A stretch of DNA of 64,000 nucleotides. Origin: Mycobacterium sp. KBS0706. Lineage in GTDB: Bacteria; Pseudomonadota; Alphaproteobacteria; DSM-16000; Inquilinaceae. Made by a program: the position numbers and the translations under genes. The notes beneath the pieces were generated by a model, which had not been told where the DNA came from, did not search any database, and saw only the letters and a program-made list of their open reading frames with translations. The stretch covers positions 1-64,000 of the forward strand of contig NZ_VCCH02000022.1 of assembly GCF_005938675.2 (NCBI RefSeq). The letters are read 5' to 3'. This document shows, in pieces, positions 1-64,000 of this stretch (the stretch's first letter is position 1; each line of letters begins with the position of its first letter).

Positions 1-99
1 TCCTTCCGACTTCTCAGTGCAACCAGATTTTCATCTGCCGCCCTGCCCGACCCGCCGTTTCGCTTTCGCTCGCCGCCGGGGTCGTCGTCGGTGAGGCGG

Positions 100-150
100 T
101 TTATAGGAGGGTGATCCGGGCCTGTCAAACGCTTTGTGACGAAAATTTTT
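100..150 (-). promoter_or_regulatory. rRNA-class sigma70 promoter reading off the left edge
   Basis: On the minus strand a perfect TTGACA (-35, positions 128-123) is followed after exactly 17 bp by TATAAA (-10, positions 105-100). Upstream of the -35 lies an A/T tract (aaaattttt, about 141-149) like an UP element, and the bases after the -10 form a GC-rich discriminator. This set of features is typical of stringently controlled stable-RNA or ribosomal promoters. What follows to base 1 (about 100 nt) shows no convincing ORF and fits the leader of a 16S rRNA operon or another strong transcript. The transcribed gene itself lies outside the window, so its identity is inferred. Confidence 0.7.
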
Positions 151-406
151 CGAACAGCGTTTTCTCCTCGCGAGGTGCTTTCCCGCGCAAGGCACAGGGC
201 CTCGGAACACCGCCGGGCCGGCCGCTTCCGCCGTCCCAGCGATCCCTAGATGGATATACACGCGTGCGCGCGCAAGGGGTTGTGGGTGAGATTTCGGGTG
301 CCCCAGCCGGTTGACCCGATTCCCCCTCTCCCGCATGTTCCGCCGGTGATTCAGGCGCGCCCCGGCCAGCGGGCGGCCTCCCCACCGCCCCTCGGAGACC
401 CATCCA
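151..406. other. Intergenic region upstream of the M23 peptidase gene
   Basis: This stretch separates the minus-strand promoter at 100-128 from the plus-strand peptidase gene at 407. Open frames cross it on both strands but none shows a ribosome binding site or recognisable protein. It must contain the promoter of the peptidase gene; no clear -35/-10 pair was found. Confidence 0.5.
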
Positions 407-1783
407 TTGCGAATCGTCCCGTTCGGAGTCCTGTCGATTCTCGCTTTGGCCGGTCTCGGGGCCGGTGCCTTTCTCCTCCCCGAATCGCCGCACCCGGCCG
501 ATGCCGCCACCGCCGGCCCGGCCATCCCGAGGCTCCGCTCGGACCTTCGCGACCAGATCGCCTATGACGCGCTGCTTCCCGCCCCGGATGAGCCGGCGGA
601 TTGGGTGCTGGCGGCCCTCGCCGACGGCTTGAGCCGGCCGCAGGCCCCGCGCGGCCCCGAGCGCCGGGTCGTGGAGGTGGCGGCGGGCGACACGTTGACC
701 GGCCTGCTGGCCGAGGCCGGAATCGCCGAGGACGAAGCCCATGCCGCCGCGGCCGCCCTGGACGGGCTGTACGACCCGACCAAGCTGCGAATCGGCCAGC
801 CGGTCACCGTCACCTTCGACCGCAGCGGCGGCGAGCGCGTGCTGAAGGCGGTCAGCCTGATGCCGGAGGTGGATCGCACCGTCACCGCCCGGCGCACCTC
901 CGACGGCAATTTCCGCAGCAGCGAGGCCGAACGGGTGCTGGAGAGCCGGCCGGTCGGCATCGCCGGCGAGATCGATTCGAGCCTCTATGCCGATGCGACC
1001 GCGGCCGGGGTGCCGGATGCGGTGGTGCTGTCGCTGCTGAAGACCTGGGCCTATTCGGTCGATTTCCAGCGCGACCTGCAGCCGGGCGACCGATTCGCCG
1101 TGCTGTTCAGCCAGGATCACAGCCCGGACGGCAGCGTCGCCCGGCTCGGGCCGGTCGAGATGGCGCGGCTCGAGCTCGGCGACAAGACCCTGACCATGTA
1201 CCGGTTCGAGAGCCGCGACGGCACGGTCGACTATTACGACAGCGACGGCACCAGCGTGCGCCGGCTGCTGCTGCGCACCCCGGTCGACGGGGCGCGGCTG
1301 ACCTCGCGATTCGGCGCCCGGCGCCATCCGGTCCTGGGCTACACCCGGATGCATCGCGGCGTCGATTTCGGCGCCCCGAGCGGCACCCCGATCTATGCCG
1401 CCGGCGACGGCACGGTGGAGCTGATCGGCACCCAGCGCGGCTATGGCCGGGTCATCCGGCTGCAGCACAATGGCCGGCTGTCGACCGCCTATGCCCATAT
1501 GAGCCGCTTCGCCCGGCTGAAGAAGGGCGCTCGGGTCAAGCAGGGAGAGGTGATCGGCTATGTCGGGTCCAGCGGCATGGCGACCGGCCCCCATCTGCAC
1601 TACGAGGTCCTGGTCGCCGGCGCCCAGGTCAACCCGCTGAGCGTCGACCTGCCGACCGGCACCACCCTGGCCGGCCGCGACCGGACCGAGTTCCGGCGCC
1701 GGGTCGAGGCGATCGACCGGCAGTTCCGGCAGCTGACCGAGGAGGCGCCGGTCGCCTCGACCGGCCGGCGGGTGGACGGCTAG
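407..1783 (+). CDS. M23 family metallopeptidase (LytM domain murein endopeptidase)
   Basis: Predicted exported peptidoglycan peptidase of 458 residues. A hydrophobic N-terminus (about residues 5-25) acts as signal peptide or anchor. A LysM/OapA-like stretch (VVEVAAGDTLTGLLAEAGI) follows near residue 90, and the C-terminal LytM fold carries the zinc ligands: MHRGVDFG (HxxxD, about residue 315) and HLHYE (HxH, about residue 395). All catalytic ligands are present, so it should cut cross-links between stem peptides in the periplasm rather than being a degenerate EnvC-type activator. The start is TTG at 407, with GGAG about 9 bases upstream. Its stop overlaps the end of the convergent VOC gene by four bases. 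Confidence 0.9.
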   Translation: MRIVPFGVLSILALAGLGAGAFLLPESPHPADAATAGPAIPRLRSDLRDQIAYDALLPAPDEPADWVLAALADGLSRPQAPRGPERRVVEVAAGDTLTGLLAEAGIAEDEAHAAAAALDGLYDPTKLRIGQPVTVTFDRSGGERVLKAVSLMPEVDRTVTARRTSDGNFRSSEAERVLESRPVGIAGEIDSSLYADATAAGVPDAVVLSLLKTWAYSVDFQRDLQPGDRFAVLFSQDHSPDGSVARLGPVEMARLELGDKTLTMYRFESRDGTVDYYDSDGTSVRRLLLRTPVDGARLTSRFGARRHPVLGYTRMHRGVDFGAPSGTPIYAAGDGTVELIGTQRGYGRVIRLQHNGRLSTAYAHMSRFARLKKGARVKQGEVIGYVGSSGMATGPHLHYEVLVAGAQVNPLSVDLPTGTTLAGRDRTEFRRRVEAIDRQFRQLTEEAPVASTGRRVDG

Positions 1784-2547
1784 GCGGCGAAGCGCAGCGC
1801 CAGGCCGGTTCCCGGTAGCGGCGGCACCCGCACCTCGCCCGGGTGCCGGGCATGGGCGACATGGCCGGCCCGCAGCGCCGATTCGCAGGCGTCGAGATCG
1901 CGGGTGGCGATGTGCAGCATCGGCTGGTCGCCGAGGCCGAGGGTGAATCCGCCGATCACGACCGACTCGCCCCCGCGCCGCGCCCCGTCCAGCGCCGCCC
2001 AGGCGGCCAGAGCGGATTCGGCGAGCGGGGTCGGGAGGTCGAGCCGGACGATCCCGGTGGCGCCGTTGGCGTGGCGCTCCCACTCCGGCCGGCGCAACAG
2101 CTCCGGCGTCCGGTGCTCGGTGGCGAAGAGCGGCAGGCCGAAGGCGTCGCGCCGGGCCGGATAGGACAGGCGGAACGAGGGCTGCACCGGCCCTTCCGGC
2201 AGATCGAGCAGCCGGGCCAGGTCGCGCGCCGGCTCTCCCCCCGCCCCGGCCGCCTCAAAGGCGGCCGCGGTCGAATCGGCCGAGCGGGTGGCGAGCGCAA
2301 TGCCGAGCAGCCCCTCCCCGTCCCGTGCCAGGCGCTCGCCGAGGCCGTTGTCGAACTGCGTCGGGTCGAGCACGCCGAGCAGCTCGATGTAATCCGCCTC
2401 GAGCATGATGCAGTAATTGGCGGTGCCCCAGCCGATGTGGCGGCCGCGCGGCGTCACGGTGAAGCCGAGGCGGCGCCAGGTGTCGCGCGCGGCATCCAGC
2501 GCCGCCACCGCCAGGATGACATGGTCGAGCCCGGTGATCGCCGCCAT
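1780..2547 (-). CDS. VOC family (glyoxalase-like) protein
   Basis: A 255-residue protein of the vicinal oxygen chelate superfamily. The N-terminus (GLDHVILAVAALDAA) is the typical first beta-alpha unit with the metal-binding His, and a second half-domain starts near residue 150 (GIVRLDLPTP). The length and the ADYIELLGVLDP stretch match the Glyoxalase-like (Glyoxalase_3) group, whose substrates are mostly unknown. It is the last gene of a minus-strand operon: its ATG overlaps the stop of the DUF924 gene in an ATGA junction, which implies translational coupling. Substrate cannot be read from sequence. Confidence 0.85.
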   Translation of the reverse strand: MAAITGLDHVILAVAALDAARDTWRRLGFTVTPRGRHIGWGTANYCIMLEADYIELLGVLDPTQFDNGLGERLARDGEGLLGIALATRSADSTAAAFEAAGAGGEPARDLARLLDLPEGPVQPSFRLSYPARRDAFGLPLFATEHRTPELLRRPEWERHANGATGIVRLDLPTPLAESALAAWAALDGARRGGESVVIGGFTLGLGDQPMLHIATRDLDACESALRAGHVAHARHPGEVRVPPLPGTGLALRFAA

Positions 2548-3107
2548 CAGAAGCCGCCATGCTCGGCCAGATGCGCCTCTTCCTCCGGCGTGCTGGCGCG
2601 GCCAAGGATGGCGTTGCGGTGCGGGAAGCGGCCGAAACGCTCGATCACCGCGAGATGGCGCCGGGCGTAGCCGACATATTCCGGGTCGGCGATGCCGGCG
2701 GCCTGCAGCGCCAGGCTGCGCCGCTGGTCGGCCGGGTCCTCGCTGTGCTCGAAGGGCAGATAGAGGAACAGCCGGTGGTCGTCGGTCAGCGCCGGGTCCC
2801 GGTCGAAGCCCTGTTCGACCGCCGCCTTGGCCACGGCCAGCGCCTTGGAGTCGGAGGCGAAGGCGCGCGGCGTGCCGCGGAACAGGTTGCGCGGAAGCTG
2901 GTCGAGCAGGATGCAGAGCGCCACAGCGCCCAGCGGCGAGCCGGCCCAGTCGTCGTGCCTGCCGGCAGCGGCCTCCTCATGCAGGGTCAGGAACCGGGCG
3001 CGGATCTCGGCGTCGAAGCCGGCATCGCCGGAGAACCAGCGATCCTTCCCGGACTCCTCGAACCAGAAGGCCAGAAGGTCGTGGGCGGAAACCGAAAGCG
3101 GAGTCAT
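2547..3107 (-). CDS. DUF924 family protein
   Basis: A 186-residue protein of the DUF924 family, recognised by the DLLAFWFEESGKDRWF start, the ILLDQLPRNLFRGTPRAFASD block and the YLPFEHSED and RFGRFPHRNAILGR segments. The family is predicted all-helical and TPR-like; no biochemical role is established. The ATG at 3107 was chosen because it gives the standard family N-terminus and overlaps the stop of the upstream acyl-CoA dehydrogenase gene (ATGA), with another ATGA overlap to the VOC gene downstream. An open frame continues upstream but is only an antisense-type extension into the dehydrogenase gene. Confidence 0.9.
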   Translation of the reverse strand: MTPLSVSAHDLLAFWFEESGKDRWFSGDAGFDAEIRARFLTLHEEAAAGRHDDWAGSPLGAVALCILLDQLPRNLFRGTPRAFASDSKALAVAKAAVEQGFDRDPALTDDHRLFLYLPFEHSEDPADQRRSLALQAAGIADPEYVGYARRHLAVIERFGRFPHRNAILGRASTPEEEAHLAEHGGF

Positions 3108-4813
3108 GCGGGGCAGAGTCCATAGCCGATGATATCGTCGAACAGGGCATGCAACGGATCCTCGCCGAGGTCCACTACGGCGTGCGGATCGAGCCGGAGG
3201 GCGAACCGGCCAGCCATCAGCGCTTTGCGCCGGTCGCCTTCGGCCAGGTCGGCCGCCGCCTCCTCCAGCATCAGCGACGCGGCCAGCAGCTCCGCCGCCG
3301 GATGCATCAGCCGCCGGGCCAGGCGCGGCCCGTCCTCCGGCCGCGCCCGCAGATGGGCGAAGCCGGTGCGGCAGCTGTCGAGCACCGGGCGCAGCCGTGC
3401 CGCGATCGGCTGCAGCGCCCCGGGCGCCGAATCGAGGATGCCGGAGATGCGGTCGAGCAAGGCCTGGTCGCCGGGCAGCTTGCCGATGGTGGCGCGCAGG
3501 AACTCCAGCGCCTGGACATTGGCCGGCCCCTCCCACACCGCGGTGACCAGCGCGTCGCGGTAGAGCCGGGCGGTCGGCCATTCCTCGGTGTAGCCGTTGC
3601 CGCCGACGATCTCGACCGCCTGGGCGGCCGCCGCGGTTGCCTCGGCCGCGGTCCAGTATTTGGCCAGCGCTACGGCGGCGCGGCGCCAGCCTTCGACCGC
3701 CGGCTCCTCGCCCGGCGCCTCGAAGGCCATGGCCGCCTCGAAGGCCAGCACCGCCGAGGCCTCCTGGGTCGCGGCGAGGTCGAGCAGCGCGTCGCGCATC
3801 ATCGGCGTGGAGCGGAGCAGCGTGCCGCCGACGCGGCGGTGGCTGGCCCAGGCCAGCGATTCGAGCAGGGCGCGGCGGTGCATGCCGGCGGCGCCGAAGG
3901 CGTTGTGCACCCGGCTGTATTCCAGCGCCTCGAGCATCGCCTTGAGGCCATGCGGCGGCGGCGCCACCTCGACCGCCCAGGCGCCGTCCAGCACGGTCTC
4001 GCCGGTGGCGAGGCCGCGGGTGCCGACCTTGTCCTTCAGCCGGCGGACATGCAGCCGGTTCGGCGTGCCGTCCGGCAGCGCCGAGGGCACCAGATAGCAG
4101 CCCAGGCCGCGCGCCCCGTCCGGCGCGCCGCGCGGCCGGGCGGTGGCCAGTGCCACACCGGCGCCGGCATTGCTGGTGAACCATTTCAGCCCGGTCAGGC
4201 GCCAGGCGGCGCCGTCCGGCTCCGCCACCGTGGTGGTGGCGGCGACATCGGTGCCGCCATGCAACTCGGTCGCCCAGGTGCCGCCGCTGAGCGCCTGGCC
4301 GTCCATCCGGGTCAGCAGCGGCAGCCACTGGCTGCGCACCGGGTCCGGCGCCAGACGGTCGAGCACCCAGGCGACGGCGCCGGTCATCGTCACCGGGCAA
4401 TGCAGCGACACGTCGGCCTGGGACAGCATCCCGCCCATGACGAAGGAGAGGAGATGCGGCGCCCGCTCGAGCCCGCCCCCCTCTGAACCAAAGGCCAAGC
4501 CGACGGCGCCGCGGCGATAGGCGTCGGCGTGGCAGGCGCGGTACTCGGCATTCAGCACCACCCGGCCGGCCGGCGCGCCGGCGCCGTCATGGCTTTCGAG
4601 CCGCGGCGGGGCGTGCCGGCTGGTGTAGTCGGCCTGCGCCTCCACCGCCTCGCCGACCCAGGCGCCGAACTCGGCCAGCCGGTCGCCGAAGCGCGGCAGC
4701 AGGTCGGGGCTGCGCCGTGCCAGGCGGCGCTGCAGGTCGCGGTCGGTGGTGAACAGGTTCAGGCCGCGGATGTCGGGCGGCAGCGCGAGCGGTCGGGTCT
4801 CGGTCCGGTCCAT
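3104..4813 (-). CDS. AidB-like acyl-CoA dehydrogenase family protein
   Basis: A 569-residue FAD-dependent acyl-CoA dehydrogenase fold protein. The AidB subgroup is suggested by the length, by the LSGGTWATELHGGTDV flavin/substrate loop, and by the EIVGGNGYTEEWPTARLYRD segment followed by WEGPANVQ, where the Glu (about residue 428) sits at the catalytic-base position. E. coli AidB belongs to the adaptive response to alkylation damage and binds DNA; whether this homologue does so is unknown. The ATG at 4813 is preceded by GGAGG at good spacing. It is first gene of an operon with DUF924 and VOC genes (both overlaps 4 bp). Confidence 0.85.
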   Translation of the reverse strand: MDRTETRPLALPPDIRGLNLFTTDRDLQRRLARRSPDLLPRFGDRLAEFGAWVGEAVEAQADYTSRHAPPRLESHDGAGAPAGRVVLNAEYRACHADAYRRGAVGLAFGSEGGGLERAPHLLSFVMGGMLSQADVSLHCPVTMTGAVAWVLDRLAPDPVRSQWLPLLTRMDGQALSGGTWATELHGGTDVAATTTVAEPDGAAWRLTGLKWFTSNAGAGVALATARPRGAPDGARGLGCYLVPSALPDGTPNRLHVRRLKDKVGTRGLATGETVLDGAWAVEVAPPPHGLKAMLEALEYSRVHNAFGAAGMHRRALLESLAWASHRRVGGTLLRSTPMMRDALLDLAATQEASAVLAFEAAMAFEAPGEEPAVEGWRRAAVALAKYWTAAEATAAAAQAVEIVGGNGYTEEWPTARLYRDALVTAVWEGPANVQALEFLRATIGKLPGDQALLDRISGILDSAPGALQPIAARLRPVLDSCRTGFAHLRARPEDGPRLARRLMHPAAELLAASLMLEEAAADLAEGDRRKALMAGRFALRLDPHAVVDLGEDPLHALFDDIIGYGLCPA

Positions 4814-4840
4814 AGAGGCCTCCCGGGAAAACGCCTGCCC

Positions 4841-4874
4841 AAAATAGCACGGGGCGGTGCAAGCACCGCCCCGT
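4841..4874 (-). terminator. Rho-independent terminator of petABC
   Basis: A 12-bp perfect inverted repeat (4849-4860 and 4863-4874, GC-rich, minimal loop) lies just downstream of the petC stop. On the minus strand it is followed by GCTATTTT. It separates petABC from the AidB-like gene on the same strand. Confidence 0.75.
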
Positions 4875-4897
4875 CATGGATCATCGGCCGCGCAGGA

Positions 4898-5704
4898 TCA
4901 GTGGGCGTTGGCCCAGACCTTGCGCTTCACCGAGTAGAGGAGGCCGGCGAAGATGATCAGGAACAGCACCACCTTGACGCCGGTGTGCTTGCGCTCCTCC
5001 ATCGACGGCTCGGCCGTCCACATCAGGAAGTTGACGACGTCCCAGGCCTCCTGCTGATGCGTCGCCTTGGTGCCGTCGCTGTAGGTCACCGCGTCGTCGG
5101 TCAAGATGTTCGGCATCGCCGTGACGTGGCCGGGGAAGTAGGCGTTGTAGTTCAGCCCGTCCGGCACCTGGAAGCCTTCCGGCGCGTCGTGGAAGCCGGT
5201 GAGGAAAGCATAGATGTAGTTCGGGCCGTCGGTCTCGCCGCCCTCGCCGCGCGCCTTGGCCATCAGCGACAGGTCGGGCGGCACCTTGCCGCCATTCGCC
5301 GCCGCCGCCGCCTTGTCGTTCGGGAACGGGTTGTGGAACTTGTCCGAGGGCAGCGCCGTGCGCTCGATCGGCTCGCCGGCATCGTTGGTGTCGGCCACCT
5401 TATACTCGGCGGCGATGGCCTTGACCTCGTCCTGGTTGAAGCCCAGCCCGGTCAGGTCGCGGTAGGACATCAGATGCATCGAGTGGCAGGTCGAGCAGAC
5501 GTCCTTGTAGACCTGGAAGCCGCGCTGGGCGGAGGCCCGGTCGAAGGTGCCGAAGAAGCCACCGAAGGTCCAGGTCTGCTCCGGCGGCTCGACGCTGCCC
5601 TCCGCCGCCTGGGCGGCCGGGAGGACGGCGCCGAGCGTCAGCAGCAGGGCCGCGGCGGTGAGGGCGGATCTGAGCATGATCTTGTCGAGGAGCGGCATGG
5701 TCAC
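4898..5704 (-). CDS. petC: Cytochrome c1, subunit of the ubiquinol-cytochrome c reductase (bc1) complex
   Basis: A 268-residue membrane-anchored c-type cytochrome that passes electrons from the Rieske centre to soluble cytochrome c. The signal peptide ends near AQA-AEG (about residue 34), the heme site CSTCH is at residues 70-74, an AMPNIL segment supplies the probable axial Met, and a single C-terminal helix ([17 protein letters not shown]) anchors it. An insertion rich in Ala/Asn around residues 140-150 is usual in alphaproteobacteria. Its start overlaps the cytochrome b stop by four bases. Last gene of the operon; a terminator hairpin follows. The same subunit is called fbcC in some species. 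Confidence 0.96.
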
Positions 5705-6972
5705 GCCTTCACCGTATTCGTAGCGGCCGACGGCCCGAGGACGGATTCACTGATGCTGCGCGGCAGCGGCAGCGGCCGTTCGATCTTGCCCAGGATCGGC
5801 AGGATCACCAGGAAGTGCACGAAGTAGTAGACCATGCCGACCTGGCCGATCACCACCGGCAGCCCTTCCGGCGGCTGCGACCCGGCGTAGCCGAGGCCGA
5901 TCACCGAGGCGACCAGCAGCCAGAAGCACCAGCGGTAGATCGGCCGGAACCGGGCGCTGCGCACCCGGCTGGTGTCGAGCCAGGGCAGCACGAACAGGAT
6001 GGCAATGGCGCCGAACATGGCGATGACGCCGAGCAGCTTCGCCGGGATGCCGAACAGGCTGAAGGTGATCGAGCGCAGGATCGCGTAGAACGGCAGGAAG
6101 TACCATTCCGGGACGATATGCGCCGGGGTCTGCAGCGGGTTGGCCTGGATGTAGTTGTCGGCATGCCCCATCAGGTTCGGCGCGAAGAACACGATGAAGG
6201 CATAGAAGATCAGGAACACGGCAATGCCGAAGCTGTCCTTGGCCGTGTAGTACGGATGGAAGGGCAACGTGTCCTGCGGCCCCTTCGGGTCGATGCCCGA
6301 CGGGTTGTTCGAGCCGGTGATGTGGAAGGCGCCGACATGGATGACGACGACGCCGAGGATCACGAAGGGCAGCAGGAAGTGCAGCGAATAGAAGCGGTTC
6401 AGCGTCGGGTTGTCGACGGCGAAGCCGCCCCACAGCCAGGTGACGATGTTCTCGCCGACCAGCGGGATGGCCGAGAACAGGTTGGTGATGACGGTGGCGC
6501 CCCAGAAGCTCATCTGGCCCCAGGGCAACACATAGCCCATGAAGGCGGTGGCCATCATCAAGAGGAAGATCAGGACGCCGAAGATCCACACCAGCTCACG
6601 CGGGCTCTTGTAGGAGCCGTAATACAGGCCGCGGAAGATGTGGATGTAGACGGCGATGAAGAACATCGACGCGCCGTTGGCATGGATGTAGCGCATCAGC
6701 CAGCCGTAATTGACGTCGCGCATGATGCGCTCGACCGACTGGAAGGCGAAATCGACATGCGGCGTGTATTGCATCGACAGGAACAGGCCGGTGGCGATCA
6801 TGATCACCAGCATCATCCCGGCGATGGCGCCGAAGTTCCAAAGGTAGTTGAAGTTCCGCGGAGCCGGGTACTCGCCGTACTCCTTGTACATCATCGAAAA
6901 GATCGGCAGCCGCGAGTCGATCCAGCGGATCGCCGGATTCTGGAAGGTCGAGGGCTGGGCTGAGTGGGCCAT
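5701..6972 (-). CDS. petB: Cytochrome b subunit of the bc1 complex
   Basis: A 423-residue integral membrane protein with eight predicted helices that holds hemes bL and bH and the Qo and Qi quinone sites. Visible hallmarks are the paired heme-ligand His helices ([13 protein letters not shown] region and the [20 protein letters not shown] region) and the Qo-site PEWY motif in [16 protein letters not shown]. The order petA-petB-petC and the small gaps are the standard alphaproteobacterial operon. The complex oxidises ubiquinol and pumps protons, feeding the cytochrome oxidase for which ctaA at 44290 supplies heme A. Confidence 0.97.
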
Positions 6973-6995
6973 GGGAAATCTCCGGAACGAGCGGC

Positions 6996-7580
6996 TCAGC
7001 CGATCTTGACCTTGGTGTCGGCGGTGAAGGCGTAGGTCGGCACAGCGAGATTCTGCGGTGCCGGGCCTTGTCGGATGCGCCCGGAGGTGTCGTAGATCGA
7101 CCCATGGCAGGGGCAGAACCAGCCGCCATACGGCCCGCGGTTCTCACCCGGGTTCTGGCCCAGCGGGATGCAGCCGAGATGGGTGCAGACCCCGATGACC
7201 ACCAGCCATTCCGGCTTCTGCACGCGCGCCGAATCGGGCTGCGGGTCCGGCAGCTGGCTGAGCGGAACCTCTTCCGCGGCCTTGATCTGGTCTTCCGGCC
7301 GGTGGCGGATGAACACCGGCTTGCCGCGCCACTTCACGGTCAGGGACTGGCCGACCGCGACCGGCGTCAGGTCGACATCGATCGAGGCCAGGGCCAGGAC
7401 GTCCTTCGACGGGTTCATGCTGTCGATCAGGGGCCAGGCGACGCTGGCGACGCCGACCGCGCCCACCGCGCCGGTCAGGAGATACAGGAAGTCGCGACGA
7501 GTGCCCCCCTCCCCGGATGCGTGATCCCCGGTTGGCGTATGACTCGGGCCCGGCGCGCCCTGGAGGGTGGTATCCGACAT
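6996..7580 (-). CDS. petA: Rieske iron-sulfur protein of the bc1 complex
   Basis: A 194-residue ubiquinol-cytochrome c reductase Rieske subunit. Near residues 27-50 a TRRDFLYLL twin-arginine-like signal precedes one membrane anchor. The [2Fe-2S] ligands lie in box I CTHLGC and box II CPCHGS, which also contribute the disulfide cysteines. The start at 7580 lies behind an AAGGACC ribosome binding site. First gene of petABC, transcribed from the promoter at 7685-7713. Confidence 0.96.
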
Positions 7581-7684
7581 TGTTGCAACGGTCCTTCTTG
7601 GTCGACCTTATCTTCCCCCGCGCCCCCGAGCTGGCTTCGGGCCCGGGCGACGACGCCGTATCCCGGGCAGGAGGCGGCCTGGGG

Positions 7685-7713
7685 TCTATACAATGCCATT
7701 CCGACCCTTGCAA
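7685..7713 (-). promoter_or_regulatory. Predicted sigma70-type promoter of petABC
   Basis: Reading the minus strand, TTGCAA (7713-7708) and TATAGA (7690-7685) are separated by exactly 17 bp, about 105 bp upstream of the petA start. It lies within the 183-bp divergent gap between petA and trmL. This assignment is by pattern only. Confidence 0.55.
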
Positions 7714-7763
7714 TTCGCTAGAACCACCCAGCGACGCAGCACCGCGGACCAGCCGAGCCAATC

Positions 7764-8213
7764 ATGCGCCTCGTCCTCTACGAACCCGACATCCCGCAGA
7801 ACGCGGGCACGATGATGCGGCTGGCGGCGGCGCTCGGCGTCGCCGTCGACCTGATCGAGCCCTGCGGCTTCCTGGTCGACGACCGGCGGCTGCGGCGCGC
7901 GGCCATGGACTACGCGGATTTCCTCGATCTCACGCGCTGGACCAGCTGGCGGCGCTATGCCGAGACGGCCCATGCCGGGCGGCTGGTGCTGCTGACCACC
8001 AGGGCCAGCCAGCCCTATACGAGCTTCGCCTTCGCCCCTTCCGACCGGATCATGGTCGGGCGCGAGAGCGCCGGCGTGCCCGAGGCGGTGCATGCTGCGG
8101 CGGATGCCCGCATCGTCATCCCGCTGCGGCCGGAGGCGCGCTCGATCAATGTCGCGACCGCGGCGGCGATGGTTCTGGGCGAAGCGATTCGCCAGACCGG
8201 TGTCGGGCCCTGA
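7764..8213 (+). CDS. trmL: tRNA (cytidine(34)-2'-O)-methyltransferase
   Basis: A 149-residue SPOUT-class methyltransferase that 2'-O-methylates the wobble base of tRNA-Leu isoacceptors. Family marks are [20 protein letters not shown] at the N-terminus and the trefoil-knot AdoMet site, [14 protein letters not shown] followed by [18 protein letters not shown]. The length is that of minimal TrmL/YibK enzymes, which lack an extra RNA-binding domain. It is divergent from petABC and precedes hemF by 85 bp on the same strand. Confidence 0.93.
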
Positions 8214-8298
8214 CGCCGCCACGCCTGGGGCGCGGTTGGCCATTCCCGCTCCCTTCCGCCCGCCCTATGGTGCCGGCGCTGCAACAGAGGCCCGCCGC

Positions 8299-9162
8299 AT
8301 GAGCCAGACCCCGCCCGACCCGACCGAGGCCCGCAAGGCCGAAGCCGCCGCCTGGTTCGCGACTTTGCGCGACCGGATCTGCGCCGCCTTCGAGGCGATC
8401 GAGGACGATTATGCCGGCCCACTCGCCGCCCGGCCGGCGGGGCGCTTCGAGCGCCGGGCCTGGGACCGGCCGGGCGGCGGCGGCGGCGTGATGTCGACGA
8501 TGCGCGGCCGGGTGTTCGAGAAGGTCGGCGTCAACATCTCGACCGTGCATGGCGAGTTCTCGGAGGCGTTCCGGGCGCAGATCAAGGGCGCCGAGGGCGA
8601 CGGCCGGTTCTGGGCCTCGGGCATCAGCGTCGTCGCCCATCTGCAGAGCCCGCTGGTGCCGGCGGTGCACATGAATACGCGGCGGATCGAGACCTCGATC
8701 GGCTGGTTCGGCGGCGGCGCCGACCTGACGCCGATGGTGCCGGACGAGGCCGACACGACGGCGTTCCACGGCGCGCTGCAGGCCGCCTGCGACCGGCACG
8801 ACCCCGGCTATTACCCGCGCTTCAAGGAGTGGTGCGACCGGTACTTCTTCCTGCCGCACCGCGACGAGCCGCGCGGCGTCGGCGGCATCTTCTACGACAA
8901 TCTCGACGGCGGCGACTGGGAGGCCGATTTCGCCTTCACCCGCGATGTCGGCCTGGCCTTCCTCGACACCTATCCGGGCATCGTCCGCCGCCATATGGAC
9001 CGGCCCTGGACCGAGGAACAGCGGGCGCATCAGCTGCAGCGCCGCGGCCGCTATGTCGAGTTCAACCTGCTGTACGACCGCGGCACCACCTTCGGCCTGA
9101 AGACCGGCGGCAACACCGAGGCCATCCTGATGTCGCTGCCGCCGCTGGTCGCCTGGCCGTAG
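8299..9162 (+). CDS. hemF: Oxygen-dependent coproporphyrinogen III oxidase
   Basis: A 287-residue cytosolic enzyme that converts coproporphyrinogen III to protoporphyrinogen IX with O2, supplying heme for the respiratory chain encoded nearby. Diagnostic blocks are [37 protein letters not shown] and the [23 protein letters not shown] region, ending with [22 protein letters not shown]. The ATG at 8299 gives the usual N-terminal length. It stops soon after LPPLVAWP, so it lacks the tail present in enterobacterial HemF; I believe the shorter end is common in alphaproteobacteria but could not check. Presence of hemF implies aerobic heme synthesis. Confidence 0.94.
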
Positions 9163-9581
9163 GGGCGCCCCGTCCTGTTTCCTTTTGGCCGTCATTCCCG
9201 CGAAAGCGGGAATCTCCCGCTGGCGGAGCCGACCAGATCCCCGCTTCGCGGGGATGACGATTTTTTAATATCGGCAGCGGGAGTGGCGCGGATGCGCGGA
9301 CCCCAAACGAACCGGAGGGCGACCCGGATGGCGCGGCGGACGCCATGGCCGAGAAAAATTGCAATTCCGAGCCCGAGAGGTTATTCTATAGATAGATTCA
9401 TTTGTTCTGAATTTCTGACCCGACCATTGCGAGCCGCGCCCCTGATTAGCACTACTGATATCCCTGTACGCAATTAACGCCGGCTGAAACGCGGTCCTGA
9501 AGTCGCAGCTGATTTTTGTAGTCTCGCCGTGGCCTGATCGCAGCCCGTCACCGCAGTCCGGCAGGCCGTGGAGACAATCGG
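9163..9581. other. Intergenic region with palindromic repeat and an A/T-rich segment
   Basis: A gene-free stretch between hemF and the DJ-1/PfpI gene. It contains the palindromic element at 9190-9259, a hairpin-prone tail probably ending hemF transcription, and an A/T-rich block (about 9350-9470, including the palindrome TCTATAGA) unlike the surrounding GC-rich DNA. No start codon with a convincing ribosome binding site was found inside it. Confidence 0.5.
9190..9259. repeat. Intergenic palindromic element, family B
   Basis: A 70-bp element bounded by CGTCATTCCCGC and its near complement GCGGGGATGACG. Inside are two smaller hairpins (CCCGCGAAAGCGGG and CCCCGCTTCGCGGGG). Its layout, with outer arms ending in GTCAT/ATGAC around inner hairpins, is shared with the elements at 26331, 32688, 51356 and 55871, though the inner sequence differs. 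Such units are REP-like; here it sits directly downstream of hemF. Confidence 0.75.
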
Positions 9582-10211
9582 ATGATCATCGGTATCCCGG
9601 TTTACCAGAAGGTCGATCTGCTCGACGTCACGGCCCCGCACGAGGTGTTCAAATGGGCCTGGCCGGACGCCGAGCTGCGGCTGCTCGCCGCCTCGACCGA
9701 CACGCCGATCGAGATGCGCGACGGCTTTCGCTTCCTCGCCACGCATTGTTTTGACGACACGAAGGAGCTCGACATCCTCTGGGTTCCCGGCGGCGATCCG
9801 GCGGCGCTGGCGCCGATCATGCGGGGAGAGAAGCCGCGCGACCTTCTCAATTTCCTGCTTCGCATCGGCCCCGGCGCAGGCTGGGTCTGCTCGGTGTGCG
9901 AGGGCGCGCTGCTCCTCGCAGCGGCAGGGCTGCTCGATGGCTACCACGCCACCACGCATTGGGCGTTCATCCCTTGCCTGAAGGAGTTCGAGAAAATCTC
10001 CGTCGTGGAGGGGTTTCCGCGCTTCCACCGCGACCGCAACCGCCTGACCGGCGGCGGCATTTCGTCCGGGCTCGATGAATCGCTGCACCTGGTCCGGCTG
10101 TTGAGGGGAGACGACGCGGCCCGCGAGGTCCAGCGCACGATCCAATATTACCCCGAGCCGCCGTTCCCCAGTGATCTGAAGGTACCGCCAAGCTGTCCGT
10201 TCGCTTGGTGA
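9582..10211 (+). CDS. DJ-1/PfpI family protein, isonitrile hydratase-like
   Basis: A 209-residue protein of the DJ-1/PfpI superfamily. The nucleophile elbow SVCEGALLLAAAGLLDG carries the conserved Cys, and the following HATTHWAF and LTGGGISSGLDESLHLV segments match the isonitrile hydratase (InhA)/AraC-fused amidase group better than PfpI proteases. Isonitrile hydratases convert isonitriles to N-substituted formamides; activity here is inferred from motif similarity only. The ATG at 9582 is preceded by GTGGAGACA. The next gene at 10261 is on the same strand and may be cotranscribed. Confidence 0.8.
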   Translation: MIIGIPVYQKVDLLDVTAPHEVFKWAWPDAELRLLAASTDTPIEMRDGFRFLATHCFDDTKELDILWVPGGDPAALAPIMRGEKPRDLLNFLLRIGPGAGWVCSVCEGALLLAAAGLLDGYHATTHWAFIPCLKEFEKISVVEGFPRFHRDRNRLTGGGISSGLDESLHLVRLLRGDDAAREVQRTIQYYPEPPFPSDLKVPPSCPFAW

Positions 10212-10260
10212 GATCTCGTCATTGCCTCAACCGCATTTCTCGACAGAAGGAGTTTTTCCG

Positions 10261-10692
10261 ATGGCCAGCTCCAGTTCAGACATCGCCGGCAAGTGGACCT
10301 ATCGCAGCTTCCACAACGACCCCGCCCTCGTCGGGGACGACCCGAAGAAGGCGCTCGCCCTGATTTTCGCGGAGGCGGATCTCAACATCGAGCCTGTCTC
10401 GAGCACCGATTTCTTCGCCCTGCTCGATTGGCAGGGCGGCGGCATGGATCTTAAGGGCACAATGACGCGGGGCAGTCCCGACACCCCCGTCGCATTCTCG
10501 ATCGTCGGGTACGGACGGCCGGGCACCTCAACCGATGGCTGGGAGTACGCCTATAATGGCTGTCTCGCCTACAAATGGCCCAACGGCATTAGGCAGGTTC
10601 CGGCGCTGGTCGGCTCGATCGTCCGGGTGAAGCCCCACGGCAGTAACAGCCCGGCCGGCTACACCGCCAGCTTCGTCGCGGTGATGAAGTAG
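10261..10692 (+). CDS. Hypothetical protein, 143 residues
   Basis: I do not recognise the family. The protein begins with SSDIAGKWTYRSFHN, a short beta-rich style sequence with many Gly, Trp and Tyr residues, no signal peptide and no cysteine motif; a single-domain beta-barrel or lipocalin-like fold is conceivable from the GKWTYRSF opening but is a guess. The ATG at 10261 was chosen over a start further upstream because AGAAGGAG lies nine bases before it. It lies 49 bp after the isonitrile-hydratase-like gene, suggesting an operon. Confidence 0.75.
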   Translation: MASSSSDIAGKWTYRSFHNDPALVGDDPKKALALIFAEADLNIEPVSSTDFFALLDWQGGGMDLKGTMTRGSPDTPVAFSIVGYGRPGTSTDGWEYAYNGCLAYKWPNGIRQVPALVGSIVRVKPHGSNSPAGYTASFVAVMK

Positions 10693-10802
10693 CGTCGTCG
10701 CGGCGGACGCAGAACGGGAGGCGGCATGTCGGATCGCCGCCTCCCCGACCGTCCTTGGATCGATCCCGGCGTGCGAGACGCCGCCATCGACAGGAGATCG
10801 AG

Positions 10803-11468
10803 ATGAGGAAGGTCGTCACCGCCGCGTTCGTCAGCCTGGACGGCGTGATGCAGGCCCCGGGCGGGCCGGAGGAGGATCCGACCGGCGGGTTCGCGCTGGG
10901 CGGCTGGACGTTTCATCACTGGGACGACGTCATGGGCCAGGCCATGGGGGAGACCTTCGACGCCCCCTTCGACCTGCTGCTCGGCCGCAAGACCTACGAG
11001 ATCTTCGCCGCCCACTGGCCGCATGTCGGAGCGGACGATCCGATCGGCAAGGTGTTCAACCGGGTGACCAAATATGTCGCCACGCATTCGGCCGCGCCCC
11101 TGGCCTGGCAGAACTCGGTGGCCCTGCGCGGCGACGCGGCCGAGGCGGTCGCGGAGCTGAAGCGGCACAACGGCCCGACGCTGCTGCTGCAGGGCAGCAC
11201 CGACCTGATCCAGACCCTGCTGGCGGCCGACCTGATCGACGAGTTCCGGTTGCTGACCTTCCCGGTCGTGCTCGGCTCCGGCAAGCGGCTGTTCGGCCGC
11301 GGCGCCATCCCGGCCGGGCTGAAGCTGGTCGACAGCAAGGCCTCGACCACCGGGGTGGTGATCAGCCGCTATGCGCGGTCCGGCGAGGTGACGACCGGAT
11401 CCTTCGCCCTGGCCGAGCCGACCGAGGCCGAACTCGCCCGGCGCCAGCGGATGCAACGGGAAGGGTGA
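10803..11468 (+). CDS. Dihydrofolate reductase family protein (RibD C-terminal domain fold)
   Basis: A 221-residue protein of the YyaP/YwjB group, related to RibD reductase domains. Evidence is the opening KVVTAAFVSLDGVMQAPGG, the LLLGRKTYEIFAAHWP nucleotide-binding block, LLLQGSTDLIQTLL and the EFRLLTFPVVLGSGKRLF segment. These proteins are probable NADPH-dependent reductases of unknown substrate and are not the essential folate enzyme. The ATG at 10803 follows CAGGAGATCGAG. The gene lies 110 bp after the preceding hypothetical gene, and an inverted-repeat element follows. Confidence 0.85.
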   Translation: MRKVVTAAFVSLDGVMQAPGGPEEDPTGGFALGGWTFHHWDDVMGQAMGETFDAPFDLLLGRKTYEIFAAHWPHVGADDPIGKVFNRVTKYVATHSAAPLAWQNSVALRGDAAEAVAELKRHNGPTLLLQGSTDLIQTLLAADLIDEFRLLTFPVVLGSGKRLFGRGAIPAGLKLVDSKASTTGVVISRYARSGEVTTGSFALAEPTEAELARRQRMQREG

Positions 11469-11500
11469 GGCTGGGATCGATAGGTGCCCAGCGCAATCAA

Positions 11501-11640
11501 ATTGCCTCTCCCGCCTGGCGGGAGAGGCCGGGCGTCCGCAGGACGACCGGGTGAGAGCTGGTCCCAGCCTCGACAAAATCCCCTCACCCGGAGCCGCTCC
11601 GCGTCTCCGACCTCTCCCGCAAGCGGGAGAGGCAAAAACT
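11501..11640. repeat. Intergenic inverted-repeat element (CCTCTCCCGC type)
   Basis: About 140 bp with two hairpins: GCCTCTCCCGCC paired with GGCGGGAGAGGC (11504-11528) and CCTCTCCCGC paired with GCGGGAGAGG (11611-11632). Between them GGGTGAGAG and CCCTCACCC can also pair, giving a cruciform-like nested structure. It lies between the DHFR-like gene and gfa, which converge on it, so it can end transcription from both sides. Confidence 0.7.
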
Positions 11641-11686
11641 CACTGCCGTGGTCAGATCGGGATGATCCGATCCGGCTCAGCCAGCG

Positions 11687-12256
11687 CTAAGCCGGCAAAG
11701 CCCCGGAGCGCTTGGCGGTCCAGGTCGCGACGTAGTCCATCAGACCTGGCGACAGGCAGTCATAGGGCGGCAGCCCCAGCTCCGTCAGCCGGGCGCGGAC
11801 GCCGTCCATGCGGCTGGGATCGACGCCCGATTCGATGATCGACGAGACGAAAGCGGCGAAGGTCGGCGCGGCATAGCCGGCGTTGTCGAACCGCTCCGGA
11901 TGGATGAAGGACAGGCCCTTGAACGGATGGTCGCGCTCGACCGGGCCGTACAGGTGCACGCCGCATTGCTTGCAGGCATGCCGCTGGATCAGGGCGCTCG
12001 AATCGACCACCGCCAGCTTGTCGCCGTTCTCCAGCACCGTCACCTTGTCGCTCGGCACCACGGCGACGACCGAGAAGGCCGTGCCTTTCGGCTTCCAGCA
12101 CTTGGTGCAGCCGCAGGCATGGTTGTGGGCGACGTCGCCCTCGATGCGCACCTTGACGGGACGATCGGTGCACAGACAGGTCAGCGTGCCTCCCTGGAAG
12201 CTGCCGGACCCTTGGCGCACGCCGCCGTCGACGACCGGGTGTATGGACTCGCTCAT
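11687..12256 (-). CDS. gfa: S-(hydroxymethyl)glutathione synthase
   Basis: A 189-residue zinc protein of the Gfa family, which speeds the adduct formation of formaldehyde with glutathione, first step of GSH-dependent formaldehyde detoxification. Cys27/Cys29 (TCLCTD), Cys48/Cys50/Cys53 (HACGCTKCW) and Cys95/Cys98 (CKQCG) are the structural and catalytic zinc ligands. The whole length, including [18 protein letters not shown] and the C-terminal AKRSGAL, follows Paracoccus Gfa as I remember it. No adhC/frmA formaldehyde dehydrogenase gene is in the window. Divergent from the aldo/keto reductase gene. Confidence 0.93.
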
Positions 12257-12394
12257 CGCGTTTCTCCCTTTAGGTTCGTTGACCCGGATGGTCGTTTCCG
12301 GCGGAAGTGTCGGCCATGTGCGGCGGAATCTCTATTGGACCCTCGGACGAGAAATGGTGCCAAGATGGGCCATCAGCCCAGCCCGAGGAGCATC

Positions 12395-13333
12395 ATGTTC
12401 GATCCCGTTGAGCGCCGCCCGGTCGGCCGCACCACGCTGCGCGTGTCCCGCCTGGGCATCGGCGGCGGCAGCCTGTTCAGCTCGATCGGCGATGCCGCCG
12501 TGGCCGCGCTGGTGGACCATTGCTGGGACCGCGGACTGCGCCATTTCGATACCGCCGCCCTCTATGCCGCCGGGGTCAGCGAGACGCGCTTCGGCAATGC
12601 GCTGGCGGACCGGCCGCGCGGCGAGCATGTACTGTCGACCAAGGCCGGCCGCACCAATGAGGACGGCCAGAATCTTTTCGACTACAGCCGCGACGGCATC
12701 CTGCGATCGGTCGAGCGCAGCCTGGCCAAGCTGAAGCGCGACCGGCTGGACATCGTCTTCATCCACGACGTCACCCCCGACCTGCACGGCGACGCCTATG
12801 AGGCCCGATTCGCCGAGGCGATGGACGGCGCCTATCCGGCGCTGGCGGAGCTGCGCGACCGGGGCGTGGTCGGCGCCATCGGCGTCGGCGTCGGCAACTG
12901 GCAGGTGTGCCAGCGCTTCGCCGAGGCCGGCGACTTCGACTGCATGATGCTGGCCGGCGGCTACACCCTGCTGAAGCAGGATTCGGTGCCGTTCCTGGAC
13001 GATTGCGTGAAGCGCGGCATCTCGGTGCTGGTGGCGGCGCCGTTCAACACCGGCATCCTGGCCACCGGCGCAATCGAGGGCGCCCGCTACCACTACAAGC
13101 CGGCGACGCCCGAGGTGCTGGAACAGACCCGGCGGATCGAGTCGGTGTGCCGCCGCCACGACGTACCGCTGCCGGCGGCGGCGCTGCAGTTCCCGCTGCG
13201 CCACCCGGCCGTCGTCAGCGTCGTCGTCGGCCACCAGTCAGCCGAGGAGGTCGACCGCAACCTGGCCCTGCTGCGGCGCGACATCCCGGAGGCGCTGTGG
13301 GCTGACCTCGCGGCGGAGAGGGTGGCGGCGTAG
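12395..13333 (+). CDS. Aldo/keto reductase
   Basis: A 312-residue NAD(P)H-dependent oxidoreductase with a TIM barrel. Catalytic residues appear as Asp/Tyr in FDTAALYAAG, Lys in LSTKAG and His in FIHDV. The sequence around RFGNAL, GVGNWQVC and APFNTGILATG points to the L-fucose/D-arabinose 1-dehydrogenase (D-threo-aldose dehydrogenase) branch. The ATG at 12395 lies behind GAGGAGC and gives the usual N-terminus (RRPVGRTTLRVSRLGIGGG). A possible link to the FAHD/SDR pair at 40400-42035, which may end the same sugar pathway, is inference. Confidence 0.88.
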   Translation: MFDPVERRPVGRTTLRVSRLGIGGGSLFSSIGDAAVAALVDHCWDRGLRHFDTAALYAAGVSETRFGNALADRPRGEHVLSTKAGRTNEDGQNLFDYSRDGILRSVERSLAKLKRDRLDIVFIHDVTPDLHGDAYEARFAEAMDGAYPALAELRDRGVVGAIGVGVGNWQVCQRFAEAGDFDCMMLAGGYTLLKQDSVPFLDDCVKRGISVLVAAPFNTGILATGAIEGARYHYKPATPEVLEQTRRIESVCRRHDVPLPAAALQFPLRHPAVVSVVVGHQSAEEVDRNLALLRRDIPEALWADLAAERVAA

Positions 13334-13338
13334 GTCCG

Positions 13339-14184
13339 CTACGCCGCGGTGTGCTCCGTGATCGCGGCCAGGTAGGTGTCCCAGTCCGCCGGATGCAGCT
13401 CGTGGCCGCCGCCTTCGATCCGCACCAGCCGGGCGCCCGGCACGATGGCGGCCAGGGCGGCGCCGTGATCGACCGGGAAGATCGGGTCGGCCGTGCCGTG
13501 AATGACCAGCAGCGGCGGCCGGAGCTCGCCCAGCCGACCCCGCCACCGGTCGCCACCCTTCAGCATGAAGTGGTTGGTGGCGCTGGCGAAGCTGCGGGCG
13601 CGGTCGACATCGGTCTCGATCAGCCGGCGGGCCGCCGCCGAATCATGCGGATGGGCGGTGCCGGCGATGGCGCGGGCGTCGCGGCACATGAAGTCGATCA
13701 CCTGCGCCCGGTCGGTCCAGTCGACCGATTCGCCGGTCGCGGCATGCTCCATATAGGCCGCGGTGGTCCCGGGCAGATGCGAGGTGTCGGTGCCGACCGG
13801 CGAGGTGCTGATCGCGGTCAGCGAGGCCACCCGGTCCGGATGCGCCAGCGCCGCGAGCTGCGCGATCATGCCGCCGAGCGACATGCCGACGAGATGGGCG
13901 CGGCCCAGCCCGTGGCCGTCGAGCACGCGGATCGCGTCATCCGCCATGTCGTCGAAGCCGTAGGCCGCCTCGCCGGGCGGATAGGCAGTCGACCGGCCGG
14001 TGTCGCGGTTGTCGTAGCGGATCACATGGCGGCCTTGCCCGGCCAGGCGGCGGCAGAGTGCCTCGGGCCACCACAGCATCGAGGCCATGGCGCCCATGAT
14101 CAGCAGCACCGGCGGGTGCGCCGGGTCGCCGAAGGCCTCGGTCGCGATCTCGACGCCGCCGGCGCTGATCGTATTCTCGGTCAT
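13339..14184 (-). CDS. Alpha/beta hydrolase
   Basis: A 281-residue soluble alpha/beta-hydrolase. The nucleophile elbow is GMSLGG, the oxyanion region is LLIMGAMASMLWWP, the acid residue is likely in HGTADPIFPVDHG and the catalytic His in GGGHELHPADW. The D-N-R-D-T-G-R-S segment places it with bacterial esterases and lactonases of the 3-oxoadipate enol-lactonase/AknH-like group. Substrate is unknown. The ATG at 14184 was chosen over a longer open frame because the protein fold starts there and GGGGA precedes it. It converges with the aldo/keto reductase gene. Confidence 0.85.
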   Translation of the reverse strand: MTENTISAGGVEIATEAFGDPAHPPVLLIMGAMASMLWWPEALCRRLAGQGRHVIRYDNRDTGRSTAYPPGEAAYGFDDMADDAIRVLDGHGLGRAHLVGMSLGGMIAQLAALAHPDRVASLTAISTSPVGTDTSHLPGTTAAYMEHAATGESVDWTDRAQVIDFMCRDARAIAGTAHPHDSAAARRLIETDVDRARSFASATNHFMLKGGDRWRGRLGELRPPLLVIHGTADPIFPVDHGAALAAIVPGARLVRIEGGGHELHPADWDTYLAAITEHTAA

Positions 14185-14204
14185 TTCGTTTCCCCGTTTG
14201 AACC

Positions 14205-15407
14205 CTAGACCCCCGCCAATTCCCGCAGCCGGCCGAGGCTTTCGTCGCGGCCGGGGCGCAGGCCCCGGGCGATCCACCAGCGCTCGACCTCGGCCAAGGC
14301 GCGGCCGACGGCGGGACCGGTGACGCCGAGGGCGACCACGTCGCGGCCGCGCACCGGCAGGGTCGGCACCGGCTCCTTTTCCAGCGCCGCCAAGGCGCGC
14401 TTGAAGCTCCAGCGCGTCGGCGCCGCGGCCCAGGCTAGGCGCAGCCGGTCGCGGCCGCCGGCCCGGCCGTGCCGGTACAACAGGAGCCGCACCCCGATTT
14501 CATCCGGCGCCTTGTCGAGCGTGCTGTCCTGCAGCCCGAGCAGCCTGTCGCGCTCGTCATTCGACAGCTTCAGCCGGGCCGCGACCGCCGCCGCGTCGCC
14601 ACGCAGCAGTGCCGCCAGCCGCAACACCGGATCGGAGCCCGGCGCGACCTGCACCAGCCCCTGCAGCCGGGCGATGTCGCCATCCTCGCCGATCACGTGC
14701 CGGGCGATGCCGGATTCGACCATCGCCCGCCACACCGGCACCGGGTCTGGCGCGGCCAGCAGCTTCAGCAGCTCGGCCCGCACCCGCTCGCCAGACAGCC
14801 GGTCGAGGCTGCCGGACGCGGCGGCGCAGGCGGCCAGCGCCGGCGGGTCGAGCTCGCCGCTGCCGAAATGGGCGTGGAAGCGGAAGAAGCGCAGGATGCG
14901 CAAGCCGTCCTCGGCGATGCGCTGCGCCGGGTCGCCGACGAAGCGGACCCGGCCGGCGAGCGCGTCCGCCACGCCGCCGAAATAATCATGCACCACCCCT
15001 TCGAAATCGGCCGACAGCGCATTCATGGTGAAGTCGCGCCGAGACGCATCGGCCCGCCAGTCGGCGGTGAACTCGACGATGGCGTGGCGGCCGTCGGTCT
15101 CGACATCGATCCTGAGCGTCGTGACCTCGAAGCTCTTGCCGCCGGAGCGGGCGGTGACCGTGCCGTGCTGCAACCCGGTCGGGATCACGCCGAGCCCGGC
15201 GTTGCGCAGCGCCACCATCACCGCCTCCGGCCGCAGCGGCGTGGCGATGTCGACATCCGCGGCGTCGCGGCCGAGCAGCGCGTTGCGGACGCAGCCGCCG
15301 ACGAAGCGCGGATCGAAGCCGGGGATCGACAGGGCGTCGATCACCGCCCGGGCGGCGGGGTCGGTGGCCCAGCCGGGCAGCGGCGACAGGCGGTGCGGTG
15401 TCGTCAT
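14205..15407 (-). CDS. cca: CCA tRNA nucleotidyltransferase
   Basis: A 400-residue class II nucleotidyltransferase that adds or repairs the 3' CCA end of tRNA. The catalytic site is FVGGCVRNALLGRDAADVDIAT (G-G-x-VR and DxD), followed by the RRDFTMNAL motif and a RNA-binding helical body with ERVRAELLKLL. Its ATG overlaps the stop of the NUDIX gene by four bases, so it is the last gene of the three-gene operon DUF1285-NUDIX-cca, a conserved arrangement in alphaproteobacteria. The GC-rich C-terminal part is more divergent but uninterrupted. Confidence 0.95.
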   Translation of the reverse strand: MTTPHRLSPLPGWATDPAARAVIDALSIPGFDPRFVGGCVRNALLGRDAADVDIATPLRPEAVMVALRNAGLGVIPTGLQHGTVTARSGGKSFEVTTLRIDVETDGRHAIVEFTADWRADASRRDFTMNALSADFEGVVHDYFGGVADALAGRVRFVGDPAQRIAEDGLRILRFFRFHAHFGSGELDPPALAACAAASGSLDRLSGERVRAELLKLLAAPDPVPVWRAMVESGIARHVIGEDGDIARLQGLVQVAPGSDPVLRLAALLRGDAAAVAARLKLSNDERDRLLGLQDSTLDKAPDEIGVRLLLYRHGRAGGRDRLRLAWAAAPTRWSFKRALAALEKEPVPTLPVRGRDVVALGVTGPAVGRALAEVERWWIARGLRPGRDESLGRLRELAGV

Positions 15408-16021
15408 TCGGCCGTGGTTCCGTGCAGCACGTCGCGGAGATTCCGCAGGATGCCCGCGGTCACACCCCAGACATAGCGGTCGCGATAGGGGAAGGCATAA
15501 TATTGCCGCTCCACCCCCTGCACGGTGATGCGGTGCAGCTTCGGGTTGTTGGGGGCCAGGATGAAGGCCAGCGGCACCTCGAAGATCTCGGCCACCTCGA
15601 ACGGATCGGGCGCGGTCTCCAAGGGCGGCGTCAGCAGGCCGACGAAGGGCTGGATCTCGAAGCCGGTGCGGCTGACATAAGTGTCGAGCCGGCCGACGAT
15701 CTCCACCTTCCCGCGCGGCAGGCCAATCTCCTCCTCAGTCTCGCGCAACGCCGCCGACAGCGGGTCCGGGTCGCCCACATCGACGCCGCCGCCGGGGAAG
15801 GCGATCTGGCCGGCATGGGCATTGAGGTGCGGCGTGCGCAGGGTCAGCAGGATGGTGTCGCCCTCCGGCCGCCGGACGATCGGCACCAGCACCGCCGCCG
15901 GACGCAGGCTCGCCAGCGGCTTCAGGTCCGGATTCAGGTCGTGGTCGCCGCGGGAGAGGCGCGGCCGATAGCGCCGCAGCCGCTCCAGATCGGCCGCGCC
16001 CGGGGGCGGTTCGGTGGTCAC
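15404..16021 (-). CDS. CoA pyrophosphatase (NUDIX hydrolase)
   Basis: A 205-residue NUDIX hydrolase of the NudL/YeaB (CoA diphosphatase) type. The NUDIX box is the GGGVDVGDPDPLSAAL segment followed by RETEEEIGL; the family signature LLTLRT...HAGQIAFPGGGVD just before it is the CoA-pyrophosphatase mark. It probably splits CoA or acyl-CoA into phosphopantetheine and 3',5'-ADP. Overlaps both neighbours by 4 bp (stop of DUF1285 gene, start of cca), so the three genes are co-translated. Confidence 0.88.
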   Translation of the reverse strand: MTTEPPPGAADLERLRRYRPRLSRGDHDLNPDLKPLASLRPAAVLVPIVRRPEGDTILLTLRTPHLNAHAGQIAFPGGGVDVGDPDPLSAALRETEEEIGLPRGKVEIVGRLDTYVSRTGFEIQPFVGLLTPPLETAPDPFEVAEIFEVPLAFILAPNNPKLHRITVQGVERQYYAFPYRDRYVWGVTAGILRNLRDVLHGTTAE

Positions 16022-16590
16022 GCCTGGTCCAGCGGGAAGAATGTCCGGTGGCTCCAGACCCCTATCCGGCCGTCATGGCTGACGGCGATCTCGGCCAGCT
16101 CGTAGAACACCGGGCGCGACAGCAGCGCGTCGAGCCCCTCGGCGATCCGGATATAGGGCGACGGCTCGCCGGTGCCGGCGGCGAAGGTCACCCGGATCGG
16201 ATGCTCCGGCCCTGCCTCGCGCGCCGCGTCGAGATTGGTGCGGAAAGTCAGGACTTGGTCTTCGCCCGCCCCCGCCACCTCCACCGCCACGGCGACGAAG
16301 GGCGCGTCGTCGACCGTGATCCGCCCGCGCTCGGCCGGGGTGATCAGCCAGTAGTCGCCGGCGGCGTCGCGCCGCAGCACGGTGGCGAACAGCTTGACCA
16401 GGGGCAGGCGGCGGATCGGGCTGCCGTGATAGTACCAGGTGCCGTCGCGGCCGATGCGGATGTCATAGGCCTCGTCCGCCGCGCTCGGGCCGCGCCGGGC
16501 ACCGGCCAAAGCCGCATCCATGGCGCCTGCGTCAGACTGCGCCCGGGCCGATTGCGTTTTCTTCGACTCGCCGTCGCTCAATTCCGCCAT
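16018..16590 (-). CDS. DUF1285 domain-containing protein
   Basis: A 190-residue protein of the DUF1285 family, shown by [18 protein letters not shown], the [19 protein letters not shown] block and the closing [11 protein letters not shown]. No function is established; structural work on the family places it near PH-like/beta folds, as far as I recall. A poorly ordered N-terminus of about 35 residues precedes the domain. First gene of the operon with a CoA pyrophosphatase and cca, and divergent from moxR with only 45 bp between the starts, so both promoters must overlap there. Confidence 0.85.
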
Positions 16591-16635
16591 ACTCTTGCAA
16601 TAGATCCGTCAGTTCCCCGGCAGAGCGGCACGCCC

Positions 16636-17643
16636 ATGCAAACGACCGTCCCGACCGAGCTCGACACCCCGGCCACGCCCGGCGACATCGATGCGGCCGT
16701 GGAGCGGCTGGCCGCCGTGCGCAGCATGATCGGCCGGGTCATCTTCGGCCAGCAAGAGGTGATCGACCAGAGCCTCGTGACCATCCTGGCCGGCGGCCAT
16801 GTCCTGCTGGTCGGCCTGCCCGGCCTGGCCAAGACCCGGCTGGTCGAGACGCTCGGCACCGTGCTGGGCCTCGAGGAGCGGCGGGTGCAGTGCACGCCGG
16901 ACCTGATGCCGGCCGACATCCTCGGCTCCGAGGTGCTGGAGGAGAGCGAGACCGGCCGCCGCAGCTTCCGCTTCATTCCCGGCCCGGTGTTCAGCCAACT
17001 GCTGATGGCCGACGAGATCAACCGCGCCAGCCCGCGCACCCAGTCGGCGCTGCTGCAGGCGATGCAGGAGCACCGGGTGTCGATCGCCGGCCGCTACCTG
17101 CCGCTGCCGGAGCCGTTCCACGTCCTGGCCACGCAGAATCCGCTGGAGCAGGAAGGCACCTACCCCCTGCCCGAGGCGCAGCTGGACCGCTTCCTGATGC
17201 AGGTCGATGTCGGCTACCCTGACCTGGCGGCGGAGCGGCGGATGCTGCTGGCCACCACCGGCGTGCACGAGGCCCAGATCGAGGCGGTGATGAGCGCCGA
17301 GGCCCTGCAGCGGACCCAACGCCTGGTGCGCCGGCTGCCGGTCGGCGAGACGGTGCTGGAGGCGATCCTGTCGCTGGTCCGCGCCGCCCGGCCCGATTCG
17401 ACCGACCTGCCCGAGGTGCAGCGCATGGTCGGCTGGGGCCCCGGCCCGCGCGCCAGCCAGTCGCTGATGCTGGCCTGCCGCGCCCGTGCCCTCTTGACCG
17501 GCCGGCCGTCGCCCTCGGTCGACGACGTCGCCGCCCTCGCCCGCCCGATCCTGCAGCACCGCATGGCCCTGACCTTCGCCGCGCGCGCCGATGGCGCCAC
17601 CATCGCCGACGTCGTCGAGCGGCTGGTCGCGCGCCTGGGCTGA
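16636..17643 (+). CDS. MoxR family AAA+ ATPase
   Basis: A 335-residue MoxR ATPase. Walker A is GLPGLAKT (residues 60-67), Walker B MADEINR (about residue 120), and [20 protein letters not shown] is the family sensor-1 signature. MoxR proteins work as chaperones with VWA/DUF58 partners in membrane protein or cofactor maturation. The ATG at 16636 gives the normal family N-terminus. It opens an operon with DUF58, DUF4159 and a large membrane protein, all on the plus strand with gaps of 7 bp or overlaps. Confidence 0.93.
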
Positions 17644-17650
17644 GGCCGAG

Positions 17651-18565
17651 GTGGCGGACGGTTCATCCCCCCTGACCGGCGCCGGGCGGCGCAAGGCGGC
17701 CGATGCGCTGGCGGCGACGCTGCCGCCGCTGCTGATCGCCGCCGACCGCGTCGCTTCGACCGTGGCCCAGGGCGTGCACGGCCGCCGCCGGGTCGGAGTC
17801 GGCGAGAGCTTCTGGCAGTTCCGCCGCTATCAGGCCGGCGAGCCGATCGGCCGGATCGACTGGCGCCAGTCCGGCAAGTCCGAAGGGCTGTTCCAGCGCG
17901 AGACCGAATGGGCCGCGGTGCAGACCGCCTGGCTGTGGCGCGACGCCTCGCCGTCGATGGATTACCGCTCCGACCGCTCGCTGCCGACCAAGCGCGATCG
18001 CGCCGAGGTGCTGCTGCTGGCCCTGGCCTCGCTGTTGAACCGCGCCGGCGAGCGGGTGGCGCTGATCGGCGGCGACACCCCGCCGGCGACCGGCCGCGCC
18101 AGCCTGCTGCGCCTGGCCGCAGCGCTGGACCGGGGCACCCTGGACGATGCCAGCAAGGCGGTGCCATGGGAGCTGCGGGTGCCGCGCCACGCCGCCATGG
18201 TGCTGCTGGGCGACTGCCTGGCCCCGCTCGACGAGTTCGGCGCCTCGGTCGCCGCCTATGCCGCCCGCGGCGTGCGCGGCCACATCCTGCAGGTGCTCGA
18301 CCCGGCCGAGGCGACGCTGCCCTTCGAGGGCCGCATCCGCTTCGAGGGCATCGAGGAGGTCGAATCGGCACTGATCCCGCGGGTGCGGTCGGTGCGCGAC
18401 GCCTATCGCGAGCGCCTGGCCGAGCACCAGGACGGGCTGGCGGCGATCGCCCGCCGCGCCGGCTGGAGCTTCGCCGTGCACCGCACCGACAGATCGGCCG
18501 AGGCGGCGCTGCTGAGTCTGTGGGGCGTGATGTCCGGGGCCGCGACCGGCAGGGCCAGATGGTGA
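17651..18565 (+). CDS. DUF58 domain-containing protein
   Basis: A 304-residue protein with the DUF58 core (FRRYQAGEPIGRIDWRQSGK) and a VWA-like C-terminal half with a partial MIDAS (WRDASPSMDYRS). DUF58 proteins are the usual partners of MoxR ATPases. The likely start is GTG at 17651, seven bases after the moxR stop; a longer frame begins inside moxR but adds no conserved sequence. It overlaps the start of the next gene by 7 bp. Confidence 0.88.
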   Translation: MADGSSPLTGAGRRKAADALAATLPPLLIAADRVASTVAQGVHGRRRVGVGESFWQFRRYQAGEPIGRIDWRQSGKSEGLFQRETEWAAVQTAWLWRDASPSMDYRSDRSLPTKRDRAEVLLLALASLLNRAGERVALIGGDTPPATGRASLLRLAAALDRGTLDDASKAVPWELRVPRHAAMVLLGDCLAPLDEFGASVAAYAARGVRGHILQVLDPAEATLPFEGRIRFEGIEEVESALIPRVRSVRDAYRERLAEHQDGLAAIARRAGWSFAVHRTDRSAEAALLSLWGVMSGAATGRARW

Positions 18566-21318
18566 CGCTCGGCGGCCTCGTCTTCCTGGCCCCCGCCATC
18601 CTGGCGGCGCTGATCCTGCTGCCGGTGATCTACTGGCTGCTGCGGGTCACGCCGCCGGCGCCGCGGCGCCTGAGCTTCCCGGCGATCCGCCTGCTGCTGG
18701 GCCTGCAGGCGCAGGAGGAGACGCCGGAGCGGATGCCCTGGTGGCTGCTGGTGCTGCGCCTGGCCCTGGCGGCACTGATTATCATCGCCCTGGCGCATCC
18801 GGTGCTGAACCCCGGCTCCGCACTGCCCGGCAGCGGCCCGGTGCTGCTGGTGGTCGACAATGGCTGGGCCGCCGGCAAGGCCTGGCCGCAGCGGCAGGAG
18901 GCCCTGCGCACCGCCGTCGACAAGGCCGAGCGCGCCGGCCGCGACGTGGTGCTGCTGGCCACCGCGCCGACCGCCCCGGGCGAGCCGGTGGCGGCGAGCC
19001 GCCTGCTGCGCCCGAGCGAGGCCCGCGGCCTGATCGATAATATGGCGCCCAGCCCCTGGCCGACCGACCGGGCGGCGGCGCTGAAGGCGGCCGACGCGCT
19101 GCGCCTGCCCGGATCGGTCCATGTCGTCTGGGCCAGCGACGGCATCACCGCCGAGAAAGAGGCGGACGGGGTGCGCGACTTCGCCGCCCGGCTGCAGCGC
19201 TTCGGCAGTCTGGAGGTGCTGACGCCGCAGGCCTTCGACCTGGCGCATCTGGTCGGCACGCCGCAAGTGGTCGACACCGCCCTCACCGTCCCGGTGAAGC
19301 GTGCCGCCGCCGTCGGCGACGTGCCGCTGGTGCTGCGCGCCGCGGCCGAGGACGGCCGCCCGCTGGCCCGCACCGAGGTCCGCTTCCCCGCCGGTCAGCG
19401 CCAGGCCGAGGCCCGGTTCGAGCTGCCCTCGACCGCACGCAACGCCATCGCCGCGGTATCGATCGAGGGCGAGACCACGGCCGGCGCCACGGTGCTGGTC
19501 GACGAGCGCTGGCGCCGCCGGCCGGTCGGCCTGGCCGCGCCGCAGGACACCGCCCGGGCCCAGCCGCTGCTGACCGAGAGCTACTATCTGCAGCGGGCGC
19601 TGGAGCCCTTCGCCGAGATCCGCCGCGGCAGCGTCGCCGACCTCTTGGGCGGCACCCAGCCGACCGACAGGCTGGCCGCGCTGCTGCTGCCGGACGGCAC
19701 CCTGTCCTCCGAGGCCGACCGCCAGGCGGCCGATCGCTGGATGGAAGGCGGCGGCGCCCTGATCCGCTTCGCCGGGCCGATCCTGGCGGCCAACCCGGAC
19801 CCGCTGGTGCCGGTGCCGCTGCGCTTCGGCGACCGCACCCTGTCCGGCGCGATGTCCTGGACCGAGCCGATGTCGCTGGCGCCGTTCGATGCCACAAGCC
19901 CGTTCCAGGGCCTGACCATCCCGGCGGATGTGCGCATCCAGCGCCAGGTGCTGGCCGACCCGTCGCCCGACCTGGCCGACAAGACCTGGGCCCGGCTGAC
20001 CGACGGCACGCCGATCGTCACCGCCGAGAAGCGCGGCCGCGGCTGGCTGATCCTGATCCACACCACCGCCGGGCCCGGCTGGTCGAACCTCGCCTTCTCC
20101 GGCCTGTTCGTCGACATGCTGCGCCGCGTCGTGGCGCTGGGCAGCGGCGTCGGCGGCGACAGCGGCCAGGCCAGCCTGGCGCCGGTCAAGCTGCTGGACG
20201 GGCTCGGCCGGCTGGTGCCGCCGCCGCCGCTGGCCCTGCCGATCGCCGGCCCGGCCTTCGCCAGCACCGTGCCGGGGCCGGAGCACCCGCCCGGCTTCTA
20301 CGGCACCGAGGACAACCGCCGTGCCCTCAACCTCGGCTCGGCCGTGACCAGCCTGGAGCCGATCCCGAGCCTGCCGCCCGGCGTGTCGGTCGCGGGCTAC
20401 GAGGCCCCGGCCGAGGTCGACCTGCGGCCCTGGGTCTTCGCCCTGGCCATGACCCTGCTGATCCTGGACGGGCTGATCGCCCTGTTCATGCGCGGCCTGC
20501 TGACCCCGCCGCGGCGCGCCACCACGGCGGCGCTGCTGGTGGCCGGCGCCGTCGCCGCGTCGCTGCTGTCGCCCGCACCGGCGCGGGCGCAGGACGACAG
20601 CCGCATCATCGCCATGGCCAACCATGTCCGCCTCGCCTATGTCGAGACCGGGTCGCAGGATGTCGACGCGGTCAGCCAGGCCGGGCTGGAAGGCCTGGCC
20701 CAGGTGCTGCGCGACCGCACCTCGGTCAATGCCGAAGGCGCCGTCGGCATCGATGTCGAGAGCGACGAGCTGGCCTTCTTCCCCCTGCTGTACTGGCCGA
20801 TGACGCCGGAGCAGCCGGCCCTGTCCGACGCCGCGATCGGCAAGCTGAACGCCTTCCTGCGCACCGGCGGCACCATCTTCTTCGACACCCGCGACCAGGC
20901 GACGGGCAGCAGCGGCGGGGCGCTGGCCGGGCCGGGCGCCGAGAAGCTGCGCGAGCTGACCCAGGGCCTGGACGTGCCGCCGCTGACGCCGGTGCCGCCG
21001 GACCATATCCTGACCCGCGCCTTCTACCTGATGCAGGACTTCCCCGGCCGCTACGCCGGCGGCGACCTGTGGGTGGAGACCGCCGACGCCACGGTCAATG
21101 ACGGCGTCTCGACCATCATCATCGGCGCCAATGACTGGGCCGGGGCCTGGGCGACCGGGCCGGGCGGCGCGCCGATGCTGCCGGTGGTGCCGGGCGGCGA
21201 GCGCCAGCGCGAGATGGCCTATCGCTTCGGCGTCAACCTGGTGATGTACGCCCTGACCGGCAACTACAAGTCGGACCAGGTGCATGTGCCGGCCATCCTG
21301 GAACGGCTGGGGCAGTGA
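18559..21318 (+). CDS. DUF4159 domain-containing membrane protein with BatA-like N-terminus
   Basis: A 919-residue protein. Two N-terminal helices (about residues 5-27 and 62-82) flank a BatA/aerotolerance-regulator style segment, then a VWA-like periplasmic or cytosolic domain (LLVVDNGWAAG), further helices near residues 630-690, and a DUF4159 domain from about residue 678 (SRIIAMANHVRLAYVETG to the end), which resembles class I glutamine-amidotransferase folds. The ATG at 18559 overlaps the DUF58 gene. With MoxR, DUF58 and the next gene it forms the alphaproteobacterial version of the Bat-like membrane operon; its exact role is not established. Confidence 0.85.
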   Translation: MVTLGGLVFLAPAILAALILLPVIYWLLRVTPPAPRRLSFPAIRLLLGLQAQEETPERMPWWLLVLRLALAALIIIALAHPVLNPGSALPGSGPVLLVVDNGWAAGKAWPQRQEALRTAVDKAERAGRDVVLLATAPTAPGEPVAASRLLRPSEARGLIDNMAPSPWPTDRAAALKAADALRLPGSVHVVWASDGITAEKEADGVRDFAARLQRFGSLEVLTPQAFDLAHLVGTPQVVDTALTVPVKRAAAVGDVPLVLRAAAEDGRPLARTEVRFPAGQRQAEARFELPSTARNAIAAVSIEGETTAGATVLVDERWRRRPVGLAAPQDTARAQPLLTESYYLQRALEPFAEIRRGSVADLLGGTQPTDRLAALLLPDGTLSSEADRQAADRWMEGGGALIRFAGPILAANPDPLVPVPLRFGDRTLSGAMSWTEPMSLAPFDATSPFQGLTIPADVRIQRQVLADPSPDLADKTWARLTDGTPIVTAEKRGRGWLILIHTTAGPGWSNLAFSGLFVDMLRRVVALGSGVGGDSGQASLAPVKLLDGLGRLVPPPPLALPIAGPAFASTVPGPEHPPGFYGTEDNRRALNLGSAVTSLEPIPSLPPGVSVAGYEAPAEVDLRPWVFALAMTLLILDGLIALFMRGLLTPPRRATTAALLVAGAVAASLLSPAPARAQDDSRIIAMANHVRLAYVETGSQDVDAVSQAGLEGLAQVLRDRTSVNAEGAVGIDVESDELAFFPLLYWPMTPEQPALSDAAIGKLNAFLRTGGTIFFDTRDQATGSSGGALAGPGAEKLRELTQGLDVPPLTPVPPDHILTRAFYLMQDFPGRYAGGDLWVETADATVNDGVSTIIIGANDWAGAWATGPGGAPMLPVVPGGERQREMAYRFGVNLVMYALTGNYKSDQVHVPAILERLGQ

Positions 21319-23399
21319 ATATGGACGCCGCCTCGGTCGCCCTCTCGCCTCTCCTGCCCTGGATCGTCCTCGGACCGCTGTTCGGCCTCGCCGTGCTGGC
21401 GCTGCTGGTCGGCGCCTGGCGCCGCGCCCCCGGGCTGGGCTGGCGCACCCTCGCCTTCCTCGCCCTGGCCGCCGCCCTGCTGAACCCGTCGCTGGTGGAG
21501 GAGAAGCGCGACCCGATCCGCGACGTCGCGGTGGTGGTGGTCGATCGCTCGCCCTCCGACCAAATCGAGGACCGTCCCGCCCGGATCGACGCCGCCTTGG
21601 CGGATCTGCGCACCAAGCTTGCCGCCTTCCCGGATCTCGAGACCCGCTTCGTCAGCGTCGGTGAAGGCGCCGGCGCGCCGCTGGACGAGACCCATCTGTT
21701 CGAGGCGCTGGGCGCGGCCACGGCCGACGTGCCGCGGCGGCGGCTGGCCGGCGCCATCCTGATCACCGACGGCCAGGTGCACGACGTGCCGACCGACCCG
21801 GCGGTCCGCAGCTCCTTCGGGCCTGTGCACACGCTCTTGACCGGCCGGCCGGACGAGTTCGACCGCCGCATCGTCGTGGCCCAGGCGCCGAGCTTCGGCC
21901 TGGTCGGCCAGGACGTGACCGTGACACTCAGGGTCGACGACCTGCCGAACGCCGAGCCCGGCGCCGTCGCCACCGTGACCGCGACCAAGGACGCCGGCGC
22001 GCCGGAGGCGCTGCAGCTGCCGGTCGGGCGCGACACCCAGGTCAGCTTCCGCCTCGACCATGGCGGTCCGACCGTGTTCGAATTCGCGGTCGAGGGGCTG
22101 CCGGGCGAGCTGAGCCAGGCCAACAACCGCGCCGCCATCGTCGTCAACGGCGTGCGCGACCGGCTGCGCGTGCTGCTGGTGTCGGGCGAGCCGCATCCGG
22201 GCGAGCGCACCTGGCGCAACATCCTGAAATCCGACCCCTCGGTCGATCTGGTGCACTTCACCATCCTGCGGCCGCCGGAGAAGCAGGACGGCACGCCGAT
22301 CAACGAGCTGTCGCTGATCTCCTTCCCGATCCGCGAGCTGTTCGAGACCAATCTCAAGGATTTCGACCTCATCATCTTCGACCGCTACCGGCGGATGGGG
22401 GTGCTGCCGAACCTCTATCTCGGCAACATCGCCCAGTATGTGGAGGAAGGCGGCGCCTTCCTCGAGGTCTCCGGCGAGGCCTTCGCCGAGCCGCTGAGCC
22501 TGTACCGCACGCCGATCGGCAACATCCTGCCGGCTGAACCGACCGGCGAGGTGCTGGAGCAGGGCTTCCGCCCGGTGGTGACCGACCTCGGCCAGCGCCA
22601 TCCCGTGACGGCGACGCTGGACGGATCGACCGGCGGCCCAGGCGGCGGCCCGAGCTGGGGCCGCTGGTTCCGCCAGATCGACGTGGTGCCGCATGGCGGC
22701 AATGTGGTGATGACCGGGATCGGCGGCCGGCCGCTCCTGGTGCTCAACCGGGTCGGCGAGGGCCGGGTGGCGCAGATGGCGTCGGACCAGATCTGGCTGT
22801 GGAGCCGCGGCTTCGAGGGCGGCGGCCCGCAGGCGGAGCTGCTGCGCCGCCTGGCCCATTGGCTGATGCGCGAGCCGGAGCTGGAGGAGAACGTGCTGCG
22901 CGCCGAGGCGGCCGGGCAGCGCATCGAGATCCGCCGCCGCAACCTGGACCAGAGCAACCCGCCCGTCACCGTGACCGACCCGGACGGCAAGACCCAGAGC
23001 GTGACGCTGAGCGAGGCCTCGCCCGGCCTCTATGCCGGCCGGGTCAACGCCCAGGGGCCGGGCATCTACCGGGTCAGCGACGGCGACAAGACCGCGCTGG
23101 CCGTGGTCGGCACGCTGAACCCGCCGGAGTTGAGCGACATGCGGGCGGTGACCGACAAGCTGGCGCCGGTGACCCAGGCCAGCGGCGGCGGCGTCGCCTG
23201 GTTGGCCAGCGACGGCGTGCCGACCCTTCGCCGCACCCGGCCGGACCGGGCCGCCGCGGGCGCCGGCTGGTTCGGCCTGCGCGGCAATGGCGACTACACC
23301 GTCACCGGCATGACCGAGACGCCGCTGCTGCCGCCGCTGATCGCCCTGTTCCTCGGCCTCGGCGGGCTGATGGCCGCCTGGCGGCGCGAGGGGCGGTAG
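21315..23399 (+). CDS. Large membrane protein of the MoxR-DUF58 operon
   Basis: A 694-residue protein with two N-terminal helices (about residues 13-55), a VWA-like domain with VVVVDRSPSDQ, a central glutamine-amidotransferase-like stretch (LLVSGEPHPGERTWRN, FDLIIFDRYRR, GGAFLEVSGEAFAE) and one C-terminal helix followed by RREGR. No catalytic triad could be identified. Starts with GTG at 21315, whose last bases form the TGA stop of the DUF4159 gene; an in-frame ATG lies at 21321. Last gene of the operon. Confidence 0.8.
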   Translation: MNMDAASVALSPLLPWIVLGPLFGLAVLALLVGAWRRAPGLGWRTLAFLALAAALLNPSLVEEKRDPIRDVAVVVVDRSPSDQIEDRPARIDAALADLRTKLAAFPDLETRFVSVGEGAGAPLDETHLFEALGAATADVPRRRLAGAILITDGQVHDVPTDPAVRSSFGPVHTLLTGRPDEFDRRIVVAQAPSFGLVGQDVTVTLRVDDLPNAEPGAVATVTATKDAGAPEALQLPVGRDTQVSFRLDHGGPTVFEFAVEGLPGELSQANNRAAIVVNGVRDRLRVLLVSGEPHPGERTWRNILKSDPSVDLVHFTILRPPEKQDGTPINELSLISFPIRELFETNLKDFDLIIFDRYRRMGVLPNLYLGNIAQYVEEGGAFLEVSGEAFAEPLSLYRTPIGNILPAEPTGEVLEQGFRPVVTDLGQRHPVTATLDGSTGGPGGGPSWGRWFRQIDVVPHGGNVVMTGIGGRPLLVLNRVGEGRVAQMASDQIWLWSRGFEGGGPQAELLRRLAHWLMREPELEENVLRAEAAGQRIEIRRRNLDQSNPPVTVTDPDGKTQSVTLSEASPGLYAGRVNAQGPGIYRVSDGDKTALAVVGTLNPPELSDMRAVTDKLAPVTQASGGGVAWLASDGVPTLRRTRPDRAAAGAGWFGLRGNGDYTVTGMTETPLLPPLIALFLGLGGLMAAWRREGR

Positions 23400-23519
23400 A
23401 GGCGTCCTCCGGATGGCGGCATTGCCGCCGTCTCCCAAAAGGCGTAATATTTTAATATCATTCTATGCTTTGTTCGATTGTTTCGGCTGCTCCAACAGAC
23501 CTTCGGGGAGGCCAAGACG

Positions 23520-24149
23520 ATGGTGGAATGGGAATTGAAGGCGACGGAGCTCGCCAACTGCAACTGCTCCTATGGCTGCCCCTGCCAGTTCAACGACCTG
23601 CCGACGCATGGGCACTGCCGCGCCGTGGTCGGCTTCCTGATCGAATCCGGGCATTTCGGCGATGTCAGCCTGGACGGGCTGCGCGCCGTCGGCCTCTACA
23701 TCTGGCCAGGGCCTGTGCATCACGGCAACGGCACCATGCAGCTGATCATCGATGAGCGGGCCGACGCCGCGCAGCGCGACGCCCTGCTCAGGATCATGAC
23801 CGGCCAGGACACCGAGGACATGGCGACGATGTGGTGGGTATACGCAGCCATGAGCCCGAATCGGCTCCAGCCGCTGTTCGAACCTATCGAGATCGACATC
23901 GACGTCGACGGTCGCCGCGGGCGCTTCGTCGTGCCGGGCATGGTCGAGGTGACGGGCGAGCCGATCCGCAACCCGGTGACCGGCGCCGCACACCGCGTCC
24001 GCATCGACCTGCCCCACGGCTTCGAATACCGCCTGGCCGAGATCGGCAGCGGCACGACCAAGGCGGCCGCGGGCCTCGAGTTGGATCTCGCCGGCACCTA
24101 TGCCCAGTTCGCGCATATCCATCTCAGCAACACCGGGGTGGTGGCGTAG
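23520..24149 (+). CDS. DUF1326 domain-containing protein
   Basis: A 209-residue soluble protein. The family mark is the N-terminal cysteine cluster CNCSYGCPCQFN followed by THGHC, a probable metal site, then VVGFLIESGHFGDVSL and an LPHGFEYRLAEIGSGTTK beta-rich end. Function is not known. The ATG at 23520 is preceded by CGGGGAGG; an upstream TTG at 23478 is less likely. The next gene, DUF2182, lies 9 bp downstream, and the pair occurs together in many proteobacteria. Confidence 0.88.
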   Translation: MVEWELKATELANCNCSYGCPCQFNDLPTHGHCRAVVGFLIESGHFGDVSLDGLRAVGLYIWPGPVHHGNGTMQLIIDERADAAQRDALLRIMTGQDTEDMATMWWVYAAMSPNRLQPLFEPIEIDIDVDGRRGRFVVPGMVEVTGEPIRNPVTGAAHRVRIDLPHGFEYRLAEIGSGTTKAAAGLELDLAGTYAQFAHIHLSNTGVVA

Positions 24150-24158
24150 CCGGCGGCG

Positions 24159-24971
24159 ATGGCGGCCGTGCCCTCCGCGATCGAGGCGGTGCTGCGCCGC
24201 GACCGCCTGGTGACGTTCGTCGCCCTCGCCTGCACCTGCATCGCGGCCTGGACCTATATCGGCCTCGGCATCGGCATGGAAATGCCCGGCGCGGAGATGC
24301 CCGGCGCGGAGATGCCTGGGATGGCGATGCCCGGCATGGCGATGGACCCGGCGATGCCCATACCCTGGACCGGCGCCACATTCGCCCTGATGGTGGCGAT
24401 GTGGTCGGTGATGATGGTGGCGATGATGCTGCCCGGGGCGGCGCCGATGCTGCTGACCCACGCCGCTTTGCAGCGCCATCGCCGCCAGGCCGCCCCGCAC
24501 GACGCAACCACTCTGTTCGCGCTCGGCTATCTCGCGGTCTGGGTGGGCTTCAGCGTCCTGGCCGCCACCTTGCAGTGGCAGCTCGATTCCCTGGCCCTGC
24601 TGTCCCCGGCGATGGCGACCGCCAGCACGGTGCTGGCCGGCAGCGCGCTGGTGCTCGCCGGCGCCTGGCAGTTCACCGCGCCGAAGCAGGCCTGTCTCGT
24701 CCGCTGCCGATCCCCGGCCGAATTCCTGACCCGGCACCGCCGGTCGGGACCGTTCGGCCTCGGCCTCCGCCACGGCCTGTTCTGCCTTGGCTGCTGCTGG
24801 GCGCTGATGCTGCTGCTGTTCGTCGGCGGGGTCATGAACCTCGCCTGGGTCGGCGCGATCGCGCTGTTCGTCCTGCTGGAGAAGACGGTTCCCGGCGGCC
24901 GCTGGCTCGGCCGCGCCGCCGGGGCCGGCCTGGTCGCTTGGGGCGGCTGGCTGCTGGTCGCGGCTGCGTAG
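24159..24971 (+). CDS. DUF2182 membrane protein with Met-rich repeat
   Basis: A 270-residue predicted metal-binding integral membrane protein. About six helices are visible; the family core contains WSVMMVAMMLPGAAPML, the Cys-containing QFTAPKQACLVRCRSP and LRHGLFCLGCCWALM. Between helix 1 and helix 2 lies a methionine-rich loop made of MPGAE and MPGMA units (see the repeat entry), like copper-binding loops of CopA, PcoB and similar proteins. With the DUF1326 partner and its Cys cluster this suggests handling of copper or another soft metal; that is inference. Confidence 0.85.
   Translation: MAAVPSAIEAVLRRDRLVTFVALACTCIAAWTYIGLGIGMEMPGAEMPGAEMPGMAMPGMAMDPAMPIPWTGATFALMVAMWSVMMVAMMLPGAAPMLLTHAALQRHRRQAAPHDATTLFALGYLAVWVGFSVLAATLQWQLDSLALLSPAMATASTVLAGSALVLAGAWQFTAPKQACLVRCRSPAEFLTRHRRSGPFGLGLRHGLFCLGCCWALMLLLFVGGVMNLAWVGAIALFVLLEKTVPGGRWLGRAAGAGLVAWGGWLLVAAA
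24282..24341 (+). repeat. 15-bp tandem repeat coding for Met-rich pentapeptides
   Basis: Four in-frame 15-bp units encode MPGAE, MPGAE, MPGMA, MPGMA, followed by a decayed unit MDPAM. The first two units are identical in DNA; the others differ by a few bases. Because the unit is a multiple of three, copy number can change by slippage without breaking the frame. Confidence 0.9.
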
Positions 24972-25002
24972 GCCGGGATCCCCCGGCCCATGCCGCCCAT
25001 CG

Positions 25003-26076
25003 TCAGTTCATCACGATCTCGACCCGGCGGTTCTGCGGCTCGCGCACGCCGTCGGCGGTCGGGACCAGCGGGTCGGCTTCGCCGACGCCGCGGACCACGA
25101 TCAGGCTGTCGGCGACGCCGTCCGTGACCAGCTCGCGGCGCACCGCCTCGCCCCGGCGCACCGACAGGGCCTGGTTGTAGGCGTCGGTGCCGGACCGGTC
25201 GGTGTGGCCGGTGACGTCAATCCGGGTCGACTGGCCGCGCAGCGCGTCGGTGGCGGCGGAGGCGACGATCGACCGCGCCTCCGGCGTCAGGCGCGAGCTG
25301 TCGAAATCGAAGAACACCAGATAGCTGCGCTGGCCGGCGTCGACCGGGGTCTCCGGCGCCGGCCCGGCCGGGGCGGCGCCGACCCCGAAGACGTATTTGA
25401 TGCCGGCCAGGATGGTGTGGTTCGCCGGGGCGTCGAGCTTGATCTTGGTGCTGCCCGTGGTGAATTCGGCGTCGGTCTCGCCGAAATACCGGTACTCCAG
25501 GTTCGCGGCCAAGTTCGGCGTGATGTAATAGGACACGCCGGCGATGCCCTGATAGGCGAAGAGCGGCGAATCATAGTCGAAGTTGATGTCGGCGTCCGGA
25601 ATCTTCACCTTCCAGTTGTTGAAGCCGACGCCGAGGCCGCCGCCGATATAGGGCACGAAGGGCGAGCCGAACTCGAAGTCGTAATAGACATTGGCCATCA
25701 GGCCGATGGTCCGCTCATGGCCCTTGACGTTGACCTTGACGTCGTTCCCCGCCGGAACCGTGATGAACCGGTTGAGCCGGAACGAATCCCAGCTGACCCC
25801 GACATCGCCGACGTCGTTCTGGCGGATGCTGCCTTCGATATCCGCCCGGATCGCCCCGAAATCATAGCCGATATAGAGGTTGCCGGCCGGCGCCGTGTCG
25901 AAGGCGACATCGGCATGGCCGTCGGTGCGCGGGTCGGTGAAGGTCCAGCGCTGGTCCTGCCGGATGTTCACGCCGGCGCCGGCGCCGAGATAGATCCCCG
26001 TCGCCTGCTGGGCCATGACGGGCGTGGCCAGAAGCACGGCAACGGTTCCCGCCGCACACACAGTCGAAATCTTCAT
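25003..26076 (-). CDS. Outer membrane beta-barrel protein with OmpA C-terminal domain
   Basis: A 357-residue OmpA-family porin. A signal peptide ends near VMAQQ (about residue 22). Residues 24-230 form an 8-strand barrel typical of Omp25/OmpW-like proteins (GIYLGAGAGVN, NLEYRYFGE, ILAGIKYVFG), and residues 245-357 form the peptidoglycan-binding OmpA domain (VFFDFDSSRLTPEA, DVTGHTDRSGTDAYNQALS, NRRVEIVMN). It likely tethers outer membrane to murein. Single gene; the sequence upstream is A/T-rich and contains its promoter. Confidence 0.92.
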   Translation of the reverse strand: MKISTVCAAGTVAVLLATPVMAQQATGIYLGAGAGVNIRQDQRWTFTDPRTDGHADVAFDTAPAGNLYIGYDFGAIRADIEGSIRQNDVGDVGVSWDSFRLNRFITVPAGNDVKVNVKGHERTIGLMANVYYDFEFGSPFVPYIGGGLGVGFNNWKVKIPDADINFDYDSPLFAYQGIAGVSYYITPNLAANLEYRYFGETDAEFTTGSTKIKLDAPANHTILAGIKYVFGVGAAPAGPAPETPVDAGQRSYLVFFDFDSSRLTPEARSIVASAATDALRGQSTRIDVTGHTDRSGTDAYNQALSVRRGEAVRRELVTDGVADSLIVVRGVGEADPLVPTADGVREPQNRRVEIVMN

Positions 26077-26473
26077 GTGCCGCCATCCTGGTCAGAGTTC
26101 GGGCCAGGCGTCCGCTCCCAACATCTCTGTGCAGGGTTTCGTCCCGCCCCCTTCCGCATCAATACGGAGGCTTTGACGGTCGATCAACCTGAAATCAAAG
26201 AGTTCATCGCGGATTCATCGTGATGTCTCGCCAAGTTTAAAGGTTTGGATGAGCGGCAATGATGAATTAATTTTTAATCAAATGCATCTCAACCGACTCC
26301 AACGGTCGTGAGATCGGCTCTCCACCCTTTCGTCATGGCGAGGCGCGCAGCGCCGTGGCCATCCAGAGGGCGGCGCCACTGGATGGCCACGCCCCTTCGG
26401 GGCTCGCCATGACGGGTCAAGATTTCGGGCCGTTGGTATAGGAACTGCGATGCCGCAGCCCTGACGTCTACGC
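26077..26473. other. Intergenic region with A/T-rich promoter zone and palindromic element
   Basis: A gene-free stretch between the OmpA gene, transcribed away from it, and the end of the methyltransferase gene. Bases 26150-26290 are clearly A/T-richer than the surroundings (for example gaattaatttttaatcaaat) and should hold the OmpA promoter. The palindromic element at 26331-26414 follows. No further gene was seen. Confidence 0.55.
26331..26414. repeat. Nested palindromic element, family A copy 1
   Basis: An 84-bp element with outer 12-bp arms CGTCATGGCGAG and CTCGCCATGACG, and inner 12-bp arms GTGGCCATCCAG (26355-26366) and CTGGATGGCCAC (26379-26390). Copies at 32688 and 51356 share the same plan. 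It lies just downstream of the minus-strand methyltransferase gene. Confidence 0.85.
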
Positions 26474-27247
26474 CTATTGCCGGCGGCAATCGAACAGGTG
26501 GTTGCGGTTCACCCGGAAGCGGCGGCGGAGATGCGGCCCGAGCAGGGCCCGGCTGTCGACCGCGATCGGCGCCAGCCCGGCCGAGGCCAGCCGGGCGGGG
26601 AAGTCGCGGCCGTTGATGCGGTAATGATAGGGGTGGCCGAAGCGGCGCATCCGCTCGGCCGGGTCGGCGATGCCCGCCCCCTCCTGCGTCGGCCCCTTCG
26701 GATCGAACGGCACCATCAGGACGGCGCGGCCGCCGGGGCGCAACACCCGCGCCAGCTCGGCGATCGCCGCGCCGTCGTCGGGGATGTGCTCCAGCACATG
26801 GTTGGCGATCACCACGTCGAAAGCGCCGTCGGCGAAGGGCAGCGCCGTCAGGTCGGCCTGGATATCGGCGAAGGGGCTGAACCGGTCGACCGAGCGGTAG
26901 CGCAGATTCGGCAGACCGCGCAGCCGCGCCTCCAGCCACGGCTCGGGCGCCGCATGCAGCACCCGATGCCGGCCGGTCAGCAGGCCGGTCCGGGCGGTCA
27001 GGTAGAGCCAGAGGAAGCGGTGCCGCTCGACGCTGCCGCAGCCCGGGCACATGGCGTTGCGCCGCCCCTCCAGGCCGAAGCGCAGGAAGCGGCGCGCCCG
27101 GGTGCCGCAGATCGGGCATTCCAGCACGCCCGGCGGGCCGGCCGGCGCTCGCGGCCGGGCGTAGAGCCGCTCGCGCCGGTACACCGATGCCTCGTCCAGC
27201 CGGTCGCGGGCGATGGCGCCGACGACACGGCCGAGGTCATGCAGCAT
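26474..27247 (-). CDS. Class I SAM-dependent methyltransferase with N-terminal zinc ribbon
   Basis: A 257-residue protein. An N-terminal zinc ribbon is formed by Cys44/Cys47 (CPICG) and Cys67/Cys70 (CPGCG). The Rossmann methyltransferase part follows: VLHAAPEPWLE as motif I region, YRSVDRFS, then FDVVIANHVLEHIPDD, a typical motif of the UbiE/Methyltransf_11 class, and RVLRPGGRAVLM. The substrate is unknown; similar proteins often lie in cell-envelope or sugar loci. The ATG at 27247 overlaps the end of the mscS-type gene by 11 bp, so both are cotranscribed. Confidence 0.82.
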   Translation of the reverse strand: MLHDLGRVVGAIARDRLDEASVYRRERLYARPRAPAGPPGVLECPICGTRARRFLRFGLEGRRNAMCPGCGSVERHRFLWLYLTARTGLLTGRHRVLHAAPEPWLEARLRGLPNLRYRSVDRFSPFADIQADLTALPFADGAFDVVIANHVLEHIPDDGAAIAELARVLRPGGRAVLMVPFDPKGPTQEGAGIADPAERMRRFGHPYHYRINGRDFPARLASAGLAPIAVDSRALLGPHLRRRFRVNRNHLFDCRRQ

Positions 27248-29717
27248 GCGACGGCTCCCGCGCCTCCTCCGCGGCATCGCCATGGGCTGCGCCGTTGCGC
27301 TCCCGCAGCACGGTCGCCAGCACCTGCACCGCCTGGGGCAGCGAGATGTCGGCCGCGATCGGCTGGAAGGCCAGGCCGGCCTCGCGGAACGCCTTCCAGA
27401 TGGCGAAGCGCAGATCGGTGCCGACGCCGGCGAAGTTGTCGACATCGGAGATATGGCAGCGCAGCTCGAGGTCGAGGGTCCCGGTGCTGAAGCTCTTGAA
27501 CGCCACCACCGGCGCCGGGAAGGCGCTGACGCGCTTGTCCTCCTTGGCCAGCGCCAGCAGCGTGTCACGCGCGGTCTCGACATCGGCCGAGGCGGCGATC
27601 GAGACCGGGATGTCGATCCGGCCGTTCCTGTCCTTGTGGGTCCAGTTGACGACCTGGGACGAGATCAGGTTGCCGTTCGGCACGATCACCGAGGAGCGCT
27701 GGAAGGTCTGGATCTCGGTGGCGCGGACGCTGATCCGGCGGACCACGCCCTCGGCCCCGCCGACCACCACCCAGTCGCCCACCTTCACCGGCCGCTCGAC
27801 CAGCAGGATCAGGCCGGCGACGAAGTTCTGGACGATGTTCTGCAGGCCGAAGCCGATGCCGACCGACAGGGCGGAGGCGATCAGGGCCAGGTTCGACAGG
27901 TCGAGCCCGAGCAGGCCGATGGCGAAGATCGCGACGATCAGCCCGCCGAGATAGCCGATGCCGGTGCGGATCGAGTTCTTCAGGCCGCGATCGATCTGCA
28001 GCTTCTCGATGAAGCGGGCATCGAGCCGGCGCTGCAGGAAGCGGGTGGCGAGGATCCCCAGGGTAAAGGCGGCGACGGCGCCGAGGATGTTCAGGGGCGC
28101 GATGCGGACGCCGCCGACCGTCGCCCCCTCCAGCACCGCCGTGCCGATCGCGGCGAGGTCGGTGCCGCTGAGGCCGAGCACCGGCGCCAGAGCCACCAGC
28201 GCGGTCAGGCCGAGGACGATGTCGGTGCACAGGGCAGCGCCGGTCTCGAACACCCACAGGCCGCGATCGTTCGGGAACAGCGAATGGCGGATCCTGGCCA
28301 TCCGCCCGACCGGCTGGGTCAGGAACCGGCCGATGGCCTCGTGCACCACGCTGCGCAGGATCAGGACGGCGGCGCCGATGCCGATCACGGCCACGAGCAG
28401 ATAGGTGATGTAGAGCGCCAGCTTCTGATAGCCGATCATCCCGGCGACCAGCACGGCCACGGTCAGGAGGGCGGCCAGCAGGCGAACGCGCGGCCAGCGC
28501 CCGGACGGCCTGGCAGCGGCTCGCTGGTCGTCGGTCGGCTCCCCCTCCGGCAAGGCCTCGAGATCGGCGCGATAGCCCCACAGCGACCCCGGCAGCAGAG
28601 AAAGCAGAGCCAGCGCACCCGCAGCCAGCGCCGCCGCGATCAGCAGGGATCGAAGCTCGCCCTGCATCAGGATGCGGCCGTCGGCCACCGCCAGCGTCAC
28701 CCCGGCGACGGCCCAGACCACCGCCGCCGCCCGCAGCCTGCGGCAGAGCGTGCGGGCCGAGGCATCCGTCAGGTCGATCAGCCGCCAGGCCGGGTCGTCG
28801 GGCGTCAGCGCGGCCGAGATCGCGGCCGAGGCGACGAAATAGCCGACGATGCCCCAGGCCAGGACCCCGAGGGCGATCATGGCGACATAGCTGGCGGGAC
28901 GGTCGCCGAGCCAGCCGGCGCAGATCACCGCCACAGCCAGCGTCATCATCGCCGGCAGCACGCCATGGGCGACGGTGTGCACCAGCGCCGCGGCCACCCG
29001 GCGCCGCAGCGACGGCACGCCTTCGGCCGGATGCCGGCCGAACCGCCGCAGCAGCCAGCGCCGGGCCAGCCAGCCGATGCCGAGGACGACGGCGGCGAAC
29101 AGGATGCGGCGTGCGATCTCGCCCACCCCGTCCCAGCCGGGGCCGAGCTGATCCTGGAACGGCAGCAGCAGCCGCGTCGCCAGATAGCCGGCCTGGTCGG
29201 GGATCGGCACCCAGGTCCTCGGGTCGAAGGTGGCCGGCGACACCGTCAGCAAGTCGCGCCGGAACTGGTCGACGCGCGCGGCATCGGCGGTCTGCTGCAG
29301 CAGCTGGGCCTGGGTCTTGACCGCCTCGGCCTGCCGCACCTGGCCGTTGTACTTGGAGAGGGCCTCCGCCAGCTGCTGCCGCTGCTGCGTCACATCGGCC
29401 GTCTCCGGCGGCGCGCCTTCGGCCGGCGGCGGGCCCAGCGCGTCGCTGACCTGCTTGATCTTGCCGAGGGCGTCGTTCGCGGCATCCGCCGCGGCCTGGG
29501 CCTGGTCGACCACGGCGGCCAGCTGGGTGCGCAGGCCGTTGTAGTCGTCATCCGACAGGTTCTGCGCCGACAGCTTGACGTAGAGCTGCCGGACCGTGCT
29601 CTGCCACCCCGCATTCTGCTTGTCGAAATCAGGATTGGTCTGGGCCGCGGCCGGCAGGGCGGCGCAGACCAGGGCGAACAGCAACAGCAGGCGGGGGAGC
29701 AGGGCGCGAAAGGTCAT
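27237..29717 (-). CDS. MscS family mechanosensitive channel with DUF3772-type periplasmic domain
   Basis: An 826-residue large MscS-type channel. Signal peptide to about residue 26 (AAAQT); a coiled-coil, Ala/Gln-rich periplasmic domain at 50-150; about ten helices; the pore helix and beta domain near residues 600-690 (SVGIGFGLQNIVQNFVAGL, RPVKVGDWVVV, VIVPNGNLIS), and a C-terminal vestibule domain. The FGLQ and PNGN motifs identify the MscS core. It should release solutes on hypo-osmotic shock. Divergent from acsA. Confidence 0.92.
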   Translation of the reverse strand: MTFRALLPRLLLLFALVCAALPAAAQTNPDFDKQNAGWQSTVRQLYVKLSAQNLSDDDYNGLRTQLAAVVDQAQAAADAANDALGKIKQVSDALGPPPAEGAPPETADVTQQRQQLAEALSKYNGQVRQAEAVKTQAQLLQQTADAARVDQFRRDLLTVSPATFDPRTWVPIPDQAGYLATRLLLPFQDQLGPGWDGVGEIARRILFAAVVLGIGWLARRWLLRRFGRHPAEGVPSLRRRVAAALVHTVAHGVLPAMMTLAVAVICAGWLGDRPASYVAMIALGVLAWGIVGYFVASAAISAALTPDDPAWRLIDLTDASARTLCRRLRAAAVVWAVAGVTLAVADGRILMQGELRSLLIAAALAAGALALLSLLPGSLWGYRADLEALPEGEPTDDQRAAARPSGRWPRVRLLAALLTVAVLVAGMIGYQKLALYITYLLVAVIGIGAAVLILRSVVHEAIGRFLTQPVGRMARIRHSLFPNDRGLWVFETGAALCTDIVLGLTALVALAPVLGLSGTDLAAIGTAVLEGATVGGVRIAPLNILGAVAAFTLGILATRFLQRRLDARFIEKLQIDRGLKNSIRTGIGYLGGLIVAIFAIGLLGLDLSNLALIASALSVGIGFGLQNIVQNFVAGLILLVERPVKVGDWVVVGGAEGVVRRISVRATEIQTFQRSSVIVPNGNLISSQVVNWTHKDRNGRIDIPVSIAASADVETARDTLLALAKEDKRVSAFPAPVVAFKSFSTGTLDLELRCHISDVDNFAGVGTDLRFAIWKAFREAGLAFQPIAADISLPQAVQVLATVLRERNGAAHGDAAEEAREPSHAA

Positions 29718-29963
29718 GGTCGGCCGGACGGCACCGAGATTGATGAGGAGAGACGTCCACCCTGCATGCCAAAGCGGCGATAAGAAGGCGAGGCCGCGTG
29801 TCGTCGCAGCAGCGATGCGTCGCGCCCCGTGCGGCCGCCGGACGAAGCCGGGCGATCAAGCCGTGGCCATCGGCCGGGTCCTCTTGCTATGAATGCGGGA
29901 TCGTTCGGCCGGGGCGCGCCCACCCGGCCGGCGCGGCGAGAAAAGTTCGATCGGGGAGACCCC

Positions 29964-31907
<1,944 letters not shown>

Positions 31908-31936
31908 GCGCTCTGGCTGGATCAGGAAGTCGATCT

Positions 31937-31946
31937 AGTCTAGACT
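31937..31946. promoter_or_regulatory. Palindromic operator candidate of the toxin-antitoxin module
   Basis: AGTCTAGACT is a perfect 10-bp palindrome 26 bp upstream of the antitoxin start. Phd/YefM antitoxins repress their own operon by binding short palindromes in this position. The match is by position and symmetry only. Confidence 0.5.
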
Positions 31947-31971
31947 GGTCCATATCGCGGTGGAGATTGCT

Positions 31972-32217
31972 GTGTGGACTGTCCAGGATGCCAAGGCCCA
32001 ACTGTCCGAGATCCTGCGGCGCGCCAAGGCCGGCGAACCGCAGGTGATCGGAACGCAGGATCCCTGTGTCGTGATCTCTGCGAAGACATTCAAGGCGCTG
32101 ACACAGGCTCAGGACCAGCACCTCGGTCGCTGGCTAGTCGAGCATGCGCCCAGCGGGATCGAGATCGAATTGCCGCCCCGAACTGAGTCCCGGGCCGACC
32201 CGTTCGATGCGGACTGA
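31972..32217 (+). CDS. Type II antitoxin, Phd/YefM family
   Basis: An 81-residue antitoxin. The N-terminus WTVQDAKAQLSEILRRAKAGEPQVI is the Phd/YefM DNA-binding fold (partly quoted: WTVQDAKAQLSEIL, AKAGEPQVI), and the charged tail is the toxin-binding part. GTG at 31972 is preferred over GTG at 31960 because GGAG lies six bases before it and homologues start at this point. It ends 9 bp before the PIN toxin gene. It should neutralise the toxin and repress the operon. Confidence 0.85.
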   Translation: MWTVQDAKAQLSEILRRAKAGEPQVIGTQDPCVVISAKTFKALTQAQDQHLGRWLVEHAPSGIEIELPPRTESRADPFDAD

Positions 32218-32226
32218 GCCTCAGCG

Positions 32227-32670
32227 GTGACGAAATACATCCTCGACACCAATGTCGCGTCGGAACTGGCGAGGCCGGTTCCGTCGCCGCAGGTCGTCGC
32301 GTTTCTGGAACGCGAGGCGGATCTCTGGATGAGTACGATCCTGTTCCATGAACTGGCGTACGGGCTCGAGCGGGTCGCTGACGCCACTCGAAAATCGAAG
32401 CTGCTCGCCTTCATCGACGCGACAAAGAAGCGGTTCGAGGATCGCACCCTCGTTGTCGACATGACCGTCGCGGAGGAGGCCGGACGTCTTCGCGCCTTCG
32501 CTGGGGCCGGAGGCCGGACGCTCGCGCCGCTGGATTCCCTGATGGCGGCGACTGCGATGGTTCATGGCGCTACCTTGGCTACGCGCAACACCAAGGATTT
32601 TCGAGACCTCGGGGTCAGTATCGTCGACCCATGGCTCGGCCCGGCGAACGCCAACGACCAGCAGGCTTAG
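32227..32670 (+). CDS. Type II toxin, PIN domain ribonuclease (VapC/FitB-like)
   Basis: A 147-residue PIN-domain RNase. Acidic active-site residues are seen in YILDTNVASEL (Asp7), FHELAYGLERV (Glu), LAPLDSLMAATA (Asp) and the final ATRNTKDF. VapC-type toxins cut tRNA or rRNA and stop translation. The start is GTG at 32227. Pairing of a Phd-type antitoxin with a PIN toxin is common in alphaproteobacteria. The module sits alone between acsA and a convergent transporter gene, next to a repeat element. Confidence 0.9.
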   Translation: MTKYILDTNVASELARPVPSPQVVAFLEREADLWMSTILFHELAYGLERVADATRKSKLLAFIDATKKRFEDRTLVVDMTVAEEAGRLRAFAGAGGRTLAPLDSLMAATAMVHGATLATRNTKDFRDLGVSIVDPWLGPANANDQQA

Positions 32671-32687
32671 TTTGTCTTTGAAGCCGG

Positions 32688-32773
32688 CGTCATCGCGAGG
32701 AGGCGAAGCCGACGTGGTGATCCAGAGGTCGGTGCCGCTGGATCGCCGCGCCCCTTCGGGTCTCGCGATGACG
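32688..32773. repeat. Nested palindromic element, family A copy 2 (compensated variant)
   Basis: Outer arms CGTCATCGCGAG and CTCGCGATGACG; inner arms TGATCCAG and CTGGATCG. Compared with copies 1 and 3 the seventh base of the left arm changed from G to C and the partner in the right arm changed with it, so pairing is kept. It lies between the convergent PIN toxin gene and MFS gene. Confidence 0.85.
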
Positions 32774-32789
32774 GCTTTGAACGCCTGGA

Positions 32790-34133
32790 TCAGACCCTGA
32801 CCGTCGCCTCGCGCAGCTTGACGTCGGCGCGCGGGCCGGGGCGGAGCAGCGTCACCAGCAGCGCAGCCAACAGGCCGGCCGCCGCCAGCACGTAGAGGCC
32901 GGCCGCGGAGGACTGGAAGCCCTCCTCCACCGCGGTCTTGACGTTCGGGGCGAAGAAGCCGCCGAGATTGCCGATGGCGTTGATCGCGGCGATCCCGCCC
33001 GCGGCGGCCGCCCCGCCGAAATAGCCGGTCGGGAAGGTCCAGAAGATCGGCTGCGAGGTGATGATGCCCATCGTCGTCAGGCACAGGGCTGCGATCGCGA
33101 TCGCCGGCGGCGCATTGGCCGAGATGATCAGGCCGGCCGCGATACCCAGCAGCGAGACGAAGGCGAAGCTGCGCCGGTAGCCGGTGCGCACCGCCAGCCC
33201 GGGCCAGAACGTCGCGGCCAGGATGGCGCAGGCCCAGGGAATCGCCGAGACCAGTCCGACCAGCAGCCCGACCTTCACGTCCAGCAGGGCGCTGACCTGG
33301 GTCGGCAGGTAGAAGGCGACGCCGTAGCCGCTGATCTGGATCAGGAAATAGATCGTTGCGAAATGCAGCAGCCGCGGGTCGGTCAGCACGGCGCGGAACC
33401 CGACCCGGCCGGCCGCCTGCTTCTCCCGCTCCTCCGCCGCGATCGCCCGGCTCAGCGCCTCGCGCTCCTCGGCCGGCATCCAGCGCGCCTCGGACGGGCG
33501 GTCGGTGAGATAGAAATAGGCCCAGATGCCGACCAGCGAGGCCAGCACCCCCTCGATCAGGAACATCAGTTGCCAGCCATGTAGGCCGAACAGCCCGTCG
33601 AGGTCGAGCAGCACGCCGGAGGCCGGGCCGCCGAGCATCAGCGCCAGCGGCGAGCCGAAATAGAACAACCCCATCACCCGGCCGCGCGCCTTGGCCGGGA
33701 ACCAGTAGGTCATGAACAGGATCGCGCCGGGGAAGAAGCCGGCCTCGGCCGCACCGAGCAGCAGCCGGATCACCAGGAAGGAGGTCTCGCCATGGGCGAA
33801 GGCCATGGCCGCCGCGATCAGCCCCCAGGTCACCATGATCCGGGCCATCCAGACCCGCGCCCCGATCCGGTGCAGCACCAAGTTGCTGGGCACCTCGAAG
33901 GCGGCATAGGTCAGGAAGAAGATGCCGGCGGCGAAGGCGAAGACCGCGTCGCTGATGCCGGTCGTGGCCTGGTAGGCCTGCTTGGCGAAGCCGATATTGG
34001 CCCGGTCCAGATAGGCCATCATGTACATCAGGATCAGGAACGGCACGAGCCGCCACGTCGCCCGCCGGATCGCACGATCCAGCACGGCCTCGCCATGCGT
34101 CCCCGGCGAGGCCGCTGGTGGTGTCGTCGTCAT
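32790..34133 (-). CDS. MFS transporter, anion:cation symporter (ACS) type
   Basis: A 447-residue protein with 12 predicted helices. The start (AIRRATWRLVPFLILMYMMAYLDRANIGFAK) and the region RVMGLFYFGSPLALMLGGP place it with ACS family importers of organic acids such as tartrate, 4-hydroxyphenylacetate and galactarate. The ATG at 34133 follows GGGAGCCAAG. It lies 56 bp after the FAD-linked hydroxyacid oxidase gene on the same strand, so the substrate is probably a hydroxy acid; that is inference. Confidence 0.88.
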   Translation of the reverse strand: MTTTPPAASPGTHGEAVLDRAIRRATWRLVPFLILMYMMAYLDRANIGFAKQAYQATTGISDAVFAFAAGIFFLTYAAFEVPSNLVLHRIGARVWMARIMVTWGLIAAAMAFAHGETSFLVIRLLLGAAEAGFFPGAILFMTYWFPAKARGRVMGLFYFGSPLALMLGGPASGVLLDLDGLFGLHGWQLMFLIEGVLASLVGIWAYFYLTDRPSEARWMPAEEREALSRAIAAEEREKQAAGRVGFRAVLTDPRLLHFATIYFLIQISGYGVAFYLPTQVSALLDVKVGLLVGLVSAIPWACAILAATFWPGLAVRTGYRRSFAFVSLLGIAAGLIISANAPPAIAIAALCLTTMGIITSQPIFWTFPTGYFGGAAAAGGIAAINAIGNLGGFFAPNVKTAVEEGFQSSAAGLYVLAAAGLLAALLVTLLRPGPRADVKLREATVRV

Positions 34134-34189
34134 CTTGGCTCCCTCTCGGCTGTTTGTCGTCTGCGCCCGGGCCGGTCCGGGCGACGGAG

Positions 34190-35623
34190 CTACAGGACCT
34201 TGCCGGGGTTGAGCAGCCCGCGCGGGTCCAGCGAGTCCTTCAGCCGGCGCATCAGCGCCAGCTCCGCCTCGCTGCGCACATAGGGCAGGAACGGCTTCTT
34301 GGTCAGGCCGATGCCGTGCTCGGCCGAGACCGTACCGTCGAACTCGCGGACCATGGCGTAGACGGTCTCGACGATCTCCTGCTTCGGCTGCGGCTCGGCG
34401 CCGGGGACGCCGGCGACGATGTGCAGGTTGCCGTCGCCGATATGGCCATAGAACAGCGCCACGATGCCGGGCAGGCGCTGCTCCAGCGCGGCGCGGCAGG
34501 CCTGGACATAGGCGTCCATGCTTGCCACCGGCAAGCCGATATCGAAGGACTCGTGCGGCCCCAGCACCTGCTTGAACTCGGCGGCCGCGTCGCGCACGCC
34601 CCAGAAGGCGCGGATGTCGGCCAGCGACTGCGCCACCGCTGCATCGGCGATGACGCCGTCCTCGGCCTGGCGCTCGAGCCAGGCCTGGAAGCGCGGGCCG
34701 TCCACCGCCTCGTCGGTGCCCTGCGCCTCGACCAGGACGTAGCCGGCATGGCCGCCGGAGATCGGGCTGCGGATGCCCGGCACCCGCTGCGTGACCACGT
34801 CCCAATAATCCGGCCACATCACCTCGAAGGCCGAGAGCAGCGGCCCCAGGCCGCGCCGAGCGGCGTTCAGCAGCCGCACCGTGTGCTCGTAGCTGGACAG
34901 GCCGCACAAGGCGGCCATGGTGCAGCCCGGCTTCGGGAACAGGCGCAGCACCGCCCGGGTGATCACGCCGAGCGTGCCCTCGCTGCCGATGAACAGGTGC
35001 TTCAGGTCGTAGCCGGCATTGTTCTTCAGCATCTTGTTGAGGCTGGTGACGACCTCGCCGCCCGGCAGCACCACCTCGATCCCCAGCACCATCTCGCGCG
35101 CCATGCCGTAGCGGATCACCCGGTTGCCGCCGGCATTGGTCGACAGGTTGCCGCCGATGGCGCAGGAGCCGCGGGCGCCGAGGTCGAGCGGGATGAAGAA
35201 ACCGGCATCGTCGGCCGCCTGCTGCACCGCCTGCAGCGGCGTGCCGGCCCGCACCGTCATGGTGGCCGAGGCGGTGTCGATCTCCTCGACCCCGACCATG
35301 CGCTCCAGCGACAAGGCGACCGAGCCCGCCACCGGCCGAGCGCCGCCGCACAGCCCGGTCAACCCGCCCTGGGGTACCACCGGGACGCCGTGCTCGGCGC
35401 AGATCCGCATCGCCGCGGCCACGCCGGCGGTGTCGGCGGGGCGGACCACCGCCAGCGGCCGCAGGGGGCCGAGGGTGCTCCAGTCGGATTCGTTGCGGGC
35501 CGGAATGTCGGGGCCGGCGAGGACAGAAGCGGCGCCGAGCGCATCCGTCAGGGACGGGATGAGGGCGTCCGGGGTCGTCGCCGCCTGAACCAAACTGTCC
35601 TCCCTCGCGCCATGGCCGTTCAC
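34190..35623 (-). CDS. FAD-binding oxidoreductase, D-lactate/D-2-hydroxyglutarate dehydrogenase family
   Basis: A flavoenzyme of up to 477 residues in the GlcD/DLD group. The FAD-binding_4 fold carries VVPQGGLTGLCGG and CAIGGNLSTNAGGNRVIRYG, with NAGYDLKHLFIGSEGTLGVIT; the C-terminal catalytic half holds FYGHIGDGNLHI and the closing SAEHGIGLTKKPFL plus DPRGLLNPGKVL, where the His residues bind substrate and metal. It oxidises D-2-hydroxyacids to 2-oxoacids. The start may be TTG about 30 bases inside the ATG, since GGGAGGA lies just before it. Under the boxes at 35676-35727. Confidence 0.9.
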   Translation of the reverse strand: MNGHGAREDSLVQAATTPDALIPSLTDALGAASVLAGPDIPARNESDWSTLGPLRPLAVVRPADTAGVAAAMRICAEHGVPVVPQGGLTGLCGGARPVAGSVALSLERMVGVEEIDTASATMTVRAGTPLQAVQQAADDAGFFIPLDLGARGSCAIGGNLSTNAGGNRVIRYGMAREMVLGIEVVLPGGEVVTSLNKMLKNNAGYDLKHLFIGSEGTLGVITRAVLRLFPKPGCTMAALCGLSSYEHTVRLLNAARRGLGPLLSAFEVMWPDYWDVVTQRVPGIRSPISGGHAGYVLVEAQGTDEAVDGPRFQAWLERQAEDGVIADAAVAQSLADIRAFWGVRDAAAEFKQVLGPHESFDIGLPVASMDAYVQACRAALEQRLPGIVALFYGHIGDGNLHIVAGVPGAEPQPKQEIVETVYAMVREFDGTVSAEHGIGLTKKPFLPYVRSEAELALMRRLKDSLDPRGLLNPGKVL

Positions 35624-35675
35624 GCTTCGCCTCGCCGGGATGCAATGCCTATTCCGGGCACCAAATCCGCGACCT

Positions 35676-35727
35676 CATGTCAGACATAACATCTGACATG
35701 TTAGTGAGGCAATGGTGAATGTCGGAC
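35676..35727. promoter_or_regulatory. Operator region with repeated TGTCnGACA-type boxes
   Basis: ATGTCAGACAT (35677-35687), then TCTGACATG (35692-35700) completing a larger inverted repeat CATGTCAGA/TCTGACATG with a 7-base spacer, and a third related box ATGTCGGACA (about 35716-35725). Boxes of the form TGTCnGACA resemble sites of FadR-type GntR repressors. They lie 50-100 bp upstream of the hydroxyacid oxidase gene; no GntR gene is in the window. Confidence 0.55.
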
Positions 35728-35798
35728 AAACCGTTCAGACAGAGCCAACGCCGCGCAAGTCGGCGCGGCGCCCCAGTTTAGGAAGGAATGGAGGGCCG

Positions 35799-36098
35799 TC
35801 AGCCGATGGCGCGCAGAGCCACCACCGCAGCCACGCCCACCAGGATGGTGGCGAGCAGCGGCAGGCGCGTGGCGGCAATGGCGGTGACCAAAGCCGCTGC
35901 GGTCTCAGGCCAGCCGGTGGCCAGCACCATCGGCGCGATCACCGCGGTCAGCACCGCCGGCGGCGCCGCGTCGAAGGCCGCCTTCAGCCGACCCTGCAGC
36001 CGCAGCCGCCCGGCCAGGAACAGGCCGGAGATCCGGGTCAGGTAGGTGACGACCGCCATGCCCAGGATAGCGGCCAAGGTGGTGAGATCGACGCTCAT
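35799..36098 (-). CDS. azlD: AzlD family small subunit of branched-chain amino acid exporter
   Basis: A 99-residue protein with about three to four helices (LAAILGMAVVTYLTRISGLFL, AVLTAVIAPMVLATG, LLATILVGVAAVVALRA). AzlD works with AzlC as a two-part permease that exports branched-chain amino acids or their analogues. The ATG at 36098 overlaps the azlC stop in an ATGA junction. Last gene of the AraC-AzlC-AzlD operon. Confidence 0.85.
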   Translation of the reverse strand: MSVDLTTLAAILGMAVVTYLTRISGLFLAGRLRLQGRLKAAFDAAPPAVLTAVIAPMVLATGWPETAAALVTAIAATRLPLLATILVGVAAVVALRAIG

Positions 36099-36793
36099 GC
36101 CGGCACCTCCTCCGGCTCGGCGGCCAGCCAGGCGGCGGCGATGCCGGCCAAGGCGCCGGCCGCGACATGCCAGGGCGGGCCGGCCAGGTGATAGACCAGG
36201 GCGGCGGTGACCAGGCTGGCGGCAATGGTGACCGTGCTGCGATGGCCGCGCCAGAAGCCGACGACCAGACCGATGAACAGGGCGGTGAAGGCGAAGTCGG
36301 CGCCGATCCGGGACGGGTCGCCGATCGCCGCGCCGATCACGGCGCCGAGCGTCCCCCAGACCAGCCAGTTCAGGTAGAAGAAGGCGCCCATCCCCAGGAA
36401 ATAGGCCGGCGTCAGCTCGCGCACCGTGGCCCGCCGCTCCGCCATCGCCCAGTTCTCGTCGGCCAGTACGGCATAGCCGAGCAGACGCTGGCCCCAGGTG
36501 AAGTGGCCGGTGCGGCGGGCCAGCGACAGGCTCATCAGGATGTGGCGGGAGTTGATCAGCAGGGTCGAGATCACCAGCGTCGCCACCGGCACCGGATAGG
36601 ACCACAGATCGATCGCGGCGAACTGGGCGCCGCCGGCGAAGACCAGGGCGCACATCAGCGCCATCTCGGCCGGCGACAGGCCCTTGGCGGCGCCGAGCGC
36701 GCCGCAGAGCAGGCCGATCGGGATCGCGGCGATGGCGGGCGGGAGGATGTCGCGGATGCCGTCCAGGGCATCGCGCCGGAGGTCTCGGGTCAT
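36095..36793 (-). CDS. azlC: AzlC family permease, large subunit
   Basis: A 232-residue membrane protein with about six helices. Family marks are AAIPIGLLCGALGAAKGLSP, ALVFAGGAQFAAIDLW, LLINSRHILMSLSLA and the LADENWAM stretch. With AzlD it forms an exporter for branched-chain amino acids (known for B. subtilis AzlCD, E. coli YgaZH). It follows the AraC-type regulator by 16 bp. Confidence 0.9.
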   Translation of the reverse strand: MTRDLRRDALDGIRDILPPAIAAIPIGLLCGALGAAKGLSPAEMALMCALVFAGGAQFAAIDLWSYPVPVATLVISTLLINSRHILMSLSLARRTGHFTWGQRLLGYAVLADENWAMAERRATVRELTPAYFLGMGAFFYLNWLVWGTLGAVIGAAIGDPSRIGADFAFTALFIGLVVGFWRGHRSTVTIAASLVTAALVYHLAGPPWHVAAGALAGIAAAWLAAEPEEVPA

Positions 36794-36809
36794 GCGGCAG
36801 CCAATGGGG

Positions 36810-37682
36810 TCAGAGGTGGAACCCGGCCCGGTAGGCGCCGGGGGCGACGCCGAGCCGCGCCTTGAAGGCGTGGGTCAGATGGGCCTGGTCGCAGAAGCCG
36901 GTGGCGGCCGCGACCTCGGCCGGCGCCTCGCCCGCCCGCAGCCGGCGGCGGGCGGCCTGGACGCGCAGGTTCAGCAGATAGGCGTGCGGCGTCATCCGCA
37001 GCTCGCGCCGGAAGGCCCGGATCAGATGGTGGCGCGACAGCCCGGCCTCGGCGGCGAAATCGTCGAGCGACAGCTCCTCGGCATAGCGGTCGCGCATCAG
37101 CTCGGTCACCCGGGCGATCCGGCCCGAATCCGACGCCGGCTCGGCCGGACGGAACGCGGCGTGGCGGATCAGGCAGCTGCCATAGGCGCGCAGCAGCAGC
37201 TCCTCCATCGCCAGGGCGTCGCCCCGGGCCTGGGCGGCGAAGGCCTCGGCGAACAGGGCCACGAGGTCCGGGTCGTGCACCGCCGGCTGGGGAAAGAACG
37301 GGGTCTCGGCCACCGGCCGGCCGGCGATGTCCGACGCCAGGCGCCGCATCAGCGCGACCGAGGGATAGGTCATGCGGTAGCGGTAGCCGCCGCCATAGGG
37401 CTCGCCGTCATGCGCGTCCTCCGGGTTGACCAAAGCGAGGTCGCCGGGGCCGCCATAGCGCTGCTCGCCGCGGGCCAAAAAGGTCTCGCAGCCGGCGAAG
37501 ATGCCGCCGATGGCGTAAGTCTCGTGCATGTGCAGGGCATAGCGATGGGTGCGGAACGTCGCCTCCAGGCATTCCAGCCCGTCGAAGCCCGACGCCGTGA
37601 AGAACCGCGACCGCTCGCCCTGCGCGAGCGGCTCGGCCGCCACCGCCTGTTCCTGCGTGATGCTGTCCATCGGCGCGATCAT
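36810..37682 (-). CDS. AraC family transcriptional regulator
   Basis: A 290-residue regulator. The N-terminal cupin sensor runs to about residue 170 (FRTHRYALHMHETYAIGGI, GDLALVNPEDAHDGEP) and the two helix-turn-helix motifs are SLDDFAAEAGLSRHHLIRAFRR and EVAAATGFCDQAHLTHAF (shown partly: SLDDFAAEAGLSRHHLI). It is first gene of the azlCD operon, so it likely controls amino acid export and itself. An alternative start at Met5 (37670) is possible. Confidence 0.88.
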   Translation of the reverse strand: MIAPMDSITQEQAVAAEPLAQGERSRFFTASGFDGLECLEATFRTHRYALHMHETYAIGGIFAGCETFLARGEQRYGGPGDLALVNPEDAHDGEPYGGGYRYRMTYPSVALMRRLASDIAGRPVAETPFFPQPAVHDPDLVALFAEAFAAQARGDALAMEELLLRAYGSCLIRHAAFRPAEPASDSGRIARVTELMRDRYAEELSLDDFAAEAGLSRHHLIRAFRRELRMTPHAYLLNLRVQAARRRLRAGEAPAEVAAATGFCDQAHLTHAFKARLGVAPGAYRAGFHL

Positions 37683-37828
37683 AGGGCCGGCGCCGGACGC
37701 GTCTTGTAGAAAATCGGCATATCGGCCCCTGCCCGCTTTGCGCCGTCACGACCGATACACCCATCGGGCATTGGCCCAGGGACGCCCGCCGGCGCAATAG
37801 TCTGCCGGACCAACAGGGAACCACCGCC

Positions 37829-38593
37829 ATGAGCACGATCAAGGAAGCGCAGTCCTGGAGCGCCGAGGGCTATGCCCGCAACGCCCGCTTCGTCGCCGAT
37901 CTGGGCCAGCCGGTGCTCGAACTGCTGGCGCCGCAGCCGGGCGAGCGCATCCTCGATCTCGGCTGCGGCGACGGCGCCCTGACCGCGAAGCTGGCGGCGG
38001 CCGGCGCCACAGTGGTCGGCGCCGACGCCTCGGCCGAGCTGGTGGCGGCAGCCCGCGCCCTGGGGCTGGACGCCCGCATCGCCGACGGCCAGGCCCTGGC
38101 CTTCGAGGCCGAGTTCGACGCCGTGTTCAGCAACGCGGCGCTGCACTGGATGCGGCAGCCCGACGCCGTGATCGCCGGCGTCCGGCGGGCGCTGAAGCCG
38201 GGCGGCCGCTTCGTCGGCGAGTTCGGCGGCCACGGCAATGTCGCGGCGATCGTCACCGCCCTGGTCGCGGCGCTGAATGCCCGCGGCCTCGACGGCGCCG
38301 CCCGCATCCCCTGGTTCTTCCCGACCCCGGCCGAATACGGGGCGAAGCTGGAGGCGCAGGGCTTCCGTGTCGACAGCATCGGGCTGGTGCCGCGGCCGAC
38401 GCCGCTGCCCACCGGCATGCGCGGCTGGCTCGACACCTTCGCCAACCCGCTGCTCGACGGCATAGGCGGCGCGGCGCGGGCCGGGATCCTGGATGAGGTC
38501 GAGGGATTGCTGGCGCCCAGCCTGCGCGACCAGTCCGCCAACTGGAGCGCCGACTATGTCCGGCTGCGCTTCGCCGCGACGCTGGCATCATGA
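37829..38593 (+). CDS. Class I SAM-dependent methyltransferase
   Basis: A 254-residue methyltransferase similar to trans-aconitate/Methyltransf_25 proteins. Motif I is ILDLGCGDGALTAKLAAAG, motif II VVGADASAEL, and FDAVFSNAALHWM with RALKPGGRFVGEFGG follow. The substrate cannot be told. The ATG at 37829 follows AGGGAACCACCGCC. Its stop overlaps the start of the EamA transporter by four bases, so the pair forms an operon. Confidence 0.85.
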   Translation: MSTIKEAQSWSAEGYARNARFVADLGQPVLELLAPQPGERILDLGCGDGALTAKLAAAGATVVGADASAELVAAARALGLDARIADGQALAFEAEFDAVFSNAALHWMRQPDAVIAGVRRALKPGGRFVGEFGGHGNVAAIVTALVAALNARGLDGAARIPWFFPTPAEYGAKLEAQGFRVDSIGLVPRPTPLPTGMRGWLDTFANPLLDGIGGAARAGILDEVEGLLAPSLRDQSANWSADYVRLRFAATLAS

Positions 38594-39504
38594 CCGCCGC
38601 GGCGCGCGTGGACGGCAGCCGGCGCGGCGAGGCGGTCGGCTATCTGCTGGCGATCCTCGGGGTGCTGGCCTTCTCCACCCGGCCGGTGCTGATCCGGCTG
38701 GGCTATGCCGAGGGCGTCGACGCCGAGACGCTGCTGGCGCTGCGCATGGGCCTGTCCCTGCCCTTCTTCGTGGCGATGTGGGCCTGGGCCCGGCGCCGGG
38801 CCGCGGGGCCGCTGGCGCCGGGCGACCTGCTGCGCACCGCGGCGCTCGGGCTGCTCGGCTACTGGATCGCCAGCTATTGCGACTTCCTGGGGCTGCGCAC
38901 GGTGCCGGCCGGGCTGGGCCGGATCATCCTGTTCCTGTACCCGACCTTCGTGCTGGCGCTGTCGTCCGTGGTGCTCGGCCGGCGGCCGCAGCGGCGGGAG
39001 ATCCTGTGCCTGGCGGTCGCCTATGCCGGGCTGTTCCTGGTACTGGACGCCGCGGCCGACAGCTTCGACGCGGCCCGGCTGGGCGGCGCCGGGCTGATCC
39101 TGCTCAGCGCCCTGGCCTATGCCGCCTATCTGGTCTGGGGCAGCGAGACGGTGCCGCGGATCGGCAGCACCCGGTTCACCGCCATCGCCATGATGACGGC
39201 CTGCGTCGCCTGCATCGCCCAGTTCTTCGTGCTGCGCCCGGCCGACCACCTGCTGGTGTCCGGCAAGGTGCTGGGCATCGCCGCCTGGATCGCGGTGGTC
39301 GGCACGGTGCTGCCGGTCTGGGCGACCAGCGAGGCGCTGAAGCGGATCGGCGCCGCCCGGGCGTCGCTGCTGGGCGCGCTCGGGCCGGTCTCGACCATCC
39401 TCCTGGCCTGGGCCGGGATGGACGAAGGGCTGACGGGATTGCAGGTGGTCGGGGCGCTTCTGGTGCTGGGCGGCGTCGGGCTGCTGACGCTGCCGCGACG
39501 CTGA
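38590..39504 (+). CDS. EamA/DMT family transporter
   Basis: A 304-residue protein with ten predicted helices in two EamA halves (AILGVLAFSTRPVLIRLGYA and LILLSALAYAAYLVWGSETV). Members export amino acids, bases or other metabolites. The start overlaps the methyltransferase stop (ATGA). A cargo made by the upstream methyltransferase is possible but unsupported. Confidence 0.87.
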   Translation: MTAAARVDGSRRGEAVGYLLAILGVLAFSTRPVLIRLGYAEGVDAETLLALRMGLSLPFFVAMWAWARRRAAGPLAPGDLLRTAALGLLGYWIASYCDFLGLRTVPAGLGRIILFLYPTFVLALSSVVLGRRPQRREILCLAVAYAGLFLVLDAAADSFDAARLGGAGLILLSALAYAAYLVWGSETVPRIGSTRFTAIAMMTACVACIAQFFVLRPADHLLVSGKVLGIAAWIAVVGTVLPVWATSEALKRIGAARASLLGALGPVSTILLAWAGMDEGLTGLQVVGALLVLGGVGLLTLPRR

Positions 39505-39512
39505 CCGCAAGC

Positions 39513-39695
39513 TCAAGACAACAGTGCGATGATCGCCGTAATGGCGCTGAGCACTACGGGTACGGCCACCCAGGCGACCGCGACCTCGGACCAGGACACT
39601 CGGGCGGACCGGGCTTCTGTCCCCGAACTCACCCATCCTTCGCTCTGCGCCATCGAATCGTCCGGCTCCAGGCCGGGCATTCCGATGATGCTCAT
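39513..39695 (-). CDS. Possible small tail-anchored membrane protein, 60 residues
   Basis: Short ORF with GGAG seven bases before its ATG at 39695. The protein is polar at first (MSIIGMPGLEPDDSMAQSEG) and ends in one hydrophobic helix (VAVAWVAVPVVLSAITAI). It converges with the EamA gene and fills an otherwise empty gap. The family is not known to me; a longer frame adds 10 residues upstream. The coding nature is uncertain because codon bias is weak. Confidence 0.4.
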   Translation of the reverse strand: MSIIGMPGLEPDDSMAQSEGWVSSGTEARSARVSWSEVAVAWVAVPVVLSAITAIIALLS

Positions 39696-39827
39696 GTTCC
39701 AACTCCGCGCTTCGTTCCAGCGCAACGCCCCGACCGGACCATCCGACCGAGGCGCAGGTGGAACTATGGCGAAGTTGGCGGGCCGGCGCTGTGACCTAGG
39801 GCACAGACGGCCCGGAGAAGCCGGAAT

Positions 39828-40238
39828 TCAGCGCCAGTGGCCCTCGACCCAGACGCCCCGGCTCCAATAGCCCGGCACCCAGGCCCGCGCCGGCGGCGCC
39901 GCATAGACCGTGCGCGGCGGCGCGTCATAGACCGGTGGCGGAGCCCTGTAGACCCCATAGGCCGGCGGCGGAGCCCCATAGACCACCGGCGGCGGCCCGT
40001 AATAGACCGGGGGCGGCGGCGCATAATAGACCGGCGGCGGCGCGTAGAGCGGCAGGCCGATGCCGATGCTGACACCGGAATGCCAGCAGCAGCCGCCGTG
40101 CCATCCGCCCCAGCCGCCCCAACCGCCGCGCCACCAGGCCTCGGCCGGGGTGGGAACCATCAGCGGCAGCGCGAGCGCGGCACCGAGCGCGGCGAATACC
40201 GCAGCGCGGCGCGGATTGACGTGGAACACCTTCAGCAT
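39828..40238 (-). CDS. Exported Pro/Tyr-rich protein with WxxGxW-type C-terminus
   Basis: A 136-residue secreted or envelope protein. A signal peptide ends near PAEA (about residue 34). A Trp/Gly-rich patch WWRGGWGGWGGWHGG follows, then a low-complexity region of PPPVYYAPPP-type units, and the end WVPGYWSRGVWVEGHWR matches the WxxGxW repeat signature of YXWGXW/BcpO-related proteins. A structural envelope role is likely. The ATG at 40238 is chosen to give a normal signal peptide; an upstream start adds an unlikely tail. Confidence 0.7.
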   Translation of the reverse strand: MLKVFHVNPRRAAVFAALGAALALPLMVPTPAEAWWRGGWGGWGGWHGGCCWHSGVSIGIGLPLYAPPPVYYAPPPPVYYGPPPVVYGAPPPAYGVYRAPPPVYDAPPRTVYAAPPARAWVPGYWSRGVWVEGHWR

Positions 40239-40352
40239 GGTGACACCATCTGTCTGAACGCGGCACGCCGAAGCGGGCGTGTCCCCTATCACACGAAGAG
40301 ATGGTACACCGCCGTCGCGGACGGCAAGACGATTTACCGCAAATTAATGCGA

Positions 40353-40388
40353 CGGATGACACGGGCGCGATTGCGCCCGTGTCATCCG
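40353..40388 (-). terminator. 16-bp hairpin after the FAHD hydrolase gene
   Basis: Perfect stem CGGATGACACGGGCGC (40353-40368) and GCGCCCGTGTCATCCG (40373-40388) with a four-base loop, 12 bases downstream of the FAHD stop on the minus strand. The tract after it (TCGCATTAATTT) is only moderately T-rich, so it is a hairpin with terminator-like position rather than a textbook terminator. Confidence 0.6.
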
Positions 40389-40399
40389 CGGATCGGTCC

Positions 40400-41242
40400 T
40401 CAGGCCTGGACCGTCTTCTGGGCCTGCTCGCCCAGCTTCTCGATGCCGAGGCGGATGGTCTGGCCGGCCTTGAGGTATTTCGGCGGCTTCTGGCCCATGC
40501 CGACGCCCGGCGGGGTGCCGGTGGAGATGATGTCGCCGGTCCGCAGCCCCATGAACTGGCTGAGATAGCTGACCAGGAACGGCGTCTTGTAGACCATCGT
40601 CTTGGTCGAGCCGTTCTGGTAGCGGTGGCCGTCGACCTCGAGCCACATATGCAGGTTGTCGTAATCGCCGACCTCGTCCGGCGTCACCAGCCAGGGGCCG
40701 GTCGGGCCGAAGGTGTCGCAGCTCTTGCCCTTGGTCCACTGGCCGTGGCGTTCGGTCTGGAAGGCGCGCTCGGACACGTCGTTGATGACGCAGAAGCCGG
40801 CGACATGGCTCATCGCGTCGGCCTCGGACACGTATTTCGCCGGCTTGCCGATGACGATGCCGAGCTCGACCTCCCAGTCGGTCTTCTCGCTGGCGCGCGG
40901 GATCTCGACATCGTCATTCGGGCCGACGATGGCGCTGGTGGCCTTCATGAAGATGATCGGCTCCGGCGGCACGGTGGCGCCGGTCTCGGCGGCGTGGTCG
41001 GAGTAGTTCAGGCCGATGCAGATGAACTTGCCGGTGCCGGCGACACAGGCGCCGTAGCGCGGGTTGCCGGAGACGACCGGCAGAGTGGCCGGGTCGAGGC
41101 CCTTCAGCCGGGCGATGCCGGCGGGGGTCAGCGCGTCGCCGGCGATGTCGGGGACCACGCCCGACAGGTCGCGGATCCGGCCCTCGGCGTCGAGCAGGCC
41201 CGGCTTCTCCTGCCCCGCGGGGCCGTAGCGCAGCAGCTTCAT
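40400..41242 (-). CDS. Fumarylacetoacetate hydrolase family protein
   Basis: A 280-residue FAHD-fold hydrolase. The metal site is EVELGIVIGKPAKYVSE with Glu/Asp ligands, with FICIGLNYSDHAAETGATVP, the DTFGPTGPWLVTPDEV and GDIISTGTPPGVGMGQKPPK blocks. These match the 2,4-diketo-3-deoxy-L-fuconate hydrolase/ureidoglycolate lyase-like group. It lies 49 bp after an SDR that fits 2-keto-3-deoxy-L-fuconate dehydrogenase, so together they probably split a deoxy sugar acid into pyruvate and a hydroxyacid; this is inference. The ATG is at 41242. Confidence 0.87.
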   Translation of the reverse strand: MKLLRYGPAGQEKPGLLDAEGRIRDLSGVVPDIAGDALTPAGIARLKGLDPATLPVVSGNPRYGACVAGTGKFICIGLNYSDHAAETGATVPPEPIIFMKATSAIVGPNDDVEIPRASEKTDWEVELGIVIGKPAKYVSEADAMSHVAGFCVINDVSERAFQTERHGQWTKGKSCDTFGPTGPWLVTPDEVGDYDNLHMWLEVDGHRYQNGSTKTMVYKTPFLVSYLSQFMGLRTGDIISTGTPPGVGMGQKPPKYLKAGQTIRLGIEKLGEQAQKTVQA

Positions 41243-41291
41243 CGGTGTTCTCTCCCTGGAGTCTCGGGTGGTGGGCGGCCGGAAGCCGCTA

Positions 41292-43143
<1,852 letters not shown>

Positions 43144-43231
43144 AGGCCGCAGGGGCGAGGGGGAGCGTTGAAACCGAGGCGGCACGACATCATGTACCCG
43201 GATCAAGGACTTACCCCCAGAGATCCGAGCC

Positions 43232-44164
43232 ATGGATGACCCGTATGCCGTGCTGGGCGTGGCCCGCACCGCCAGCGAGGACGAGATCCGGCGGGCCTAT
43301 CGCAAGCTCGCCAAGAAGCACCACCCCGACCTGAACCAGGGCGACGCGCGCGCCGAGGAGCGGTTCAAGGCGGTGTCGACCGCCTATGACCTGTTGAGCG
43401 ACGCCGAGAAGCGCCGCCGCTTCGACGCCGGCGAGATCGACGCCAACGGCGCCGAGCGCGCCTATGCCCGCCGGCCCGGCGGCGGCTGGGCCGGAAGCGG
43501 CGCCGGCGGCACGCGGTACCAGCGCACCGACACCTACGACGCCTTCACCGATGCCGGCGACCTCGACGACATCCTGCGCGGCATGTTCGGCCAGGGCGGC
43601 GCCAGGGCCGCCGGCGGCAGGGCCGGCGCCAAGGGCCGCGACATCAGCTACACGCTGCGGGCCGAGTTCCGCCTCGCCGTCGAGGGCGGCGAGACCACGG
43701 TGACGCTGGCCGACGGCCGCTCGCTCAAGATCACCCTGCCGGTCGGCCTGACCGACGGCCAGACCATCCGCTTGCGCGGCCAGGGCGAGAAGGGCGGGCG
43801 CGGCGTGCCCGGCGACGCGCTGATCGAGGTCCGGATCATGCCCGACCCGGTGCTGGAGCGCGACGGCAACGATATCCGCATGACCCTGCCGGTGTCGCTG
43901 CAGGAGGCGGTGCTGGGCGGCCGCGTCGAGGTGCCGACGCTGGTCGGCCCGGTGATGCTGACCATCCCCAAGGGCGCCAACAGCGGCGCGGTGCTGCGGC
44001 TGAAGGGCAAGGGCGTGCGCAGCGCGACCGGCGACAGCCGCGGCGACCAGTATGTGAAGCTGGCGGTGACCCTGCCCGACCCGGCCGACCCGGAGCTTGT
44101 CCGCTTCGTCGAGGAGTGGGGCGCGAGCCACCCCTACGACCCGCGCAAGGGTAAGATCCGGTAG
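43232..44164 (+). CDS. DnaJ C-terminal domain co-chaperone, CbpA-like
   Basis: A 310-residue class B Hsp40. The J-domain has the HPD tripeptide in AKKHHPDLNQGD (about residue 31); a Gly/Arg-rich linker follows at about residues 75-115, then two C-terminal substrate-binding barrels (ISYTLRAEFRLAVEGGET, EVPTLVGPVMLTIPKG). There are no zinc-finger CxxCxGxG motifs, which separates it from DnaJ. It should stimulate DnaK ATPase activity. Monocistronic, between the Gfo/Idh gene and ctaA. Confidence 0.9.
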   Translation: MDDPYAVLGVARTASEDEIRRAYRKLAKKHHPDLNQGDARAEERFKAVSTAYDLLSDAEKRRRFDAGEIDANGAERAYARRPGGGWAGSGAGGTRYQRTDTYDAFTDAGDLDDILRGMFGQGGARAAGGRAGAKGRDISYTLRAEFRLAVEGGETTVTLADGRSLKITLPVGLTDGQTIRLRGQGEKGGRGVPGDALIEVRIMPDPVLERDGNDIRMTLPVSLQEAVLGGRVEVPTLVGPVMLTIPKGANSGAVLRLKGKGVRSATGDSRGDQYVKLAVTLPDPADPELVRFVEEWGASHPYDPRKGKIR

Positions 44165-44289
44165 GTATGTGAGCCAAACCGGGTTCGCGACGGCGGACCC
44201 GGCCGGCACTTGTTCAAAACGATCGTCTTCCTATCCCTGCGACAAAAGCAGGTTTGACGCCGCCGCGGACCGGCGCGATAAGCCGATTC

Positions 44290-45357
44290 ATGCACTCCGT
44301 CCCTGCCGCCGCGGCCCTGCGCCCTACCACCGCCCCTGCCACCCGCCCGGTCGCGTGGTGGCTGTTCCTGTGCGCCGCGATGGTCTTCGCCATGGCGGTG
44401 ATCGGCGCCGTCACGCGGCTGACCGAAAGCGGCCTGTCGATCGTCGAATGGGCGCCGATCAAAGGAGCGCTGCCGCCGCTGTCGGACCAGGCCTGGCAGG
44501 ATGCCTTCGTCGCCTACAAGGCGACGCCGGAGTACCTGTACAAGAACACCGGCATGTCGCTGGAGGCGTTCCAGCAGATCTTCTTCTGGGAATGGCTGCA
44601 CCGGCTGTGGGGCCGGCTGATCGGCCTGGTGTTCGCCGCCGGCCTGGCCTGGTTCTGGTGGCGCGGCGGGCTCGACCGCGGCCTGCGGCTGCGCCTGCTT
44701 GGCCTGCTGGTGCTGGGCGGGCTGCAGGGGGCGCTGGGCTGGTTCATGGTGATGAGCGGCCTGGTCGACCGGCCTTCGGTCAGCCATTACCGGCTGGCCG
44801 CGCATCTCGGCCTGGCCGTGCTGCTCTATGCCCTGATCCTGTGGACCGCCTACGGGCTGGTGCTGCCGCGGCTCGGCGATTTCGCCAAGGCTCCGTCGCT
44901 GCGCCGCCACGCCTCGATCGCGATCGGCTGCGTCGCCGTCACCATGTGCTGGGGCGCCTTCGTCGCCGGGCTGGACGCCGGACAGGTCTACAACACCTTC
45001 CCGCTGATGGACGGGCGGCTGCTGCCGCCGCCGGAATCCTTCAGCATCATCCCGGCCTGGCTGAACTGGTTCGACAACACCGCCCTGGTGCAGTTCACCC
45101 ATCGCTGGCTGGCCATCGGCACGTCGCTCGTGGTGCTGTCCCTGGCCGCCCGCTGCAGCCGTACGGCGGTGGTCGGCTGGGGCCATCTGGCCGGGCTGAT
45201 GGTGGCGGTCCAGGTCGGTCTCGGCATCTCCACCCTGCTCACGCAGGTGCCCGTCTGGCTGGGGGCGATGCACCAGGCGGGGGCGCTGCTTCTTCTGGCC
45301 CTGCTGCTGGCGCTGCGTTTCGTAACCCGGCCGGTTTCGGAATCGCGGCTCAGATGA
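44290..45357 (+). CDS. ctaA: Heme A synthase (COX15/CtaA)
   Basis: A 355-residue membrane enzyme with eight helices that oxidises the C8 methyl of heme O to heme A for aa3-type oxidases. Signature TRLTESGLSIVEWAPIKGALPPL, heme-ligand His in WEWLHRLWGRLIG and SHYRLAAHLGLA, LDAGQVYNTFPLMDG, and VQFTHRWLA plus GAMHQAGALLL at the C-terminus. It is the type II alphaproteobacterial form lacking the N-terminal Cys pair of Bacillus CtaA. The ATG at 44290 was chosen over an upstream start within the hydrophilic extension. Links functionally to the petABC and hemF genes. Confidence 0.94.
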   Translation: MHSVPAAAALRPTTAPATRPVAWWLFLCAAMVFAMAVIGAVTRLTESGLSIVEWAPIKGALPPLSDQAWQDAFVAYKATPEYLYKNTGMSLEAFQQIFFWEWLHRLWGRLIGLVFAAGLAWFWWRGGLDRGLRLRLLGLLVLGGLQGALGWFMVMSGLVDRPSVSHYRLAAHLGLAVLLYALILWTAYGLVLPRLGDFAKAPSLRRHASIAIGCVAVTMCWGAFVAGLDAGQVYNTFPLMDGRLLPPPESFSIIPAWLNWFDNTALVQFTHRWLAIGTSLVVLSLAARCSRTAVVGWGHLAGLMVAVQVGLGISTLLTQVPVWLGAMHQAGALLLLALLLALRFVTRPVSESRLR

Positions 45358-45605
45358 GGCCAAGAAGAAAGTAAAGAACAAGCGCGACGCCGATTCGAAA
45401 CTTTCCTGTTTGCGACTTTTGCAAGGCTTGAAACCCGCGCCGGATTCATAGCAGACCCGCGAATTCGATTGCTCAAATGCGGTCGAAACGATACCGTCCA
45501 CGCCATCACTCCTGGCTGGTGGGAGACGGACGAGCGCGCGCCCGTTGGGGCGCGTCTTGCAAACAAACCAGTGACCGGGAAACCGGAAACAGTAGGGGCG
45601 AACAC

Positions 45606-47210
45606 ATGCACAGCTTCACCAAAATCCTGGCGCGCGGGCTGCTTGCCGCCGCCCTCCTGGGCAGCGTTTCAAGCGCGGCCCTGGCCGAGATGGTGCTCAA
45701 CCGCGGCAACGGCTCCGAGCCGGAGACGCTGGACGTTCACAAATCCTCGGGCGTGCCCGAATCCTTCATCCAGATGGACCTCTTCGAGGGTCTTCTGATG
45801 GCCGACGCCAAGGGCGAGCCGGTTCCCGGCCAGGCCGAGAGCTACACCGTCTCCGACGACGGCCTGACCTACACCTTCAAGCTGCGCCAGAACGCGAAGT
45901 GGTCTGACGGTACCCCGGTGACCGCCGATGACTGGGTGTTCTCGATGCGCCGGCTGATCGACCCGAAGACGGCCAGCGACTACGGCTACTTCCTCGACCA
46001 GGTCGTCAACGCCCGCGACATCCGCCTGGGCCAGAACGGCAAGAAGCTCGAGGACATGGGCGTCAAGGCGGTCGACGACCACACCCTCGAGGTCAAGCTG
46101 GTGGCGCCGACCCCGTATTTCGTGTCGTCGCTGCTGCACCACTCGACCCACCCGATCAGCAAGGCCAATTACGAGAAGTTCGGCGACGACTTCGTCAAGC
46201 CGGGCAACATGGTCTCGAACGGCGCCTACATGCTGGCCGAGGCGGTGCCGCAGGGCTATGTCAAGGTGGTCAAGAACCCGAATTACTGGGATGCGGCCAA
46301 CGTCAAGATCGACACGGTCATGTTCTACCCGACCGAGGACATCGACGCCGAGTTGCAGCGCTTCAAGGCCGGCGAGCTCGACATGACCTATGAGCTGCCG
46401 AGCCAGCAGATCCCGACCCTGAAGAAGGAAATCCCGGACCAGATCCACATCACGCCGTATTTCGGCACCTACTTCTACGCGTACAACCTCACCAAGGAGC
46501 CGTGGAAGAGCAACGCCGACCTGCGGCGCGCCCTGTATCTGGCGATCGACCGCGACACGCTGATCAAGCATGTGACGCAGGCCGACCAGCTGCCGGCCTA
46601 TAGCTTCGTGCCGCCGGGCACCGACAACTACCCGGGCTTCGAGCCCGACGTGGCCAAGATGACCCAGGCCGAGCGCGACGCCAAGGCCAAGGAGCTGTTC
46701 GCCAAGGCCGGCTACGGCCCGGACAAGCCGCTGAAGCTGGAGATCACCTACAACACCAGCGAGAACCACAAGAAGGTGGCCGTCGCCATCGCCGCGATGT
46801 GGAAGAAGACGCTGGGCGTCGACGTCACCCTGCAGAACCAGGAATGGGGCACGTTCCAGGAGACGCGCGACAAGAAGCAGTTCCCGGACATCGCCCGCCA
46901 TGGCTGGATCGGCGACTACAACGACGCCAACAACTTCCTCGAGCTCGAGACCCAGTACATCGGTGAGCAGAACACCTCGGAGTACAACAATCCGAAGTTC
47001 GACGACCTGATGAAGAAGGCCGGCCTCGAGACCGATCTCGCCAAGCGCGGCGAGCTGATGGTCGAAGCCGAGAAGATGATGATCCAGGATCTGCCGATCA
47101 TCCCGATCTACTTCTACACCACCAAGCATGCCGTCTCGCCGGCCGTGAAGGGCTGGGAGGACAACGTGCAGGACTACCACCTGTCGCGCTGGCTCTCCGT
47201 CGAGCGGTAA
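45606..47210 (+). CDS. Peptide ABC transporter substrate-binding protein
   Basis: A 534-residue periplasmic SBP_bac_5 family binding protein, OppA-type. Signal peptide ends near AALAE (about residue 28). The opening EMVLNRGNGSEPETLDVHKS and the central GDDFVKPGNMVSNGAYML, NPNYWDAANVKIDTVMFYP are typical oligopeptide-binding segments; no lipobox Cys is seen. First gene of a five-gene importer operon (to 51334). The ATG at 45606 follows the AGGGGCG sequence. Confidence 0.93.
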   Translation: MHSFTKILARGLLAAALLGSVSSAALAEMVLNRGNGSEPETLDVHKSSGVPESFIQMDLFEGLLMADAKGEPVPGQAESYTVSDDGLTYTFKLRQNAKWSDGTPVTADDWVFSMRRLIDPKTASDYGYFLDQVVNARDIRLGQNGKKLEDMGVKAVDDHTLEVKLVAPTPYFVSSLLHHSTHPISKANYEKFGDDFVKPGNMVSNGAYMLAEAVPQGYVKVVKNPNYWDAANVKIDTVMFYPTEDIDAELQRFKAGELDMTYELPSQQIPTLKKEIPDQIHITPYFGTYFYAYNLTKEPWKSNADLRRALYLAIDRDTLIKHVTQADQLPAYSFVPPGTDNYPGFEPDVAKMTQAERDAKAKELFAKAGYGPDKPLKLEITYNTSENHKKVAVAIAAMWKKTLGVDVTLQNQEWGTFQETRDKKQFPDIARHGWIGDYNDANNFLELETQYIGEQNTSEYNNPKFDDLMKKAGLETDLAKRGELMVEAEKMMIQDLPIIPIYFYTTKHAVSPAVKGWEDNVQDYHLSRWLSVER

Positions 47211-47224
47211 GAACGGTTCCGTGA

Positions 47225-47268
47225 CGATGCCCGCCCCCCGGTTCCACCCGGAGGGCGGGCATCGCCCT
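47225..47268 (+). terminator. Intercistronic hairpin between binding protein and permease genes
   Basis: CGATGCCCGCCC (47225-47236) pairs with GGGCGGGCATCG (47253-47264), followed by CCCTTTTC. It lies 14 bp after the binding-protein stop. In importer operons such a hairpin commonly limits read-through, or stabilises the upstream mRNA, so that the binding protein is made in excess. Confidence 0.65.
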
Positions 47269-47320
47269 TTTCACCCCCACGACATGTCCGGCATTCCGGC
47301 GGGGGCAGGGATTTGAAACG

Positions 47321-48241
47321 ATGCTGACCTATGCCGTGCGCCGCATCCTCGGCGCCATCCCGACCATCCTCGTGATCATCGCGATCGCGTTCTTCATGAT
47401 CCGGCTGGCGCCCGGCGGCCCCTTCGCCGGCGACAAGCCGCTGCCGATCGAGATCAAGCGGAACCTGGAGAAGGCCTATCACCTGGATGAGCCGCTCTAC
47501 ATGCAGTTCGGCCGCTATATGGGCAACGTGCTGCAGGGCGATTTCGGGCCGTCGTTCAAATACAAGGACTATTCGGTCAACGACCTGATCTATCAGGGCT
47601 TTCCCTATTCGCTGCAGCTCGGCCTGATCGCGATCGCGATCGCCAGTTTCTTCGGCATCCTGTTCGGCACCATCGCCGCGCTGAAGCAGAATTCCCCCGG
47701 CGACTACGGCACCATGGCGATCGCCATGGTCGGCATCACCATTCCGAATTTCGTCGTGGCACCGCTGCTGATCCTGATCTTCGCCGTGACCTGGCGGGTG
47801 CTGCCCGCGGGTGGCATCGCCGGCGGCTGGACCTCCTTCATCCTGCCGATCATCGCGCTGTCGCTGCCGCCGACCGCCTATATCGCCCGGCTGACCCGGG
47901 CCAGCATGATCGAGGTGCTGCGCTCGAACTTCATCCGCACGGCCCGGGCCAAGGGCCTGCCGGAGCGGATCACCATCGTCCGCCACACGCTGAAGGCCGG
48001 CCTCTTGCCGGTGGTCTCCTATCTCGGCCCCGCCACCGCCGGCATCATCACCGGCTCGGTCGTGATCGAGCAGATCTTCGGCATCCCCGGCATCGGCCGC
48101 TACTTCGTGCAGGCCTCGCTGAACCGCGACTACACGCTGGTGATGGGCACGGTGATCTTCTTCGCCGTGCTGATCATCCTGTTCAATCTCATGGTCGACT
48201 TGCTGTACGGCGCGCTCGACCCGCGCGTGCGCTACGATTGA
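47321..48241 (+). CDS. ABC transporter permease, OppB/DppB type
   Basis: A 306-residue inner membrane permease with six helices. N-terminal signature YAVRRILGAIPTILVIIAIAF, the long extra-cytoplasmic loop (FGRYMGNVLQGDFGPSF), and the EAA loop ARLTRASMIEVLRSNFIRTARAKGL that contacts the ATPase. Part of the peptide importer; 110 bp after the binding protein gene, 10 bp before the second permease. Confidence 0.93.
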   Translation: MLTYAVRRILGAIPTILVIIAIAFFMIRLAPGGPFAGDKPLPIEIKRNLEKAYHLDEPLYMQFGRYMGNVLQGDFGPSFKYKDYSVNDLIYQGFPYSLQLGLIAIAIASFFGILFGTIAALKQNSPGDYGTMAIAMVGITIPNFVVAPLLILIFAVTWRVLPAGGIAGGWTSFILPIIALSLPPTAYIARLTRASMIEVLRSNFIRTARAKGLPERITIVRHTLKAGLLPVVSYLGPATAGIITGSVVIEQIFGIPGIGRYFVQASLNRDYTLVMGTVIFFAVLIILFNLMVDLLYGALDPRVRYD

Positions 48242-48251
48242 GGACGCGGCG

Positions 48252-49169
48252 ATGACCGACGCCACCATCGGAACCCTTCCGCCCCCGGCCGCCAAGCCGA
48301 TCAAAGGCCGCAGCCTGTGGCAGGACGCCTGGCGGCGCTTGCGCGGCAACAAGGCGGCCATCGCCAGCGTCGCGGTGCTGGCCCTGATCGCGATCGCCTG
48401 CATCGTCGGGCCCTATCTCCTGCCTTGGGGGCTGGACGAGGTCGACTACACCGCCTTCACCGCACCGCCGAGCTTCGCGGCCGCGGACGACGGCACCGCC
48501 GCGCATTATTTCGGCACCGAGGCGAATGGCCGCGACCTGCTGGTCCGCACCCTCTATGGCGGCCAGATCTCGCTGATGGTCGGCATCGTCGGCACCCTGG
48601 TCAGCCTGATCATCGGCGTGGCCTATGGCGCAACCTCCGGCTTCCTGGGCGGCCGGGTCGACAGCATGATGATGCGCGTCGTCGACGTGCTGTATTCGCT
48701 GCCGTTCATGTTCTTCGTCATCCTGCTGATGGTGTTCTTCGGCCGGCACATCTTCCTGATCTTCGTCGCCATCGGCGCGGTGAACTGGCTGGACATGGCG
48801 CGCATCGTCCGGGGCCAGACCCTGTCGATCAAGCGCAAGGAATACATCGAGGCGGCGCATGCCTGCGGCGTGTCGAGCTGGGGCATCATCCGCAAGCACG
48901 TGATCCCGAACACGCTCGGTCCCGTCATCGTCTACATGTCGCTGACCGTGCCGCAGGTGATCCTGCTGGAAAGCTTCCTGTCCTTCCTCGGCCTCGGGGT
49001 GCAGGAGCCGATGACGAGCTGGGGCGTGCTGATCTCGGAAGGCGCCCGCAGCATGACCATCGCCTGGTGGATGCTGGTGTTCCCGGCCGTGTTCCTGGCC
49101 GTCACCCTGTTCTGCCTCAACTTCATCGGGGACGGGCTGCGCGACGCCCTCGACCCGCGCGATCGCTGA
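48252..49169 (+). CDS. ABC transporter permease, OppC/DppC type
   Basis: A 305-residue permease. An N-terminal RLRGNKAAIASVAVLALIAI helix, a domain with HYFGTEANGRDLLVRTLYGGQ, and the EAA loop DMARIVRGQTLSIKRKEYIEAAHACG. Partner of the OppB-type permease in the heterodimer channel. Overlap-free, 4 bp before the first ATPase gene. Confidence 0.93.
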   Translation: MTDATIGTLPPPAAKPIKGRSLWQDAWRRLRGNKAAIASVAVLALIAIACIVGPYLLPWGLDEVDYTAFTAPPSFAAADDGTAAHYFGTEANGRDLLVRTLYGGQISLMVGIVGTLVSLIIGVAYGATSGFLGGRVDSMMMRVVDVLYSLPFMFFVILLMVFFGRHIFLIFVAIGAVNWLDMARIVRGQTLSIKRKEYIEAAHACGVSSWGIIRKHVIPNTLGPVIVYMSLTVPQVILLESFLSFLGLGVQEPMTSWGVLISEGARSMTIAWWMLVFPAVFLAVTLFCLNFIGDGLRDALDPRDR

Positions 49170-49173
49170 GCTC

Positions 49174-50286
<1,113 letters not shown>

Positions 50287-50296
50287 GGCCCGCGCC

Positions 50297-51334
50297 ATGA
50301 CCGATACCCTCCCCTCGGACGGCAAGCCGATCCTGTCGGTGCGCGACCTGCGCGTGCATTTCTCGATGCCGAAGCGGCACATCTGGTCCAGCCACCGCGA
50401 CAGCCTGAAGGCGGTTGACGGCGTCAGCTTCGACCTCAAGGCCGGCGAGACGCTTGGCATCGTCGGCGAATCCGGCTGCGGCAAGTCGACCCTCGGCCGC
50501 GCCGTGCTGCAGCTGATCCCGCCGACCGCGGGCCAGGTGGTGTGGATGGGCGAGAACATCGCCAATCTCGACAGCCACGCCATGCGCGAGAAGCGGCAGG
50601 ACCTGCAGATCATCTTCCAGGACCCGCTGGCCTCGCTGAATCCACGCATGACCGTGGGCGAGATCATCGGCGAGCCGCTCGACGTGTTCGAAGGCAAGCT
50701 GAGCAAGACGGAACGCCGGGCCAAGGTCGAGGAGATCATGGGCCTGGTCGGCCTGCGGCCGGAGATGATCAACCGCTATCCGCACGAATTTTCCGGCGGC
50801 CAGGCGCAACGCATCGGCATCGCCCGGGCGATGATCCTGAACCCGAAGCTGATCGTGTGCGACGAGCCGGTCTCGGCCCTCGACGTCTCGATCCAGAGCC
50901 AGATCGTCAACCTCTTGATGCGGCTGCAGCGCCAGTTCGGGCTGTCGCTGATCTTCATCAGCCACGACCTGTCGGTGGTGCGCCACATCAGCCACCGGAT
51001 CATGGTGCTGTATCTCGGCAAGCTGGCCGAGATCGCCGACCGCGACGACATCTACGACAATCCGCGCCACCCCTACACCCAGGCGCTGATCTCGGCGGTG
51101 CCGCTGCCCGACCCGGATGCGGAGCGCAGCAAGAAGCGGATCGTGCTGACCGGCGACCTGCCGAGCCCGCTGAACCCGCCCACCGGCTGCTATTTCCGCA
51201 CCCGCTGCCCGAAGGCGCAGGACCTGTGCGCCCAGGTGGCGCCGCAGCTGACCGATGTCGGCAGCCCCGGCCACCAGGCCGCCTGCCACTTCTGGGACAC
51301 CCCGACCCCGGCCCGGCGCGACGCGGCGGCGTAG
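50297..51334 (+). CDS. ABC transporter ATP-binding protein, OppF/DppF type
   Basis: A 345-residue ATPase, second member of the pair. Walker A GESGCGKST, signature FSGGQAQRIGIARAM, Walker B LIVCDEPVSALD, and the oligopeptide C-terminal domain with CYFRTRCPKAQDLC. Last gene of the importer operon, ended by the terminator at 51484. Confidence 0.94.
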   Translation: MTDTLPSDGKPILSVRDLRVHFSMPKRHIWSSHRDSLKAVDGVSFDLKAGETLGIVGESGCGKSTLGRAVLQLIPPTAGQVVWMGENIANLDSHAMREKRQDLQIIFQDPLASLNPRMTVGEIIGEPLDVFEGKLSKTERRAKVEEIMGLVGLRPEMINRYPHEFSGGQAQRIGIARAMILNPKLIVCDEPVSALDVSIQSQIVNLLMRLQRQFGLSLIFISHDLSVVRHISHRIMVLYLGKLAEIADRDDIYDNPRHPYTQALISAVPLPDPDAERSKKRIVLTGDLPSPLNPPTGCYFRTRCPKAQDLCAQVAPQLTDVGSPGHQAACHFWDTPTPARRDAAA

Positions 51335-51355
51335 GACCGCAGCCTGAATTATCGA

Positions 51356-51443
51356 CCCGTCATGGCGAGCCCCGCAGGGGCGTGGCCATCAGGGGCACGG
51401 GGCCTATGGATGGCCACGTCGCTACGCTCCTCGCCATGACGGG
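51356..51443. repeat. Nested palindromic element, family A copy 3
   Basis: 88 bp with 14-bp outer arms CCCGTCATGGCGAG and CTCGCCATGACGGG and an inner pair CGTGGCCAT and ATGGCCACG around a GGGGC/GGCC core. Same layout as 26331 and 32688. Sits directly after the importer operon and just ahead of the terminator. Confidence 0.85.
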
Positions 51444-51483
51444 GATGGGCTTGAAAGGCGGGCTTCCGAGGTCCGGTTGCAAT

Positions 51484-51517
51484 AAAAAGGGCGCCGGAAA
51501 CCGGCGCCCTTTTTTAT
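51484..51517. terminator. Strong bidirectional rho-independent terminator
   Basis: AAAAAGGGCGCCGG pairs with CCGGCGCCCTTTTT (14-bp stem, three-base loop, positions 51484-51514), with T runs on the plus side and A runs giving Ts on the minus side. It ends the importer operon and, from the minus strand, the DJ-1-like gene that converges on it. Confidence 0.92.
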
Positions 51518-51537
51518 TTGGTCCTGGTCCCGGAGGA

Positions 51538-52116
51538 TCAGGCGGCCGCGGCCAGCGAGGCGGCGACGGTCGTGAAATGCTCGACGATCGCGTCCTTGAA
51601 CGCGGGCATGTCGAGGTCGTCGCGGGCGGTGATCAGGCTGCCGTCCACCACCACGGTCTCGGCCTCGTCGGCCAGCTTGGCGCCGGCGGCCTCGAGCGTC
51701 TCGCGGACGCTGTCATTGGCGACGACGGTGCGGCCCTGGATCCGCTCGGACAGCGCCAGCAGCTGCGGCGCGACGCCGAGAGCGGCGATCGGCTTGCCGG
51801 CATCGGCGAAGCCGCGGAGGATGCGCTTGGTGTGCGGGTTGGCGGCCAGCTTGGCCACGCCGCGCTCACCCCCCGGGATCAGGACGGCATCGAAATCCGC
51901 GGCCAGCGCGTTCGACAGCGGCACGTCGACGGCGAAGTAGTGGCCCCAGGCCTTCTCATGCCAGCCATTGACCAGCCCCTGCTCGGTCGAGACGATCTTC
52001 AGGGTGGCGCCGGCGGCGAGCAGGGCCCGCTGCGGCTCGGTCATCTGGACTTCCTCGAACCCGTTCGACACGAGGATGGCGATCGTCTTGCCGGCGAGAG
52101 GCTTGTCGTTCTGCAT
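51538..52116 (-). CDS. DJ-1/PfpI family protein lacking the catalytic cysteine
   Basis: A 192-residue PfpI/YraA-like protein. Fold marks: KTIAILVSNGFEEVQMTEPQ, DAVLIPGGERG and RDDLDMPAFKDAIVEHF. At the nucleophile elbow, where family enzymes have A-I-C-H-G-P, this protein reads ALGVAPQLL, so both the Cys and the adjacent His are replaced. A glyoxalase or protease activity by the usual mechanism is therefore unlikely. The GAxE/E15-type acidic residue (GFEEVQ) is kept. The ATG at 52116 follows AAGGGAGAATAATAC. Confidence 0.85.
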   Translation of the reverse strand: MQNDKPLAGKTIAILVSNGFEEVQMTEPQRALLAAGATLKIVSTEQGLVNGWHEKAWGHYFAVDVPLSNALAADFDAVLIPGGERGVAKLAANPHTKRILRGFADAGKPIAALGVAPQLLALSERIQGRTVVANDSVRETLEAAGAKLADEAETVVVDGSLITARDDLDMPAFKDAIVEHFTTVAASLAAAA

Positions 52117-52480
52117 GTATTATTCTCCCTTGCTGAAGCCGGTCCCGGCGGATCCCCTCCGGACCCACATGGTGTGGCCTTACGGACGCGCACGAGACGT
52201 CGTCCTGCGCTGCGGATCGCGTGTCGCGGGGCAGCGGCGAAACCATGCCGGGATGGTGATTGAATTCGATCGTAGAAGTGGCGGCGCCGAGATCGAAAGT
52301 CAATGGCGGACACCCATCGCATGGGTGCATTGCACAATGCTGGGGCTCGCCCCGCTTCCGAAACCCTCGCCCCGATATAGAAACCGCCGCCCCGGAGGGC
52401 GGCGGTTGGAGTTGAACGTTCGGTGAGGCGCCGGTCTTGAGTGCCGGCACTCGCGGATCACCGCGACGAAATGGTCGGTG
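52117..52480. other. Intergenic region with hairpin and paired palindromes
   Basis: A gene-poor stretch upstream of the DJ-1-like gene. It holds a hairpin at 52382-52407 after the 31-residue ORF, two adjacent perfect palindromes ACCCATCGCATGGGT (52312-52326) and GCATTGCACAATGC (52327-52340), and the leader of the DJ-1-like gene. A short open frame across it has no start with ribosome site and is not called. Confidence 0.5.
52382..52407 (-). terminator. Hairpin downstream of the 31-residue ORF
   Basis: AACCGCCGCCC (52382-52392) pairs with GGGCGGCGGTT (52397-52407), four-base loop. On the minus strand it is followed by TCTATATC, a weak T tract, so termination is plausible but not certain. Confidence 0.5.
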
Positions 52481-52576
52481 TCAGGCCGGCAGACCGGAGG
52501 TTGCCGACATCGCCCGATCCGACGCACGTCCCATCAGGGCCGCCACGGAGATCATGGTCACCGGAGCGCTAGACAT
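52481..52576 (-). CDS. Small protein of 31 residues with an ideal ribosome binding site
   Basis: An ORF too short for usual gene finders. AAGGAGGTGATCC, fully complementary to the 16S rRNA tail, precedes its ATG at 52576 with seven bases between GGAGG and ATG. The product begins MSSAPVTMISVAALMGRASD and ends TSGLPA; no helix long enough for a membrane span and no family recognised. It starts 77 bp after the DUF1345 gene on the same strand, and a hairpin follows about 75 bp after its stop. Confidence 0.5.
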   Translation of the reverse strand: MSSAPVTMISVAALMGRASDRAMSATSGLPA

Positions 52577-52652
52577 CGGATCACCTCCTTTCGTTTGTTG
52601 CACCTGCGATAAAGGTCGGGCGAATGGGCGGCCCTGTCAAGGGCGGGATCGA

Positions 52653-53261
52653 TCAGTTCGCCAGGCCGGCCGCGATATTGACCGCCAGCGCCAGGATCAC
52701 GGCGTTGAAGAAGAAGGACAGGATACCGTGGCCGAGAGTCATCCGGCGCATGGTCGAATCGGTCACCTGCACATCCGAGACCTGGGCCGTCATGCCGATG
52801 ACGAAGGAAAAGTAGAGGAAGTCCCACACGCCCGGCTCCTCATCGCCCGGGAACTCCAGCCCGCGCGCATCCTGGCGTTTGCCGTGCCCGCCCTCCGCCT
52901 TGCCGTAATAGAGATGGGCATAGCGGAAGGTGAACACCGTGTGCAGCGTGGCCCAGCCCAGCGCCACGCCGGCGACCGCCAGCACCAGATGCAGCGGCGC
53001 CGGCCCCTGCGCCTGGTTCAGCAGGCTGAAGATCGAGGCCACGCCGAGGCCGGCCGCGATCATCGTGATCAGCACGATCAGCGGCAGCCCCTCATCGTCG
53101 ATATCGGCGCGATGCCGGAAGGACTCGGGCGTCACATGCCGGGCCAGGACCACGGTCCAGGCGAGATACAGGCCGAAGAAGGCATCGCCGGCGACGACGA
53201 CGGCGATCGGGCCGCCGGCCCTGCCGCCCAGGGCGAACCAGAGCGCCACCCCCAGCAGCAC
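52653..53261 (-). CDS. DUF1345 family membrane protein
   Basis: A membrane protein of about 200 residues with five predicted helices. Family signature: [30 protein letters not shown] and [15 protein letters not shown], with RYAHLYYG. Function unknown. The GTG at 53261 is the first common start codon but would begin inside helix 1; the same frame continues upstream with [22 protein letters not shown], which resembles the normal N-terminus, and GGGAGG sits five bases before a CTG at 53315. Use of CTG is likely but unproven. Confidence 0.8.
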
Positions 53262-53389
53262 GCCGGCATAGAAGCGGGTGTGGTGCCGCAGATGGTTGCG
53301 GATCGAGCCGAGCAGGGCGGCCTCCCTTCGCAGGATCGTAGCTGCGAGAAAGGCATTCCGCTGCCCGGCTGTCCAGAGAGTCGTCTCGC

Positions 53390-54547
53390 CTAGCCGAAAC
53401 GCTTGGCCAGCCGCGCCAGCGCCTCGTCCAGCACCGCATCCTGCTTGGAAAAGCAGAAGCGGGCCACGGTCGAGAGCGGGGACTCGGCGTAGAAGGCCGA
53501 GACCGGGATGGCGGCGACGCCGACCTCCTCGATCAGGTGCCGGCAGAAGGCCTGGTCGTCGCCGTTGAAGCCGGTCGAGCCGATGTCGAGATTGACGAAA
53601 TAGGTGCCGTCGCAGGGCAGCACCCCGAGCCCGAGCCGGGTGAGGCCGGCGGCGAAGCGGTCGCGCTTGCCCTGCAGCTCGGCGACGAGCCCGTCATAAT
53701 AGTCGTCGCCCTTGGCCAGGCCGTAGGCCACGGCGGCCTGCAGGTTCGGCGGCGTGGTGAAGGTCAGGAACTGGTGCGCCTTGCCCAGCAGCGTCGCCAG
53801 CGCCGGCGCGGCGGTGATGTAGCCGACCTTCCAGCCGGTCAGCGAGAAGGTCTTGCCGGCCGAGCCGATCTTCAGGCAGCGGTCGCGCATGCCGGGCCGG
53901 GCGATCAGCGGCTGGTGCCGCCGGCCGTCGAACACCAGGTGCTCGTAGACCTCGTCGCAGATGGCGTAGGCGTCGGAGCCCTCGACGAATTCGGCCAGCA
54001 GGTCGAGCTCGGCCGCGCCGAACACCTTGGCCGCCGGGTTCAGCGGGTTGTTGAACAGCACCGCCTTGGTCCGCGGCGAGAAGGCGCGGGCCAGCGCCGC
54101 CCGGTCGAAGGACCAGCCGGGCGGCGTCAGATGGACGAATCTCGGCACGCCGCCGGCGCGGCGGACCAGCGGCAGATAGGCGTCGTAGAGCGGCTCGAAC
54201 AGCACCACCTCGTCGCCCGGCTCGATCAGCGCGAACAGCGCCGCCGCCAGCGCCTCGGTGGCGCCGGAGGTGACCACGACCTCGCTGTCGGGGTCGACCT
54301 CGAGCCCGTAGAAGCGCTTGTCATGCGCCGCCACGGCCTGGCGCAGCTCGGGCAGGCCGAGCATCGGCGGATACTGGTTCCAGCCATCGGTGACGGCGGT
54401 GGCGGCGACCCGAAGCACGTCCTCCGGCCCGCGCCCGTCCGGGAAGCCCTGGCCGAGATTGACCGCGCCGTGCTGCCGCGCCAGCCGGGACATGACCTCG
54501 AACACTGTGGTGCCGAGGCCGGAGAAGATGGCGTTTCCGGGTTTCAT
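53390..54547 (-). CDS. PLP-dependent aminotransferase (methionine/kynurenine aminotransferase type)
   Basis: A 385-residue fold-type I aminotransferase. The PLP lysine is in [15 protein letters not shown] (about residue 233); [14 protein letters not shown], the [11 protein letters not shown] segment, and [12 protein letters not shown] are standard. These fit the YbdL/CCBL-like group that transaminates methionine, aromatic amino acids or kynurenine. The ATG at 54547 gives the [17 protein letters not shown]-terminus. It lies 22 bp after the next upstream hypothetical gene on the same strand. Confidence 0.9.
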
Positions 54548-54569
54548 CTGATGGCTCAGGCCGCTGGTG

Positions 54570-55196
54570 TCAGTGCCGGGTGACCTCGACGTCGTCGAGC
54601 TCCTCGTCCTCCGGCCCCTCCTCGACCACGTCCAGCATCTCCTCGAACCGGTCGAGCAGGTCGGAATAGTCGCGGTTGGCGCGCAGGAACTTGCGGAACG
54701 CCTTGTCGTTGCGGATGTCCGCGTCGAACCAGGCATCGGCGGCGCGCTGGTGCTCCGGATGGGCCGAGAGGTGGTAGAAGGCTGCCTGCTCGACGGTGCT
54801 GACCTCACGCTCGTCCAGCATCTCCAGCACCGCACCGACATAGGTCGGCAGGCCGGTCAGGAAGGCGATCTCGTTGGCCGCGGCGGCCAGCTCGTCCTCA
54901 TCCAGCGGCTCGTCCAGCGCCTCGCCGGCGGCGGCCGCGGCGGCCTGGGCAGCTTCCTCCATCTTGCGGATCTCGTCACGCAGCGCGGCGAAGTCGCTGT
55001 CGTCGCCGATCAGCGCCTCGTTCGGCGTGCCGCCGATCGCCGCCTCGATCGCCAGCAGCGTGTCGAGCAGCTTGCGCTTGCGCACCACCCAATTGGCACC
55101 GCTGCGGACGTCCTCGGCGATCGACCGCAGCCGCTCCTGCTCCTCCGGCGCCATGTCGGCGAGCAGCGATGTTTCGGGCTTGGCTATCGCAGTCAC
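54570..55196 (-). CDS. Hypothetical acidic protein, 208 residues
   Basis: Family not recognised. Predicted almost entirely helical and strongly acidic at the end (VVEEGPEDEELDDVEV); a low-complexity Ala stretch (AAQAAAAAAGEALDEPLDED) lies near residue 95. No signal peptide, no cysteine. The start ATG at 55196 is divergent from def (55316). Cotranscription with the aminotransferase gene (22 bp gap) suggests a shared unit. Confidence 0.7.
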   Translation of the reverse strand: MTAIAKPETSLLADMAPEEQERLRSIAEDVRSGANWVVRKRKLLDTLLAIEAAIGGTPNEALIGDDSDFAALRDEIRKMEEAAQAAAAAAGEALDEPLDEDELAAAANEIAFLTGLPTYVGAVLEMLDEREVSTVEQAAFYHLSAHPEHQRAADAWFDADIRNDKAFRKFLRANRDYSDLLDRFEEMLDVVEEGPEDEELDDVEVTRH

Positions 55197-55315
55197 GGCT
55201 CTCGTCCTGTGTCGTCGCTCTGTCGCGCCCGGCGGCGCGCGCGCACCCTAACACAACAGCTCTGCCGATGGCGAAGCTTGACCCCTGTTCGCCGCATGCC
55301 TATCTGGATCGCGCC

Positions 55316-55831
55316 ATGGCCAAGCTCCCGATCCTGATCGCCCCCGATTCCCGTCTCAAGACCAAGGCGAAGCCGGTCGCCGCGGTGGATGACCGCGTCC
55401 GCCGGCTGGCCGACGACATGCTGGAGACGATGTATGCCGCGCCGGGCATCGGCCTCGCCGCGCCGCAGATCGGCGTGCTGGAGCGGATCATCGTCATCGA
55501 TGTCGCCGGCAAGGACGAGCCGCCGGCGCCGCTGCGCCTGATCAACCCGGAGATCACCTGGGCGTCGGAGGAGCTGCAGACGGCCGAGGAAGGCTGCCTG
55601 TCGCTGCCCGAGCAATGGGCCGAGGTGGTGCGTCCCGCCGAGGTGAAGGTCCGCTACCTGGACGAGACCGGCGCGCCGCAGGAGATGCAGGCGACCGGCC
55701 TGCTGGCCACCTGCGTGCAGCACGAGATCGACCATCTGAACGGTGTGCTGTTCGTCGACCATATCTCGGCGCTGCGCCGGAACATGATCCTGCGCAAGGT
55801 CCAGAAGTGGAAGAAGGACCACGCGTCGTAA
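55316..55831 (+). CDS. def: Peptide deformylase
   Basis: A 171-residue Fe(II)-type deformylase that removes the N-formyl group from new proteins. All three motifs are present: GIGLAAPQ, EGCLSLPEQ with the metal Cys, and QHEIDHLNG with both metal His and catalytic Glu. An in-frame ATG at 55268 would add 16 residues starting MAKLDPCSPH; I prefer 55316 because the family starts MAKLPIL-like there. No fmt gene follows, so the usual def-fmt pair is broken; a palindromic element follows instead. Confidence 0.95.
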   Translation: MAKLPILIAPDSRLKTKAKPVAAVDDRVRRLADDMLETMYAAPGIGLAAPQIGVLERIIVIDVAGKDEPPAPLRLINPEITWASEELQTAEEGCLSLPEQWAEVVRPAEVKVRYLDETGAPQEMQATGLLATCVQHEIDHLNGVLFVDHISALRRNMILRKVQKWKKDHAS

Positions 55832-55870
55832 CGGCGCGGGGCTCTCGCAGACCCACTCCTGTTCCCTTTC

Positions 55871-55947
55871 TGTCACTGCCGCGCCTGACCCGGCAATCCA
55901 GAAGGTCTCGACAGACTCTGGATGCCCGGGTCAAGCCCGGGCATGAC
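55871..55947. repeat. Palindromic element, family C
   Basis: 77 bp with the arms CTGACCCGGCAATCCAG at the left and CTGGATGCCCGGGTCAAG at the right, both with internal near-symmetry, ending in GGGCATGAC. It has the same overall plan as the family A elements but different sequence. Lies between def and the convergent exported protein gene. Confidence 0.75.
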
Positions 55948-55976
55948 AAAAGGGGGGGAGCGGAACAGCCCCCTCC

Positions 55977-57974
55977 CTACTTCTCCTTCGCCGCGTCCCA
56001 GTAGCTGGTGCCGCCGATGTTCAGCGTCCCCGGCGCCTTGACGTCGTCGCCGGGGACGCCGATGCGCAGCCGGGTCACCGTGCCGTCGTCGGCGGTCAGC
56101 TGCAGCGTGTAGCCGTCGAGCCGATAGCGTCCGGCCGTGTCCCGCGACTTCAGCGCCCCGCCCATCGAGAAGCCGTTCTCGTTCATCACGGCGGCCATGC
56201 CCCCGCCGGAGACGCCGACCGAGCCGCCATCCGGCCCGGTCCCGGCCATGCTCTGCATGAAGAAGCTGCCGCCCTGGTGCCGCTCGAAGGTGCCGTCGGG
56301 CCGGAACTTCAGGTCGATGCGCCGGGTGACGCCGCCCATCGACACGTTCAGATAGTAGTAGCTGCGGTCCAGCCGGGCGTCGGGCGGGAACGGCTTCAGC
56401 ACGGTGAAGCTCGGCAGGTCCGCCTTCTCCCCCGCCGCCGCGGTCATCACGTATTTCTCGCCCGGCCGCTCCCAGCGCGACCAGTCCTGCGGCGCCCGGC
56501 GGCGGACCTGGTCGGCGTCGAGATCGGTCGGGGGGTAGTCGAACTCGTAGCGATAGGCGGTGCCGTCCTTCAGCAGCAGGAAGCTTTCCTCGTTGCGGTT
56601 GGTGTAGGTGCCCCCGGTCGGGTTGATGCCGAGCTGGAACTGCTCGCGGAACAGCATCGCCTCGATCTGCCCGGCCAGGACGCCCTTATCCGGCCCGGCA
56701 TTCACTTCCTCCGCGCCGGGCGGCCGGTACTCCAGCCCGCCGTCCTCCGGCAGGTCGGAGCGGGCGAGGCGCGACGGGTCGTCCAGCAGCCGGCAGTCGG
56801 ACAGGTTGAACACCTCGAAGGCATAGACCCGGCTGATCCGGGCGATGACGGTGACGTCCTTGCCGTCCGTCTGCTCGAACCGCTTCTTCTCGGCATCGTC
56901 GGCGAAGTCGCAGCTGGCGCTCCAGATCGAGCGTTTCTCCGGCAGCCATTGCTGCAGCCGGTCGTCGCCGTCGGAGTGGCCGCTGAGCGCGATCGGCCCG
57001 AGCTGCTGCATCGCCGTGGTGACGGCATCGACCTTGTCGTCGTCCTTCTGGCCGGGGGTGCGCCGGAACAGCTCCTTCGCCACGACCGAAAGCTGGGCGA
57101 TCGAGAACAGCGTCTTCGGCTTGGCCGTCAGGCCAGTCTCCTCCGGGATGTTCGCTTTGGCGATACCCTCCGGCCCGTCGAGCACCCGGCAGCCTTCCAG
57201 GGTGACGAGTTTGAAGTCGTAGACCCGGCCGATCCGGCCGGCGACGACGACGTCGCGGCCCTGCTCCCGGGCGAACAGCGTCTCCTCGGCCTCGTCGTCG
57301 AAGTCGCAGGACGCGGTCCACAGCGACTGCTGGTCGACGGTCCATTGCTGCAGCCGGTCGTCGTCGACGGCCCGGCCGGAGACGGCGATCACCCCGAGCC
57401 GGCCCAGGAGGTTGGAGGCCCAGTCTGTCTTCTCGTCCTCGTCGCCGGGCGCCTGGCGCCGGGCCTCGGCTGCCAGGGCGGAGAGCTGGCCCACCGTGTA
57501 CAGCGTCTTCGGCTTCGGCTCGGTCCCGACAAAGGCCTCCAGCACGCCACGGGCCGGCCCGGCATTGGCGGCGAGCGCGAACGACTTGCCACCGAACACC
57601 GCCGGCAGGGCGCCGCAGGCCAGCGGCGTCTTCTGCACCAGCGCGTCGGCCTGCGATTGCAGTGCGGCGTCGAGCTTCGATCGGGCCTTGGCGAAAGCGT
57701 CGTACTGCGCCATGACCCGCTCCACCAGCCGCTCCAGCCGGTCGGCGTCGTTCGCCTTGCGCCACGCCTCCAGCGCCGCCGCATGGGCTGCAGCGCCGGG
57801 GGCATCGGTCCGATCGCAGCTGGCGATCACGGCCCGGGTCAAGCCGAGCGGGACGTAGAGCGTGGTGATCGCCTCGGCCAGCGCCTTAGCATCGGGCGAC
57901 CCGGCCGCCGCGGCGGGCAATCCGGGCAGGGCTGCAAGCGATGCGGCAATGACAAAGCCTGCCAGAACTCTCAT
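55977..57974 (-). CDS. Exported hypothetical protein with a tandem duplicated domain
   Basis: A 665-residue secreted protein, signal peptide to about AAAAGS (residue 25). Two copies of an approximately 110-residue domain are visible: copy 1 from KTLYTVGQLSALAAEARR to GCRVLDGP and copy 2 from KTLFSIAQLSVVAKELFRR to DCRLLDDP; both share ISGxDDRLQQW, SxWxASCDFxDDAE, GRDVxVxxRISRVYxF. The end part (QGGSFFMQSMAGTG, GGTSYWDAAKEK) is a separate beta-rich domain. Resembles OB-fold tRNA_anti-like modules, but no function can be assigned. Confidence 0.75.
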   Translation of the reverse strand: MRVLAGFVIAASLAALPGLPAAAAGSPDAKALAEAITTLYVPLGLTRAVIASCDRTDAPGAAAHAAALEAWRKANDADRLERLVERVMAQYDAFAKARSKLDAALQSQADALVQKTPLACGALPAVFGGKSFALAANAGPARGVLEAFVGTEPKPKTLYTVGQLSALAAEARRQAPGDEDEKTDWASNLLGRLGVIAVSGRAVDDDRLQQWTVDQQSLWTASCDFDDEAEETLFAREQGRDVVVAGRIGRVYDFKLVTLEGCRVLDGPEGIAKANIPEETGLTAKPKTLFSIAQLSVVAKELFRRTPGQKDDDKVDAVTTAMQQLGPIALSGHSDGDDRLQQWLPEKRSIWSASCDFADDAEKKRFEQTDGKDVTVIARISRVYAFEVFNLSDCRLLDDPSRLARSDLPEDGGLEYRPPGAEEVNAGPDKGVLAGQIEAMLFREQFQLGINPTGGTYTNRNEESFLLLKDGTAYRYEFDYPPTDLDADQVRRRAPQDWSRWERPGEKYVMTAAAGEKADLPSFTVLKPFPPDARLDRSYYYLNVSMGGVTRRIDLKFRPDGTFERHQGGSFFMQSMAGTGPDGGSVGVSGGGMAAVMNENGFSMGGALKSRDTAGRYRLDGYTLQLTADDGTVTRLRIGVPGDDVKAPGTLNIGGTSYWDAAKEK

Positions 57975-58041
57975 CCGTCCCCTCCCCCGTCGGACTCGGG
58001 CGCCAGACTGGCCCGGCCTCGCGGCGGGAACAAGGCGAAGA

Positions 58042-58590
58042 TCAGGCGGCGCGGGGCCCTTCGCGCAGGCCTTCGCGCATCGCCTCCTCGCCGTCGCGGA
58101 GAGCCTGGACATAGGCCGGCAATTCGGGCGGGGGACCGGTCCAGCCGAAGGCGGCGGCGATCTCCGCCGTCGGCACCGTGCCGCCGCGACGGCGGAACAC
58201 TGCCTTGACCACGGCATGGGCGGCGACGGCGCCGCTCGCGTCCTCGAAGCTTTGATCGAGATACAGCCACTTCTCGTCCCAGCCGAGCAGCCGGCTGCGC
58301 AGCCGGTAGCCGGCGCAGGCGGCAAGCGAGCGTCGGTAGCGGATCGTCGCCCCGCCCAGCACCGGCGCCCAGCGCCGGCGCCACAGCAGGCCGACCAGCC
58401 CGATCCGCAGCATCAGGTCGGTGCGGCCGAGATCCATGATGGTCAGGTACCGGCCGTTGTTCATGTGCAGATTGAAATCGAGGTCGTTCGGCCAGACCCG
58501 GAACCGCACCACGCTGTCGTCGAACAGGCTCAGCCGGCGCCCGAACAGCGCCGCGACCACGACCCGGATGAGGCGGAGATAGAGGTTCAT
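58042..58590 (-). CDS. Thioesterase family protein (hotdog, THEM6-like)
   Basis: A 182-residue 4HBT-type protein. The active-site region RVWPNDLDFNLHMNNGRYLTIMDLGR carries Asp and the NxHxNNG pattern of THEM6/YbgC-like thioesterases. It may hydrolyse acyl-CoA esters; substrate unknown. The next minus-strand gene (55977) lies 67 bp further on and may be cotranscribed. Confidence 0.85.
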   Translation of the reverse strand: MNLYLRLIRVVVAALFGRRLSLFDDSVVRFRVWPNDLDFNLHMNNGRYLTIMDLGRTDLMLRIGLVGLLWRRRWAPVLGGATIRYRRSLAACAGYRLRSRLLGWDEKWLYLDQSFEDASGAVAAHAVVKAVFRRRGGTVPTAEIAAAFGWTGPPPELPAYVQALRDGEEAMREGLREGPRAA

Positions 58591-58796
58591 GGGCCGTGCC
58601 CTTCCTGCGTCGGCGCGAACGCCCCCTCACCCTCCCGTTGCCGACGCAGCGGGCCCCTCCCTCTCCCCGATACGGCGGGGTCGAGGCAATTTCCTCTTTC
58701 GTGTCAATGACTTATGGTCCAGCATTCCGCGGCATTAGCATTCCAAAACCACATGGCCCCTATGCTCGATAGCACGAATCGCGGCATCGTCGGGGC

Positions 58797-59396
58797 ATGA
58801 TCAAGAACCATGGCACGCTCGTCTGGGCGCAAGAAGGGGTGGCCGTGATCCGGGCGGCGCTGCGGACAACGCCGCAGATGGCGGCCCAACTCGCTCTCAC
58901 AGCGGCAGCGGGCGCGATCTACGAGCGGACCTACCGCATGCGGATCGATGGTGACCGCCCGGTCACGGCCGCAGCCGACGACGCGGGCCCGGCGGTGGTT
59001 ATTGTGCCGCCGATCGCGGCGTATACCCATGTCGGCGATGGGGAGTTCAAGCCTCTTCTCGACCATATTGCATGCCGCGCCCTGACCGTCGCTGATGTAT
59101 CGAGCCAACGGTTCCCGCTGGGCACGCCGAACCTGCCGCACATGCTCGACTGCCCGCAACTATTGGCGGCCTTGAAGTTGTGGCGCGGACTGCTGTCGCT
59201 GCGCGAGGTCGAGGTGATGGAATGGCTGATCGCCAAAGGTCTGGCCGAGCCCTGGCCTGAGGCGGGGGACGCCGTGGCGGCGGCTATCGACGAGTTCAGC
59301 GTGAAGCAGAACCCGGCCGAACGCGCTTGGCGGGCAGCACGCAAGCTCGAACCCTCGATCATGGCAGGCAAGCGCGGACGGGATTTGACCCGCTAA
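58797..59396 (+). CDS. Hypothetical protein at the edge of the phage-type region
   Basis: A 199-residue protein of unknown family. The N-terminal IKNHGTLVWAQEGVAV stretch and a Ala-rich helix follow, then the PNLPHMLDCPQLLAALK block and a helical, basic end (RAARKLEPSIMAGKRGRDLTR). No membrane span. Codon use is less GC-biased than in the flanking housekeeping genes. The ATG at 58797 has only a weak ribosome site, and it ends in a terminator at 59484. It could be a cargo or edge gene of the element. Confidence 0.55.
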   Translation: MIKNHGTLVWAQEGVAVIRAALRTTPQMAAQLALTAAAGAIYERTYRMRIDGDRPVTAAADDAGPAVVIVPPIAAYTHVGDGEFKPLLDHIACRALTVADVSSQRFPLGTPNLPHMLDCPQLLAALKLWRGLLSLREVEVMEWLIAKGLAEPWPEAGDAVAAAIDEFSVKQNPAERAWRAARKLEPSIMAGKRGRDLTR

Positions 59397-59483
59397 ACTG
59401 ATATGACGAGGCCCATACAGCGGGCCAAATCGGAAAGCCCCGCGGCAATGCTTGGATGCACATGCGAGAGATGGCTCTGATTT

Positions 59484-59506
59484 GACCCGGCTGTTGGCCG
59501 GGTTTT
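59484..59506 (+). terminator. Terminator before the phage-type gene cluster
   Basis: ACCCGGC (59485-59491), loop TGTTG, GCCGGGT (59497-59503) and TTTC. It separates the hypothetical gene from the tightly packed cluster that begins at 59574. Confidence 0.65.
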
Positions 59507-59573
59507 CAGTCTTCCGGCGGGCCAAATAGCTGGCACAGTTTATCGGCCTTTCTCACCAGAGGAGGGCCGGCCC

Positions 59574-59816
59574 ATGAGCCGTTACCTGTCGATGCGCTAC
59601 ATCGCCGAGGACATCGGCGTGAGCGTCAAGAGCGTGACCCGGATCATCGCCCGCAAGGAACTGCCGGTCGCCGTGTTCGGCCGCAACGTCCGGGTGCCCG
59701 AGGATGCCTATCTGGCCTACAAGGCGCGGCTGACCCACCCGGCGAAGGCGGACGAGCCGCAGCGCCCGGTCATGCAGTACCGCCGCATCCCGCGCGCACC
59801 CAAGGCGGGTGTGTAG
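59574..59816 (+). CDS. Excisionase-like helix-turn-helix protein
   Basis: An 80-residue DNA-binding protein. MSRYLSMRYIAEDIGVSVKSVTRIIARKEL is a MerR/Xis-type winged helix-turn-helix (partly quoted: YIAEDIGVSVKSVTRII), followed by VFGRNVRVPEDAYLAYK, typical of phage excisionases and AlpA-like activators. AGGAGG lies nine bases before the ATG. First gene of the packed cluster, so it probably regulates it or serves in excision. Confidence 0.8.
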   Translation: MSRYLSMRYIAEDIGVSVKSVTRIIARKELPVAVFGRNVRVPEDAYLAYKARLTHPAKADEPQRPVMQYRRIPRAPKAGV

Positions 59817-59817
59817 C

Positions 59818-60198
59818 ATGGACCCGCTTCGTATCGACATCCAGCGCCGCCCGGTCCGCGCCGGCCGGCTGCTGCCGCCGCTGCATTCGGCTTGGGGTTT
59901 CAAGGACCGCGACCTGTGCAGCCTCTGCCGCCGGTTGGTCGCGGCCCGCTGCCCGGACGGGCCTGCCTACACGTGGGATGGCAAGGGCTACGGCATGCGG
60001 ATCGACTCGATTCACCACTATGCCGAGTGGACGGTCGAGGAAGACGGCATCGGGGGGTATCCCCTGTACCGCCGTTACAGGCCGTCTAACCCCGGGGGCT
60101 GCCCCGAGGGCGGCCGTTTTGGGTCCGCCGGCACCCAGGACACCCCCAGCCCCGTTCCGGCCTTCCAGGGGCCGATTTCCCAGGCCAAGGGGGGCTAA
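59818..60198 (+). CDS. Hypothetical phage protein with a cysteine cluster
   Basis: A 126-residue protein starting 2 bp after the preceding stop. It has CSLCRRLVAARC, which could bind zinc, and a Pro/Gly-rich, disordered end. No family recognised. Position between the HTH gene and the primase suggests a role in replication control, by inference. Confidence 0.65.
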   Translation: MDPLRIDIQRRPVRAGRLLPPLHSAWGFKDRDLCSLCRRLVAARCPDGPAYTWDGKGYGMRIDSIHHYAEWTVEEDGIGGYPLYRRYRPSNPGGCPEGGRFGSAGTQDTPSPVPAFQGPISQAKGG

Positions 60199-60201
60199 GC
60201 G

Positions 60202-61350
60202 ATGACGAACAGCAAGGGCCCCCGCCCCGGTGGCAGCGGAGCGGAGGCCGGGACCGAAGATCAGGGCAATATCCACGGGGACGGCAAGGACGATATCGCC
60301 GCAGCGCTGGCGCCGTCAAATCGCCTTCGCGTTCATGGCGAGCATCTGCGCCGGATGAAGGATCGCGAAAACGAGCGGCGGCGGGTCGAGCGGCTGGCCG
60401 ACCGGGACTGGGCCGAGGTGCGGCGGGCCAGGAAGCCGATCCGGCAGGTGGCCGAAGAATGCTCGCTGCCCGACGTGATCGCGGCGGCCGGCGTTGCCTT
60501 GAAGCGGGACGGGAACGAATGGCTGGCCGGCTGTCCGTTTCACGAAGACGACAACCCCAGCTTCCGCGTCTATCCGGCCGGGTCGGGCGGCAAGGCGCAT
60601 TACCACTGTTTCGGCTGTCAGGCGCACGGCGACGCGGTGGATTTCGTGCGAACCTTCTACGGCATCGATGTCCGCCGGGCGGTGGCGATGCTCGACGGGC
60701 GGCAGCACACCCCGGCGCCGCGGGTCGAGGGCGAGCGCAGGACGAGTGACGATGACAAGGTGGCGCGCCGCATGGCCGTCGCCTTCCGCTTGTGGTCAGA
60801 GGCCGTGCCGATCCTGGGCACCCCGGCATCGGTCTATCTGACCTTCCAGCGCGGCATCCCGGTCGAGGCGCTGGAAGGCCTTGATCATGCCGTGAGGTGG
60901 CACCCGGTCGAGCGGATGATCCTGGCGCTGATGCGCGATCCGAAGTCGGGGCAGAAGCTGGGGGTGCATCGCACCTTCATCTCGGAAGCCGGCGCGATCG
61001 AGGTTCGGCCGTTCAAGGGCGGCGGCGAGGGCAAGCGCGGGATGCTCGGCCCGGCCGGGGTGGTGCGGCTGTCGCACGGCTCGACCGTGACCATGGGGCT
61101 CGGCATCTGCGAAGGCCTGGAAGACGGCCTCGCGATCCTGGCCAGCGGCTGGGCCCCCGTCTGGTCCTGCTTGTCGGCCGGGATGATCGAACGCTTTCCG
61201 CTGTTGGACGGCATCGAGCATCTGACCGTCTTCGCCGACCCCGATCCGATCGGCGAGCCGGCGGCGCAGGCCTGTCTGCGGCGCTGGCATGATGCCGGGC
61301 GCGGAACCACCTTTGCGGTGTGGGATGGGGGCGCCGATGGGCCGCGGTGA
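60202..61350 (+). CDS. Phage/satellite DNA primase (CHC2 zinc finger and Toprim)
   Basis: A 382-residue primase-like protein. A zinc finger CHC2 domain lies near residues 100-145 (CPFHEDDNPSF and HYHCFGCQAHGDAVDFV) and a Toprim fold follows, with GICEGLEDGLAI (catalytic Glu) and VFADPDPIG (DxD) near residues 300-350. It lacks a C-terminal helicase domain, which is supplied by the next gene. It should make primers for element replication. The ATG at 60202 follows the small gene by 3 bp; its end overlaps the helicase start. Confidence 0.85.
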   Translation: MTNSKGPRPGGSGAEAGTEDQGNIHGDGKDDIAAALAPSNRLRVHGEHLRRMKDRENERRRVERLADRDWAEVRRARKPIRQVAEECSLPDVIAAAGVALKRDGNEWLAGCPFHEDDNPSFRVYPAGSGGKAHYHCFGCQAHGDAVDFVRTFYGIDVRRAVAMLDGRQHTPAPRVEGERRTSDDDKVARRMAVAFRLWSEAVPILGTPASVYLTFQRGIPVEALEGLDHAVRWHPVERMILALMRDPKSGQKLGVHRTFISEAGAIEVRPFKGGGEGKRGMLGPAGVVRLSHGSTVTMGLGICEGLEDGLAILASGWAPVWSCLSAGMIERFPLLDGIEHLTVFADPDPIGEPAAQACLRRWHDAGRGTTFAVWDGGADGPR

Positions 61351-62587
61351 TCCCAATGACTGGTTCCGGCACGATCCGGAAGGGCCGAGGAAGGGCGCCG
61401 ATGAGGCCTTCGCCCGCCAGCGCCAGGACCAGCGCCGGGCCGATGCGCGGCTGAAGTGTCGGCTCAACGCCAAGGGGCTGGCGGGAATGGACATGATCGC
61501 GTCGTCGCTTGGGTTGGTCCGCGGCCTGCTGGGCGCAGGCGGGCTGTCCTGCGTCTACGGCCCGCCGGCCAGCCTGAAATCCTTCCTGGTGCTGGATCTG
61601 GCCTTCGCCATCGCCCGCGGCAGGCCGTGGCGCGGCCTGCCGGTGAAGCAGGGCTTGGTGCTCTATCTCGCAGCCGAGGGCGGGGCCGGGGTGTGCAACC
61701 GGATCACGGCCTATCGCCGCGGTCATGACGGGGAAGCCTGCCCGGTCACCGATGAAACCACCTTCGTCACCGTGACTGAGCCGGTTGACCTGGTGCACGG
61801 GGCCGAGGGAATGGACCTGGTGCTGGAAGCCTGCGAGGTGGCGGCGGCGCGGTACGGGCAGAAGGTGGCACTGGTGGTGATCGACACCCTGGCCCGCTGC
61901 TTCGGTGGTGAGAGCGACAGCGACACCGGGCACATGAACGCCTTCGTCCAGTCGATCGGCGCTATCGCCCGGCGGACCGGCGCTCATGTCCTGATCGTTC
62001 ATCACAGCGGCAAGGTGGTGGAACGCGGCGCCCGCGGGGCCAACGCGCTGCCGGCGGCGATTGATACCGAAATCGAGGTGTCGCGTAACGGGCGCGAGTT
62101 GCGGGCCACGGCGCGGGTGCGCAAGAACCGCGACGGGGTTGACGGGCGCAGCTTCCCGTTCCGGGTCGAGGTGATCGAGTTGGGCCAGGACAGCGACGGC
62201 GTTGAGGTGTCGTCCTGTGTGGTCCGGCACCCTGACCGGGACGAGCCCGAGCGGGCCGAAGCGCCGGAACCGGCCAAGAAGACGATGACGCCGGACATGG
62301 TGCTGGCGCTGCGCAGCCTGCATGAGGCGCTGTCGCGTCAGGGCCAGACGCCCGCCGAATTGAAGCTGCCGCCCAGCCGGGTGCCGCCGTCAATCCATCT
62401 GGTGGTCAAGCGCGAGGCCTGGAAGCAGGAAGCCTACTCGACCGGCTTCCGGGCCGATGACGATAAGCCCGACACCCGCGACAAGGCTTTCCGGCGGGCG
62501 GAAAAGGCGCTGCATCTCGGCGCCTGGATCGCGGGTTGGACCGGCTTCGTCTGGATCGTCAAGCCGGCCGATGAGGCCACCGGATGA
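61337..62587 (+). CDS. AAA/RecA-fold replicative helicase, RepA type
   Basis: A 416-residue protein of the AAA_25/RepA family. Walker A is GPPASLKS (about residue 75), Walker B LVVIDTLAR, and the HHSGK motif near residue 220 is the family sensor. With the primase it forms the usual two-protein primase-helicase of satellites and plasmids. Start ATG at 61337, preceded by GGGGGCGCCG, overlaps the primase stop by 14 bp; an earlier ATG at 61325 is also possible. Confidence 0.85.
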   Translation: MGRGDPNDWFRHDPEGPRKGADEAFARQRQDQRRADARLKCRLNAKGLAGMDMIASSLGLVRGLLGAGGLSCVYGPPASLKSFLVLDLAFAIARGRPWRGLPVKQGLVLYLAAEGGAGVCNRITAYRRGHDGEACPVTDETTFVTVTEPVDLVHGAEGMDLVLEACEVAAARYGQKVALVVIDTLARCFGGESDSDTGHMNAFVQSIGAIARRTGAHVLIVHHSGKVVERGARGANALPAAIDTEIEVSRNGRELRATARVRKNRDGVDGRSFPFRVEVIELGQDSDGVEVSSCVVRHPDRDEPERAEAPEPAKKTMTPDMVLALRSLHEALSRQGQTPAELKLPPSRVPPSIHLVVKREAWKQEAYSTGFRADDDKPDTRDKAFRRAEKALHLGAWIAGWTGFVWIVKPADEATG

Positions 62588-62856
62588 CCGGACAAACCGC
62601 TCTTTGTCCGGACTGTCCGAGCCTCAAACAGCCGGACGGACAATTCCACGGGCTGTACTACGGCCGGCCCCCCGGACACCGGACACACCCTAAAGGGTGG
62701 TGTCCGGTCTGTCCGTGTGTCCGACTTGTACAGACCGTGCTTTTCCGCTGTCCGGCCTGGAAGGGAAGGAAGAAGGGAAGAACGAAACGGCGAACCTTCT
62801 TCTTCAAGGCCAAACAGCGACTTGGCCGAGAGGCAATGAATGAGGAAGCGAGATGA
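62584..62856 (+). CDS. Small Cys-Pro-rich protein
   Basis: A 90-residue ORF with an ATGA overlap to the helicase stop and another ATGA overlap to the next gene, so translation coupling is likely. It has LCPDCPSL, WCPVCPCVR and RCPAW, which could bind zinc, and a basic tail (KGRKKGRTKRR). Much of its DNA coincides with the TGTCCG motif cluster, so either the protein or the DNA sites may shape it; expression is unproven. Confidence 0.5.
   Translation: MTGQTALCPDCPSLKQPDGQFHGLYYGRPPGHRTHPKGWCPVCPCVRLVQTVLFRCPAWKGRKKGRTKRRTFFFKAKQRLGREAMNEEAR
62588..62755. repeat. Cluster of TGTCCG/CGGACA motifs, iteron-like (candidate replication origin)
   Basis: Ten copies of the hexamer TGTCCG or its complement within 168 bp: minus at 62588-62594, 62636-62642, 62672-62678, 62679-62685 and plus at 62605, 62614, 62701, 62710, 62718, 62749. 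Six are exact CCGGACA/TGTCCGG. Two tandem copies at 62672-62685 and a near-perfect hairpin at 62679-62707 (CCGGACACACCC, TAAA, GGGTGGTGTCCGG) lie in the centre. Such arrays beside primase-helicase genes act as origins in satellites and plasmids. Confidence 0.6.
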
Positions 62857-63140
62857 CAACACCGACCCCCTGGACTGCCGCCATCCTGGCCGGCAAGTTT
62901 GCGCCCGTCGTCGCACGGACCGCGGCCAATCTCGTGATGTTTCCGCCCGAGTACCAGCCGGACGCGATCGAGCAAAGCCGGCTGGTGCTGCGGCGGGCCG
63001 TGCTCGATGTCGGGCTGCTGCTGGCCCGGCATAACACGCCGCTGCCGGGGGCGATGGTCGATGAGGCCGCCGACCTAGTGGCGGATGCCATGCTGGCCGA
63101 ACTGGCGCGGCTCATGGCCGCCGGCAGCGGCACCGCTTGA
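62853..63140 (+). CDS. Hypothetical small helical protein
   Basis: A 95-residue protein that starts in the ATGA overlap with the preceding gene; GAGGAAGCGAG is its ribosome site. It is rich in Ala and Leu and likely all helical (AILAGKFAPVVARTAANLVM, DEAADLVADAMLAELARLM). No family recognised; may be a phage-specific accessory protein. Confidence 0.65.
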   Translation: MTTPTPWTAAILAGKFAPVVARTAANLVMFPPEYQPDAIEQSRLVLRRAVLDVGLLLARHNTPLPGAMVDEAADLVADAMLAELARLMAAGSGTA

Positions 63141-63160
63141 AGGTATCAGGGTACCGTGAC

Positions 63161-64000
63161 ATGATTCGGTCGGCGGCCCAGCGTCGCCACCCTGGCCGGC
63201 GTCGCGGCCCTCGTCCCGTCCGCGGCGCCGGCTCTACCGAAGAGGCGCCGATGCTTGACGACCTGCCCCGCTCGTCCCACCCCAGCGACATCGCGGCGTG
63301 GCATGCGCACCGCCGCCGCAATGTCGGCCGTGACTTCCTCGCCGCCGCCCGCGGGCTCGCGATCGGCGCCGGCTCGCCGCAGGCCGCCGCCGCCCATGCC
63401 GGCCGGGCCGGGTCGCCGCGGGCCCAGGCCGCGCTCAAGGCCGCTGTTCCGGCCGCTGGGCTCGCCAACTCGGCCGCCCTTCGCCAGCTTGCGGTGGATT
63501 ACATTCCGACCTTGGCGCCGCGTAGCGTCTTCGCCCGGCTGCTCGGCGACAACCTCATGATTCGCGTCCCGCTCGATAGCCTGCCGGTGACGGCGACCGC
63601 TATCGCCACCGCGGCGACCACGCCCGAAGGCAGGGGCAAGCCGGTCAAGGCCATGTCCTTCGCGGCGCCGACCATCCCGCCGCAGAAGGTGGCCTGCATC
63701 ACCGTCAGCACCGAGGAACTTTGGCGCAGCCTCGCGCCCGGCGGCCCGGCCTTCCTGACGGCGACGCTTGAGGCCGGGATCGCGGTCGGGCTCGACACCC
63801 TGCTGTTTGCGGCCGTGCTCGGCGGGCCCCCCACCTTCGCCTGGAATCCGGCGGCGCCGCTCGCGGTGCTGCAACAGGCGCTCGCATCTATCGCCAGCCC
63901 GACCGGCCTAACCCGCCCCGTCGCGGCCTGTGACCAGCCCACGGCGATGATCCTGGCCACGACTACGGACACGGCGGGCGCACGGCTGTTCCCCAATGTC
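63161..64000 (+). CDS. HK97-type major capsid protein (partial, runs off the window)
   Basis: The reading frame runs to base 64000 without stop. VPLDSLPVTATAI, ATTPEGRGKPVKAMSFAAPTI and PQKVACITVSTEELWR match the HK97-fold capsid family, especially the PxGxxKP...K-x-x-A pattern of the E-loop and A-domain. About 280 residues are visible. In-frame starts are ATG at 63161, giving an Arg-rich lead (MIRSAAQRRHPGRRRG), and ATG at 63251 with AGAGG before it; the second is the safer one. No prohead protease or portal gene precedes it. Confidence 0.75.
   Translation, partial: MIRSAAQRRHPGRRRGPRPVRGAGSTEEAPMLDDLPRSSHPSDIAAWHAHRRRNVGRDFLAAARGLAIGAGSPQAAAAHAGRAGSPRAQAALKAAVPAAGLANSAALRQLAVDYIPTLAPRSVFARLLGDNLMIRVPLDSLPVTATAIATAATTPEGRGKPVKAMSFAAPTIPPQKVACITVSTEELWRSLAPGGPAFLTATLEAGIAVGLDTLLFAAVLGGPPTFAWNPAAPLAVLQQALASIASPTGLTRPVAACDQPTAMILATTTDTAGARLFPNV

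Follow-up and report, generated by a model that had tools for sequence, protein, structure and literature searches.

A 10.3-kb integrated element with a protease-less capsid-protein homologue in an alphaproteobacterial genome

Gene layout and borders

The window is a stretch of 64,000 bases (bases 1 to 64,000) of a 102,321-base contig, all of which was read, and coordinates beyond 64,000 are those of the contig. Across the right edge of the window lies a complete mobile element of 10.3 kb, here called E1 (about 58,664 to 69,001), whose borders come from comparison with congeners in which the site is unoccupied. The unoccupied sites of G389 and G388 match the left flank up to 58,668–58,670 and the right flank again from 68,986–68,995. 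The left attachment core, TCCCCGA (58,664–58,670), lies within a REP-like intergenic palindrome, and the right core is beyond the window at 68,995–69,001. The empty site is present in three of the five congeners (G389, G388 and G387); the contigs of G386 break at the site, and in G385 the 9.6 kb between the flanking genes was read by eye as ordinary chromosomal genes and discounted as an element. Comparison with congeners thus shows that E1 uses a specific attachment site with a known empty form. An earlier note on this DNA had the element begin at 59,574, which the empty-site borders correct to about 58,664.

The left part of E1 is encoded on the forward strand. A 199-aa ORF without a family match (58,797–59,396) is followed by an AlpA/excisionase-like helix-turn-helix (HTH) regulator of 80 aa (59,574–59,816; a weak AlpA-like match to phrog_66, E 1.7e-6, besides TIGR01764 at 8e-5 and HTH_17 at 0.003, both below their cut-offs) and by a 129-aa protein of no family (59,809–60,198). 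Then come a DnaG-type primase (60,202–61,350; CHC2 zinc finger/ribbon at 1.3e-20, DUF7146 and Toprim_3) and a RepA-like AAA_25 helicase (61,289–62,587; AAA_25 at 2.8e-36), the latter sharing 39% identity across 274 aa with its counterpart in another satellite, L091. A 90-aa ORF from the ORF list only (62,584–62,856), which is doubtful as a gene, and a 95-aa protein of no clear family (62,853–63,140; phrog_34872, E 0.013) separate the helicase from a protease-less homologue of HK97-type major capsid proteins (MCPs; 63,137–64,318; phrog_617, 6e-10). The family matches bear out the gene order that the earlier note had read from HTH gene to capsid, and, in agreement with it, no terminase, portal or protease gene was found among the scanned ORFs between helicase and capsid.

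Reading rightwards to the attachment site, as that note had advised, reveals the remaining genes. Still on the forward strand are a 133-aa 'CBM-tailed' protein (64,315–64,716), whose final 53 aa share 53% identity with the end of YP_009909169.1, a phage protein carrying the label 'portal protein', and a P27 terminase small subunit (TerS; 65,047–65,604; Terminase_4 at 4.1e-8, phrog_83 at 7e-15). On the reverse strand, and so convergent with these, are a membrane-like cargo protein of 287 aa (65,713–66,576), a second cargo protein of 202 aa (66,783–67,391) and, at the right end, a tyrosine integrase (67,523–68,809; phrog_1 at 1.6e-32), next after which comes a host acyl-CoA dehydrogenase gene. 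The cargo gave no PADLOC match.

Apart from the 90-aa ORF, all listed ORFs of E1 were run against one or more family libraries, and the element was also searched with 33 marker proteins from phages with E1-type or related MCPs. These scans found no large terminase (TerL), portal, protease, connector, tail or HNH gene in E1, and the marker matches were confined to the MCP and to a stretch of 53 residues at the C-terminus of another phage protein. TerL, portal and protease markers did match three control regions, although in G262 the sole TerL match came from the region's own protein. Terminase, portal and tail genes in normal prophage order to the right of 64,000, which would have told against a satellite, did not appear with these markers. 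Since an intact prophage has portal, TerL and tail genes, and a capsid-forming PICI (cf-PICI) TerL, portal, protease and connector genes, E1 is on these scans neither.

Recurrence in other genomes

Profile searches turned up this layout again in E2, another element of the same genome, and at nine further loci in eight other genomes. Across the 385 genomes searched in the window's class, six MCP places comprised five such elements and one prophage; in 398 genomes of the phylum, 18 places comprised E1, E2, six new elements, one complex case, four phages and five unclassified places (L094, L097, L098, G487 and the second place of G573), and these counts are not frequencies because the profiles, built from satellite MCPs, favour satellite MCPs. 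The regions of L094, L097 and L098 held no marker or only an MCP part. Exact direct repeats of 15–50 bases bound eight tRNA-linked elements, which together with E1 measure 9.29–11.00 kb (mean 10.26, SD 0.63, n=9); L085 (G707), with one integrase outside its repeat-bounded interval, was excluded from satellite counts and lengths. Among elements of this plan the replication genes are of five or more kinds and the insertion sites differ. Searched with the 33 markers, E1 to E5 each showed an MCP but none of portal, TerL and protease. In E2, E3, E4 and E5 the core genes, integrase and MCP included, all point the same way, unlike in E1 with its convergent integrase and cargo genes, and in some relatives the MCP is accompanied by a CBM-tailed or a tape-measure-like protein. 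The empty-site borders, the integrase, the element's own replication genes, the lack of any tail gene found and the repeated occurrence of this layout within 10.3 ± 0.6 kb all support the earlier suggestion of an alphaproteobacterial satellite, and the assignment of the host to that class is supported as well.

Several candidates were set aside. Ancylobacter pLGM, considered as a sister element, keeps a capsid gene, an S78 protease, gp10 and a tape-measure-like protein; because it has the last three it was counted as a probable prophage remnant, and it is probably a decayed prophage with an E1-family MCP, no TerL or portal being annotated in it. Weak single-sequence matches in G252, G064 and G275 (E 5e-4 to 7e-4) did not recur at the profile-search cut-off, and the G064 contig carries ordinary genes. 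Weak family matches in G405 and G400 adjoin TerL markers and were counted as phage. Two scans of genome contigs and one of viral contigs yielded no relative; a further viral-contig scan yielded five contigs, read as ordinary phages, with the markers applied to L017 only.

The capsid protein

The phrog_617 ('major head protein') match covers the C-terminal half of a 626-position family, and a profile of five MCPs matches the solved MCP 9d9w (E 3e-22). The E1 protein is 38% identical to that of E2 and 25–26% identical to phage MCPs. Its start is probably the ATG at 63,251 (giving 355 aa) rather than the TTG at 63,137, since a purine-rich GAAGAGG/GAGGAG stands shortly upstream of the internal ATG in E1 and E2. 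Structure prediction for the 288 residues within the window gave a mean pLDDT of 34 and was not used.

The satellite MCPs are akin to phage MCPs that are often fused to a prohead protease, and it is this protease part that the satellites lack: a fused protease was found in 11 of the 19 rows from phages or prophages and in none of 11 satellite rows. Ahead of the shell core the satellite proteins have 60–121 residues, as against 176–178 in Mcat5 and Acinetobacter, although short N-terminal regions are not peculiar to satellites (84 residues in PY54 and 80 in Ancylobacter). In the tree, the MCPs of E1, E2 and L087 form one clade (support 100/98), which E3 joins at 87/85, and all satellite MCPs are intact across long branches. 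The E1 MCP is a distinct lineage in an alphaproteobacterial host, while satellites with MCP homologues are already known in kind. The paper searches turned up no description of such elements in alphaproteobacterial hosts, and none of the five congeners has an MCP of this type. E1-type MCPs also occur in four short phage records of 5–24 kb (H25, H26, H27 and H30).

Interpretation and comparison with known systems

We think it fairly probable that E1 is a complete integrated satellite of the PICI type, whose MCP homologue redirects the helper capsid to a small shell and whose TerS steers packaging. What the sequence shows is an integrase and an empty site in relatives, replication genes of its own, an MCP homologue and TerS, with no portal, TerL, protease, connector or tail gene found in the scans. 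Upon helper infection, the AlpA-like regulator would turn E1 on, the integrase would cut it out and the primase and helicase would replicate it. The E1 MCP would then co-assemble with the helper MCP around the helper portal into a small shell holding about 10 kb, too little for the helper genome to enter; E1 TerS would direct packaging toward E1 DNA, and helper protease, large terminase and tail would complete the particle. That the same plan recurs at nearly equal size in other bacteria suggests small shells made from own and stolen parts.

No resident helper with PF04860 and PF03354 proteins was seen in the genomes searched: HK97-type portals (PF04860) were absent from the element's own genome, G203 and G263, and the large terminase PF03354 from all eight satellite-bearing genomes searched. 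These families miss some phages, since in G294 a PF04860 portal is present but nothing matches PF03354. The phage relatives of E1 TerS, in two Klebsiella phages (28% identity, E 1e-3), are too weak for naming a helper.

It seems to us rather unlikely that the satellite MCP makes up the whole shell by itself, using the portal and protease of the helper, unlike the mixed shell of the SaPIbov5 protein Ccm. By profile it is a full-length shell protein, and the CBM-tailed or tape-measure-like proteins beside it in some relatives give the impression that the element provides more of the particle itself; however, E1 encodes neither protease nor portal, an MCP only 25–26% identical to those of phages may not fit a helper portal, and Ccm is described as forming no capsid by itself (PMC8569155). 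Even less expected is that the MCP merely poisons helper head assembly while E1 is packaged in full-size heads. EcCICFT073 is described as doing the latter despite its MCP homologue, and deleting that homologue left both transfer and lambda interference unaffected (PMC6092414), so that an MCP homologue need not act in capsid redirection, which counts against our preferred reading; yet the same deletion did not relieve interference either, and the narrow lengths of the nine elements suggest a size limit.

Prophage remnants are common, and Ancylobacter pLGM is a probable case with an MCP of this very family. Nevertheless, we consider it improbable that E1 is a decayed prophage that lost terminase, portal, protease and tail and kept integrase, replication genes and capsid by chance: such a 'remnant' would have to recur alongside five or more types of replication gene, at different sites, at 9.3–11.0 kb and with matching ends, its MCPs intact, those of E1, E2 and L087 in one clade, and the protease fusion confined to the phage and prophage rows. 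The cf-PICI type proposed in the earlier note, which the compact layout, MCP and TerS recall, is highly improbable given the head and HNH genes not found in E1.

More tentatively, and with the odds in our view against it, a broad 'shell-only' class of about 10 kb may span Pseudomonadota, having arisen several times by placement of the protease-less shell domain of protease-fused MCPs behind a replication module; the satellite would give the shell, and the helper portal, protease, motor and the rest. If so, the class would sit between PICIs, which remodel a helper shell, and cf-PICIs, which build a whole head, and some members would also supply a tape-measure protein and so perhaps tail length. 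Satellites influence phage defence and gene transfer, and their detection depends on known marker sets, so that a lone MCP next to integrase and primase genes is readily written off as prophage debris. The recurring arrangement, narrow length and satellite MCP lineage make such 'debris' recognisable as a class. The missing protease part and mostly shorter N-terminal region also provide a direct way to test what sets the size of HK97-type shells.

Among known systems, cf-PICIs are described as encoding MCP, head maturation protease, portal, head-tail connectors, both terminase subunits and an HNH endonuclease (PMC10690885), of which E1 shares only MCP and TerS. The phages PAJU2, JLK-2012 and RHph_X2_26 have protease-MCP fusions homologous to the E1 MCP over the shell domain but, unlike E1, carry TerL, the fused protease and a portal near the MCP. 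A closer analogue than cf-PICIs would be PICIs with a capsid-protein homologue. PmCI172 is reported to have an MCP homologue and small capsids, some Gram-negative PICIs to carry terS, and these PICIs are given there as coming from Gammaproteobacteria only (PMC6092414). With Gram-negative PICIs E1 shares an integrase, an alpA-type regulator (by its weak match) and a primase/replication module, but not one-way transcription from an integrase at the left end. The layout of EcCICFT073 is int, HTH regulator, primase, then MCP and a small capsid gene, although its MCP shows no relation to that of E1 (hhalign probability 0.2%). In SaPIbov5, a cos-type SaPI, the capsid-protein homologue Ccm is reported to steer the helper's capsid toward a small shell (PMC8569155). 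E1 has the lone HK97-type MCP homologue that marks this strategy and, like SaPIbov5, no known protease with it; SaPIbov5 differs in its Firmicute host and phi12-type capsid protein, whereas the E1 MCP comes from a proteobacterial family often fused to a protease. We infer that E1 may follow the strategy of Ccm, arrived at through a different MCP family.

A complete element and its borders

The element under study (E1) lies on a contig of 102,321 bases that extends beyond the window (bases 1-64,000), and the right part of E1 could therefore be read. The genes listed in the earlier note were found at their positions within the window. The capsid gene is followed by those for a 133-aa protein whose tail is CBM_5/12-like and a P27 small terminase, then by two cargo genes and a tyrosine integrase, all three leftward; host genes from an acyl-CoA dehydrogenase onward lie to the right. 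Reading from the capsid gene through to the integrase turned up no portal, large terminase (TerL), protease, connector or tail gene. One cargo gene (65713-66576 of the contig, beyond the window) encodes a membrane-like protein with no family above the cut-off, and looks recently acquired; the 1-kb stretch holding it has 50.7% G+C, against 61-72% in its surroundings.

The borders rest on empty sites in congeners. In G389, G388 and G387 the flanking thioesterase and acyl-CoA dehydrogenase are 92-95% identical to the window's and are separated by 190, 192 and 105 bases, respectively. Homology to G389 and G388 stops at 58,668-58,670 and restarts at 68,986-68,995, in contig numbering that runs on from that of the window; the G387 alignment stops sooner on either side and displays the empty state rather than the exact insertion point. 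G385 has unrelated chromosomal genes at the site, and contig ends interrupt it in G386. TCCCCGA occurs at both junctions (58,664-58,670 and 68,995-69,001) within a palindromic intergenic repeat, and is by itself meaningless. E1 is a real, complete element of 10.3 kb, entirely on one contig.

The genome record is 9.8% contaminated as stated; the congeners' flanks back the E1 contig, to which that check applies. GcrA is a regulator typical of Alphaproteobacteria. It was present in all seven genomes searched from the window's class, this one included, and in none of three from other classes of the phylum, while among 14 controls it matched in Caulobacter and, oddly, Sulfolobus. The best ten plasmid or chromid matches of the flanking acyl-CoA dehydrogenase are all from Azospirillum (69-70% identical). 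On these two grounds we take the host class to be Alphaproteobacteria; this, together with a dusB-fis-like neighbourhood (judged by eye) at L091, a related locus in another genome of the phylum, places the host in Pseudomonadota.

Recurrence of the plan

A profile search with the major capsid protein (MCP) across 385 genomes of the class gave six places in five genomes: E1, a second element in the same genome (E2), relatives in G294 (E3), G203 (E4, on a single contig) and G263 (E5), and an ordinary prophage in G262. Across 398 genomes of the phylum there were 18 places in 15 genomes, comprising E1 and E2 once more, a further six elements (L086, L087, L090, L091, L092 and L095), one complex locus (L085), four phages (L088, L089, L093 and L096, the last cut by a contig end, so that TerL and a fused protease are seen but a portal is not) and five places left unclassified. 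The six new elements were judged by the marker set used for E1-E5, with a Pfam scan of some of their proteins. The plan is shared by eleven loci in nine genomes, the weakest being L090, a short contig without an integrase.

E2 (10.7 kb, on a different contig) carries an integrase, a DUF927 protein, an MCP 38% identical to that of E1 and a CBM-tailed protein, with a 15-base direct repeat of a tRNA-Ser 3' end. The MCP is all that it has in common with E1 (tblastn, E 0.01), and a DNA comparison of the two gave no match at E 0.001. Replication genes vary between elements: a CHC2/Toprim primase and AAA_25 helicase in E1, DUF927 in E2, Prim-Pol in E3, an O-like initiator in E4, AAA_25 in L086 and L091, and a RepB-like primase with DUF5906 in L092. 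Candidate small terminases were assigned by position in E4 (phrog_83 at E 0.0076) and E5 (without a family match).

E2-E5, L086, L087, L092 and L095 each combine an integrase with a tRNA at the opposite end of the element. In all eight, 15-50 bases from the 3' part of the tRNA recur exactly, as a direct repeat, upstream of the integrase; shuffled sequences matched over at most 11-14 bases (200 shuffles per case). With E1 added, and L090 and L091 left out, the nine lengths span 9,288-11,002 bases (mean 10,257, SD 628). Among the 20 phage records listed, of 54 with this MCP, those above 40 kb measure 42-69 kb. The narrow range of satellite lengths would fit a packaging limit.

Several loci carry further genes. 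A 685-829-aa tape-measure-like protein follows the MCP in L091 (10585-12882), L090 (5811-8300) and L095 (10933-12990), as judged by DNA identity, Tape_meas_lam_C at 2.5e-9 and N-terminal likeness only, respectively; a satellite that supplied both shell and tape measure itself might set tail length too. Cargo at 7526-8278 and 6113-6772 of E2 (L007) and at 12072-12902 of L042 resembles candidate defence proteins (PDC-M24B, 2.3e-9; RiboL-PSP-HEPN, Pfam 6.9e-14; PDC-S45 protease, 6.1e-21). The 590-aa protein after the E4 MCP module (L050, 6401-8173), with no PHROGs match, is possibly a fibre or cargo. In L085 (7059-19088) an MCP is surrounded by a tRNA-Thr repeat of 46 bases and by two matches that look like integrases, so that this is perhaps two elements in tandem. 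A 10-kb stretch of Ancylobacter plasmid pLGM (L013, 9114-19310) holds an MCP, gp10, an S78 protease in a gene of its own and a tape-measure-like protein, TerL and portal being absent from the annotation; it may be a prophage remnant or an intermediate.

The capsid protein, its phage relatives and possible helpers

Six closer phage or plasmid-prophage relatives of the MCP could be read on both sides, and each has TerL upstream, no more than about 2.2 kb away, and a portal gene downstream, no more than about 1.8 kb away. In JLK-2012, RHph_X2_26, PAJU2 and Arsenophonus protease and MCP form one fused protein; in Acinetobacter the protease lies beside the MCP, as it does in Mcat5, where it is annotated 'coat protein'. 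PY54 and RcapNL, which are more distant, have the portal upstream, and their MCP is preceded by another capsid gene or a peptidase gene; the Bradyrhizobium plasmid record stops shortly past its TerL-MCP pair. Among 31 aligned MCPs, a fused S78-type domain was found in 11 of the 19 rows from phages or prophages, in none of the 11 classified satellites and not in L085. Satellite MCPs have 60-121 residues ahead of the conserved shell core, compared with 176-178 in Mcat5 and Acinetobacter; because PY54 (84) and Ancylobacter (80) have few as well, this feature alone is not diagnostic. The E1 MCP probably starts at ATG 63,251, which would leave 83 residues before the core. Its match to phrog_617, a 626-position head protein family, is confined to the C-terminal half, and a profile of five satellite MCPs matches the solved MCP 9d9w (E 3e-22).

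In a tree of 20 MCPs, E1 and E2 are sisters (100/99) and the five satellites need two changes, a single clade of all five being neither shown nor rejected (AU p 0.14). With 31 MCPs, E1, E2 and L087 form a clade (100/98) that E3 joins at 87/85, the E4 MCP falls among phage MCPs, and four changes are required over the whole satellite set, two of them forced by firm branches. As read from these topologies, one MCP lineage of satellites probably includes E1, and some other satellites would be separate recruitments. Long branches in several satellites and an unusual letter make-up in E1 leave their places in the tree unsure.

Searches for a helper found no PF04860 portal in the genome of E1, G203 or G263; G294 has one, on a contig other than that of E3. 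The PF03354 large terminase was found in none of eight genomes searched of the nine bearing satellites, and matched in 3 of 14 controls. Since the portal of G294 comes with no PF03354 match in that genome, some phages escape these families. In the tape-measure-like gene of L091, 782 bases share 81% identity with tape-measure genes from E. coli prophages arranged TerL-portal-protease-MCP, which may point to the helper type of that satellite.

Comparison with known satellites

The earlier suggestion of a capsid-forming satellite is not supported, as E1 departs from the cf-PICI description in PMC10690885. We consider E1 most likely to be a satellite of the PICI type whose capsid gene is Ccm-like, its transfer and the role of its MCP being putative. 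Literature searches on satellites or PICIs in Alphaproteobacteria, and on capsid or tape-measure genes in satellites, listed no paper that describes this class in its title or in the abstract as shown; most subscription journals lie outside the coverage, and this speaks only weakly for its novelty. Satellites with a capsid homologue are already known, and E1 is a variant of them. The worked-out precedent for its lone MCP homologue is Ccm of SaPIbov5, which, according to PMC8569155, sits in the pentamers of a mixed shell, so that the phi12 capsid, normally prolate, becomes small and isometric. Among Gram-negative PICIs, PmCI172, which makes small heads, and EcCICFT073 each encode an MCP homologue, and deleting that of EcCICFT073 left transfer and interference unchanged (PMC6092414). 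The EcCICFT073 layout of integrase, HTH, primase, MCP and head decoration is very like that of E1-type elements, but profile comparison detects no relation between its MCP and theirs.
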